In this document: one piece after another, positions 1 to 40,469 of the stretch | Numbering within the stretch: the first letter of the stretch is position 1 | Layout: each line of letters opens with the position of its first letter | Program-made: the position numbers and the translations under genes | Assembly: GCA_944387625.1 (NCBI GenBank) | Contig: CALXFQ010000009.1 | Span: 1-40,469 of the forward strand | DNA length: 40,469 nucleotides | Origin: an uncultured Oscillospiraceae bacterium | GTDB taxonomy: Bacteria; Bacillota; Clostridia; Oscillospirales; Oscillospiraceae | Reading direction: 5' to 3' | Notes under the pieces: model-generated | Seen by the model: only the letters and a program-made list of their open reading frames with translations | Databases searched by the model: none | Told to the model about the DNA's origin: nothing

Positions 1-71
1 AGGGGGAGGCAAGTGGGTCAGCATAATTTGGAAAGATGGCACAAAACCCCCAAGGGGTCTTTTGACAGTCT
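1..71 (-). repeat. Partial copy A of the terminator-associated palindromic element
   Basis: Read on the minus strand from 71 down to 1, this matches the left ends of the copies at 19450 and 40047: a start AGACTGTC, a short C/G-rich hairpin, then CTTTTGTACC-like bases (here GTTTTGTGCC), and the shared run ACCCACTTGCCTCCCCCT at the window edge. The rest lies outside the window. It directly follows a terminator-type hairpin (74-95), as the other two copies do. Confidence 0.8.
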
Positions 72-73
72 GG

Positions 74-95
74 AGCCTCCCCTTCCGGGGAGGCT
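74..95. terminator. Hairpin next to repeat copy A, downstream of the PFL gene
   Basis: Perfect 9-bp stem AGCCTCCCC / GGGGAGGCT with a 4-base loop. On the plus strand it is followed by TTTTT; on the minus strand, where it would end the PFL operon, the U-tract is missing and the repeat element starts two bases later. This fits an ancestral bidirectional terminator interrupted by the element (inference). Confidence 0.65.
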
Positions 96-110
96 TTTTA
101 TAGGGGCGTG

Positions 111-1469
111 TCAGTTTTTCAGGCTTTGCAGTGGGGCGGGGATCCGGCCGCCCCGGGCGATGAAGGCTTCGGCGCTTTGGTCATGGACCGGCATCACCGG
201 GGCGCTGCCCAGCAGACCGCCCATCTCCACCCGGTCCCCCACCACCTTGCCGGGGGCGGGGATGATCCGAACAGCGGTGGTCTTGGAGTTGACCATGCCG
301 ATCGCCGCCTCGTCGGCAATGATCGCGGAGATCGTGGCGGCGGAGGTGTCCCCAGGCACCGCGATCATGTCCAGGCCCACAGAGCAGACGCAGGTCATGG
401 CTTCCAGCTTGTCCAGGGTCAGTACCCCGGCTTCCGCCGCGGCGATCATGCCCTCGTCCTCGGACACGGGGATGAAGGCGCCGGACAGGCCCCCTACATG
501 GTTGGTGGCCATGACGCCGCCCTTTTTCACCGCGTCGTTGAGCAGGGCCAGGGCGGCGGTGGTGCCGTGGGTGCCGCAGACTTCCAGGCCCATCTCCTCC
601 AAGATCCGGGCCACGCTGTCGCCCACCACCGGGGTGGGGGCCAGGCTCAGGTCCAGGATGCCAAACGGCACGTTCAGCCGCCGGGAGGCTTCCACCCCCA
701 CGATCTGGCCCATCCGGGTGATCTGGAAGGCGGTGCGCTTCACCGTTTCCGCCACCACATCAAAGGGCTGGCCCTTCACCTTCTGCAGGGCGTGATACAC
801 CACGCCGGGGCCGGACACGCCTACGTTGAGCACGCACTCCGGCTCTCCCGGGCCGTGGAAGGCCCCGGCCATAAAGGGGTTATCCTCCACCGCGTTGGCA
901 AAGACCACCAGCTTGGCACAGCCCAGGCCGTCATCGTCGGCGGTGATCTGCGCCGTCCGCTTGATGATCCGGCCCATCTCCGCCACCGCGTCCATGTTGA
1001 TGCCGGCCTTGGTAGAGCCAACGTTCACGCTGGCGCAGACCCGCTGGGTGGCGGCCATGGCTTCCGGGATGGATAAGATCAATTTCCAGTCGCTTTCCGT
1101 ACAGCCCTTTTGCACCAGGGCGGAGAAGCCGCCGATGAAGTTCACCCCCACCTCCTGGGCGGCCCGGTCCAGGGCCTGGGCCAGGGGGACATAGGTATCC
1201 GTCTTGCAGGCGGCCCCCACCATGGCGATCGGGGTGACGGAGATCCGCTTGTTCACGATCGGGATGCCAAACTCCCACTCGATGTCCCGGCCCACCTTTA
1301 CCAGATCCGCCGCCCGGCGGCAGATCTTGTCGTAGATCTTTTGGGCGCAGACCTGGATGTCCTCATGGGCGCAGTCCAGCAGAGAGATGCCCATGGTGAT
1401 CGTCCGCACGTCCAGGTGGCGCTTGTCGATCATGTCCAGGGTCTGAAAAATATCCTGTTTGCTCAGCAT
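111..1469 (-). CDS. PFL family protein (DUF711/UPF0210)
   Basis: The 452-residue product is a full-length member of the DUF711 (UPF0210, 'PFL') family, whose fold relates to pyruvate-formate lyase/glycyl radical enzymes but whose reaction is unknown. Family hallmarks are the N-terminal stretch [14 protein letters not shown] and the glycine-rich segment [19 protein letters not shown]. It ends the minus-strand gene cluster, 8 bases after an ACT-domain gene. That ACT-PFL pairing is a conserved neighbourhood in Bacillota and suggests the ACT protein senses a ligand for this one (inference). The ATG is preceded by a purine-rich site. The stop is followed within 20 bases by a hairpin and then repeat copy A. 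Confidence 0.93.
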
Positions 1470-1477
1470 AGCCTACC

Positions 1478-1747
1478 TCACACCCGGTGCATGGCCTGGA
1501 AGATGTCCTCCCGCTGGACCCGGATGGACAGGCCCATCTCCTGGCCCTTGGCGTCCATCACCTGGCACAGCTGGGCCAGGGGCACCTTACAGCCGGACAC
1601 ATCCACCGCCATCATCATGGTGAAATACCCCTGCATAACGGTCTGGCTGATGTCCAGCACGTTCACTTGATAGGAGGCAAGCTCGGTGCATACCTGGGCG
1701 ATGATGCCCACCCGGTCCTTGCCCACCACAGTCACGATCGCTTTCAT
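1478..1747 (-). CDS. ACT domain protein (UPF0237)
   Basis: An 89-residue stand-alone ACT domain. The start MKAIVTVVGKDRVGIIAQV is the typical first strand and helix of the UPF0237 family, where an amino acid or similar small ligand binds between ACT dimers. There is no catalytic domain, so a regulatory or ligand-sensing role is likely. It lies 3 bases after the Dabb gene stop and 8 bases before the PFL gene start, so the three are almost certainly co-transcribed. The ligand cannot be read from the sequence. Confidence 0.92.
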   Translation of the reverse strand: MKAIVTVVGKDRVGIIAQVCTELASYQVNVLDISQTVMQGYFTMMMAVDVSGCKVPLAQLCQVMDAKGQEMGLSIRVQREDIFQAMHRV

Positions 1748-1750
1748 CTT

Positions 1751-2035
1751 TTACACCTCATAATCCGCCGCCACCCGGCTGTCCAGCAGGTGGAAGAACT
1801 GTTCCTTGGCCGCCAGGTGCAGGGGATGCTCCGCATACGCCCCAAGCGCCTGGGCGCTTTCAAACTCCGAATACAGGCAGTAGTCCATGCCTCCCTGGAA
1901 GCAGGGGCGGACCTCCAGCTTCAGCAGGCCCGGGATCTGGCCCACCAGCGGCTCCAGCGATCCCCGGATCTTCTCCACGGCAGGTGCCTTCTCTACCCCC
2001 TGCCGGAAGGTGTAGGAAACGATGTGCTTGACCAT
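1751..2035 (-). CDS. Dabb (stress-responsive alpha/beta barrel) family protein
   Basis: A 94-residue single Dabb domain: MVKHIVSYTFRQG gives the first strand and conserved His, and the remainder shows the usual helix-strand repetition (IPGLLKLEVRP, then DYCLYSEFESAQAL). Dabb proteins are small dimeric ferredoxin-like barrels; some are cyclases or heme-related enzymes, but most are uncharacterised. The start is set by AAAGGAGGG about 8 bases upstream. It lies 65 bases after ispH-rpsA across a weak hairpin and next to the ACT gene, so it may share the upstream transcript or start a short Dabb-ACT-PFL unit. Confidence 0.85.
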   Translation of the reverse strand: MVKHIVSYTFRQGVEKAPAVEKIRGSLEPLVGQIPGLLKLEVRPCFQGGMDYCLYSEFESAQALGAYAEHPLHLAAKEQFFHLLDSRVAADYEV

Positions 2036-2060
2036 GTAAATACCCTCCTTTATGTGCGAA

Positions 2061-2090
2061 TACCGAGGCCAGCCATGGCCAGCCCCGGTA
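2061..2090. terminator. Possible weak hairpin between rpsA and the Dabb gene
   Basis: An interrupted palindrome (outer stem TACCG/CGGTA, inner GCCATGGC). There is no U-run in the minus direction, so it may attenuate or process the transcript rather than end it. Confidence 0.35.
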
Positions 2091-2100
2091 TGTTTTGAAA

Positions 2101-4044
2101 TTACTCCGCGTCCTCAGCGGTGTCTTCCTCCAGCAGAGCACGGATGGACAGGCTGATCCGCTTGTTCTCGGCGTCCACATCGGTGATCTTCACCTGGACC
2201 TCCTGGCCCTCGGCCAGCACATCCTCGGGCTTGCCGATCCGGCGGTCCGCGATCTGGGAGATGTGGATCAGGCCGTCCACACCGGGGATGATCTCAGCGA
2301 ATGCGCCGAAGGTCATCAGCTTCACGATCTTGGCATCCACCACGTCGCCCACGGAGAACTTGCTCATGAACTGGTTCCAGGGGTTCATCTCGGCGGTCTT
2401 GTAGCCCAGGGAGATCTTGTGCTTCTCAGGATCGAAGCCGATCACGTACACATCGATCTCGTCGCCCACCTTCACCACATCCGCGGGGGTCTTGATCCGA
2501 TTCCAGCTCAGCTCGGACACATGGACCATGCCGTCCACGCCGCCGATGTCCACGAAAGCGCCGTAGGAAGTCAGGGATTTGACCACGCCGTGGTACTGCT
2601 TGCCCACTTCGATCTCGGCCCAGATCTTCTCCCGGTTGGCCTTCCGCTCCTCGGCGGCCACAGCCCGGATGGAGCCGATCACACGGCGGCGGGCACGGTT
2701 GACCTCGGTGATCTTCAGCTTCACGGTCTGGCCCTTCAGGCCGGTCATGTCGCCGCCCTTGGCGATGCCGGACTGGGAAGCGGGGATGAACACCCGGACG
2801 CCCTTGACATTGGCCACCAGGCCGCCCTTGTTGTCCTCGGTGATCACGCCTTCCACGGTGGTCTTGTCTTCCACATAGGCGGCCATCTCGTCCCAGACCT
2901 TCATGCCGTCCAGCTTCTTCTTGGACAGCTGAACGGTGCCCTCCTGGTCGTTGACCCGGACCACGAAGACCTCGATCTCGTCGCCCACCTTCAGGACATC
3001 CTCAGGCTTCACAGAAGGATCGGTGCTGATCTCATCGTAAGGGATGTAACCGGCGTGCTTGGTGCCCAGGTCCACCTGGACTTCGGTGTTACCGATGCAG
3101 GTAACGATACCAACGACCTTATCTCCTGTATTTAAAGTCTTGATGGACTGTTCCAGAAGCTCGGCAAAGTTCTCCTCCTGTACAGTCTCAACATTCGTAA
3201 TTTCGCTCATCGTCTTGTTGACCTCCTTTATTATCCACGCCGGTGTAGAAGCACCGGCCGTGATTCCAACATGGGATACGCCGCAGAAAAAAGCCGGGTC
3301 CAGCTCGGCGGCGTTGTCCACCAGAGCCACCCGGGGGCAGTGTTCCCGGCATATGCTCGCGAGGCGGCCGGTGTTGGAGCTGGTGGGATCGCCCACCACC
3401 ACCATGGCCTGGCAGGCGGCGCTCAAAACTGCCGCTTCCGACTGCCTATCTTCCGTCGCTTTGCATATTGTATCAAATATTTTCAAGTTAGTAAACTGTT
3501 TTTTTGCAAAAATAGAACATTTTTTCCATAGGGCCTCGGTGGATGTGGTCTGGGAGACCATACAGATGGGGGCGTCCTTGTCCACTTCCCCGGACATGGC
3601 CCAGCGCTCCAGCTCTTCCAGGTCCTCGAAAACATGACACTTGCCGCACCAGCCGGCGATCCCCTCCACCTCCGGGTGGGAACGGGTGCCGATGATCACC
3701 GGCACTCGCCCCTCCTCCTCCGCCCGGGATACGATGCCGTGGATCCGCTTGACGAAGGGACAGGTGGCGTCCACCACCTTTGCGCCGGTGGCTTCCAGCG
3801 CCTGCATCACCTGCCGGGAGACCCCATGGGACCGAACGACCACCGTCATACCGGCGGTGGCTTCCGCCGCGGATCCGATCACCCGGACGCCCAGGGCCTG
3901 GAACCGGGCCACCACATGGCGGTTGTGGATGATCGGGCCAAGGGTCGCCACCTGGCCGCCCTGGGCCGCGGCCTGCTCCACCAGCTCCACCGCCCGGGAC
4001 ACGCCGAAGCAGAACCCGGCGCTTTTGGCTACGGTCACGCTCAT
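2101..4044 (-). CDS. ispH-rpsA: Fused 4-hydroxy-3-methylbut-2-enyl diphosphate reductase / ribosomal protein S1
   Basis: The 647-residue product has two parts. Residues 1-278 are IspH, the last enzyme of the MEP isoprenoid pathway, a [4Fe-4S] enzyme that makes IPP and DMAPP; the three cluster cysteines are at C12 (AGFCFGVSRAVE), C95 (DATCPFVK) and C194 (TICKATEDR). Residues from about 300 hold four S1 RNA-binding repeats (for example GDKVVGIVTCIGNTEVQVDL, YHGVVKSLTSYGAFVDIGG, DAKIVKLMTFGAFAEI) with an acidic tail, like the four-repeat S1 of Bacillota. This fusion is known in Clostridia. The start overlaps the cmk stop by 4 bases (translational coupling). An internal ribosome binding site and ATG at the junction may also give free S1 (separate entry). 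Confidence 0.96.
   Translation of the reverse strand: MSVTVAKSAGFCFGVSRAVELVEQAAAQGGQVATLGPIIHNRHVVARFQALGVRVIGSAAEATAGMTVVVRSHGVSRQVMQALEATGAKVVDATCPFVKRIHGIVSRAEEEGRVPVIIGTRSHPEVEGIAGWCGKCHVFEDLEELERWAMSGEVDKDAPICMVSQTTSTEALWKKCSIFAKKQFTNLKIFDTICKATEDRQSEAAVLSAACQAMVVVGDPTSSNTGRLASICREHCPRVALVDNAAELDPAFFCGVSHVGITAGASTPAWIIKEVNKTMSEITNVETVQEENFAELLEQSIKTLNTGDKVVGIVTCIGNTEVQVDLGTKHAGYIPYDEISTDPSVKPEDVLKVGDEIEVFVVRVNDQEGTVQLSKKKLDGMKVWDEMAAYVEDKTTVEGVITEDNKGGLVANVKGVRVFIPASQSGIAKGGDMTGLKGQTVKLKITEVNRARRRVIGSIRAVAAEERKANREKIWAEIEVGKQYHGVVKSLTSYGAFVDIGGVDGMVHVSELSWNRIKTPADVVKVGDEIDVYVIGFDPEKHKISLGYKTAEMNPWNQFMSKFSVGDVVDAKIVKLMTFGAFAEIIPGVDGLIHISQIADRRIGKPEDVLAEGQEVQVKITDVDAENKRISLSIRALLEEDTAEDAE
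3208..3229 (-). promoter_or_regulatory. Internal Shine-Dalgarno and ATG for free S1 inside ispH-rpsA
   Basis: AAAGGAGGT at 3229-3221, a 10-base spacer and an in-frame ATG at 3210. The ATG is codon 279, exactly between the IspH and S1 parts (KEVNKTM then SEITNVETV). Initiation here would give a 369-residue S1 with four repeats, the normal length for the family. Seen in sequence; use in the cell is inferred. Confidence 0.6.
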
Positions 4045-4721
4045 TTACCGATCTTCTCCTTTACGATCTGGCGGATGGCCGCCACCACAGCGTCGATGTC
4101 CAGGCAGGTGGTGTCCACCTTCACCGCGTCCTTGGCTTGCTTCAGCGGAGCCACCGCCCGGTGGGTGTCTTGGTAGTCCCGCTGCTCCACTTCCTTCAAA
4201 ATGGTGGAAAGATCTGCCTTCTGGCCCTTGGCGATCAGCTCGTCATACCGCCGCCGCGCCCGGACCTGGGGATCGGCGGTGAGGAAGATCTTCACATCCG
4301 CCTGGGGCAGCACCACGGTGCCAATGTCCCGGCCGTCCATGATCACGTCATACTGCCGGGCCACCTCCCGCTGCATATCCAGCAGTACCTCCCGGACCAC
4401 CTTGTGGGCGGACACCAGGGAGGCCTTCTGGGAGATGTCCTGGGTCCGGATCTCTCCTGTAACATCCATGCCGTTCATGATCATATGCTGGATGCCCTCT
4501 TCATCATACCCGATGCCGATCGTCAGCTCGTCGATGTAGCGCTCCACGCCGTCCGCGTCCTTGGGGCTGATGCCCAGCAGGTCCAGAAAATAGGCCACGG
4601 TCCGATAGATCGCGCCGGTATCCACATATCGAAAGCCCAGTTCCCCGGCCAGCCGCTTGGCGATGGTGCTCTTGCCTGCCCCGGCAGGGCCGTCGATGGC
4701 GATGGAATAAGTTTTAGCCAT
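4041..4721 (-). CDS. cmk: Cytidylate kinase
   Basis: The 226-residue product phosphorylates CMP and dCMP with ATP in pyrimidine nucleotide recycling. The P-loop is GPAGAGKST (residues 11-19), followed by the CMP-kinase motifs FRYVDTGAIYR and DGRDIGTVVLPQADVKIFLTA and the arginine-rich lid near RARRRYDELIAKGQ. The ATG at 4721 follows a purine-rich AGAGGGATACTGAAT stretch; the open frame runs far upstream but encodes only low-complexity Gly/Pro-rich sequence there. It begins 26 bases after the degenerate sigma gene and overlaps ispH-rpsA by 4 bases. The cmk-ispH-rpsA order is common in Clostridia. Confidence 0.96.
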   Translation of the reverse strand: MAKTYSIAIDGPAGAGKSTIAKRLAGELGFRYVDTGAIYRTVAYFLDLLGISPKDADGVERYIDELTIGIGYDEEGIQHMIMNGMDVTGEIRTQDISQKASLVSAHKVVREVLLDMQREVARQYDVIMDGRDIGTVVLPQADVKIFLTADPQVRARRRYDELIAKGQKADLSTILKEVEQRDYQDTHRAVAPLKQAKDAVKVDTTCLDIDAVVAAIRQIVKEKIGK

Positions 4722-4747
4722 ATTCAGTATCCCTCTTTCTGCTCTGA

Positions 4748-5779
4748 TCAGCCGTTTTTTCTCATTTTTGCCAGGGCGGCGGCCTCCCGGGCCACCACCT
4801 CTTCCGGGGTCAGGCCCAGACGGCGGCCGGTCTCCTCGGAAGACAGGGGCTTGCCCCCTTCCAGGCCGAACCGCAGGGAAAGCACTTGCCGGTCCTGTTC
4901 GTCCAGGCCGGTCATCAGCTCTCCGATCCGCTGGCGGGCCTGGAAGTAGGCGGTATCCTCCACCGCCTGATCCTCCTCTTCCGGCCGCTCCTCCTGCTCC
5001 TGGGGGCGCTTGGCCTGGGCAAGGTCCCGGGCGCTCTCCAGCATATCCGCCACGGCGGCGGTGGCCTCCCGGGTCATGTGCAGTTCCTGGGCGATCTCCT
5101 CCAGGGTGGGGTTGCGGCCCAGTTCGGACAGCAGCCGCTCGTCCACCGCCCGGTAGTCCTCCAGGGCCTGGCGGAGCCGCTGGCCCACGCCGCAGCTGCG
5201 GGCCTGCATGGTCACCGCCACCGCCATGGCGGAGCGGATGTATCGGAGGCAGTGGGCCTGAAGGTCCCCCTCCCGGTAGGCCAAAATGCCCCGCCACAGG
5301 CCCAGACTGCCCTCCTGGATCAGATCCTGGAGCAGGACCCCCCGGCCCACCAGGCCGTATGCCTCGTGGAGCACCTGGCTGAGCATCAAACTGGCGATCT
5401 GCTCCACCACCTGCCGGTCCCCCTGGCGCAGACGGTGGGCCAGCGCCTCCAGATCTCCAAAGGCCGGGATCTGGGCCAGCTCCTCCAAATACAGCCGCAG
5501 AGGGTCGTTCTCTTCCAAACATTCCAACAGCCGGTGTTCCTTCACCAGCTCCTCCTCCCGGCGCAAGCGCACAGCCGCCTCCCCGCCGGGATACCGGGGC
5601 AGATCGCGCACATCCAGCCAGATCTGTTTTTCCTCCAGCAGATCCAGGGCCTGTTCCAGCGCGTCCTCTTCCTCCCCTTCCATCAGCGTCAGGAACCGGG
5701 CGGCGGAGAGGGCCGCGCCCGGTGTCAACTCTTCCAAAGCCTGCTCCCAGGGGGCAGGCTCGAATACAAACCCAAGCAT
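4748..5779 (-). CDS. Degenerate sigma-70-like protein
   Basis: The 343-residue protein keeps the sigma-70 layout but not its key residues. Residues 11-60 resemble region 1.1 (ALDLLEEKQIWLDV), 91-105 region 1.2 (NDPLRLYLEELAQIP), and 148-162 region 2.2, the core-binding helix (VLLQDLIQEGSLGLW). The region 2.3/2.4 stretch that melts and reads the -10 element is replaced by LQAHCLRYIRSAMAVAV, lacking the FSTYAT..WIRQ signature. A region 3-like part (GRNPTLEEIAQELHM) and an acidic linker (260-275) lead to a weak region 4 whose recognition helix reads LTPEEVVAREAAALAKM. Its ATG overlaps the stop of the real sigma gene by one base (TAATG). It may bind RNA polymerase core or modulate the neighbour (inference); it could also be a diverged alternative sigma. 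Confidence 0.8.
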   Translation of the reverse strand: MLGFVFEPAPWEQALEELTPGAALSAARFLTLMEGEEEDALEQALDLLEEKQIWLDVRDLPRYPGGEAAVRLRREEELVKEHRLLECLEENDPLRLYLEELAQIPAFGDLEALAHRLRQGDRQVVEQIASLMLSQVLHEAYGLVGRGVLLQDLIQEGSLGLWRGILAYREGDLQAHCLRYIRSAMAVAVTMQARSCGVGQRLRQALEDYRAVDERLLSELGRNPTLEEIAQELHMTREATAAVADMLESARDLAQAKRPQEQEERPEEEDQAVEDTAYFQARQRIGELMTGLDEQDRQVLSLRFGLEGGKPLSSEETGRRLGLTPEEVVAREAAALAKMRKNG

Positions 5780-6639
5780 TATAAAAAATCCTCCAATCCC
5801 ATGCTCCGGCCCTGGACCTTCAGCTTGTCCATGGCCTGGTGCTGGATCTGTCTGGCCCGCTCCTTGGAGATCCCCAGCTGCTGGCCGATCTGCTCCAAGG
5901 AATGGCAGGTGCCGTCGGCCATGCCGAACCGCAGGCGGAGCACCTGGCGCTGCCGGTCCGTCAGGGTGGACATGAGCTGTTCCATGGTCCTCTCCAGCTC
6001 CTCCCGGACCAGCCGCTCCTGGGGGGAGGGGGCGTTGGTATCCTCCAACAGCGTCCCCAGGCCCTGATCCTGGTCCCCGGCAGGGGCGTCCAGGGAGCAG
6101 ACCTCCGGGGCCAGCCGGAGCAGTTTGCGGACCTTGTCCGCCGAAAGGCCGCACCGCTGCCCGATCTGCTCCAGATCCGGCTCTGCGCCCAGCTCCTGGG
6201 CCAGCTCCTGCCGGGCGGTATGGACCTGGCGGATCAGGGCCGCGGTGTGCTTTGGCACCCGGATCAAAGCCCCATGGTCCTGTAAGCACCGGCCGATCCC
6301 CTGGCGGATCCATTTGGTGGCGTAAGTAGAAAAGCGCAGGTCCCGGGTGTGGTCGAACTTCCTGGCGGCCGCCAGCAGTCCGATGCTCCCCTCCTGGATC
6401 AGGTCCATCAGCGGCACGCCCCGGCCGGCGTACTCCCGGGCCACGGACACCACCAGCCGAAGGTTGGCGCTGACCATCTGGCGGATGGCCTCCTCGTCCC
6501 CCTGGGCGCACCGCTGGGCCAAGGCCCGCTCCTCCTCCGGCGTCAGCAGGGGGTAGCGGCGGATCTCCCGGAGATACTGCTGTACGTCCTCCTCGCCGGT
6601 CTTCACCGGGGCAGCCGGGTCTTGATAGGCGATGGTCAT
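5779..6639 (-). CDS. rpoD: RNA polymerase sigma-70 factor, RpoD/SigA type
   Basis: The 286-residue sigma factor directs RNA polymerase to promoters. Region 1.2 is at 17-35 (EDVQQYLREIRRYPLLTPEEE). Region 2 spans 55-120, with core-binding VPLMDLIQEGSIGLL and -10 reading FSTYATKWIRQGIGRC. Region 3 follows, then region 4 with LTDRQRQVLRLRFGM and a helix-turn-helix LEQIGQQLGISKERARQIQ. It starts directly at region 1.2: region 1.1, the autoinhibitory N-terminus of most primary sigmas, is missing, and one tryptophan of the usual WW pair is Lys. The position behind dnaG (4-base overlap) is the classic place of the primary sigma factor, and promoters in this window match the SigA consensus. Confidence 0.92.
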   Translation of the reverse strand: MTIAYQDPAAPVKTGEEDVQQYLREIRRYPLLTPEEERALAQRCAQGDEEAIRQMVSANLRLVVSVAREYAGRGVPLMDLIQEGSIGLLAAARKFDHTRDLRFSTYATKWIRQGIGRCLQDHGALIRVPKHTAALIRQVHTARQELAQELGAEPDLEQIGQRCGLSADKVRKLLRLAPEVCSLDAPAGDQDQGLGTLLEDTNAPSPQERLVREELERTMEQLMSTLTDRQRQVLRLRFGMADGTCHSLEQIGQQLGISKERARQIQHQAMDKLKVQGRSMGLEDFL

Positions 6640-8384
6640 ATCTTCATTCCTTTTCTGTCCTTGATCTGGTCCCGGAAGGCCAGCAGATCCTGGTCTGAAT
6701 CCACGGTGGTCTTCCGATGCTCCGCCTGGATCCGGCGGACGCAGTCTTTCAGGGCCTCCTCGTTCACCGGCCCGTCCTGGCGCTGGCTGATCAGGGCCAG
6801 GTGGGACATCTCCTCATCGGTCATGTCCGTGAGCACCCCCAGCCGCACCTCCAGCCCCTGGCTGTAGCGCCGCAGGAGCTGGTCATAAGCCCGGCCCAGC
6901 AGGGGCGATGAAAATTCCTGGGCGCTCAGGCCCTTGGTCTGCTCCAGCAGGGCCGGCTCCTTTAAGATCATGGCCAGCACCTGCTCCTCCGCCATGGCGG
7001 AGCGGATGTTGTCGTAGCGGATCGACCGGCTCTTGGGCTGGAGGTTCCGGGCCGGGGCCAGGTCGATCTTCTCCTGGCGGCGCTTCTCCTTGCCGATCCG
7101 CTGTTCGAAGGCCTTGTCCACCTCCATTTTCAGCGCCTCGTAGGAGATCTGCGCGGCCTCCGCCACCCGGTGACCGTAGACCTCCCGCTGAACGGGGCTG
7201 GACAGGGTGGACAGGAGCTGGGCAGACTCCTGGATATAGCGGATCTTCTCCTCATCCACACGGATATCGTATTTTTTTCGGATCGCGGTGAGCTGATACT
7301 CCACCCGGTCGGCGGACTCCTCCAGCAGGAGCTTGAATCGATCCGCGCCGAACTTTTTCAGAAATTCGTCCGGGTCCTTGGCGTCCCGCATCTTCAGCAC
7401 CTTCACCTGCAGGCCGGTCTTTTCCAGGATCGGGATCGCCCGCTGGGTGGCCCGCTGGCCCGCCTCGTCTCCATCGTAGATCAGCACCACCTGGTCGGTG
7501 TATTTGCTGAGCAGGGCGGCCCCGTCCTCGGTCAGGGCCGTGCCCAGGGAGGCCACGGCGCAGTCGAAGCCGTATTGGTGCAGGGCGATGGCGTCCATAT
7601 ATCCCTCCACCAGGATCAGATGGCCGGCCTTGCTCTTTTTGGCGATGTTCAGGGCGAACAGGTTCTTCCGTTTGTTGAAGATCAGGGTCTCCGGGGAGTT
7701 CAGGTATTTGGCCGCTTCCTCGTCCTTTTTCATGATCCGGCCTCCAAAGCCGATCACGTTCCCCCGGACGTCGATGATCGGGAACATGAGCCGGTCCCGG
7801 AACCGGTCCACCAGGTTCCCTTTTTTGGTCACATTGGTCAGCCCGGACTGGCGCAGTTCCTCCTGGGTATAGCCCTTTTGCAGGAGCGCGTCTGTCAGAT
7901 CGGACCAGCTGTCCGGGGCGTAGCCCAGGCCGAAGATGGTCATGGTGTTCTTGGACAGGCCCCGGCCCAGGGCATATTCCAGGGCGTGGCGGCCCTCCGG
8001 GGCGTAGAGCTTACTGTGGAAGAACCGGGCCGCCTCCTTATGGATGGCCCACAGCCGCTCCTGCTGATGGTAGCGGCTCTGGTACTGCTCGTCCTCCGGC
8101 ACCGCCATACCACAGCGCTTGGCAAGGTAGCGGACGGAATCTCCATAGTCCAGCCCCTCGATCTGGGAGATGAAATTGATCACCCCGCCGCCTTTGTGAC
8201 AGCCGAAGCAGTAGAACATCCCCTTGTCCGGGGTCACGGAAAAGGAGGGGGTCTTCTCCCCATGGAACGGGCAAAGCCCGAACAGGTTGGAGCCGGAACG
8301 GCGCAGGGACACATATTGGCTCACCACCTCGTCGATGGGGTTGCGGGCGATCAGTTCGTCGATAAATGCCTCGGGAAACGCCAT
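6636..8384 (-). CDS. dnaG: DNA primase
   Basis: The 582-residue primase makes RNA primers at the replication fork. The N-terminal zinc-binding domain has C38-x2-H41 and C59-x2-C62 (LCPFHGEK, FYCFGCHKGG). The catalytic core contains the TOPRIM segment LILVEGYMDAIALHQYGF and the acidic pair in LIYDGDEAGQRA. The C-terminal part is the helicase-interacting region, less conserved. AGGAGG 7 bases before the ATG fixes the start. It follows a small membrane-protein gene by 37 bases and overlaps rpoD by 4 bases, the macromolecular-synthesis arrangement of Bacillota, with cmk and rpsA added. Confidence 0.97.
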   Translation of the reverse strand: MAFPEAFIDELIARNPIDEVVSQYVSLRRSGSNLFGLCPFHGEKTPSFSVTPDKGMFYCFGCHKGGGVINFISQIEGLDYGDSVRYLAKRCGMAVPEDEQYQSRYHQQERLWAIHKEAARFFHSKLYAPEGRHALEYALGRGLSKNTMTIFGLGYAPDSWSDLTDALLQKGYTQEELRQSGLTNVTKKGNLVDRFRDRLMFPIIDVRGNVIGFGGRIMKKDEEAAKYLNSPETLIFNKRKNLFALNIAKKSKAGHLILVEGYMDAIALHQYGFDCAVASLGTALTEDGAALLSKYTDQVVLIYDGDEAGQRATQRAIPILEKTGLQVKVLKMRDAKDPDEFLKKFGADRFKLLLEESADRVEYQLTAIRKKYDIRVDEEKIRYIQESAQLLSTLSSPVQREVYGHRVAEAAQISYEALKMEVDKAFEQRIGKEKRRQEKIDLAPARNLQPKSRSIRYDNIRSAMAEEQVLAMILKEPALLEQTKGLSAQEFSSPLLGRAYDQLLRRYSQGLEVRLGVLTDMTDEEMSHLALISQRQDGPVNEEALKDCVRRIQAEHRKTTVDSDQDLLAFRDQIKDRKGMKI

Positions 8385-8421
8385 GCCGGATCCTCCTTTC
8401 CTTTTTTATGTTATGATCTGA

Positions 8422-8859
8422 TCAGTGGAGCTCCAGCCGGGGGCCTTGCTTTTCCTGGACCTCCTGGGGCATCTTGGTCAGGGCGTAGGCCGCCAGACAC
8501 TGGACGCACAGCAGCAGCGCCGGGATCACGTTGGGGATCACCCGGGGCATGGACTGGAGCAGGATCGGCAGTGTGCCGCAGAAAATGGCGGCAAAGGACA
8601 CGCCGATGATCCGCTTGAGCCACTTCTGCTTCCGTCCCATCAGGTACACCACCGCCAGCACGACGGCCGCGATGGTGAACACCGCCGCCAGCAGCGTCCA
8701 ATACCAGGCGGTATCCTCCGGCAGCAGGGTGAAATAGTTATACCGCTCCACCTTTTGCTCGGCCCGCAGCACCTGGACCGTGCCGGGCAGGGCCTCCACC
8801 ACCGCCGCGGCGATGGCCGGGGCGGCCAACAGGAAATTCCAGATCTTTCTTTTGTTCAC
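8422..8859 (-). CDS. Small four-helix membrane protein, function unknown
   Basis: I do not recognise a family. The 145-residue product has about four hydrophobic segments: near 9-30 (FLLAAPAIAAAVVEALPG), 53-75 (WYWTLLAAVFTIAAVVLAVV), 83-103 (RIIGVSFAAIFCGTLPILL) and 108-128 (VIPNVIPALLLCVQCLAAYAL), with a short charged tail. The start is GTG at 8859, supported by AGGGAGAG 7 bases upstream. It sits between dgt and dnaG (45- and 37-base gaps) on the same strand, so it is probably co-transcribed with them; nothing in it suggests a replication role. Confidence 0.75.
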   Translation of the reverse strand: MNKRKIWNFLLAAPAIAAAVVEALPGTVQVLRAEQKVERYNYFTLLPEDTAWYWTLLAAVFTIAAVVLAVVYLMGRKQKWLKRIIGVSFAAIFCGTLPILLQSMPRVIPNVIPALLLCVQCLAAYALTKMPQEVQEKQGPRLELH

Positions 8860-8904
8860 TATCGATCTCTCCCTATGTTTTATTGATCTATGTATTATAC
8901 CACA

Positions 8905-9918
8905 TCATCCCCGGACATTCCACCCCGCCGGGATGAAAATTTCCGTGTATTTGTCCACGGCGTACTTGTCGGTCATCCCGGCGATGTAGTCGCACACCGT
9001 CCGCTCCATGCCGTCGAAGGACAGCTGGGGCTGGAAATCCTCCGGCAGGGCCTCGGGATGGCGGCAGTAGTATTCAAACATCCGCTGGAGCATCCCCTTG
9101 GCCTTGCTCTCCTCGCCCTTGGCCACCGGGTTGCGGTACACCCGGTCGAACATGAACGCCCGCAGATCCGCCAGGGCCTGGTCCACCGCCGGGGACAGCA
9201 CCACCGCCCCCGCCTCCCGGGAGCTGAAGATCAGGTCGCTGACCAGGGTATCGATCCGCTCCCGGTGGCTGTGGCCCAAAACTTCCGAGATGCTGTTGGG
9301 GATGTCCTCGTTGGTCAAGATCCCCGCCCGGATCGCGTCGTCGATGTCGTGGTTGACATAGGCGATCTGGTCCGACCGGCGGACGATCTGGCCTTCCAGG
9401 GTCTCCGGCACCCGGGGGCCGGTGTGGCCCAATATCCCCATGCGGACCTCGTAAGTCAGGTTCAGGCCCCGGCCGTCGTTTTCCAGCACATCCACCACCC
9501 GCAGGCTCTGCTCGTTGTGGCGGAAGGGCTTGCCCAGGCACTCGGAAAGGGCCGCCTCTCCGGCGTGGCCGAAGGGGGTGTGGCCCAGGTCGTGGCCCAT
9601 GGCGATCCCCTCCGCCAGATCTTCGTTCAGCCCCAAGTCCCGGGCGATGGTCCTGGCGATCCGGGCCACCTCGATGGTGTGGGTCATCCGGGTCCGATAG
9701 TGGTCCCCCTCAGGCCGCAAAAATACCTGGGTCTTGTGCATCAGCCGCCGGAAGGCCTTGGAGTGAACGATCCGGTCCGTATCCCGCTGATAGCAGGTCC
9801 GCACGTCATTTCCCCGTGGCTCTTCCGGCGTGGGCCGGCCCTTGCTCTCATCGGAGAAGGCCGCCAGGGGATTGAGCCGCTTGTGTTCCAGCCGTTCCAG
9901 TTCTTCCCGGACCGTCAT
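8905..9918 (-). CDS. dgt: Deoxyguanosinetriphosphate triphosphohydrolase-like protein
   Basis: The 337-residue protein belongs to the HD-domain dNTPase family, which hydrolyses dNTPs to nucleoside and triphosphate. Metal ligands are visible: R..H80 in RTRMTHTIEVARIAR and H109-D110 in GIAMGHDLGHTPFGHAGE, with a later aspartate around SDQIAYVNHDIDDAIRAG. The N-terminal CYQRDTDRIVHSKAFRRL motif is typical of the short bacterial form. dgt upstream of dnaG and rpoD is a conserved clostridial order, linking nucleotide pool control to replication. An ATG start at 9918 gives the usual family length. Confidence 0.93.
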   Translation of the reverse strand: MTVREELERLEHKRLNPLAAFSDESKGRPTPEEPRGNDVRTCYQRDTDRIVHSKAFRRLMHKTQVFLRPEGDHYRTRMTHTIEVARIARTIARDLGLNEDLAEGIAMGHDLGHTPFGHAGEAALSECLGKPFRHNEQSLRVVDVLENDGRGLNLTYEVRMGILGHTGPRVPETLEGQIVRRSDQIAYVNHDIDDAIRAGILTNEDIPNSISEVLGHSHRERIDTLVSDLIFSSREAGAVVLSPAVDQALADLRAFMFDRVYRNPVAKGEESKAKGMLQRMFEYYCRHPEALPEDFQPQLSFDGMERTVCDYIAGMTDKYAVDKYTEIFIPAGWNVRG

Positions 9919-9946
9919 CGATCACCACTCCTTATATAAATATGTG

Positions 9947-10570
9947 TTATATGGGGAACGCCCGGTATTCCTGGCCGATCTCCATCCCCTCCACCGTGCC
10001 TGCGGTCATGTCCGTCAGCCGGTCCAGGAAGGGCTTGGCCCGGTCCTGGGGGAAGAGAAGCTCCAGCTCCACCTCCGCCCCGAACTGGACGTCCCGGAGG
10101 ATGCCGCCAAAGGCGGCCACCTCCAATTTTACCCGCTCATAGTAATTGTAGGGGCATGGCACATACAGCGCCGTCCACACCCGCTTCATGGACTTGCCCG
10201 CCGCGTCCACGGCGATCTTGGCGCCCTTGGTGTAGGCCCGGACCAGCCCCCCCGCGCCCAGCAGGATGCCGCCGAAGTACCGGGTGACCACGCACACCAC
10301 ATTATAAAGCCCCTCCCGCCGGAGCACCTGGAGCATGGGCATCCCGGCGGTGCCGCCAGGCTCTCCGTCATCGGAGAAGCGCACCGGGCCGTCCCGGAGG
10401 ATGTAGGCCCAGCAGTTGTGGGTGGCGTCGTAGTGCCGCTTTTTCATGGCCTGGATCTTCTCCAGGGCCTGCTCCTCCGTTTCCACCGGCCAGATCCGGC
10501 CGATGAAACGGGACTTTTTCTCGTAAAACTCGTCCTCACCGAAGCCGGTGGGTACCAGATATTCGTCCAC
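9947..10570 (-). CDS. YigZ/IMPACT family protein (UPF0029)
   Basis: The 207-residue protein has the IMPACT domain, marked by KSRFIGRIWPV, DATHNCWAYIL, DDGEPGGTAGMPML and the glycine-rich VVTRYFGGILLGAGGLVRAY, followed by a ferredoxin-like C-terminal part. The bacterial family function is unsettled; the fold resembles domain IV of elongation factor G, and eukaryotic IMPACT acts in translation control. I chose GTG at 10570 because AAGGAG lies 8 bases before it; the alternative TTG at 10576 would leave only 2 bases to that site. Two bases separate it from the hflX stop, so the pair is translationally linked. Confidence 0.92.
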   Translation of the reverse strand: MDEYLVPTGFGEDEFYEKKSRFIGRIWPVETEEQALEKIQAMKKRHYDATHNCWAYILRDGPVRFSDDGEPGGTAGMPMLQVLRREGLYNVVCVVTRYFGGILLGAGGLVRAYTKGAKIAVDAAGKSMKRVWTALYVPCPYNYYERVKLEVAAFGGILRDVQFGAEVELELLFPQDRAKPFLDRLTDMTAGTVEGMEIGQEYRAFPI

Positions 10571-10572
10571 GC

Positions 10573-11841
10573 TCAAAGCTCCTTCACCACATACGTCCGC
10601 AGGCGGCCATAGAGGATGTCGTCCAGCACCGCCTCCACCTCGATCCCGTCGCCGGTGTAGTCCACCCGGCGGACGGTGGTGTTTTTGTGGAGGGTGTCCA
10701 CCAGGCCGCCCTGGGCGTAGGGCAGCAGCAGCACCACCGGGTGGCGGCTGGGGGCCACCAGACGCTCGATGGCTTTCAGCAGTTCCTCCATCCCCAGGCC
10801 CAGTTTGGCGGAGATCTTCACCACGTCCTGGCCCACCGGGATGTCGGTGGCCGGGACCAGATCCGCCTTGTTGTACACCTGGAGCACCTGCGCCCCAGGC
10901 CGGGCCAGCTTGGCGATCAGCCGTTCCACCACCTGGATATGCTCCTGCCGGTCCGGGTCGGAAGCGTCGATCACATGGAGCAGCACATCGGCGTACTCCA
11001 ATTCCTCCAATGTGGCCCGGAAGGCGTCCACCAGGTGATGGGGCAGCTTGGAGATGAAGCCTACCGTGTCCGAGATCACCACGTCCAGATCCTCCGCCAC
11101 GGTCAGCCGCCGGGAGGTGGTGTCCAGCGTGTCGAAGAGCCGGTCATTGGCAGGGATCCCGGCGTCGGTGAGCCGGTTGAGCAGGGTGGATTTGCCCGCG
11201 TTGGTATAGCCGACGATGGCCACCACCGGCACGGAATTTTTCATCCGCCGCTCCCGCTGGACCCCCCGGACCTGCCGGACCTGCTGCAGCTCCTGCTTCA
11301 GCCGGGAGATTCGCTCCCGGATGTGTCGCCGGTCCGATTCCAGCTTGGTCTCGCCGGGGCCACGGGTGCCGATGCCGCCGCCCTGGCGGCTCAGGCTCTT
11401 GCCCATGCCGGAGAGCCGGGGCAGCAGATACTGATACTGGGCAAGCTCCACCTGGAGCCGCCCCTCCCGGGTCTGGGCCCGCTGGGCGAAAATGTCCAAG
11501 ATCAGGGCGGACCGGTCCAGCACCGTCACCCCCAGGATCTCCTCCAACGCCCCGATATTCCCCGGGGAAAGCTCGTTGTCAAAGACCACCATGGTGGAAG
11601 CGGTGGCCTCCACCAGCATCTTCACCTCCAGGGCCTTGCCCTCGCCGATGAAGCTGTGGGGGTCCGGGGCGTGGCGGTTTTGCAGCACCTTGCCGGTGCA
11701 AAAGCCCCCGGCGGTCTCCAGCAGGGCCTCCAGTTCCTCCAGGCTCCGATCGGTGGCGGTCTGGGCCTGGGTGAAGCAGTCGGCGTTCAGGCCCACCAGC
11801 ACCGCCCGCTCCTGGATGTGTTCTTCAAAATTTTCTGCCAT
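10573..11841 (-). CDS. hflX: Ribosome-associated GTPase HflX
   Basis: The 422-residue HflX binds the 50S subunit and splits stalled ribosomes under stress. The N-terminal domain has the family signature around FDNELSPGNIGALEEILG and the glycine-rich SRQGGGIGTRGPGETKLE. Next comes a coiled segment, then the G domain with Walker A VGYTNAGKSTLLNRL, switch DTVGFISKLPHHLVDAF and NKAD specificity motif (QVYNKADLVP), and the C-terminal domain. GGAGG 4-5 bases before the ATG sets the start. It follows the rpmE terminator; yigZ lies directly downstream. Confidence 0.96.
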   Translation of the reverse strand: MAENFEEHIQERAVLVGLNADCFTQAQTATDRSLEELEALLETAGGFCTGKVLQNRHAPDPHSFIGEGKALEVKMLVEATASTMVVFDNELSPGNIGALEEILGVTVLDRSALILDIFAQRAQTREGRLQVELAQYQYLLPRLSGMGKSLSRQGGGIGTRGPGETKLESDRRHIRERISRLKQELQQVRQVRGVQRERRMKNSVPVVAIVGYTNAGKSTLLNRLTDAGIPANDRLFDTLDTTSRRLTVAEDLDVVISDTVGFISKLPHHLVDAFRATLEELEYADVLLHVIDASDPDRQEHIQVVERLIAKLARPGAQVLQVYNKADLVPATDIPVGQDVVKISAKLGLGMEELLKAIERLVAPSRHPVVLLLPYAQGGLVDTLHKNTTVRRVDYTGDGIEVEAVLDDILYGRLRTYVVKEL

Positions 11842-11866
11842 ATATCCTCCAAAAAAGCCTTAAAAA

Positions 11867-11904
11867 CAGAAAAAAGCCCGCACCACGTTCACGCAGTGCG
11901 AGCT
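11867..11904 (-). terminator. Intrinsic terminator of rpmE
   Basis: On the minus strand a 9-bp stem (AGCTCGCAC / GTGCGGGCT, one G-U pair) with a 12-base loop is followed by TTTTTT. It starts 6 bases after the rpmE stop and lies before hflX. Confidence 0.85.
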
Positions 11905-11910
11905 TTCGTC

Positions 11911-12111
11911 TTACTTCAGGCCAAAACGCTTGTTGAACCGATCAACACGTCCACCGGTATCGACCAGCTTCTGCTTGCCGGTATAGAAAGGGTGGCACTT
12001 GGAGCAGATCTCAACGCGGATGTCCTTCTTCGTGGAACCGGTCGTAAAGACGTTGCCACAGGCACAGCGGATGGTGGTCTGTTCGTAGTTGGGATGGATG
12101 CCTTCTCTCAT
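11911..12111 (-). CDS. rpmE: 50S ribosomal protein L31
   Basis: The 66-residue L31 of the large subunit, zinc-binding type: [19 protein letters not shown] followed by [14 protein letters not shown] provides the four-cysteine site (CAC and CSKC). Zinc-binding L31 is the form usually replaced by a cysteine-free paralogue under zinc starvation; no such paralogue is in this window. The ATG at 12111 is preceded by AGAGGTG at 6 bases; an in-frame GTG three codons upstream has no proper site. It is a single-gene unit with its own promoter and terminator. Confidence 0.97.
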
Positions 12112-12171
12112 GTCGTTCACCTCTTTCTTATCAGTTAAAGGGCGTAATTACCCCAGCAATTTCAATCGCCC
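12112..12171 (-). promoter_or_regulatory. Structured 5' leader of rpmE
   Basis: The predicted transcript has a leader of roughly 60 bases. A stem GGGCG/CGCCC (12171-12167 with 12144-12140) encloses a loop containing GCTGGGG, and lies just before the ribosome binding site. Autogenous L31 leader RNAs are known in several phyla; whether this matches one is untested. Confidence 0.4.
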
Positions 12172-12175
12172 GGAT

Positions 12176-12204
12176 ATCATAGCATACCCGGGGAGAAAAT
12201 GCAA
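12176..12204 (-). promoter_or_regulatory. SigA-type promoter of rpmE
   Basis: Minus strand: -35 TTGCAT (12204-12199), 17-base spacer, -10 TATGAT (12181-12176). Confidence 0.8.
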
Positions 12205-12273
12205 GTATTTTTTCTAAAAATATGCTTTTATGCTTTTTCGCTCCCGGTAAGACCTATGACACCGCCACGGCAA

Positions 12274-12298
12274 ACGCCCCCGGCTGAGCCGGGGGCGT
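12274..12298 (-). terminator. Strong hairpin after the 12319-12756 gene
   Basis: A perfect 11-bp stem (ACGCCCCCGGC / GCCGGGGGCGT) with a 3-base loop, 20 bases past the stop on the minus strand. Only TTT follows it, so it is a stable hairpin with a weak U-tract. Confidence 0.6.
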
Positions 12299-12318
12299 GA
12301 ACGACAGTACCGGGGGCC

Positions 12319-12756
12319 TTACCCCCGCAGGGCGATCTCCCGTTCCACGATCTGGACGAAGGCATCCTGCCAGCCGGCGGGGATGGTCTTGTAGTCCGGC
12401 TGTTCGTCGTTGCCCAGGGCGCTCACCACCACTCCATCGGTGATCCAGACACGGATGAAATAGGCGGAGTTGTATTTCCCTTCCATAAGCATCACCCCAT
12501 CGGGGGACGTTTCCGGGATCTGGCTCTCTTCCGCCGCCGTGGCCTGGATCAGCGCCAGCACGATGGTATGCACATCGTCCTGTGCAAGGGGCTCAGCCCC
12601 CAAAAAATCGTAGCCGAGACCGGACTCACCCTCCCGGATCGCGCCGATGACGATCTCCAGGTCCGGCTCATTGGCCTTTTGGATGAACCACACATTGCTG
12701 ACGATCAGCAGGACCATCAGAAGGCACATCACAGACAGTGCTATCTTTTTACCCAT
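12319..12756 (-). CDS. Membrane-anchored extracytoplasmic protein, function unknown
   Basis: I do not recognise a family with confidence. The 145-residue product begins MGKKIALSVMCLLMVLLIVS, an uncleaved-type N-terminal anchor (residues 5-25), followed by a soluble domain of mixed alpha/beta character (for example SAYFIRVWITDGVVVSALG). The start at 12756 is chosen because AAGGAG lies 7 bases upstream; an ATG eight codons earlier would include that site in the coding sequence. It follows the M29 aminopeptidase on the same strand after a 200-base gap without a recognisable terminator. Confidence 0.7.
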   Translation of the reverse strand: MGKKIALSVMCLLMVLLIVSNVWFIQKANEPDLEIVIGAIREGESGLGYDFLGAEPLAQDDVHTIVLALIQATAAEESQIPETSPDGVMLMEGKYNSAYFIRVWITDGVVVSALGNDEQPDYKTIPAGWQDAFVQIVEREIALRG

Positions 12757-12956
12757 ATCGTTCTCCTTAGAATGATCCATCTGCAGATCAGGTCGTATGC
12801 GGATAGATCATGCTTTTCACGGATCCTCCTTTTGGGCATGGACGATCCGTTTTTCCGTCTGTTGGTCTTGTGGATATCGTCTTCTCAGATCGTACTTTGT
12901 ATCGTGACATGAGCCAATATCAGACCTCCCTCCTTATCCGGCGCTTCCGTTCCCGG
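12757..12956 (-). other. Gap with two strong ribosome binding sites but no clear gene
   Basis: On the minus strand AAGGAGGGAGG (about 12934-12924) and AAAGGAGG (about 12831-12824) look like translation signals. After the first, a 40-codon frame opens at 12910 and closes at 12788; after the second, a 10-codon GTG frame (MKSMIYPHTT) lies in the same frame. The sequence is basic and unlike neighbouring proteins in codon use, so I do not call a gene. Confidence 0.3.
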
Positions 12957-14180
12957 TCAGAACGCCCAGTTGCCCTGGCGGAAGATCGGGACCACGGATC
13001 CGTCGGCGCGGACGGCGTCGATGTCCATGGTGTCACAGCCGATCATAAAGTCCACATGGATCATGGAGTCGTTCAGGCCCAGCGCCCTGCACTCCTCCAA
13101 AGACTTTTCCTGGAAGCCCTGGATCGTGTCCGCGTAGCCCCGGCCCATGGCCAGGTGGCAGGAGGCGTTCTCATCGAAAAGGGTGTTGTAAAACAGCAGG
13201 CCGCCCCGGGCGATCGGGCTGTCCTGAGGCACCAGGGCGCACTCTCCCAGGTAGGCCGCTCCCTCGTCCATGGAGAGCATGGTCTTTAAAAGCTCCGCTC
13301 CCTGCTCCGCCCCGGACTCCACCGCCCGGCCCTCCCGGAACCGGATCCAGAATTTGTCGATGATCGAGCCTTGGTAGCTCAGGGGCATGGTGGCGTAGAC
13401 GATGCCCTCCGCCAGGCCCCGCTTGGGGGAGATGAAGCACTCCTCCGTGGGGATGTTGGGGGCGAAGGAGATCCCCTGGAGGCTGGTGTCCCGGCCGCCG
13501 CAGAACCGGCCCTCCGCCATCATGCCCACGGTCAGGTCCGTGCCGTTGGCGGCGGTGTAGTGGAGCTGGCAGATCCCCAGGCTGTTAAGATAGGCGCACC
13601 GGGCCTTCAGGTCGGCGTCATGATCCGCCCAGGCCCGTACCGCGTCCCCCTCCACCCGGGCGGCGGACAAGATCGCTTCCCACAGCTTTTCCATAGCCGC
13701 GCCGGTCCGCAGACCGGGGAAGACCTTCTTCGCCCAGGCCGCGCCGGGAACGGCGGCGATGCACCACTGCTGCCGGTTCTCCCGGGCCTCGCTGTAGGGC
13801 TTTAAGATGGGATATCTCAGCTCCTGGGCCTGGGCCACCTTGGCCATGTCCATGCCCTTGAGGCCGTCCGGGTCGGCGCTGGTGAGGAAGAGGGTACACG
13901 GCAGGGTGTCGCAGTAATACTGCTGCCGGGCCTTCTCCCACTCCTTCACCGTGCCCAACTGCTCCACCGACTGATAGCGGTTGTGGAGCTTGCTCAGAGG
14001 CTGGTGCTCAAACTGGACCGTGACCTCCCTGGCCCCGGCCTTGTAGCACTGCTCCACCACCAGCTCCACGAAAGCGGGCTGGTCCAGGCCCGCCCGGATC
14101 ACCACGTCCTGGCCCTTTTGCACGTTCATGCCGGCGCGGACGATCAAACGGGCGTACTCTTTTAATACCGTCTTTTTCAT
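12957..14180 (-). CDS. M29-family metallo-aminopeptidase
   Basis: The 407-residue protein belongs to the M29 (AmpS/AmpT/PepS) family of leaderless, cytosolic aminopeptidases with a two-metal centre. Family landmarks are GTDLTVGM, the metal-ligand segment NIPTEECFISPKRG, GECALVPQDSPI, LFYNTLFDENASCHLAMGRGY and the C-terminal HVDFMIGCDTMDIDAV. The usual length is about 410. AGGAGA 8 bases before the ATG supports the start. It has its own SigA-type promoter, almost touching the promoter of the divergent methyltransferase operon. The role is likely peptide turnover. Confidence 0.95.
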   Translation of the reverse strand: MKKTVLKEYARLIVRAGMNVQKGQDVVIRAGLDQPAFVELVVEQCYKAGAREVTVQFEHQPLSKLHNRYQSVEQLGTVKEWEKARQQYYCDTLPCTLFLTSADPDGLKGMDMAKVAQAQELRYPILKPYSEARENRQQWCIAAVPGAAWAKKVFPGLRTGAAMEKLWEAILSAARVEGDAVRAWADHDADLKARCAYLNSLGICQLHYTAANGTDLTVGMMAEGRFCGGRDTSLQGISFAPNIPTEECFISPKRGLAEGIVYATMPLSYQGSIIDKFWIRFREGRAVESGAEQGAELLKTMLSMDEGAAYLGECALVPQDSPIARGGLLFYNTLFDENASCHLAMGRGYADTIQGFQEKSLEECRALGLNDSMIHVDFMIGCDTMDIDAVRADGSVVPIFRQGNWAF

Positions 14181-14212
14181 AAGCGCTTCTCCTATTTTCT
14201 TTATTTTCTTTA

Positions 14213-14241
14213 GTTATATCAGATACGGAAGACCGTGTCAA
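14213..14241 (-). promoter_or_regulatory. Promoter of the M29 aminopeptidase
   Basis: Minus strand: -35 TTGACA (14241-14236), 17-base spacer, -10 TATAAC (14218-14213). Confidence 0.8.
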
Positions 14242-14243
14242 TG

Positions 14244-14272
14244 TTGCATTTGGGACGGGAAGGGATTATAAT
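14244..14272 (+). promoter_or_regulatory. Promoter of the homocysteine methyltransferase-birA operon
   Basis: -35 TTGCAT (14244-14249), 17-base spacer, -10 TATAAT (14267-14272). Its -35 is two bases from the -35 of the divergent aminopeptidase promoter. Confidence 0.82.
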
Positions 14273-14302
14273 GGGACTACATCTGATCCAAGGAGGACCG
14301 CC

Positions 14303-15172
14303 ATGCTCACCAAAGGACAGTTCCACCAGAAGCTCGCCCAGGGCCTCCGCTTCCTGGACGGGGCCACCGGCACCGCCCTGCAAAAGGCAGGGATGCCCCG
14401 GGGCTGCTGCACCGAGCGCTGGGTGCTGGAAAACCCCCAGGCATTGATCCATCTCCAGGAGCAGTATGCCCAGGCCGGCGCCCAGATCATCTACGCCCCC
14501 ACCTTCCAGGCCCAGCCGCTGGCGCTGGGGGACCTGGCGGATCGGACCGAGCAGATCAACGAAAAGCTGGTGGCCCTGAGCCGGTCCGCCGCCCCGGACT
14601 GCCTGATCGCCGGGGACCTGACCACCATGGCCGCCTTTCTGGACAGCTTCGACGAGTGCAATTTCGACCGCATGGTGGAGGCCTATCAGCGCCAGATCCG
14701 GGGGCTGATCCACGGCGGGGCGGACCTGCTGGCCGCTGAGACCCTGATGTACCCTCTGGAGGCGGACGCGATCCTCACCGCCGCCGAGCTGGAGGGGGCG
14801 GGGGCGGTGCTCTACACCTTCACCATGCAGTCTGATGGCTCCCTGTTCTCCGGCCGGGATGCCGGGCCGGTGCTGCGGCACCTGGAAGAGGCGGGGGCCG
14901 CCGCGGTGGGCTTCAACTGTGTGGCGGCGGACGATATGACCCCGCACCTGGTGACCCGGCTCCGGCGGACGGTGCGGGGGCCGCTGGTGTGCAAGCCCAA
15001 TGCCGGGGTGCCGGCGATCGGGGCCGACGGCCTGGCCCACTACCCTATGGGGCCGGAAGAATTTGCCCAGATCGGCGCCCGGTGCGCCGATGCCGGGGCG
15101 GCACTGCTGGGAGGCTGCTGCGGCACTTCCCCGGACCACATCGCCGCCCTGAAAAAGGCGGTGGACCGATGA
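14303..15172 (+). CDS. Homocysteine S-methyltransferase family protein
   Basis: The 289-residue product is a single homocysteine-binding (Pfam S-methyl_trans) barrel. Zinc-site cysteines are seen in GFNCVAADD and GGCCGTSPDH near the C-terminus; the N-terminus FLDGATGTALQKAGMPRG is the typical first strand. Such enzymes transfer a methyl group to homocysteine to give methionine, from S-methylmethionine (MmuM-like), or act with separate partners as the N-terminal module of cobalamin-dependent MetH. The donor cannot be decided here; no cobalamin or folate domain is attached. AAGGAGG precedes the ATG. The stop overlaps the birA start (ATGA). Confidence 0.9.
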   Translation: MLTKGQFHQKLAQGLRFLDGATGTALQKAGMPRGCCTERWVLENPQALIHLQEQYAQAGAQIIYAPTFQAQPLALGDLADRTEQINEKLVALSRSAAPDCLIAGDLTTMAAFLDSFDECNFDRMVEAYQRQIRGLIHGGADLLAAETLMYPLEADAILTAAELEGAGAVLYTFTMQSDGSLFSGRDAGPVLRHLEEAGAAAVGFNCVAADDMTPHLVTRLRRTVRGPLVCKPNAGVPAIGADGLAHYPMGPEEFAQIGARCADAGAALLGGCCGTSPDHIAALKKAVDR

Positions 15173-15951
15173 AGGACCAGATCCTGGCCTGCCTCCCCCC
15201 GGACCACCCCTGGCGGGACACGATCGACTGCCACGCCGCCATCGGCTCCACCAACACCCAGGCCAAGGCCCTGGCGGCCCAGGGCGCGCCGGAAGGGACG
15301 GTGGTGATCGCGGATATGCAGACCGGGGGCCGGGGACGGCTGGGCCGGTCCTTCCACTCCCCTGCCGGGCTGGGGCTGTATATGTCCGTGATCCTCCGGC
15401 CCCAGCGTCCGGCCACGGAGCTGATGCACCTGACCTGCGCGGTGGCGGTGGCGGCGTGTGACGCGGTAGCGGAGGTCTGCGGCTTCCGGCCGGGGATCAA
15501 ATGGATCAACGACCTGGTGGCCCACGGCAAAAAGCTGGCCGGGATCCTGACTGAGCTGTCGATCGGCCCTGACGGGCTGGTCCAATACGCCGTGGTGGGG
15601 ATCGGGGTGAACGTGGGCCAGCAGGACTTCCCGGAGGGATTGCAGGACCTGGCCATCTCCGCCGCCATGGCATCAGGCCGTCCCATAGACCGGACCGCCC
15701 TGGCCGCCGCCATGATCTGCCGCCTGGAAAAGCTGGACCTGGCGGACCGGCCCGGGATCTTGGAACGCTACCGCCGCCAATGCGTCACCCTGGGACGGCC
15801 GGTGACGGTGATCCAGGGGGACCGCCGCTGGGAAGCCACCGCCCTGTCCGTGGACCAGGAAGGCGGGCTGGTGGTCCGGCGCTGTGACGGCACCGTGGAG
15901 ACCGTCCAGGCCGGCGAGGTGAGCGTCCGGGGCCTGGCAGGCTATATTTGA
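15169..15951 (+). CDS. birA: Biotin--[acetyl-CoA-carboxylase] ligase
   Basis: The 260-residue enzyme attaches biotin to carrier lysines through biotinyl-AMP. The biotin/ATP loop is GGRGRLGRSF (53-62), followed by the signature PGIKWINDLVAHGKKLAGIL and a small C-terminal SH3-like domain (VTVIQGDRRWEA). It has no N-terminal helix-turn-helix, so it is a class I ligase that should not act as the biotin operon repressor. The start codon overlaps the upstream methyltransferase stop by 4 bases, hence translational coupling; why these two are paired is not evident. Confidence 0.95.
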   Translation: MKDQILACLPPDHPWRDTIDCHAAIGSTNTQAKALAAQGAPEGTVVIADMQTGGRGRLGRSFHSPAGLGLYMSVILRPQRPATELMHLTCAVAVAACDAVAEVCGFRPGIKWINDLVAHGKKLAGILTELSIGPDGLVQYAVVGIGVNVGQQDFPEGLQDLAISAAMASGRPIDRTALAAAMICRLEKLDLADRPGILERYRRQCVTLGRPVTVIQGDRRWEATALSVDQEGGLVVRRCDGTVETVQAGEVSVRGLAGYI

Positions 15952-15983
15952 TCCCCACCGGCGCAAATAATGTAAAAAACCGG

Positions 15984-16012
15984 TTGCTTTTCCCGTGCCC
16001 TTTGGATATAAT
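15984..16012 (+). promoter_or_regulatory. Promoter of the cysteine-rich peptide gene
   Basis: -35 TTGCTT (15984-15989), 17-base spacer, perfect -10 TATAAT (16007-16012). Confidence 0.82.
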
Positions 16013-16030
16013 AGTTCTGGACTACTATTA
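16009..16030 (+). promoter_or_regulatory. Inverted repeat over the -10 and start site (possible operator)
   Basis: TAATAGT (16009-16015), 8 bases, ACTATTA (16024-16030). It overlaps the -10 box and the expected transcription start, so a repressor site is plausible. Confidence 0.5.
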
Positions 16031-16045
16031 GGAGGTTACGCCACT

Positions 16046-16357
16046 ATGAAAGCTGTTAAGATCATCCTGAAGATCCTGACCGCCCTGGCCGCCGTTGCCG
16101 GTGCTGTCTATGTGATCGCCAAATACGGTGACAAGATCGTGTCCTGGGCCAAGGGCCTGCTTGGCTGTGACGAAGACGAGTGCGAGTGCTGCGAAGACTG
16201 CGACGGCGCGTGCTGCAAGGAGTGCGAGTGCGCCGACGAGTGCGTCTGCGCCCAGAACGCCGACCGGGCCGACGAGGACGTGACCGTGGAGGAAGTGCCT
16301 GTAGAGGAAGCGCCGGAAGAAGGCGTAGTAGCCTCCGAGGCAGATTTTGAAGGCTGA
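16046..16357 (+). CDS. Membrane-anchored cysteine-rich acidic small protein
   Basis: I do not recognise a named family. The 103-residue product has three parts: an N-terminal hydrophobic helix (MKAVKIILKILTALAAVAGA and on to about residue 25), a segment starting GLLGCDEDECECCEDCDG with 11 cysteines in 28 residues, patterned CxC, CC and CxxC among Asp/Glu, and an acidic tail rich in VEEVPVEEAPEEG. The pattern suggests metal or cluster binding tethered to the membrane (inference); disulfide-rich structure is the alternative. GGAGG 10 bases before the ATG sets the start. It is monocistronic, with a strong promoter, an operator-like repeat and a strong terminator, so probably well expressed. Confidence 0.8.
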   Translation: MKAVKIILKILTALAAVAGAVYVIAKYGDKIVSWAKGLLGCDEDECECCEDCDGACCKECECADECVCAQNADRADEDVTVEEVPVEEAPEEGVVASEADFEG

Positions 16358-16370
16358 TAAACACCCTGAA

Positions 16371-16404
16371 AAGACGGCAGCGGAAAGCTGCCGTCTTCCT
16401 TTTT
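16371..16404 (+). terminator. Terminator of the cysteine-rich peptide gene
   Basis: Perfect 11-bp stem AAGACGGCAGC / GCTGCCGTCTT, 5-base loop, then CCTTTTTT. Confidence 0.92.
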
Positions 16405-16422
16405 TCCGCCCAGGGGCAATGT

Positions 16423-16453
16423 AAAGGGCCGCTGCTTCCGCAGCGGCCCTTTT
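16423..16453. terminator. Terminator downstream of abrB (bidirectional shape)
   Basis: Perfect 13-bp stem AAAGGGCCGCTGC / GCAGCGGCCCTTT with a 4-base loop. It lies 22 bases past the abrB stop on the minus strand and follows the plus-strand terminator. Confidence 0.85.
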
Positions 16454-16474
16454 ATGAGCAAGGGAACACATCTA

Positions 16475-16717
16475 TCACAGCCGGTTCAATCTGCTGACAC
16501 AGCTCCGGCACACATTCTTGCCGTTAAAGAACACCAAGTCATCGGAGGAATTGCAAAAAACGCAGATATTCTCCGGTTTTCGCAATATGATGCGGTCCTG
16601 GTCCATGTAGATCTCCAGCTCATCCCGCTCGGTGATGCCCAAGCTCCGGCGCAGCTCTATCGGCAGCACGATCCGGCCCAGTTCATCCACTCTGCGGACG
16701 ATACCAGTAGACTTCAT
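16475..16717 (-). CDS. abrB: AbrB/SpoVT-type transition-state regulator with zinc knuckle
   Basis: The 80-residue protein starts MKSTGIVRRVDELGRIVLPI, the swapped-hairpin AbrB DNA-binding domain (residues 1-48) that dimerises and binds flexible AT-rich DNA. Residues 52-75 hold two Cys-x2-Cys pairs (ENICVFCNSS, NVCRSCVSRL), the zinc knuckle found in clostridial AbrB proteins. These regulators control the switch between growth and stationary phase or sporulation. It is transcribed alone from a perfect consensus promoter that carries direct repeats, with a leader of about 75 bases; autoregulation is likely by analogy with Bacillus AbrB. Confidence 0.93.
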   Translation of the reverse strand: MKSTGIVRRVDELGRIVLPIELRRSLGITERDELEIYMDQDRIILRKPENICVFCNSSDDLVFFNGKNVCRSCVSRLNRL

Positions 16718-16791
16718 GACGTCGTTTTCCTCCTTTCCATGCAGGGGGCCATCGTTTCTTTTACAAAGATCGATAACGTATGATTTTTTTC

Positions 16792-16826
16792 ATCATCATT
16801 ATAATCATCATTCGTATCGATGTCAA
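16792..16826 (-). promoter_or_regulatory. Consensus abrB promoter with overlapping direct repeats
   Basis: Minus strand: -35 TTGACA (16826-16821), 17-base spacer, -10 TATAAT (16803-16798), both perfect. Two 9-bp direct repeats ATCATCATT (16792-16800 and 16804-16812) flank the centre of the -10, a possible operator. Confidence 0.85.
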
Positions 16827-16923
16827 ATGTTTTTTGTCCGGCTGTAGCATTTTGTTACTTTTCAAAGGCGCAGGCATGGCCCGGAGGGGCGGGGCATAGG
16901 CTGGAAGGAAAGGAGGGATGTCC

Positions 16924-17496
16924 ATGCTGCTGGGCTGGATCTGGACCGTTTTTTTGCTGCTGTCCCTTGTGTTTTCCTTTTTCTCCAAGGAGCCGGTGTC
17001 TTTGTCTTCCGCCATCGCCCAGGGCGCGCAGTCGGGGATCACCCTGGGGATCTCCCTGGCCGGGTCGGTATGTCTTTGGTGCGGGGTGGGCCGGGTCCTG
17101 GAGCGGGCAGGGATCAGCGACGCTTTGGCCCGGCTGTTCCGGCCGGTGCTGGGCAGGCTCTTCCCGGATATGGATACGGACCCGGCGCTGGCCGGACATT
17201 TGAGCGGAAATTTCTGCGCCAATCTTCTGGGCCTGGGCAACGCCGCCACCCCCATGGGGATCCGGGCGGCCCAGGCCCTGGCCCGGGGGGACACCGCCAC
17301 GGACCAGCTTTGCCGGCTGGTGGTGCTCAACACCGCCTCGATCCAGCTGATCCCCACCACCGTGGCGGCGGTCCGGGCGGCCCAGGGCTGTGCCACCCCC
17401 TTCGACATCCTGCCAGCGGTGTGGACCGCCAGCTTCTGCTCCGCCGGGGCGGGCCTGGCCGCCGCCTGGATCCTGGGAAAGCTATGGCCCCGTTGA
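16924..17496 (+). CDS. spmA: Spore maturation protein A
   Basis: The 190-residue membrane protein belongs to the nucleoside-recognition/Gate domain family. Hydrophobic N-terminus MLLGWIWTVFLLLSLVFSF, then GITLGISLAGSVCLW and the conserved stretch LSGNFCANLLGLGNAATPMG typical of SpmA. In Bacillus, SpmA and SpmB are needed for dehydration of the spore core. I chose ATG at 16924 over 16918 because AGGAGG at 16911-16916 is 7 bases from the former and one base from the latter. It overlaps spmB by 13 bases. Its presence suggests a spore-forming ancestry or ability. Confidence 0.93.
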   Translation: MLLGWIWTVFLLLSLVFSFFSKEPVSLSSAIAQGAQSGITLGISLAGSVCLWCGVGRVLERAGISDALARLFRPVLGRLFPDMDTDPALAGHLSGNFCANLLGLGNAATPMGIRAAQALARGDTATDQLCRLVVLNTASIQLIPTTVAAVRAAQGCATPFDILPAVWTASFCSAGAGLAAAWILGKLWPR

Positions 17497-18002
17497 CCGA
17501 CTATCTGGTGCCACTGGTGCTGCTGTGCGGCAGCGTCCTGGCGCTGAGGCGGAAGGAGGACGCCTACGGCCTGCTCACCCAGGGGGCCGCCGAAGGGCTG
17601 AAGCTGATCGGCCAGATCATCCCCACCCTGGTGGTGCTGATGACCGCCATCTCCGCCCTCCGGGCCTCAGGCGCGGTGGACGCCCTGAGCCGGGCCTGCG
17701 CCCCGGTGTTTCGGTGGCTGGGGGTGCCTCCGGAAACTGCCATGCTGGTGCTGATCCGGCCGATCAGCGGCAGCGCCGCCCTGGCGGTGGGGGCGGAGCT
17801 GATCGGGCAGTATGGTCCCGACTCCCTGATCGGCCGGACGGTGGCGGTGATGCTTGGCTCCACCGAGACCACCTTCTATACGATCGGCGTCTATTTCGGC
17901 GCCGCCGGGATCCACAAGACCCGCTACACCCTCCCTGCCGCCCTGATCGCGGATATGACCGGGTTTTTGATGGCCGCCTGGGCTGTCCACTGGTTTTTCT
18001 GA
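17484..18002 (+). CDS. spmB: Spore maturation protein B
   Basis: The 172-residue partner of SpmA: a Gate-domain membrane protein with LVPLVLLCGSVLAL, LIGQIIPTLVVLMTAISALR and the signature MLVLIRPISGSAALAVGAEL followed by GSTETTFYTIGVYFGAAG. The family is proposed to act together with SpmA in moving small molecules or water during spore core dehydration. Translation begins inside the 3' end of spmA (13-base overlap). No terminator is obvious between spmB and the protease gene 87 bases downstream. Confidence 0.93.
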   Translation: MAPLTDYLVPLVLLCGSVLALRRKEDAYGLLTQGAAEGLKLIGQIIPTLVVLMTAISALRASGAVDALSRACAPVFRWLGVPPETAMLVLIRPISGSAALAVGAELIGQYGPDSLIGRTVAVMLGSTETTFYTIGVYFGAAGIHKTRYTLPAALIADMTGFLMAAWAVHWFF

Positions 18003-18089
18003 CGGCTGAAAATTCTTTTATTCGTACATGATCCATTCACAACTCCATGATACGATCGTGTACATAGAAACATCCAACAGGAGGCCATC

Positions 18090-19403
18090 ATGGATACCTA
18101 CGAAGAACCCCGTCTGGACCCGGAGAACGGCGCGCCGGACGCGTCCGCCCAGGACCCCGCGCCGGAAGCTGCCTGGCAGCAGCCCCGGACAAACGACTAT
18201 GCCCCTCCAGAGCCCCCACAGGCCCCCAAGCGCGCCCGGTCACGGACCGTGCTTTGCCTGGCGCTGTGCCTGGTGATGGTGGTGGTGGGCTGCGGCATCA
18301 CCGGGGCGGTGGTCAGCCGCCATTGGCAGGAGGAGAACCGGCTCCTGCAGCTCAACTTCCAGGACCGGCTGGACGCCCTCCAGTCCCAGATCGACCAGGC
18401 CCCCGGCGACGGCACCGGCGATTCCACCTCCGGCACCCCCAATACCGGCACCGAAGGCGGCCTGACCCCTGCCCAGGTCTTTGCCCGGAACGTTCAGAGC
18501 GTGGTGGCGATCAAGACCACCGGCACCAACACGGACAGCGGCCTGCCGGTGACCTTCTCGTCCTCCGGCTCCGGCTTCATCCTCACCCAGGACGGCTTTA
18601 TCGCCACCAACTACCATGTGGTGGAGGGGGCCAGCCAGATCACCGTGGCCCTGGCCGACGGCACCGAGCATAACGCCTCCTATATCGGTGGGGACCAGTC
18701 CAACGACATCGCCCTGCTGAAGATCGAGCTGTCCGGCCTGCAGCCGGTGACCATCGGCCGCTCCAGCGAGCTGATCGTAGGCGACCAGGTGGCCGCGATC
18801 GGCGACCCCTTGGGCGAGCTGTCCAGCACCCTGACCGTGGGCTTCGTCAGCGCCAAGGACCGCCTTGTATCCGCGGAAGGCACCCGTATCAACATGATCC
18901 AGACCGACGCGGCGATCAACTCCGGCAACTCCGGCGGTCCTCTGTTCAACATGAAGGGCCAGGTGATCGGCATCACCACCGCCAAATACTCCGGCACCTC
19001 CACCTCCGGCGCCACCATCGAGGGCATCGGCTTCGCCATCCCGATCGATGACGTGTATGGGATGCTGGAGGATCTGCGGCAGTTCGGCTATATCACCGGC
19101 GCCTACCTGGGCGTCACGGTCTCGGACATGGACCCCACCCACGCGGCCCTTTATGGTCTGCCCATGGGCGCCCTGGTCCGGGAGGTGACCGACGGCAGCT
19201 GCGCCCAGGCCGGCGGCATCCAGGCGCAGGACATCATCGTGGAGCTGGGCGGCTACAAGATCGAAAGCCTGAACGACCTGACCCGGGCCTTGCGGCAGTT
19301 CAAAGCCGGGGATGAGATCTCGGTGGTGGTCTACCGGCACAGCCAGGGCGGCCAGAAGATCTTGTCGGTGACCCTGGACGAAAAGCCCCGCCCCCAGTCC
19401 TGA
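18090..19403 (+). CDS. HtrA-type membrane-anchored serine protease
   Basis: The 437-residue product is a Bacillota HtrA/DegP-like quality-control protease (S1C). A Pro/Ala-rich cytoplasmic stretch (1-52) leads to one membrane helix near 54-75 (TVLCLALCLVMVVVGCGI) and a short coiled linker, then the trypsin-like domain with His176 (TNYHVVEG), Asp206 (NDIALLKIE) and Ser281 (GNSGGPL), and a C-terminal PDZ domain (AYLGVTVSDM to SVTLDEKP). The protease faces the outside and degrades misfolded surface proteins. AGGAGG precedes the ATG. The gene stops 18 bases before a terminator hairpin that has been split by repeat copy B. Confidence 0.95.
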   Translation: MDTYEEPRLDPENGAPDASAQDPAPEAAWQQPRTNDYAPPEPPQAPKRARSRTVLCLALCLVMVVVGCGITGAVVSRHWQEENRLLQLNFQDRLDALQSQIDQAPGDGTGDSTSGTPNTGTEGGLTPAQVFARNVQSVVAIKTTGTNTDSGLPVTFSSSGSGFILTQDGFIATNYHVVEGASQITVALADGTEHNASYIGGDQSNDIALLKIELSGLQPVTIGRSSELIVGDQVAAIGDPLGELSSTLTVGFVSAKDRLVSAEGTRINMIQTDAAINSGNSGGPLFNMKGQVIGITTAKYSGTSTSGATIEGIGFAIPIDDVYGMLEDLRQFGYITGAYLGVTVSDMDPTHAALYGLPMGALVREVTDGSCAQAGGIQAQDIIVELGGYKIESLNDLTRALRQFKAGDEISVVVYRHSQGGQKILSVTLDEKPRPQS

Positions 19404-19420
19404 CAAGTCTTTTTCCCAGT

Positions 19421-19449
19421 GCGCTGTCCCCTCCCGGGGACAGCGCATT
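19421..19449 (+). terminator. Left copy of the duplicated htrA terminator hairpin
   Basis: Intact 11-bp stem GCGCTGTCCCC / GGGGACAGCGC with a 4-base loop, but followed by ATTAGATC instead of a U-run, because repeat copy B begins here. Its last 26 bases (19424-19449) recur at 19802-19827 with one mismatch. Confidence 0.75.
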
Positions 19450-19801
19450 AGATCAACCTGTCGAACCCCCCCTCGGGTCTTTTGTACCAAGCCCCAACAT
19501 TTTGCCCACCCACTTGCCTCCCCCTTTGGGGGCTGAGCGAAGCGAAGTCGCGGTAGTGAATGACGGTCCAGTGGACCGTCAGAGCCGCGACCGGGGCGCG
19601 CCGCAGCGCGCTGGCACGGCGAACGCCGTGACGGAGAGGGTGCCAGCGTTGGTTCTTGCATAGCGTCCCCAAAATACGGAACGCCGCGACCCTCTCAGTC
19701 ACGGCCCCTGCGGGTCCGTGCCAGCTCTCCCAAAGGGAGAGCCAAGGGCGTTGGGTGGGATGGTGAACGTAATACAACGGCCCATCAGGGCGGGGCCGAG
19801 C
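19450..19801. mobile_element. Copy B of the terminator-associated palindromic element
   Basis: This fills most of the 491-base gap between htrA and the LCP gene. No convincing protein frame is seen. The left end reads AGATCAACCTGTCGAA. Arms with ACCCACTTGCCTCCCCC at the left and CCAAAGGGAGAGCCAAGG at the right form a large imperfect inverted repeat around a centre with AGAGGGTGCCAGCGTT. An 83-bp palindromic module lies in the left arm (19535-19617). The last 50 bases before 19801 differ from copy C. Flanked by 26-bp direct repeats derived from the terminator. No transposase is encoded, so it would be non-autonomous. Confidence 0.75.
19535..19617 (+). repeat. 83-bp palindromic module, copy in element B
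   Basis: Begins GAGCGAAGCGAAGTCGCGG, with inner palindromes GACGGTCC/GGACCGTC and GGCGCGCC, and ends GCGCGCTGGCAC. Its reverse complement lies at 40237-40318 with one substitution and one 1-base gap. Confidence 0.9.
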
Positions 19802-19831
19802 CTGTTCCCTCCCGGGGACAGCGCATTTTTT
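19802..19831 (+). terminator. Right copy of the duplicated htrA terminator hairpin
   Basis: Stem CTGTTCCC / GGGGACAG (one G-U pair) followed by CGCATTTTTT. It has the U-tract that the left copy lacks, but its outer left arm is lost. Confidence 0.75.
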
Positions 19832-19835
19832 GACC

Positions 19836-19864
19836 TTGATTTTGAAGAAAGATCGTCGTATGAT
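19836..19864 (+). promoter_or_regulatory. Promoter of the LCP gene
   Basis: -35 TTGATT (19836-19841), 17-base spacer, -10 TATGAT (19859-19864), immediately after the right terminator copy. Confidence 0.7.
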
Positions 19865-19894
19865 AAAAGAAAATGATTTTTGGAGGCGTTCTCC

Positions 19895-20950
19895 ATGGAA
19901 AAGAAGAAAATGCCCCGTTGGGCGAAGATCGTGCTGATCGTGATCGCGGCGATCCTGGCTTTGCTGATGATCCTGGCCGGCGCGGCGGCGATCTATATAG
20001 ACGCGCTGCTGGGCAAGATCAACTATCGGACCACCCATCCCTCCCTGACGCCTGAGGAAGCCTCCTCGGTGGCCCAGGAGAACTGGGAAACGATCCCCTC
20101 CGACGACACCACCCCCATGGCTGACGATGTCACCGAACCCACGGCCCCCACCGCCACCGACCCGGTGGAGGAGGATCCGGATATGTCCCACATCGTCAAC
20201 ATCCTGCTGATCGGCCAGGACCGCCGCCCTGGAGAAGGGACCCAGCGGTCCGACTCCATGATCTTGGTGACCTTCAACAAGAGCACCGGCAACATCACCC
20301 TGACCTCGATCATGCGGGACCAGAACGTCCACATCCCCGGCTACGGCAGTGACAAGCTCAACCACGCCTACCAGTACGGCGGTATGCCTCTGCTGGACCA
20401 GACCCTGTACGATCACTTCGGCATCGTGGTGGACGGCAACGTGGAGGTGGACTTCTCCGGCTTCCAGCAGGTGATCGACCTGCTGGGCGGTGTGGACGTG
20501 ACGCTGACGGAGGCGGAAGCGGAATACCTGCGTAACGGCTGTAAAATGGACGTGCAGGCAGGCTTGAACCACCTGGATGGCGCCGGGGCCTTGAACTACG
20601 CCCGGCTCCGGGAGATCGACAGCGACTACCGCCGGGCCAGCCGCCAGCGGAACGTGCTGATCGCCATCTTTGAAAAGTACAAGTCCAAGGACCTGGCCAC
20701 CATGCTCTCCCTGATGGACCAGATCCTGCCCCTGCTCACCACGGACCTGTCCAAGGACCAGATCGTGGGCCTTGCTCTGGAGGTCTTCCCCATGCTCGCC
20801 GGCGCTCAGATCGATACCCTCCGCATCCCGGCGGACGGCACCTTCCAAAGCGGCTATGTCCAGGTCTCCCCCACCTATCGCACCTGGTATCAGTACAACA
20901 TCGATTTCGAGGCCAACCGCAAGCTCCTGGAGGAGATCTTCGCCCCCTGA
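19895..20950 (+). CDS. LytR-CpsA-Psr (LCP) family cell-wall glycopolymer ligase
   Basis: The 351-residue protein has a short basic start (MEKKKMPRWAK), one membrane helix at about 9-33 (IVLIVIAAILALLMILAGAA), an acidic Thr/Pro linker and an LCP domain beginning near HIVNILLIGQDRRPGEG. Conserved LCP features follow: RSDSMILVTFNKSTG, ITLTSIMRDQNVHIPGYG, KLNHAYQYGG and the Arg pair in YARLREIDSDYRRASRQR. LCP enzymes transfer teichoic acids or other glycopolymers from lipid carrier to peptidoglycan outside the cell. GGAGG 8 bases before ATG 19895 is preferred over a TTG five codons upstream that overlaps the site. Confidence 0.95.
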   Translation: MEKKKMPRWAKIVLIVIAAILALLMILAGAAAIYIDALLGKINYRTTHPSLTPEEASSVAQENWETIPSDDTTPMADDVTEPTAPTATDPVEEDPDMSHIVNILLIGQDRRPGEGTQRSDSMILVTFNKSTGNITLTSIMRDQNVHIPGYGSDKLNHAYQYGGMPLLDQTLYDHFGIVVDGNVEVDFSGFQQVIDLLGGVDVTLTEAEAEYLRNGCKMDVQAGLNHLDGAGALNYARLREIDSDYRRASRQRNVLIAIFEKYKSKDLATMLSLMDQILPLLTTDLSKDQIVGLALEVFPMLAGAQIDTLRIPADGTFQSGYVQVSPTYRTWYQYNIDFEANRKLLEEIFAP

Positions 20951-20994
20951 TCCGAACAATATTGAAAAAATGTTTGTGTTCCTCCCCAAAGCAA

Positions 20995-21023
20995 TTGACA
21001 ATTCCTGCCAAAAACGGTATAAT
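20995..21023 (+). promoter_or_regulatory. Perfect consensus promoter of the blaI-type gene
   Basis: -35 TTGACA (20995-21000), 17-base spacer, -10 TATAAT (21018-21023). Confidence 0.9.
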
Positions 21024-21048
21024 AGTCAGGTAAGGGAGGGAGAACACG

Positions 21049-21420
21049 ATGGAATTGACAAAAAGCGAGCTGGAGATCATGGACGTGTTCTGGTCTGTAG
21101 ACGCCCCGCTATCCCGGTCCGACCTGCTGGAACACAGTGCCGACAGGTCCTGGAAGGACAGCTCCATCCACATCCTGCTCAACGGTCTGCTGAATAAGGG
21201 CGCGATCCGGGAAGCCGGGTTCGTCCGCCGGACCAAGACCTACGGCCGCACCTTCCTGCCCACCATGACCCGGGAGGAATACTACGCCGCCTCGATCTTC
21301 AGCCATCGCCACAAGCCCCAGCTCCCCGGCCTGTTCGCCGCACTGCTTTCCCGGCCGGAGGTAGACCATGAAGCGCTGCTGTCCCTGCAGCACATGGTCG
21401 ATCAAAAGATCCAGCGATAA
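21049..21420 (+). CDS. BlaI/MecI/CopY-family transcriptional repressor
   Basis: The 123-residue product is a winged-helix repressor of the penicillinase-repressor family: LTKSELEIMDVFWSVDAPLS and SSIHILLNGLLNKGAIR form the DNA-binding part, and the C-terminal third is the dimerisation helix pair. Family members usually sit next to a BlaR1 sensor protease, a beta-lactamase or a copper pump. None is adjacent; the copper ATPase of this window is about 8 kb away. It is monocistronic with a perfect consensus promoter and its own terminator. The target is unknown. Confidence 0.9.
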   Translation: MELTKSELEIMDVFWSVDAPLSRSDLLEHSADRSWKDSSIHILLNGLLNKGAIREAGFVRRTKTYGRTFLPTMTREEYYAASIFSHRHKPQLPGLFAALLSRPEVDHEALLSLQHMVDQKIQR

Positions 21421-21430
21421 GACCCCCGCG

Positions 21431-21460
21431 CCGTGCCTGGTCCCAGGCACGGTGCTTTTA
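21431..21460 (+). terminator. Terminator of the blaI-type gene
   Basis: Perfect 10-bp stem CCGTGCCTGG / CCAGGCACGG with a 2-base TC spacer, then TGCTTTTA, 10 bases past the stop. Confidence 0.8.
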
Positions 21461-21466
21461 TACGCG

Positions 21467-21498
21467 AAAAGACCATGGCGGCGACGCCATGGTCTTTT
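21467..21498. terminator. Bidirectional terminator between blaI-type gene and ackA
   Basis: Perfect 14-bp stem AAAAGACCATGGCG / CGCCATGGTCTTTT, 4-base loop, U-runs on both strands. Confidence 0.92.
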
Positions 21499-21513
21499 GT
21501 ATGGTTTGGTGGC

Positions 21514-22707
21514 TTACTTGGCAGCTTTGACCAGCTCGGCGGTGTCCTGGGCGATCATCAGCTCCTCGTTGGTGGGGATGACCCAGACCTGGACCTTGGA
21601 GTTGGGGGTGGAGATGCAGATCTCCTGGCCCCGGATGCTGTTCTTCTCGTCGTCGATCTCCACGCCCATGAAGGTCAGGTAACTGCAGATGGCCTTCCGG
21701 GTGTCCTTGCCGTTCTCACCCACACCGGCGGTGAAGGTCAGCACGTCGATGCCGTTGAGGGCGGCGGCGTAAGCGCCTACATACTTGGCCACCTCGTAGT
21801 AGAACTTCTCCAGCGCCAGCTTGCAGGCCTCGTCGCCCTTGGAGGCGCCGTCCTCCAGATCCCGGAAGTCGCTGGACAGGCCGTTGGACAGGGCCAGCAC
21901 GCCGGACTTCTTGTTGAGCATGGTCAGGCACTCGTCCACGGTCATGCCGTACTTGTTGCACAGGAACTGGACCACGCAGGCGTCGATATCGCCGCAGCGA
22001 GTGCCCATGGGCACGCCGGCCAGGGGGGACAGGCCCATGGAGGTATCCATGCACTTGCCGTCCTTCACCGCGGACAGGGAGGAACCGTTGCCCAGGTGGC
22101 AGTTGACCATCTTGAACTCGGTCTTGCCGATCAGGGCGGCGGCCCGGCGGGCGATATACTTGTGGGAGGTGCCGTGGAAGCCGTAGCGGCGGATGTCGTC
22201 GTTCTCAAAGTACTCGGTGGGGATGGCGTAGCGGTAAGCCTTGGGGGGCATGGTCATGTGGAAGGCCGTGTCGAATACCGCCACCTGGGGGGTGCTGGGC
22301 ATGACCGCCTGGCAGGCCTCGATGCCCATCAGGTTGGCCGGGTTGTGGAGGGGCCCCAGAGGGATGCACTTCTTGATGGCCTTGATCACGTCCTCATTGA
22401 TGATGCAGGACTCGGAAAACTCCATGCCGCCGTGGAGGACCCGGTGGCCCACCGCGTCGATCTCGTCCACGGAGGCGATCACGCCGTCCGCCGGATCCAT
22501 CAGGATGTTCAGCGTGGCGGTGATAGCCTCGGAGTGGGTGGGCATGGGGATGTCCTTGACCACCTTGCGGCCGTGGGCGTTGTGGTTGAGCCGGCCGTCC
22601 AGGCCGATACGCTCGCACAGGCCCTTGGCGGACACCACGCCGGTGTCAGGGTCCATCAGCTGGTACTTCAGGGACGAAGAACCGGCGTTGATGATCAGAA
22701 TGTTCAT
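21514..22707 (-). CDS. ackA: Acetate kinase
   Basis: The 397-residue enzyme converts acetyl phosphate and ADP to acetate and ATP, the energy-yielding step of acetate fermentation. Signatures: MNILIINAGSSSLKYQLMD, FDTAFHMTMPPKAYRYAIP, RYGFHGTSHKYIARRAA (catalytic His), VNCHLGNGSSLSAVKDGK and FTAGVGENGKDTR. Length is normal for the family. AGGAGG precedes the ATG. It stands alone: phosphotransacetylase is not adjacent. It is transcribed divergently from tmcAL and convergently with the BlaI-type gene. Confidence 0.97.
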   Translation of the reverse strand: MNILIINAGSSSLKYQLMDPDTGVVSAKGLCERIGLDGRLNHNAHGRKVVKDIPMPTHSEAITATLNILMDPADGVIASVDEIDAVGHRVLHGGMEFSESCIINEDVIKAIKKCIPLGPLHNPANLMGIEACQAVMPSTPQVAVFDTAFHMTMPPKAYRYAIPTEYFENDDIRRYGFHGTSHKYIARRAAALIGKTEFKMVNCHLGNGSSLSAVKDGKCMDTSMGLSPLAGVPMGTRCGDIDACVVQFLCNKYGMTVDECLTMLNKKSGVLALSNGLSSDFRDLEDGASKGDEACKLALEKFYYEVAKYVGAYAAALNGIDVLTFTAGVGENGKDTRKAICSYLTFMGVEIDDEKNSIRGQEICISTPNSKVQVWVIPTNEELMIAQDTAELVKAAK

Positions 22708-22854
22708 GGGGATCTCCTCCTAATCAAATAACAAATTCATGTTTCCATTTTGCTCCGCTTATGGTATGATACGGATAGCTGTGTCTATTTTATCCTATCG
22801 TGGGCCAGATCGCAAGCCCTCGCCGGTATTTTTTTCAGGAAAGGAGGGGCTCTT

Positions 22855-23997
22855 TTGCAGATCGTAGGCATTATTTGCGAATATGACCCCCTCCATTTGG
22901 GCCATGAGAAGCAGCTGGGCCTGGCCCGGCAGGCCCTGGGGCCGGATACCGCCCTGGTGTGCATGATGAGCGGGGACTTCGTCCAGCGGGGCAAGCCCGC
23001 CATCGTCCACAAGTCGGTCCGGGCCAGGGCCGCGATCCTCAGTGGGGCGGATCTGGTGCTGGAGCTGCCGGTCACCGGGTCCTTGTCCTCCGCCGAGGGC
23101 TTTGCCGCCCAGGCCGTGGCCCTGCTGGGGGCCTGGTGCACCCATCTGTGCTTCGGGGCGGAAGATCCGGACCCCGGCCCTCTGATGGCCACCGCCCAGG
23201 CCCTGCTGTCGGACCAGTTTCCCCCGGCTGTGCGCCAGGCGCTCCAAAAGGGCCTGTCCTTCCCTGCCGCCCGGGCCGCCGCTCTGGAGGCCATGGGCCT
23301 GGACCCGAAGCTGGTATCCTCCCCCAACGATATCCTGGGGGTGGAATACTGCAAGGCGATCATATCCCAGGGCGTTCCCATGATCCCCATGCCGATCCAC
23401 CGGCCGGGCAGCTACCACGACCAGGTCCCCAGCCCTACGGACCCCTCCGCCACCGCGGTGCGGCGGCTCATGCTCTCCGGGGAGGACTACCGGCCCTATC
23501 TGCCGCCCCAGACGGCGCGCCTGTATGAAAACGCCTCCCTCCACGCCCTGTCCGCCGGTGAGCGGGCCGTGCTGGCAAGGCTGCGGACCATGACCGAAGA
23601 GGCGTTCCAAGCCCTGCCCTACGGCTCCGAGGGCCTGTGGCGCAAGCTGATGCACGCCGCCCGCCGGGAGGCCACTTTGGAGGCCGTGGCCGCCGCGGTC
23701 AAATCCAAGCGCTACGCCCGGAGCCGGATCGACCGGATGATCGCCTGCGCCTTCCTGGGCCTGACGGCGGAGGACCTGGCCGCTCCCGCCCCCTATGCCC
23801 GGGTGTTGGCCCTGAACGACCGGGGCCGGACGGTGCTGTCCCTGGCCCGGGAACACGGCCTTTACCCCAACCTGGGGCAAAAGCTGGACTGCCCCTATGA
23901 GCAGATCGAGGACCGGGCCGCCGCCCTCTACGGTCTGTTCGCCCTGGACGGCCCGGAACCGCCGCCCAAAAAACAGCGGCCGGTGTATATCCCATAA
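22855..23997 (+). CDS. tmcAL: tRNA(Met) cytidine acetate ligase (nucleotidyltransferase-like)
   Basis: The 380-residue protein matches the YlbM/TmcAL family, which activates acetate with ATP and acetylates the wobble cytidine of elongator tRNA-Met. The nucleotidyltransferase motif is QIVGIICEYDPLHLGHEKQL, followed by MMSGDFVQRGKPAIVHK, GADLVLELPVTGSLSSAEGF and the Ser-Pro-Asn-Asp motif in LVSSPNDILGVEY. The start is TTG at 22855, dictated by AGGAGG upstream and by the family N-terminus; no ATG fits. Next to acetate kinase, but divergent. A hairpin overlaps its stop codon. Confidence 0.92.
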   Translation: MQIVGIICEYDPLHLGHEKQLGLARQALGPDTALVCMMSGDFVQRGKPAIVHKSVRARAAILSGADLVLELPVTGSLSSAEGFAAQAVALLGAWCTHLCFGAEDPDPGPLMATAQALLSDQFPPAVRQALQKGLSFPAARAAALEAMGLDPKLVSSPNDILGVEYCKAIISQGVPMIPMPIHRPGSYHDQVPSPTDPSATAVRRLMLSGEDYRPYLPPQTARLYENASLHALSAGERAVLARLRTMTEEAFQALPYGSEGLWRKLMHAARREATLEAVAAAVKSKRYARSRIDRMIACAFLGLTAEDLAAPAPYARVLALNDRGRTVLSLAREHGLYPNLGQKLDCPYEQIEDRAAALYGLFALDGPEPPPKKQRPVYIP

Positions 23998-24032
23998 AGA
24001 TCCCCCGGAACGAATGTTCCGGGGGGATCTTT
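23996..24032. terminator. Shared terminator of convergent tmcAL and uvrB
   Basis: A long stem AAAGATCCCCCGGAAC / GTTCCGGGGGGATCTTT (one extra G) with a 4-base loop. It begins within the tmcAL stop codon and ends at the uvrB stop codon. Confidence 0.88.
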
Positions 24033-25999
24033 CATTTGTCGCTGCCCCGCAGTTCGATGATCTGGTCCCGGAGGACGGCGGCGTATTCGAACTCCATCAT
24101 CCTGGCCGCTTCCTTCATCTGCTTTTCCAGCCGGGCGATCTCCCGCTCCTTCTCCGCCTTGGTCATCTTCACCCCGGTGCGGCCCTTCCGCTCGGGGGTG
24201 GGAGAGGAGATCTCGATCAGGTCCCGGACGGACTTGACCACGGTCTTCGGCACGATGCCGTGGGCCTGGTTGTATTCGTCCTGGATCTTCCGCCGCCGCT
24301 CCGTTTCCCGGATCGCCCGGGCCATAGAGTCGGTGACGTTGTCGGCGTACATGATCACCCGGCCGTCGGCGTTCCGGGCCGCCCGGCCGATGGTCTGGAT
24401 CAAGCTGGTCTCACTGCGAAGGAAGCCTTCCTTGTCCGCGTCCAGGATCGCCACCAGGCTCACCTCCGGCAGGTCCAGTCCCTCCCGAAGGAGGTTGATC
24501 CCCACCAGCACCTGGAATTTGCCCATCCGCAGGTCCCGGATGATCTCCATGCGCTCCATAGCGCCGATGTCCGAGTGCATATAGCGGACCTTGATCCCGG
24601 CCTTTTGCAGATACACCGTCAGGTCCTCCGCCATCTTTTTGGTCAGGGTGGTCACCAGCACCCGCTCGTCCCGGGCGGCACGGTCGTTGATCTGGCCGAT
24701 CAGATCGTCGATCTGGCCTTCGATGGGCCGGACCTCCACGATCGGATCCAGCAGGCCCGTGGGCCGGATCACCTGCTCCACGATCTGGCCGGACCGCTCC
24801 TTCTCAAAGTCCCCAGGCGTGGCGGAAACGTAGATCGCCTGGCCGATCTTGCTGTCGAATTCCTGGAAGTTCAGCGGCCGGTTATCGTAGGCCGAGGGCA
24901 GGCGGAAGCCATAGTTGACCAGGGCCTCCTTTCGGCTGCGGTCCCCGGCGTACATGGCCCGGCACTGAGGAAGCGTCACATGGCTCTCGTCCACGAAGAG
25001 CAAAAAGTCCTCCGGGAAATAGTCTAACAGCGTGGTAGGCGGCGTTCCCGGCGCCCGGCCCTGGATCACCCGGGAGTAGTTCTCGATGCCGTTGCAGAAG
25101 CCGATCTGGGTGAGCATCTCCAGATCGTAGGCGGTCCGCTGGGCGATCCGCTGGGCTTCGATCAGCTTGTTCTGGGCCTGGAAGAAGGCCACCTGCTGAT
25201 CGCACTCCCGGGATATCTCCGCCATGGCCCGCTGGAGTTTCTCCTGGGAGGCCACATAGTGGCTGGCCGGATAAATGGCCACGTGCTCCAAATACCGCTG
25301 GGCCATGCCGGACACCGGGTCGATCTGGGATATCCGGTCGATCTCGTCCCCGAAAAACTCCACCCGGATCGCCTTCCCGGCCCAGTAGGCCGGATAGATC
25401 TCCAGCGTGTCCCCCCGAAGGCGGAAACGGTTCCGGGAGAAGTCCAGGTCGTTGCGCTGGTAACGGATCTCGGTGAGCTTGCGTAGGATGTCATCCAGGG
25501 GCCGCTCCTGGCCCACCCGAAGGGACACCACCATGGACTTATAGTCGATCGGGTCCCCCAGGCCGTACAAACAGCTCACGGAAGACACCACGATCACGTC
25601 CCGCCGCTCGAACAGGGCCGAGGTGGCGCTGTGGCGGAGCCGGTCGATCTCCTCGTTCACCGCGGCGTCTTTTTCGATATAGGTATCCGTGTGGGCGATA
25701 TAGGCCTCCGGCTGATAGTAGTCGTAGTAGGAGATGAAATACTCCACCGCGTTGTCCGGGAAGAACTCCCGGAACTCCGAGCACAGCTGGGCCGCCAGGG
25801 TCTTGTTGTGGGCCAGGACCAGGGTGGGCCTGTTCAGCTTCTCGATCACCGAGGCCATGGTAAAGGTCTTGCCGGAGCCGGTGACGCCCAGCAGGGTCTG
25901 CTCCCGCAGGCCCCAGTTTGCCCCATTGACCAGGGCCTCGATCGCCGCCGGCTGGTCGCCGGTGGGCTTGTAGGGAGATACCAGCTTAAAATGGTCCAT
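24032..25999 (-). CDS. uvrB: Excinuclease ABC subunit B
   Basis: The 655-residue helicase-like damage-verification subunit of nucleotide excision repair. Walker A is [14 protein letters not shown] (residues 36-49), followed by the Tyr-rich beta-hairpin region [15 protein letters not shown], helicase motifs [11 protein letters not shown] and [21 protein letters not shown] (motif VI), and a C-terminal UVR domain ([20 protein letters not shown]) that contacts UvrC. CTAGGAGGAACT before the ATG at 25999 sets the start; the frame continues upstream without meaning. It starts 8 bases after radC. UvrA is about 10 kb away on the other strand; no uvrC is in the window. Confidence 0.97.
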
Positions 26000-26007
26000 A
26001 GTTCCTC

Positions 26008-26715
26008 CTAGTAGCAGATCTTGCACTCCTCCGGCCGGTAATAGCCGGACTGGAGCAGGGATACGAAGTCCCCATCCGCCACCACCAGATGGTCCGCCAG
26101 ACATACCTCCACGGCGTTCAGCGCCGCCGCCACCCGGCGGGTGGTGGTGATGTCCTCATGGGAGGGAAGGGCCAGACCGCTGGGATGGTTGTGGGCCAGG
26201 ACCACCGTGGTGGCATTGGCCCCCAGGGCCGCCTCCACCACCCGGCGGATCGGCACCCCGGCGGAGTTGACGCCTCCTTCCCCGATCTTGGGACAGCACA
26301 GGGGCTTGCACTTGGCGTCCAGGCATAGCAGGTACACCGTTTCGTTGCTGTGTCCGTGGAACCGTTCCAGCAGATACCTGCCGCAGTCCTCGGTGGTGAG
26401 CAGCGGCCGGTCTCCACGCTGGCTTCGGTCCACGGCGTAGTACCGCCCTGCCGCCGGGATCAGCTTCAGGAAGGTGGCGGCGCTTGCCCCGATGCCCGGG
26501 ACCTGCCGCAGCTCCTCATAGCCCGTATCCAGCACCTGGGAGAGGCTTCCGAACCGCTCCAGCAGCCGGTGGGCCAGCACATTGGTATCCTGCCGGGGGA
26601 TGCAGTAGAACAGCAGCAGTTCCAGCACCTGGATATCGGAAAAATGGTCCAGGCCCTCTGCCCGGAACCGCTGGCGCAGCCGTTCCCGGTGGCCGTCGTG
26701 GATCGATGTGGTCAT
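26008..26715 (-). CDS. radC: RadC-family JAB1/MPN domain protein
   Basis: The 235-residue protein has an N-terminal helix-hairpin-helix part ([18 protein letters not shown]) and a C-terminal MPN/JAB domain with the metal motif [16 protein letters not shown]. It was named for a supposed repair role, but its biochemical function is unsettled. The ATG at 26715 with GAGGGTG upstream gives the family length; the open frame extends further upstream without conserved sequence. It forms a two-gene unit with uvrB. Confidence 0.92.
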
Positions 26716-26743
26716 TTTTTCACCCTCTTGGCCCGGATCATAC

Positions 26744-26772
26744 TTGCTATTTTTCCGGGCAGCAGTTAGAAT
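26744..26772 (+). promoter_or_regulatory. Promoter of the histidine-kinase-like gene
   Basis: -35 TTGCTA (26744-26749), 17-base spacer, -10 TAGAAT (26767-26772). Confidence 0.6.
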
Positions 26773-26796
26773 AGTTATCGAATAATGTCGAGAGCT

Positions 26797-26818
26797 CGGT
26801 GGAAAGGACCACCGTTTT
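26797..26818 (+). terminator. Leader hairpin with U-run before the kinase-like gene
   Basis: Stem CGGTGG / CCACCG with a 6-base loop followed by TTTTC, between the predicted promoter and the ATG at 26849. It could act as an attenuator. Confidence 0.45.
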
Positions 26819-26848
26819 CTGCGCATGATATACCCAAGGAGGTTTGTC

Positions 26849-27892
26849 ATGGAAGAACAGAAAGATATGGAAAGGCTCCTGGGGCTGCTGCCCCATCCGG
26901 CCTTCTTTGCCCAGGATGATACCGTGCGGCTGGTCAACGACGCCGCCGCCCGGCTGCTTTTGGAACCGGGCCAGCCGGTGTCGGCGCTGCTGGGCGAAGC
27001 GGCCCAGGACCACGCCCTGCTGGACCGGGGCGCGTTGTTCCTGCCCGGGGTCCTGGAGGGCTACGCCGCCACCGCCACCGCCGTTTCCGGCGGAGAGCTG
27101 TTCGTACTGGAGGCGGACCGGGATCAGCCGGTGCTGCAAGCCCTGGCCCTGGCCTCCCAAACGATACGCCAGCCTTTGGCGGACCTGATCTCCAGGCTCT
27201 CCCTGCTCCATCCCGACCGGAAGGAGACGGGCATGGCCCAGCTGGACCGGGATCTTCTCCGGCTCCAGCGGCTGGTGTGCAATATGTCCGACGCGGCCCG
27301 CTACGCCCAGGAGCCGGTATCCAAGCTGGTGTCCATGGACGTGTGCAGCGTGGTGGATGAGATCATGGAGCGGGCCGCCGTCCTGGTGGCCCAAGGCGGC
27401 TGGACCCTGGAGTGGCATTGCCCCCGGGAGCCGGCGGTCACCCTGGTGGACCGGGAGAAATTGGAGCGGGGTCTGCACAATATGCTCTCCAACGCCTTGA
27501 AAGCCGCCCCCAAAGGCTCGGTCCTGTATTTCAGTATGACCCGCCGGGACCGGCGGCTGTACCTGACCCTCCGCGATCAGGGACCGGGGATCGAAGAGGG
27601 GGCTATGGGCCGGCTCTTTGCCCGGTATCTCCGCCAGCCCGGCCTGGAAGATCCCCAAAACGGCCTGGGCCTGGGGATGAGCCTGATCTGCGCCGCCGCC
27701 AGCGTCCATGGCGGCACGGTGCTGGTGACCCGGCCCCCGGAAGGAGGCACCCAGGTGACCATGAGCATGGCCCTCCGGCGGTCCGGCGGCGACACGATCC
27801 GCGCCCAGTCCCTGCCCTTCGACTATGCCGGCGAGCAGGACCACGCTCTGCTGGAGCTGGCGGATGTACTGCCCCCTGAAAGCTATCTGTAA
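26849..27892 (+). CDS. Histidine-kinase-like protein lacking the phospho-accepting His
   Basis: The 347-residue soluble protein has a PAS-like N-terminal part (1-95), a helical DHp-like segment (98-150) and a GHKL ATPase domain (165-310). ATP-site boxes are intact: N box HNMLSNALKAAPKG, G1 DQGPGIEEG, G2 NGLGLGMSLI. At the H-box the usual S-H-E-x-R-T-P-L reads SQTIRQPL (residues 103-110), so Gln104 replaces the phosphorylated His. It has no membrane helix and no adjacent response regulator. It may bind ATP without phosphotransfer, or act like anti-sigma/regulatory GHKL proteins (inference). AAGGAGG sets ATG 26849. Confidence 0.85.
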   Translation: MEEQKDMERLLGLLPHPAFFAQDDTVRLVNDAAARLLLEPGQPVSALLGEAAQDHALLDRGALFLPGVLEGYAATATAVSGGELFVLEADRDQPVLQALALASQTIRQPLADLISRLSLLHPDRKETGMAQLDRDLLRLQRLVCNMSDAARYAQEPVSKLVSMDVCSVVDEIMERAAVLVAQGGWTLEWHCPREPAVTLVDREKLERGLHNMLSNALKAAPKGSVLYFSMTRRDRRLYLTLRDQGPGIEEGAMGRLFARYLRQPGLEDPQNGLGLGMSLICAAASVHGGTVLVTRPPEGGTQVTMSMALRRSGGDTIRAQSLPFDYAGEQDHALLELADVLPPESYL

Positions 27893-27905
27893 AATACCAT
27901 GGAAG

Positions 27906-27954
27906 CAGGCGCGGCCAGGTCCCCCAAGGGACCGGGCCGGGCCTGTTTTGTTTT
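27906..27954 (+). terminator. Terminator between the kinase-like gene and degV
   Basis: An interrupted stem with AGGC/GCCT outside and GGTCCC/GGGACC inside, followed by TTTTGTTTT, just after the kinase-like gene and touching the convergent degV stop codon. Confidence 0.75.
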
Positions 27955-28795
27955 ACTTGCGGATGAACAGGATGCCCAGGGTGCCGGGGCCGCAGTGGCA
28001 GGATATGGTACACCCGGCGTCGGTCTCATACACGGTCTTGAACCGGCCGTGCTCCCGGACCGCCTCCATCACCGCCTGGTAGGCGGCATCCGACACCGGC
28101 GTCTTGGTGACGAAGATGGTCCCCTCGTCCAGGTCCGTCCGGCCTGCCAGCCGGTCCTTTACATACATGGGCAGGCATTTTTCAAAATTGCCCCGGTACT
28201 TCTTCACCACCACCATCTTGCCGTCCTTCACCTCGATGCAGGGCTTCAGGTTCAGCATATTGGCGCCCAGGGCCGCCACCATGGAGCACCGGCCGCCTTT
28301 GACCATGTACTCCAGCCGGCTCAGGAGGAAGCTGGCCTCCACCCGGCCGGTAAAGGCCCGCAGTTCTTCCGCCAAAGCGTCCAGGTCCGTGGCGGTCTTG
28401 GCCAGCCGGACCGCCTCCAGCACCACCAGGCCCTGGCCGGTGGACAGGTTCATGGAGTCCACCACCCGCACATTGGGGAAGTCCTGGGCCGCCAGGCAGG
28501 CGTTTTGATAGCAGGAAGAAAAGCCCGAACCGATGGTGACGAGGATCGCCCCGTCGCAAGTATCGGCATAGCGGCTGAACAGGGCCTGGTACTCCTCCAC
28601 GTTGTTGGCGGTGGTGGAGCACAAGGCCCCGCCGTTGGCTACGTGCTGGAAAATGTCCGCCGGGACGATGGTCACCCCGTCTTTGTACTCTTTCCCGTCC
28701 TTGATCACCGTCAGCGGCGCCAGGTCGATATCAAACTCTTTCAGGAGCTGGGGGGACAGGTCACAGGTGCTGTCGGAGAGGATCTTGATGTTCAT
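27953..28795 (-). CDS. DegV family fatty-acid-binding protein
   Basis: The 280-residue protein is a DegV domain, the fold that holds a fatty acid and supplies it to fatty acid kinase FakA (FakB role). Family features: IKILSDSTCDLSPQLLKEFD at the start, CSTTANNVEEYQALF, and TIGSGFSSCYQNACLAAQ with VRVVDSMNLSTGQG. Many Clostridia carry several DegV paralogues with different lipid preferences; FakA is not in this window. It lies 25 bases after hxlR on the same strand, so it may be co-transcribed. Confidence 0.94.
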   Translation of the reverse strand: MNIKILSDSTCDLSPQLLKEFDIDLAPLTVIKDGKEYKDGVTIVPADIFQHVANGGALCSTTANNVEEYQALFSRYADTCDGAILVTIGSGFSSCYQNACLAAQDFPNVRVVDSMNLSTGQGLVVLEAVRLAKTATDLDALAEELRAFTGRVEASFLLSRLEYMVKGGRCSMVAALGANMLNLKPCIEVKDGKMVVVKKYRGNFEKCLPMYVKDRLAGRTDLDEGTIFVTKTPVSDAAYQAVMEAVREHGRFKTVYETDAGCTISCHCGPGTLGILFIRK

Positions 28796-28820
28796 ATTGG
28801 ATCTTTTTCCTTTCTTCTTT

Positions 28821-29186
28821 TCAAGTGTTTTGGGCCAGGGGATCGGTGCGGACCATGAAGCAGTCCGGCTCCATGGCCTTGGAGCGGAGATATTCCACGC
28901 CCCAGTCCCGCATCGCCACCAGCAGGGGCATCATGCTCCGGCCCAGGTCCGTGAGGGAGTACTCCACCTTGGGCGGCACCACCGGGAACACCTCCCGATG
29001 GACCAGGGTGCTGGCCTCCAGCTCCCGCAGCTGCTGGGTGAGCATCTTGGGGGTGACGCCCTGGATCTGCTCCCGAAGCTGGGAGAAGCGCAGCTTGCCC
29101 CCGGACAGGTGCCAGAGGATCAAAGCCTTATACTTCCCGCCGATCAGCTCCAGCGTGGCTTCCACAGGGCAGTTGACGTTGTGCAT
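28821..29186 (-). CDS. HxlR-family transcriptional regulator
   Basis: The 121-residue winged-helix regulator: NCPVEATLELIGGKYKALIL, LRFSQLREQIQGVTPKMLTQ and YSLTDLGRSMMPLL are family hallmarks. Cys6 (MHNVNCPVEA) corresponds to the redox-sensing cysteine of HypR/YodB-type members, which respond to quinones, aldehydes or disulfide stress (family knowledge). It is divergent from the copper ATPase, and AGTATC-type repeats lie in the shared 132-base region, so it may control copA as well as itself and degV (inference). Confidence 0.93.
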   Translation of the reverse strand: MHNVNCPVEATLELIGGKYKALILWHLSGGKLRFSQLREQIQGVTPKMLTQQLRELEASTLVHREVFPVVPPKVEYSLTDLGRSMMPLLVAMRDWGVEYLRSKAMEPDCFMVRTDPLAQNT

Positions 29187-29200
29187 AGCTGCCTCCTATC

Positions 29201-29220
29201 AGTATCCTTTTGGGTAGTAT
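29201..29220. promoter_or_regulatory. AGTAT direct repeats near hxlR (possible operator)
   Basis: AGTATCC at 29201 and AGTATGG at 29216, 15 bases apart, just upstream of the hxlR ribosome binding site. They match the half-site of the palindrome at 29266-29286. Confidence 0.35.
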
Positions 29221-29239
29221 GGCACAAAAAAGTGCATAC

Positions 29240-29267
29240 TTGTTTTTTGGAAATAAACCGGTATGAT
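29240..29267 (+). promoter_or_regulatory. Promoter of copA
   Basis: -35 TTGTTT (29240-29245), 16-base spacer, -10 TATGAT (29262-29267). Confidence 0.65.
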
Positions 29268-29286
29268 AGTATCATAAAGATACTAT
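29266..29286. promoter_or_regulatory. Palindrome over the copA -10 and start site (operator candidate)
   Basis: ATAGTATC (29266-29273), 5 bases, GATACTAT (29279-29286), a perfect 8-bp inverted repeat. Confidence 0.6.
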
Positions 29287-29318
29287 GCTGTCAACCACAG
29301 ATGGATCGGAGGGATCTG

Positions 29319-31775
29319 ATGAAACTCAAATTCGATGTGACCGGCATGACCTGCGCCGCCTGCTCCGCCCGGGTAGAGAAGGTGACGTCGGCGGTGCCGG
29401 GGGTGGAGAATGTGGCTGTGGACCTGCTCCACGGCTCCATGACCGTAGAGGCGGAAAGCGAAAACGTCTGCGCCGCCATCCAGACCGCGGTGAGCAACGC
29501 CGGGTACGCCGCCGCGCCTGCGGGGCAGAAGAAGGCCCCCGCCCCGGCGGAGGATGGCCTGAAGGCCATGAAGACCAGGATCTGCTGGTCCGCCGCTTTT
29601 TTGATCGTGTTGATGTACTTCACCATGGGCCATATGGCGGGCCTGCCGGTGCCGGACTGGTACCACGGCGACCAAAACGTGATGGTGGCCGGACTGCTGC
29701 AGCTGGTGCTGACGTTGCCGGTGCTGTGGCTGAACCAGAGCTACTACACCCGGGGCCTGAAAGCCCTGTGGCACCGCGCCCCCAATATGGACTCCCTGAT
29801 CGCGGTAGGGTCCGGGGCGGCGCTGGTATACAGCGTAGCCATGCTCTTCCTCATGGCCCGGGACCTGGGCCGGGGGGACCTGGCCGGGGCGGCGGCCCGG
29901 GGCCACGACCTGTACTTTGAGTCCGCCGCCATGATCGTGACCCTGGTGACCCTGGGCAAATTCCTGGAGGCCCGGGCCAAAGGCCGCACCGGGGACGCGG
30001 TACGCAAGCTCATGGACCTGCGGCCCCAGACCGCCACGGTCCTGAAAGACGGTTCGGAAGCCACCGTGCCGGTCGATCAGGTCCGGCCTGGCGATATCCT
30101 GGTGGTCCGCTCCGGCGGCAGCATCCCGGTGGACGGGGTGGTGGTGGAGGGCCGGTGCGCCATGGACCAGAGCGCCCTTACCGGGGAGAGCGTGCCGGTG
30201 GAGAAAGGCCCCGGGGACCAGGTGGCCGCCGCCACCACGGTGACCGAAGGCTACATCCGCTTCCGGGCGGAGAAGGTGGGGGAAGACACCACCTTGTCCC
30301 AGATCATTCGGATGGTGGAGGAGGCCGGCGGTTCCAAGGCCCCGATCGCCCGGCTGGCGGACAAGATCTCCGGCATCTTCGTGCCGGTGGTCATGACCAT
30401 CGCCCTGGCGGCCTTCCTCATCTGGCTGGCCCTGGGCGAGAGCGTGTCCACCGCCCTGACCTTCGCCGTGTCGGTGCTGGTGATCAGCTGCCCCTGCGCT
30501 TTGGGCCTGGCCACCCCGGTGGCGATCATGGTCGGCACAGGCCGGGGGGCCAGGATGGGGGTGCTGTTCAAAAACGCCGCCGCTTTGGAAGACCTCCACC
30601 ATGTGGACACGGTGGTGCTGGACAAGACCGGCACCCTGACCACCGGCAAGCCGGAGGTCACCGACGTGCTCAGCCAGGACCCGGACCTGCTGCCGGTGGC
30701 GGCGGCGCTGGAGGCCCGGTCCGAGCATCCCTTCGCCAAGGCGATCGCGGCCCATTGGGGCGACCGGCCCTTCCCGGAGGCAGAGCAGTTCCAGAGCCTG
30801 CCCGGCCGGGGGGTCACCGGCGTGGTGGAAGGGAAACGCTGCCACGGCGGCAACCGGCGGCTAATGGAAGAGCTTGGGATCGACGTGCCTGAATACCCGG
30901 ACCTGCGCGCCCAGGGGAAGACCCCGCTGTACTTCGCCGCCGATGGAAAGTACCTGGGCGCGATCGCCGCCGCCGACGTGCTCAAGCCCGACTCTGCCCA
31001 GGCGGTGGCGGCCCTGACCAAACTGGGGCTTGACGTGGTGATGCTCACCGGCGATAATGAAGGCACGGCCCAGGCGGTGGCGGACAAGGCCGGGATCGGC
31101 CATGTGGTGGCCGATGTGCTCCCCGGAGATAAGGCCGCGGTGGTCCGGGACCTGCAGGGAAAAGGCCGGCGGGTGCTGATGGTAGGCGACGGGATCAACG
31201 ACGCCCCGGCGCTGGTGACCGCCGACGTGGGCATGGCCCTGGGGGCAGGCACGGACATCGCCATGGACTCGGCGGACGTGGTGCTGATGACCGGCTCTCT
31301 GGCTGGCGTCAGCGGCGCGGTGGAGCTGAGCCGGGCCACCCTGCGGACCATCAAGCAGGGCCTGTTCTGGGCCTTCTTCTACAACGCTCTGTGCATCCCG
31401 GTGGCCGCCGGTGTGCTCTACCCTGCGTTTCAGTGGCAACTCAGCCCCATGCTGGGGGCGGCGGCTATGAGCCTTAGCTCAGTGTTCGTGGTGACCAACG
31501 CCCTGCGGCTGCGGTCCTTTAAACCTAAGACCCTGGCCGCCCCCGCGGCCCAGGCCCCTAAGATCAAGGAGGAAGTAAATATGAAAACTGTGATCTATGT
31601 CAACGGCATGATGTGCGCCCACTGCAAAGCCATGGTGGAGAAGGTCTGCCAGGCGGTCCCCGGCGTCACCGACGCGGTGGTGGACCTGCAGGCCAAGAAT
31701 GTCACCGTCACCGGCGACGCCGACCTGGAGGCGGTCCGCAAGGCGATCTCCGACGCGGGCTACGAAGTGGTGTAA
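29319..31775 (+). CDS. copA: Copper-exporting P1B ATPase fused to a CopZ-type chaperone
   Basis: The 818-residue product pumps Cu(I) out of the cell. Order: N-terminal metal-binding domain with C12AAC15 (GMTCAACSARVEK); membrane helices; actuator with TGES; the ion-channel CPC at 391-393 (VISCPCALGLATPVA); phosphorylation Asp435 in DKTGTLTTGKPEV; the HP motif in EARSEHPFAKAI; hinge GDGINDAPAL; last helices with the Cu(I) signature YNALCIPVA and AAAMSLSSVFVV. After a Lys/Ala/Pro linker, residues 755-818 form a second complete metal-binding domain (VNGMMCAHCKAMVEK), which elsewhere is the separate chaperone CopZ. GGAGGG precedes the ATG at 29319. An internal start may release the chaperone domain (separate entry). 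Confidence 0.95.
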   Translation: MKLKFDVTGMTCAACSARVEKVTSAVPGVENVAVDLLHGSMTVEAESENVCAAIQTAVSNAGYAAAPAGQKKAPAPAEDGLKAMKTRICWSAAFLIVLMYFTMGHMAGLPVPDWYHGDQNVMVAGLLQLVLTLPVLWLNQSYYTRGLKALWHRAPNMDSLIAVGSGAALVYSVAMLFLMARDLGRGDLAGAAARGHDLYFESAAMIVTLVTLGKFLEARAKGRTGDAVRKLMDLRPQTATVLKDGSEATVPVDQVRPGDILVVRSGGSIPVDGVVVEGRCAMDQSALTGESVPVEKGPGDQVAAATTVTEGYIRFRAEKVGEDTTLSQIIRMVEEAGGSKAPIARLADKISGIFVPVVMTIALAAFLIWLALGESVSTALTFAVSVLVISCPCALGLATPVAIMVGTGRGARMGVLFKNAAALEDLHHVDTVVLDKTGTLTTGKPEVTDVLSQDPDLLPVAAALEARSEHPFAKAIAAHWGDRPFPEAEQFQSLPGRGVTGVVEGKRCHGGNRRLMEELGIDVPEYPDLRAQGKTPLYFAADGKYLGAIAAADVLKPDSAQAVAALTKLGLDVVMLTGDNEGTAQAVADKAGIGHVVADVLPGDKAAVVRDLQGKGRRVLMVGDGINDAPALVTADVGMALGAGTDIAMDSADVVLMTGSLAGVSGAVELSRATLRTIKQGLFWAFFYNALCIPVAAGVLYPAFQWQLSPMLGAAAMSLSSVFVVTNALRLRSFKPKTLAAPAAQAPKIKEEVNMKTVIYVNGMMCAHCKAMVEKVCQAVPGVTDAVVDLQAKNVTVTGDADLEAVRKAISDAGYEVV
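31566..31583 (+). promoter_or_regulatory. copZ: Internal Shine-Dalgarno and ATG for a free CopZ domain
   Basis: AAGGAGG (31566-31572), an 8-base spacer and an in-frame ATG at 31581 (codon 755). Initiation here would give a 64-residue CopZ-like protein ending at 31775. The linker before it reads KIKEEVN, that is, a translated ribosome binding site. Confidence 0.6.
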
Positions 31776-31788
31776 TTAGTACGTTTTA

Positions 31789-31816
31789 TTGGACATACCG
31801 CCTTGTAAGATATGGT
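31789..31816 (+). promoter_or_regulatory. Possible promoter upstream of the small gene and truA
   Basis: -35 TTGGAC (31789-31794), 16-base spacer, -10 TATGGT (31811-31816). A modest match. Confidence 0.4.
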
Positions 31817-31865
31817 CAAAGAGCAACGAAAGGATGATGACCATGTTCTCCATGCGGTATGTCCA
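31790..31865 (+). repeat. 12-bp perfect inverted repeat around the small gene start
   Basis: TGGACATACCGC (31790-31801) and GCGGTATGTCCA (31854-31865), 52 bases apart. The left arm overlaps the -35 box; the right arm is inside the small coding sequence; the ribosome binding site and start codon lie in the loop. Confidence 0.7.
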
Positions 31866-31959
31866 GGGCCATGTGCAAGTATACGATCAGGACGGAAAGT
31901 TCCTGTTCTCCGCTGATAATGTGCAGGAGGCCAGGAAGGAATTGGAGGACTATGCGTAA
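31837..31959 (+). CDS. Small conserved-looking protein coupled to truA
   Basis: I do not recognise a named family. The 40-residue product MTMFSMRYVQGHVQVYDQDG ends in a helix rich in Ala, Glu and Lys (NVQEARKELEDYA), giving a two-strand plus helix pattern. The stop codon region overlaps the truA start by 8 bases (ATGCGTAA), a typical coupling arrangement. The ribosome binding site AAAGG serves ATG 31837 or 31843; ATGs at 31834 and 31852 are less likely. Short, but codon use and coupling support a real gene. Confidence 0.6.
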   Translation: MTMFSMRYVQGHVQVYDQDGKFLFSADNVQEARKELEDYA

Positions 31960-32686
31960 TATACGCCTTGACCTGTGCTATGACGGCACCCGGTACCGGG
32001 GCTGGCAGCGGCTGCCCGGAACGGAGGACACGATCCAGGGCAAGCTGGAGCAGGCCCTCTCCCGGATCTTGGACGAGCAGATCCAGGTCTGCGGCAGCGG
32101 CCGGACGGACGCCGGGGCCCACGCTCTGGGCCAGGTGGCCAATTTCCACTGCCAGAGCCAAATGCCGGCGGACCAGATCCTGGAGGCGCTACGCCGGTAT
32201 CTGCCGGAGGATGTGGGCATATATTCCTGTAAGGAGTGCGCCCAGCGGTTCCACGCCCGGCTGAACGCCGCCGCCAAGACCTACCGCTACCGGATCTGGA
32301 ACAGCCAGGACCCCTGTGTGTTCCAGCGGCGGTATGTGACGGTGATGCCGGAGGCGCTGGATCTTTCTGCCATGGAGCAGGCGGCGGCCCATTTGATCGG
32401 GGAGCACGACTTCTCCGCCTTCTGCGCCGCCAAGTCCAGGAAAAAGTCCACCCTGCGGCGGCTGGATCAGATCCAGATCTGCCGCCAGGGGCCGGAGCTG
32501 TGGCTGGACTTCACCGGCAACGGCTTTCTGTACAACATGGCACGGATCCTGGCAGGGACCCTGGTGGAGGTGGGCCTGGGCCGGCGGGAAGCGGATACCA
32601 TCCCCGCCCTCTTCGGCGCTCCACGCTCGGCCGCCGGTCCCCTGCTGCCTGCCCGGGGCCTGTGCCTGATGGAGGTGCGATATTGA
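31952..32686 (+). CDS. truA: tRNA pseudouridine(38-40) synthase
   Basis: The 244-residue enzyme makes pseudouridine at tRNA positions 38-40. The catalytic Asp53 is in GSGRTDAGAHALGQVA; other family motifs are LDLCYDGTRYRGWQ, YRYRIWNSQDPCVFQ and FTGNGFLYNMARILAGTLVE. GGAGG before ATG 31952 sits inside the upstream small gene, which ends 8 bases into truA. The stop overlaps the TTG start of the ArsC-like gene by 4 bases, so the three are translated from one message. Confidence 0.96.
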   Translation: MRNIRLDLCYDGTRYRGWQRLPGTEDTIQGKLEQALSRILDEQIQVCGSGRTDAGAHALGQVANFHCQSQMPADQILEALRRYLPEDVGIYSCKECAQRFHARLNAAAKTYRYRIWNSQDPCVFQRRYVTVMPEALDLSAMEQAAAHLIGEHDFSAFCAAKSRKKSTLRRLDQIQICRQGPELWLDFTGNGFLYNMARILAGTLVEVGLGRREADTIPALFGAPRSAAGPLLPARGLCLMEVRY

Positions 32687-33024
32687 ACATCCAGATCTTC
32701 GGCAAAAGCAAATGCTTCGACACCAAAAAGGCGGAACGGTGGTTCAAGGAGCGGCGGATCAAGTTCCAGAGCATCGACCTGCTTCGGTTCGGTATGTCCG
32801 GCAAGGAATTTGACAGCGTGCTCCGGGCGGTGGGCGGCATCGATCAGCTGATCGACTGGGACGGCAAGTCCGACCAGATCGCCCTGCTGCGGTACATGGA
32901 CGACCCTGCCGCCAAGGAAGATAAGGTCTTCGACGACCCGGGGCTGATGAAGTCCCCGATCGTCCGCAACGGCAAACAGGCCACCGTGGGCTACCGCCCG
33001 GAGGTCTGGGCCACCTGGGAATAA
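32683..33024 (+). CDS. ArsC/Spx-family thioredoxin-fold protein
   Basis: The 113-residue protein belongs to the ArsC family: NIQIFGKSKCFDTKKAERWF gives the first strand and Cys11, then KFQSIDLLRFGMS and, near the end, MKSPIVRNGKQATVGYRPE with the conserved cis-Pro. It has the single N-terminal Cys of ArsC/YffB proteins and not the CxxC of most Spx proteins. Without ars genes nearby, arsenate reduction is only one possibility; a glutaredoxin-like or regulatory role is as likely. The start is TTG at 32683 with GGAGG 7 bases upstream, overlapping truA (TTGA). Confidence 0.88.
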   Translation: MNIQIFGKSKCFDTKKAERWFKERRIKFQSIDLLRFGMSGKEFDSVLRAVGGIDQLIDWDGKSDQIALLRYMDDPAAKEDKVFDDPGLMKSPIVRNGKQATVGYRPEVWATWE

Positions 33025-33032
33025 GCCCTACG

Positions 33033-33063
33033 AAAGCAGTCCCCCACTCGGGGGCTGCTTTTT
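33033..33063 (+). terminator. Terminator of the truA-arsC unit
   Basis: Stem AGCAG-CCCCC / GGGGG-CTGCT with one bulged T and loop ACTC, followed by TTTTT, 9 bases past the stop. Confidence 0.88.
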
Positions 33064-33093
33064 CGTGTCTTTGGAGAAAAACGAAGTTTTTCC

Positions 33094-33122
33094 TTGCATA
33101 CAGCAGGGAATGATGGTATGCT
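33094..33122 (+). promoter_or_regulatory. Promoter-like sequence directly before the AGCS symporter
   Basis: -35 TTGCAT (33094-33099), 17-base spacer, -10 TATGCT (33117-33122). The ATG is only 12 bases after the -10, so a start 6-7 bases downstream would fall in the ribosome binding site. Confidence 0.5.
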
Positions 33123-33133
33123 AGGGAGGTATC

Positions 33134-34621
33134 ATGGGAGGATTTCTGGATACGGTGTATAAGCTCGTCTGGGGCGTCCCGGCGCTGCTGCTGATCTTGG
33201 GGGTGGGGATCTATCTGGCCTTCAGGACCCGGTGGGTCCAGCTCCGGCTGTTCCCTGCCGCCTGTAAAGATCTCTGGCGGCGGCTCACCGGCAGGGACCG
33301 GCGGACCGGCGGCGTGTCCTCCTTTCAGGCCCTGTGTACCGCCCTGGCGGCTACCGTCGGCACCGGGAACCTGGCCGGCGTGGCCGGCGCCCTGGCGATC
33401 GGCGGTCCCGGCGCGATCTTCTGGATGTGGGTGTGCGGCCTGCTGGGCATGGGACTGAAGCTGGCGGAGGCCACCCTGGCGGTGCGCTACCGGGTGGTGG
33501 AAGACGGCCAGGTCCTGGGCGGGCCTATGTATGTGATCAGCCAGGGCTTAGGCCCTGCCTGGCGGCCTCTGGCGGCGGTGTACAGCTTTTTCGGGGTCAT
33601 CGCCGCCTTCGGGGTGGGCTGTGCCACCCAGGTGGACGCCCTGCTCACTTCCGTCCGGGACCTGCTGGGCCACTACGGCCACCCCCTCTCCCCCAACGGG
33701 GAGCTGGTGCTGGGACTGGTCCTGGCCGTCACCGTGCTGATCCTCCTCTCCGGCGGCGCCAGGCGCATCGGCCGGGCGGCGGAGCGGCTGGTGCCGGTGG
33801 CGGCGGCAGGCTACCTGGTCTTAGGGGGCCTGGTGCTGATCGTTCGGGCCGGACAGATCCCGGAGGCGCTTTTGTCGATCGTCCAGGGGGCCTTCGCGCC
33901 CCAGGCCGTCACCGGCGGGCTGGTCGGATCCGCCCTGACCACCCTGCGGATCGGCGTGTCCCGGGGGGTATTCACCAATGAGGCCGGGATGGGCACCGCG
34001 GGGATGGCCCACGGCAGCGCCCAGGTCGATCACCCGGTGGAGCAGGGGCTCATGGGGATCATGGAGGTGTTTTTGGACACGATCGTGATCTGCACCCTCA
34101 CCGCCCTGGTGATCTTGTGCAGTGGGATCCCGGTGCCTTATGGCGGCGAAGCCGGTATGGAGCTGACGGCGGCGGCCTTCTCCCAGGTGCTGGGCGGCAG
34201 CGCCCGGATCTTCCTGACGGCGGCGCTGTGCCTGTTCGCCTTCGCCACCATGCTGGGCTGGGGGATGTACGGCGCCCGGTGCGCCCAATATCTCCTGGGC
34301 AGACAGGTCTGGAGATGGATCCCCTGGCTCCAGGCGCTGACGGTGGTGCTGGGCACCATCCTCAGCTCCGGCATGGTGTGGCATCTGGCGGAGATCGTCA
34401 ACGGCCTGATGGCCCTGCCTGGCCTGATCGCCCTGGCGGCCACCGCCCCGGAGCTGTGCCGCCTGATAAAAGACTACGAAAGAAAGACCGGCAGATCTGC
34501 CGGTGGAGGTACAATATGCAGATCTCTATCAACGCCAACCGCTGTGAGCCATCGCCCATGCGGAAATTCCACCCCTACGCGGTGCAGGCCCAAAAGGCGG
34601 GCAAACGGATCTTTCACCTGA
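33134..34621 (+). CDS. AGCS-family sodium:alanine/glycine symporter
   Basis: The 495-residue membrane protein imports small amino acids with sodium. AGCS markers: VGIYLAFRTRWVQLRLFPA at the N-terminus, FQALCTALAATVGTGNLAG, WMWVCGLLGMGLKLAEATLA and SRGVFTNEAGMGTAGMAH, with about ten hydrophobic segments. The family-like sequence ends near LCRLIKDYERK (about position 34486). The frame then continues for about 45 residues of basic, Ser/Pro-rich sequence with no family character, overlapping the aminotransferase by 106 bases. A lost stop codon is the likely cause; a real overlap is possible. GGGAGG precedes the ATG by 4 bases. Confidence 0.88.
   Translation: MGGFLDTVYKLVWGVPALLLILGVGIYLAFRTRWVQLRLFPAACKDLWRRLTGRDRRTGGVSSFQALCTALAATVGTGNLAGVAGALAIGGPGAIFWMWVCGLLGMGLKLAEATLAVRYRVVEDGQVLGGPMYVISQGLGPAWRPLAAVYSFFGVIAAFGVGCATQVDALLTSVRDLLGHYGHPLSPNGELVLGLVLAVTVLILLSGGARRIGRAAERLVPVAAAGYLVLGGLVLIVRAGQIPEALLSIVQGAFAPQAVTGGLVGSALTTLRIGVSRGVFTNEAGMGTAGMAHGSAQVDHPVEQGLMGIMEVFLDTIVICTLTALVILCSGIPVPYGGEAGMELTAAAFSQVLGGSARIFLTAALCLFAFATMLGWGMYGARCAQYLLGRQVWRWIPWLQALTVVLGTILSSGMVWHLAEIVNGLMALPGLIALAATAPELCRLIKDYERKTGRSAGGGTICRSLSTPTAVSHRPCGNSTPTRCRPKRRANGSFT
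34487..34504. repeat. 18-bp perfect palindrome at the symporter-aminotransferase junction
   Basis: ACCGGCAGATCTGCCGGT, directly followed by the aminotransferase Shine-Dalgarno GGAGG (34505-34509). It has no loop bases and no U-run, so it resembles a protein binding site or an RNA processing/RBS-masking hairpin more than a terminator. Confidence 0.75.
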
Positions 34622-35736
34622 ACATCGGCCAGCCGGACCTGCCCACCCCCCGGGCCTACTACGAGGCGGTGCGGCGCTTCGATGCCCGGACCTTGGAATA
34701 TGAAGCCTCCCCGGGCATGCCGGTGCTGATCGACGCGATCCGGGACTACTACCGCCAGCTGGGGGTGGCTCTGGACCCTGACGAGATCCTGATCACCACC
34801 GGCGGCAGCGAGGCGCTGCTGCTGACCTGCCTGTCGATCCTGGACCCCTACACCGAGGTGATCATCCCCGAGCCTTACTATCCCAACTACACCACCTTCG
34901 TCCACGCCGCCGGCGGCGTGATCCGGGCCTTGCCCACCAACCCCTGGGAGGGCTACCGATACGCCCAGCGGGAGCGGATCGAGAGCCTGATCACCAAGAA
35001 CACCCGGGCGATCCTGATCACCAACCCAGGCAACCCCACCGGCGTGGTGCTCAGCGAGCAGGAGATGCGGATGATCGCGGACATCGCCAAAAAGCACGAC
35101 CTGTTCCTGATCTGCGACGAGGTGTACCGGGAGTTCTGCTACGATGACAAATTCGGCGTGCCCACCATGGCCCGCTTCCGGGACATCGACGAGAACCTGG
35201 TGATCATCGACTCGGTGTCCAAGCGTTTCTCCGCCTGCGGCGCCCGGGTGGGGTGCGTCGTCACCCGGAACAAGGAGCTTCAGGCGGCGCTGCTGAAGTT
35301 CTGCCAGTCCCGGCTGTCGGTGGCCACCATCGACCAGGTAGGCGCGGCGGCGCTGTACGATGTGGACCATGATTTCTTCCGCCGGAGCAAGGAGGAATAC
35401 CGGCGGCGGCGGGACACGGTGGTATCCCGGCTGCGGCTGATCCCCGGGGTGGTGGTGGAAGAGCCGATGGGCGCGTTCTACCTGATGGCCAGCCTGCCGG
35501 TGGACGACGCGGACAAATTCCAGCAGTGGCTGCTGGAGCGGTTCGACGACCAGGGGGACACGGTGATGTTCGCCCCCGGCGCTCCCTTCTACGAAACGCC
35601 GGGCAAGGGGATCAACGAGGTCCGGATCGCCTATGTGCTCAAGCAAGACGACCTGGAGCGGGCCATGGACATCCTGGCCAAGGGCATCGCCCAGTACCAG
35701 CGGGAAGTGATGAAGCACGGACAGCCAAGACGCTGA
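34516..35736 (+). CDS. PLP-dependent aminotransferase, class I/II
   Basis: The 406-residue fold-type I aminotransferase has FHLNIGQPDLPTPRAYYEAV at the start, TTGGSEALLLTCLSILDPY for cofactor phosphate, NPGNPTGVVLSEQEM, the Asp in FLICDEVYREFCYDD, the Schiff-base Lys236 in DSVSKRFSACGARVG, and a C-terminal Arg in NEVRIAYVLKQDD. It resembles aspartate/aromatic-type enzymes; the substrate cannot be set from the sequence. GGAGG 6 bases before ATG 34516 fixes the start. It is paired with an alanine/glycine-type symporter, which would suit an amino acid substrate supplied from outside (inference). Confidence 0.93.
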   Translation: MQISINANRCEPSPMRKFHPYAVQAQKAGKRIFHLNIGQPDLPTPRAYYEAVRRFDARTLEYEASPGMPVLIDAIRDYYRQLGVALDPDEILITTGGSEALLLTCLSILDPYTEVIIPEPYYPNYTTFVHAAGGVIRALPTNPWEGYRYAQRERIESLITKNTRAILITNPGNPTGVVLSEQEMRMIADIAKKHDLFLICDEVYREFCYDDKFGVPTMARFRDIDENLVIIDSVSKRFSACGARVGCVVTRNKELQAALLKFCQSRLSVATIDQVGAAALYDVDHDFFRRSKEEYRRRRDTVVSRLRLIPGVVVEEPMGAFYLMASLPVDDADKFQQWLLERFDDQGDTVMFAPGAPFYETPGKGINEVRIAYVLKQDDLERAMDILAKGIAQYQREVMKHGQPRR

Positions 35737-35744
35737 ACTGTTAA

Positions 35745-35772
35745 GGCCGCGGCAGCCGCCGCGGCCATTTTT
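35745..35772 (+). terminator. Terminator of the symporter-aminotransferase unit
   Basis: Perfect 9-bp stem GGCCGCGGC / GCCGCGGCC, 4-base loop, then ATTTTT, 9 bases after the stop. Confidence 0.9.
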
Positions 35773-35788
35773 CTGGCAGTTTTTCCCC

Positions 35789-35817
35789 TTGTAGCAGGGC
35801 TTCATTCGTGGTATGAT
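35789..35817 (+). promoter_or_regulatory. Promoter of uvrA
   Basis: -35 TTGTAG (35789-35794), 17-base spacer, -10 TATGAT (35812-35817). No SOS-box-like palindrome is seen beside it. Confidence 0.7.
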
Positions 35818-35850
35818 GATAAGAGCGACACAAAAAGGAAGGTGCTGTGC

Positions 35851-38673
35851 ATGAGCGATACGATCCGGGTCCGGGGGGCCAGAGAGAACAATCTGAAAAA
35901 CGTGGACCTGACCATCCCCCGGGACAAGCTGGTGGTGTTCACCGGAGTCTCCGGCTCCGGCAAGTCCAGCCTGGCCTTCGATACGATCTTCGCCGAGGGC
36001 CAGCGCCGGTATGTGGAGAGCCTGAGCTCCTACGCCCGGCAGTTCCTGGGACAGATGGACAAGCCGGACGTGGACGCCATCGATGGATTGTCCCCGGCGA
36101 TCTCCATCGACCAGAAGACCACCTCCCGGAACCCCCGGTCCACCGTAGGCACGGTAACGGAGATATATGACTATCTGCGCCTGCTCTGGGCCAGGGTAGG
36201 CGTTCCCCACTGCCCCAAGTGCGGCAAGGAGATCCACCGCCAGACCATCGACCAGATCGTGGACCGGGTGGAGGCCCTGCCGCCTGGGACCAGGTTCATG
36301 GTCCTCTCCCCGGTGATCCGGGGCAAGAAAGGCGAGCACCAGAAGGTCTTCGAGGATGCCCGGCGGGGGGGCTTCTCCCGGGTCCGGGTAGACGGGATCG
36401 GCTATGAGCTCCAGGAGGAGATCCGGCCGGAGAAGAACAAAAAGCACACCATCGAGCTGGTGGTGGACCGGCTCTCCGCCAAGGAGGGCCAGCGGCGGCG
36501 GCTCACCGACTCTATCGAGACCGCCTGCGCCCATTCCGGGGGCGTGGTGACGATCCACCTCCCTGCCACGGAGGAGGACCTGACCTTCTCCCAGAATTTT
36601 GCCTGTGAGGACTGCGGAGTGTCTATGCCTGACCTGGAGCCGCGGATGTTCTCCTTCAACGACCCCTCCGGGGCCTGTCCCCACTGCACCGGCCTGGGCT
36701 TCCGGCTGGTGGCGGACCCGGACCTGGTGATCCCGGACAAGGACAAGTCGATCTTCGGCGGAGCGATCGCCGTGTCCGGCTGGAACGCCGCCCGGACCGA
36801 CTCGATCTTTCGAATGTATTTCGAGGCCCTGGCCCAAAAATATCGCTTCTCCCTTACCGCACCGGTAAAGGATCTGCCGCCCAAGGCCCTGGACGTGATC
36901 TTGAACGGCACAGGAGAGGAAAAGCTTCGGATGACCTATGACCGGGGCAACGGCATGGGGGTGCTGGAACAGCCCTTCGAGGGGATCTTGAACAACATCA
37001 GCCGCCGGTACAAGCAGACCCAGTCCGAGTCCGCCCGGAAGGAGCTGGAGAGCTGTATGTCCTCCGCCCCCTGCCCCCACTGCCACGGGGACCGGCTCTC
37101 GGACATTGCCCGGGCGGTGACCGTGGGGGGCATCGGCATCATGGACTTCTGCCGAATGAGCGTCCGGGAGGCCCTGGACTTTGTAGACGCTCTGAAGCTG
37201 GAGGGGAACATGGCGATCATCGCCCAGCAGATCCTCCGGGAGATCCGGTCCCGGCTCCAGTTTCTGACGGATGTGGGCCTGCAATATCTGACCCTCTCCC
37301 GGATGGCCGGGACCCTCTCCGGCGGAGAGGCCCAGCGGATCCGGCTGGCCACCCAGATCGGCTCCTCCCTGATGGGGGTGCTGTATATCCTGGACGAGCC
37401 TTCGATCGGCCTGCACCAGCGGGACAACGACAAGCTCCTGGCCACCTTGCGCCACCTGCGGGACCTGGGGAACACCCTGATCGTGGTGGAGCATGATGAG
37501 GACACGATCCGTTCCGCGGACTTTATCGTGGACGTCGGCCCAGGCGCCGGGTGCCACGGAGGGCAGATCGTGGCGGCAGGGACCCTGCCCCAGATCCTGG
37601 CAGAGCCTGCCTCCGTCACCGGCCAGTACCTGTCCGGCGTGAAAAAGGTCCCGGTGCCTGCCCACCGGCGTCCGGGGAACGGCCAGTATCTCACCGTCCG
37701 GGGGGCGGCGGAGAACAATCTGAAAAACATCGACGTGTCGATCCCCCTGGGGACCTTCACCTGCGTCACCGGGGTGTCCGGCTCCGGCAAGTCCAGCCTG
37801 GTAGGCGAGGTGCTGAACAAGACCCTGCTCACCAAGCTGAACCACGCCCGGATCCGGCCCGGCAAATGCCGGTGCGTGGAGGGCCTGGGGCATCTGGACA
37901 AGGTGATCGACATCGACCAAAGCCCGATCGGCCGGACCCCCCGGTCCAACCCGGCCACCTATACGGGCCTGTTCAACGACATCCGGGACCTGTTCGCCGC
38001 CACCAACGACGCCAAGATCCGGGGCTACGGCCCGGGCCGCTTCTCCTTCAATGTCAAGGGCGGCCGGTGCGAGGCCTGCGCCGGGGACGGCCTGGTGAAG
38101 ATCGAGATGCACTTCCTGGCAGATGTGTATGTGCCCTGTGAGGTCTGCCATGGCGCCCGGTACGACCGGGAGACCCTGGAGGTCCATTACAAAGGCAAGA
38201 ACATCGCCCAGGTGCTGGACATGACCGCTGAGGAGGCGTTGGAGTTCTTCGGGAACCTGCCCAAGATCCGCCGGAAGGTCCAGACCCTGGTGGACGTGGG
38301 CCTGGGCTATGTGAAGCTGGGCCAGGCCAGCACCACCTTGTCCGGCGGCGAAGCCCAGCGGGTGAAGCTGGCGACGGAGCTTGCCCGGGTATCCACCGGC
38401 CGGACGATCTACGTGCTGGACGAGCCTACCACCGGCCTGCACACCGCCGACGTCCACAAGCTCATCCAGATCCTCCACCAGCTGGTGGACGCGGGGAACA
38501 CGGTGCTGGTGATCGAGCACAACCTGGACGTGATCAAGACCGCCGACCACATCATCGACTTAGGCCCTGAGGGCGGCGACCAGGGCGGCTATCTGGTGGC
38601 CCAGGGGACCCCGGAGGAAGTGGCCGCCGTGGAAGGAAGCTACACCGGCCAATACCTGCGGCATTATCTATAA
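35851..38673 (+). CDS. uvrA: Excinuclease ABC subunit A
   Basis: The 940-residue damage sensor of nucleotide excision repair has two ABC ATPase modules. First module: Walker [20 protein letters not shown] (from residue 32), signature [19 protein letters not shown] and Walker [13 protein letters not shown]. Second: [30 protein letters not shown] and [12 protein letters not shown]. Cysteine pairs CPKCGK, CEDC/CPHC and [16 protein letters not shown] form the zinc modules. The length is standard. ATG 35851 is preferred over a GTG three codons earlier. It stands alone, with its own promoter and terminator, away from uvrB. Confidence 0.98.
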
Positions 38674-38677
38674 AAGC

Positions 38678-38711
38678 GATCACACCGTGGCCCCGGCCCG
38701 GTGTGATCTTC
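38678..38711 (+). terminator. Terminator of uvrA
   Basis: Perfect 10-bp stem GATCACACCG / CGGTGTGATC with an 11-base loop; the following TTCCACATTTCTT is a weak U-tract. Confidence 0.7.
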
Positions 38712-38732
38712 CACATTTCTTGGACGGCGCTC

Positions 38733-38760
38733 TTGCTTTTCCCTCAGGCTGTGGTATACT
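38733..38760 (+). promoter_or_regulatory. Promoter of the ThrE-type exporter
   Basis: -35 TTGCTT (38733-38738), 16-base spacer, -10 TATACT (38755-38760). Confidence 0.65.
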
Positions 38761-38795
38761 TACGAGGTTATCCTGAACTTCTAAGGGGTGAAGAT

Positions 38796-40022
38796 ATGGA
38801 ACACGATACCCTTTTGGATATGGCAACGGACCTGGGCTATGAGCTGGCTATGTGCGGCGCGGAGACCTTCCGGGTGGAGGAAACGGTCCAGCGGGTGATG
38901 GACGCCTACGGCTTCCGGGCGGAGGTCTTCGCCATCCCCAACTGCCTGATCGTGAGCATCGAAACAGACATCGGCAAGCCCCGGACCCGGATGCGCCGGA
39001 TCGGCATCCACGGCAACGACCTGGACGGGGTGGAGCTGTTCTCCGGCCTGAGCCGGAAGATCTGCGCCCAGCGCCCCGCCCCGGCGGAGGCTGTGGCCTG
39101 GCTCTCAGAGGCCCGCGCCCGGCGGCGGTACTACCCCATCCCGATCCGCCTGCTGGGCCACTTTCTGGGGGCTTTCGGATTTAGTATGCTCTTCGGCGGC
39201 AGCGTGACCGATGGGCTGTGCAGCGGCCTGTGCGGCCTGCTGGTAGGCGCGGTGGCGCTGTTTCTGGACCGTCAGCAGGCCAGCCAATTTTTCAAGATCC
39301 TGGCCGCCTCCTTCCCCATGGCGTTGCTTGCCTATGCCCTGGCGGCGGTGGGGATCGCGGAAAACGCGGACATGGTAACGATCGGGGCGTTGATGCTCCT
39401 GGTGCCGGGACTGCTGTTCACCAACGCCATGCGGGACATCATCTTCGGGGACACCAACTCCGGCGTCAACCGGATCGTCCAGGTGGTGCTGATCGCGGTG
39501 GCGATCGGCCTGGGCACCGCCGCCGCCTGGAACGCCGCCGCCGCGCTGTGGGGCCCCCCGGTAAGCCCCCAGACCACCATGGGCGGCCCGATCACCGGCC
39601 TGGTCCCCTGCCTGATCGGATGCCTGGGCTTTTGTATCGTGTTCAACATCCACGGCTGGGGCATGGCCCTTTGTGCCGCCGGCGGGATCTTGTCCTGGGG
39701 GATCTACAGCGGTGCCGTGGGACTGGGGATGAACGACCTGGCCGCTTACTTCTGGGCCACCATCGCCGCCGGGGCGTACTCGGAGATCATGGCCCGGATC
39801 CGGAAATTCCCGGCGATCTCCTACCTGGTGGTGTCGATCTTTCCCCTGATCCCCGGTGCCGGGATCTACTTCGCCGTGGACCATGTGGTCCATGGGCAGA
39901 TGCGGCTGTTCGTGGACCAGGCGATCCACACCGCCGCGGTAGCCGGTGTGATGGCGGTGGCGATATTGCTGGTGTCCACCCTGGCCCGCCTGCTCCTGTC
40001 CCAGCGACCCAAGAAAAAATGA
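38796..40022 (+). CDS. Threonine/serine exporter (ThrE) family protein
   Basis: The 408-residue membrane protein joins the two ThrE halves, which in many Bacillota are separate genes. An N-terminal soluble part (MATDLGYELAMCGAETFRVE, residues 1-115) carries the family motif ETFRVEETVQRVM; about five membrane helices follow (DUF1212 part), then the second part from about 270 with FCIVFNIHGWGMALCAAGGI and FPLIPGAGIYFAVDHVVHG (DUF3815 part). Members export threonine and serine with the proton gradient; the substrate is assumed from family. AAGGGGTG before ATG 38796 sets the start. The stop codon lies in a terminator hairpin interrupted by repeat copy C. Confidence 0.93.
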   Translation: MEHDTLLDMATDLGYELAMCGAETFRVEETVQRVMDAYGFRAEVFAIPNCLIVSIETDIGKPRTRMRRIGIHGNDLDGVELFSGLSRKICAQRPAPAEAVAWLSEARARRRYYPIPIRLLGHFLGAFGFSMLFGGSVTDGLCSGLCGLLVGAVALFLDRQQASQFFKILAASFPMALLAYALAAVGIAENADMVTIGALMLLVPGLLFTNAMRDIIFGDTNSGVNRIVQVVLIAVAIGLGTAAAWNAAAALWGPPVSPQTTMGGPITGLVPCLIGCLGFCIVFNIHGWGMALCAAGGILSWGIYSGAVGLGMNDLAAYFWATIAAGAYSEIMARIRKFPAISYLVVSIFPLIPGAGIYFAVDHVVHGQMRLFVDQAIHTAAVAGVMAVAILLVSTLARLLLSQRPKKK

Positions 40023-40046
40023 GCGATGCTTGGCATCGCTCATTTT
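40021..40046 (+). terminator. Left copy of the duplicated thrE terminator hairpin
   Basis: Perfect 9-bp stem GAGCGATGC / GCATCGCTC with loop TTG, then TTTT; it overlaps the thrE stop codon. Bases 40023-40046 recur exactly at 40410-40433. Confidence 0.8.
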
Positions 40047-40409
40047 AGACTGTCGAAGACCCCCTTCGGGACTTTTGTACCACGCCTCGACATTCTGCCC
40101 ACCCACTTGCCTCCCCCTTTGAGGGAGGTGGCAGGCCGAACGGCCTGACGGAGAGGGTGGCAACGTTCGTTTTTTTGTATAACGTTCCTCAAATGCGGAG
40201 CACCTCTACCCTCTCAGTCACGGCCCCTGCGGGTCCGTGCCAGCGCGCTGCGGCGCGCCCGGTCGCGGCTCTGACGGTCCACCGGACCGTCATTCACTAC
40301 CGCGACTTCGCTTCGCTCACCCCCAAAGGGAGAGCCAAGGCCCCGCTTTGCGGGGCTCAGCCAGTCGAAAGACCCAGCATTTTTCTGGACTTTTTCGACA
40401 GGCTGATGC
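40047..40409. mobile_element. Copy C of the terminator-associated palindromic element
   Basis: No convincing protein frame in this 363-base insert. The left end AGACTGTCGAA matches the reverse complement of the right end (AGCCTGTCGAA, 40404-40394) at 10 of 11 bases, giving terminal inverted repeats. The same core as copy B is seen (CTTTTGTACC, ACCCACTTGCCTCCCCC, GACGGAGAGGGTG, ACCCTCTCAGTCACGG, CCAAAGGGAGAGCCAAGG). The 82-bp palindromic module is in the right arm here (40237-40318). It is followed by a GCCCCGC/GCGGGGC hairpin and a terminal hairpin. Flanked by exact 24-bp direct repeats. Confidence 0.8.
40237..40318 (-). repeat. 82-bp palindromic module, copy in element C
   Basis: The reverse complement of 19535-19617 with one substitution (centre GGTCCGGTGGACC instead of GGTCCAGTGGACC) and one G missing. 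In element C it lies in the right arm, in element B in the left arm. Confidence 0.9.
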
Positions 40410-40437
40410 GCGATGCTTGGCATCGCTCATTTTTTTT
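40408..40437. terminator. Right copy of the duplicated terminator hairpin
   Basis: Stem GCGATGC / GCATCGC with loop TTG, then CTCATTTTTTTT. It has the full U-run but a shortened stem. On the minus strand it overlaps the stop codon of the partial gene entering from the right edge. Confidence 0.75.
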
Positions 40438-40469
40438 GCAGGTCCTGGGTGAGCAGATGGAGGAAGGTC
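40427..40469 (-). CDS. Possible C-terminal end of a convergent gene (partial)
   Basis: The minus-strand frame entering at the right edge reads TFLHLLTQDLQKK and stops with TGA at 40429-40427, inside the terminator hairpin, mirroring how thrE ends on the other side. Too short to assign a family. The mirrored stop position and the Lys-Lys end support it, but only 13 codons are visible. Confidence 0.4.
   Translation of the reverse strand, partial: TFLHLLTQDLQKK

Follow-up and report, generated by a model that had tools for sequence, protein, structure and literature searches.

The terminator hairpin of the htrA-type gene is present twice in the window (the whole stretch of 40,469 nucleotides analysed here, which is contig C9 of the host, a 1.65-Mb MAG of 125 contigs), once on either side of a short insertion (element B), and this repeat is a target-site duplication of a kind that is general to one clade of the IS1182 family. 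Duplication of the whole hairpin at the element tips is established for both autonomous and non-autonomous members of this clade, which share their ends and recur with the same outcome. Element B itself is most plausibly an IS1182 MITE, given that the ends of its family match those of autonomous IS1182 elements. The features concerned are collected in Table 1.

Table 1. Features of the htrA-LCP locus, element B and the other element copies in the window
Feature	Position	Strand	Basis
Third element copy, end only, cut by the contig start	1-71	+	
Terminator hairpin adjoining the third copy	72-100	+	
htrA-type serine protease gene, 5' of the split terminator	18090-19403	+	ORF list; htrA homologues beside LCP in relatives
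Left hairpin copy, full 12-bp stem, without U-run	19420-19447	+	folding
Target-site duplication, left copy as it survives	19424-19449	+	repeat search
Element B, 352-bp IS1182-type MITE, GC-rich, hairpin-rich interior, no gene of its own	19450-19801	+	
Element B, left terminal motif CCTGTCGAAC	19457-19466	+	
Element B, right end without the CGACAG tip, meeting the hairpin at AGC/CTGT (putative deletion point)	19784-19801	+	alignment with intact right ends of A, L035 and L034
Target-site duplication, right copy, stem shortened	19802-19827	+	repeat search, folding
U-run of the original htrA terminator, retained by the right copy	19826-19831	+	sequence
Sigma-70-like promoter match (by consensus only) 5' of the LCP gene	19836-19864	+	
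LCP-family gene, downstream	19880-20950	+	ORF list; homologues in relatives
Element A, left hairpin copy	40019-40046	+	
Element A, both IS1182-type tips present, core opposite in sense to that of B	40047-40404	+	
Element A, right hairpin copy with U-run	40406-40433	+	

Between positions 19200 and 20000 a repeat search returned a single family of direct repeats, consisting of two copies of 26 nt with one mismatch at a spacing of 378, and upon folding both copies are the htrA terminator hairpin, as had been claimed in the original prediction (25 of 26 bases matching). The left copy (-25.9 kcal/mol) has a stem of 12 bp (TGCGCTGTCCCC/GGGGACAGCGCA) rather than the 11 bp first proposed, and is followed by TTAGATCAA, with the U-run lacking as predicted. 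The right copy (-16.0 kcal/mol) indeed combines a shortened stem, of 8 bp (including one G-U pair) plus a bulged extension, with a U-run of six T's. It was also suggested that readthrough from htrA into the LCP gene may have changed upon insertion, which is unproven; strong readthrough would not be expected, since the right copy retains a terminator score and a promoter-like site lies between this copy and the LCP gene (the annotated start of which may be the ATG at 19895).

The spacer between htrA and the LCP gene was compared, as originally proposed, in relatives found via the LCP protein (for the most part MAGs of Oscillospiraceae from the gut of roe deer), which do not belong to the same species. 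In five of these the adjacency of htrA and LCP is kept while the element is absent, with a single hairpin in L052 and L054, and a single hairpin is likewise present in the spacer of L263. None of the relatives examined carries the element in this spacer, where there is one hairpin or none, and two ancestral hairpins lacking an element between them, the outcome that would have spoken against an insertion, were not seen. That the two hairpins simply flank unrelated DNA, being ancestral or the product of chance or of a tandem duplication, is conceivable in so far as terminators in GC-rich genomes are often similar hairpins, but it is highly improbable given these relatives and given that the same geometry, with junctions exactly at transposon tips, is found at many different hairpins. 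In fact, chance (already considered unlikely in the original prediction) can be excluded because this geometry recurs at element A, at further host copies and in related genomes.

Element A has the same arrangement as element B around a different hairpin, and the third copy abuts a third terminator. The idea that a terminator was duplicated at each of several independent insertions is supported, and it is general. The sequence of element B (19450-19801) matches 102 pieces in the host genome, and the copies at terminators end in inward-facing tips (AGNCTGTCGAA). As expected of a MITE, element B is short (352 bp), non-coding, present in many copies and flanked by a target duplication. Inverted tips at both ends are present in element A and L035, and absent in element B (which retains only the left tip of the IS1182-type ends) and L017; in the latter two we infer that the missing tip was lost through a microhomology deletion. 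The host harbours a second MITE of ~200 bp (L136, L138, L147, L158), which has the same tips and hairpin duplication around a different interior. This interior, which differs from that of B, is common to L080, from another species of the genus, where it is likewise enclosed by tips of this type and by a similar duplication.

The hairpin-rich core of the elements (CCCACTTGCCTCCCCCTATGGGGGAGGTGGC..., at 19505-19760 and 40106-40340 of the window) is also found with other ends in many related genomes (L063 and others), and looks like a separate repeat module to which, in this species, IS1182 tips would have been added. It occurs in successive repeats at L041 (G000:C36:12536-13218, with pieces ~100 bp apart) and L038 (G000:C60:7682-8215). 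Another set of short repeats (GAGTGCGAGTGCTGC...), at 16178-16251, lies inside the reading frame 15995-16357 and would encode a cysteine-rich stretch. No Rfam match was found anywhere in the window.

The link with IS1182 follows from the ends. The tip CAGNCTGTCGAAAA is common to the MITE family and to autonomous IS1182 elements of related genomes, which were recovered as elements with matching ends in a search of these genomes with the IS1182 transposase model. The left tip of element A is as in the IS, and its right end aligns nearly identically over ~30 nt with the end of the IS at L109. For the transposases of L109, L110, L114 and L115 the NF033551 scores are 385-401 bits (cut-off 270), and these proteins contain the DDE_Tnp_1 and DUF772 domains. 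In six autonomous IS1182 copies from six genomes (L086, which carries an in-frame stop, L087, L109, L110, L114 and L115) a complete hairpin of 25-35 bp is directly repeated exactly at the CAGNCTGTC ends; L252 and L253 share this terminal motif and the duplication of the whole hairpin. In the latter two, the IS end on the transposase side is itself a hairpin with a T-run, which could serve as a stop for transcripts entering from the split host terminator. The IS1182 transposase (NF033551) gave no match in the host MAG (G000), which says little because the assembly is broken at these repeats. For IS1182, the direct repeats given in ISfinder are 0-60 bp long, and the members of interest for comparison are those with CAGNCTGT ends.

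To what extent the tips are associated with hairpins was assessed by sampling them regardless of hairpins. In the host, AGNCTGTCRAAA gave 23 matches versus 4 for the reversed pattern, and among 400 genomes of the bacterial family CAGNCTGTCGAAAAA was present in 103, with a maximum of 33+43 copies per genome and mostly 0 for the reversed pattern. A hairpin (with a stem of at least 7 bp within the 45 nt beyond the tip) lies at 40 of the 50 sampled tips, versus 1.4% of shuffled flanks, and most of the tips that lack one look like chance motif matches. When all loci are pooled, a hairpin adjoins 103 of 127 tips, and for 35 of these 103 the second copy was recovered; some of the missing second copies are due to contig ends or decay. 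One of the 35 candidate pairs (L178), in all probability a chance hit, was excluded from the length analysis.

In the 29 pairs that are in direct register (some of which share a genome) the duplication measures 20-38 bp for hairpins of 18-34 bp, with the junctions 0-4 nt from the hairpin feet. The correlation between the two lengths is 0.91, part of which is built in by the procedure through which pairs are found. A fixed stagger is the norm for DDE transposases, but it is disfavoured here because the duplication lengths range so widely. Long target duplications are also made by other families, such as IS1202/ISNCY, where they are ~27 bp and thus near the 26 bp at element B; were the element moved by such a family, the hairpins would only reflect an intergenic preference. 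This is very improbable, considering that the ends match IS1182, that autonomous IS1182 copies give the same outcome and that the length varies with the hairpin; IS1202/ISNCY was rejected as the mover since no ISNCY transposase (ISNCY_2) is found in the host genome.

Duplication of the whole hairpin is likewise seen in IS1182 copies on Bacillus subtilis and Cetobacterium plasmids. Two ISEfa7 copies of Enterococcus faecium lack a duplicated hairpin, and L251 and L118 of Staphylococcus simulans have unlike hairpins on their two sides, which is taken to reflect recombination between copies. A tree of 31 IS1182 transposases (with long branches, and with IS1272 left out) places the hairpin-flanked ones together on a single side of a branch supported at 97/97, and copies of IS1182 whose ends are of the GGGGCTGT type do not lie at hairpins.

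Whether the ends of the elements act as inward-facing, insulating terminators was considered separately and rejected: such terminators were scored in 10 of 89 cases versus 0.16 for shuffled sequences, which is an enrichment, yet concerns a minority. Since the scan also missed both ends of element A and the left end of element B, insulation is not claimed.

The right end of element B deviates from the intact copies, which in the alignment end in ...GGGGCTCAGCCTGTCGAAAAGACCC...TTTTTCGACAGGCTG followed by the hairpin, whereas B reads ...GGGGCCGAGCCTGTTCCC. A similar right end is found in L017, with GCCTG. Probably, a later deletion between the CTGT inside the tip and the CTGT of the right hairpin took away the tip and the TGCG of the stem together. 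Judging from these two cases (B and L017), the shortened right stem is probably later damage and not part of the insertion, and the original duplication at B was probably ~30 bp. The original prediction, in which the insertion split one terminator into two imperfect ones, thus holds for the insertion, but the shortened right stem need not come from the insertion itself and fits a later deletion.

For the mechanism, the sequences point to recognition of the target as a cruciform, strand transfer at the hairpin feet and, at element B, the later deletion. The ancestral site would have held one intact TGCGCTGTCCCCTCCCGGGGACAGCGCATTTTTT between htrA and LCP, which the DDE transposase of an autonomous IS1182 would have recognised as a hairpin or cruciform. 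The element ends would then have been joined at the two hairpin feet, on opposite strands and ~26-30 nt apart, after which gap repair would have copied the whole hairpin, giving one copy per side with the U-run on the downstream copy only. Finally, deletion between the CTGT repeats would have removed the right tip of B and 4 nt of the right hairpin. Taken as a whole, this account (a hairpin-targeting MITE of the IS1182 clade, joining at the feet, gap repair and CTGT deletion) is considered highly likely.

Several points weigh against it: the host MAG gave no match to the IS1182 transposase, B itself is missing its right tip, the two ISEfa7 copies have no doubled hairpin, and a second copy was recovered for only 35 of the 103 hairpin-flanked tips. 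Moreover, in some pairs (L114, L162, L200, L222 and L247, and by eye L025) the loop is inverted between the duplicated copies while the stems match, which goes beyond plain gap filling and may reflect cruciform extrusion during insertion, or later template switching. Such extrusion or template switching at some stage would also suit a different course of events, in which the hairpin was at first replaced or cut by the insertion, and repair from another template, or recombination, then gave rise to the two copies. There is a precedent in the same family in IS1272/TnSha1, for which loss of hairpin sequence without any duplication is reported (PMC4923244, PMC5678879). Nevertheless, this course of events seems unlikely, since in most pairs the two copies are directly repeated and share one asymmetric loop, as staggered transfer and gap filling predict, and since staggered transfer does not need a donor for the second copy. 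Returning to staggered transfer, it is an even call whether the transposase of this clade generally targets the extruded hairpin or cruciform and joins at its two feet, such that the length of the duplication (20-38 bp) is set by the target structure and not by enzyme geometry, and many Oscillospirales terminators have so been doubled by IS copies and MITEs.

One branch of IS1182 appears to insert in this way in many gut bacteria, and a clade in which the length of the duplication follows the hairpin offers a natural system in which to test structure-directed DDE transposition; IS1272, a family member that deletes hairpins, stands in contrast to it. Genes are spared at this landing site and both sides end up with a hairpin, which may explain the high copy numbers in small gut genomes. 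In addition, the hairpin-flanked copies explain a class of repeats at which MAG assemblies break.

Insertion at intrinsic terminators is also known from group IIC introns, but these retroelements are ribozymes that insert without target duplication (and the window lacks Rfam matches). The autonomous IS1182 copies with CAGNCTGTC ends have the terminal motif and the whole-hairpin duplication in common with the elements described here, and differ in being ~1.5-1.6 kb and encoding a transposase, while element B is 352 bp and geneless. Bacterial MITEs in general (reviewed in PMC10969869) are likewise short, non-coding and multicopy with inverted tips and a target duplication, whereas here an entire terminator hairpin is duplicated and the length varies. 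For whole-terminator duplication, the only relevant papers in the open-licence literature were those on IS1272 (PMC4923244, PMC5678879). In staphylococci, IS1272/TnSha1 target hairpins, mostly confirmed terminators, with no primary sequence consensus (PMC4923244, PMC5678879), and the IS1182-family transposase and stem-loop target are shared with the present elements. The difference lies in the outcome, because with IS1272 the stem-loop is partly or wholly lost (PMC4923244, PMC5678879), while here the whole hairpin is found on both sides and no loss of the stem-loop is seen. For IS1272 it was proposed that the stem-loop is lost when the 3' feet are attacked, with duplication of the whole stem-loop upon attack at the 5' feet as a hypothetical alternative (PMC5678879); the copies described here behave like the 5'-feet branch drawn in that paper.
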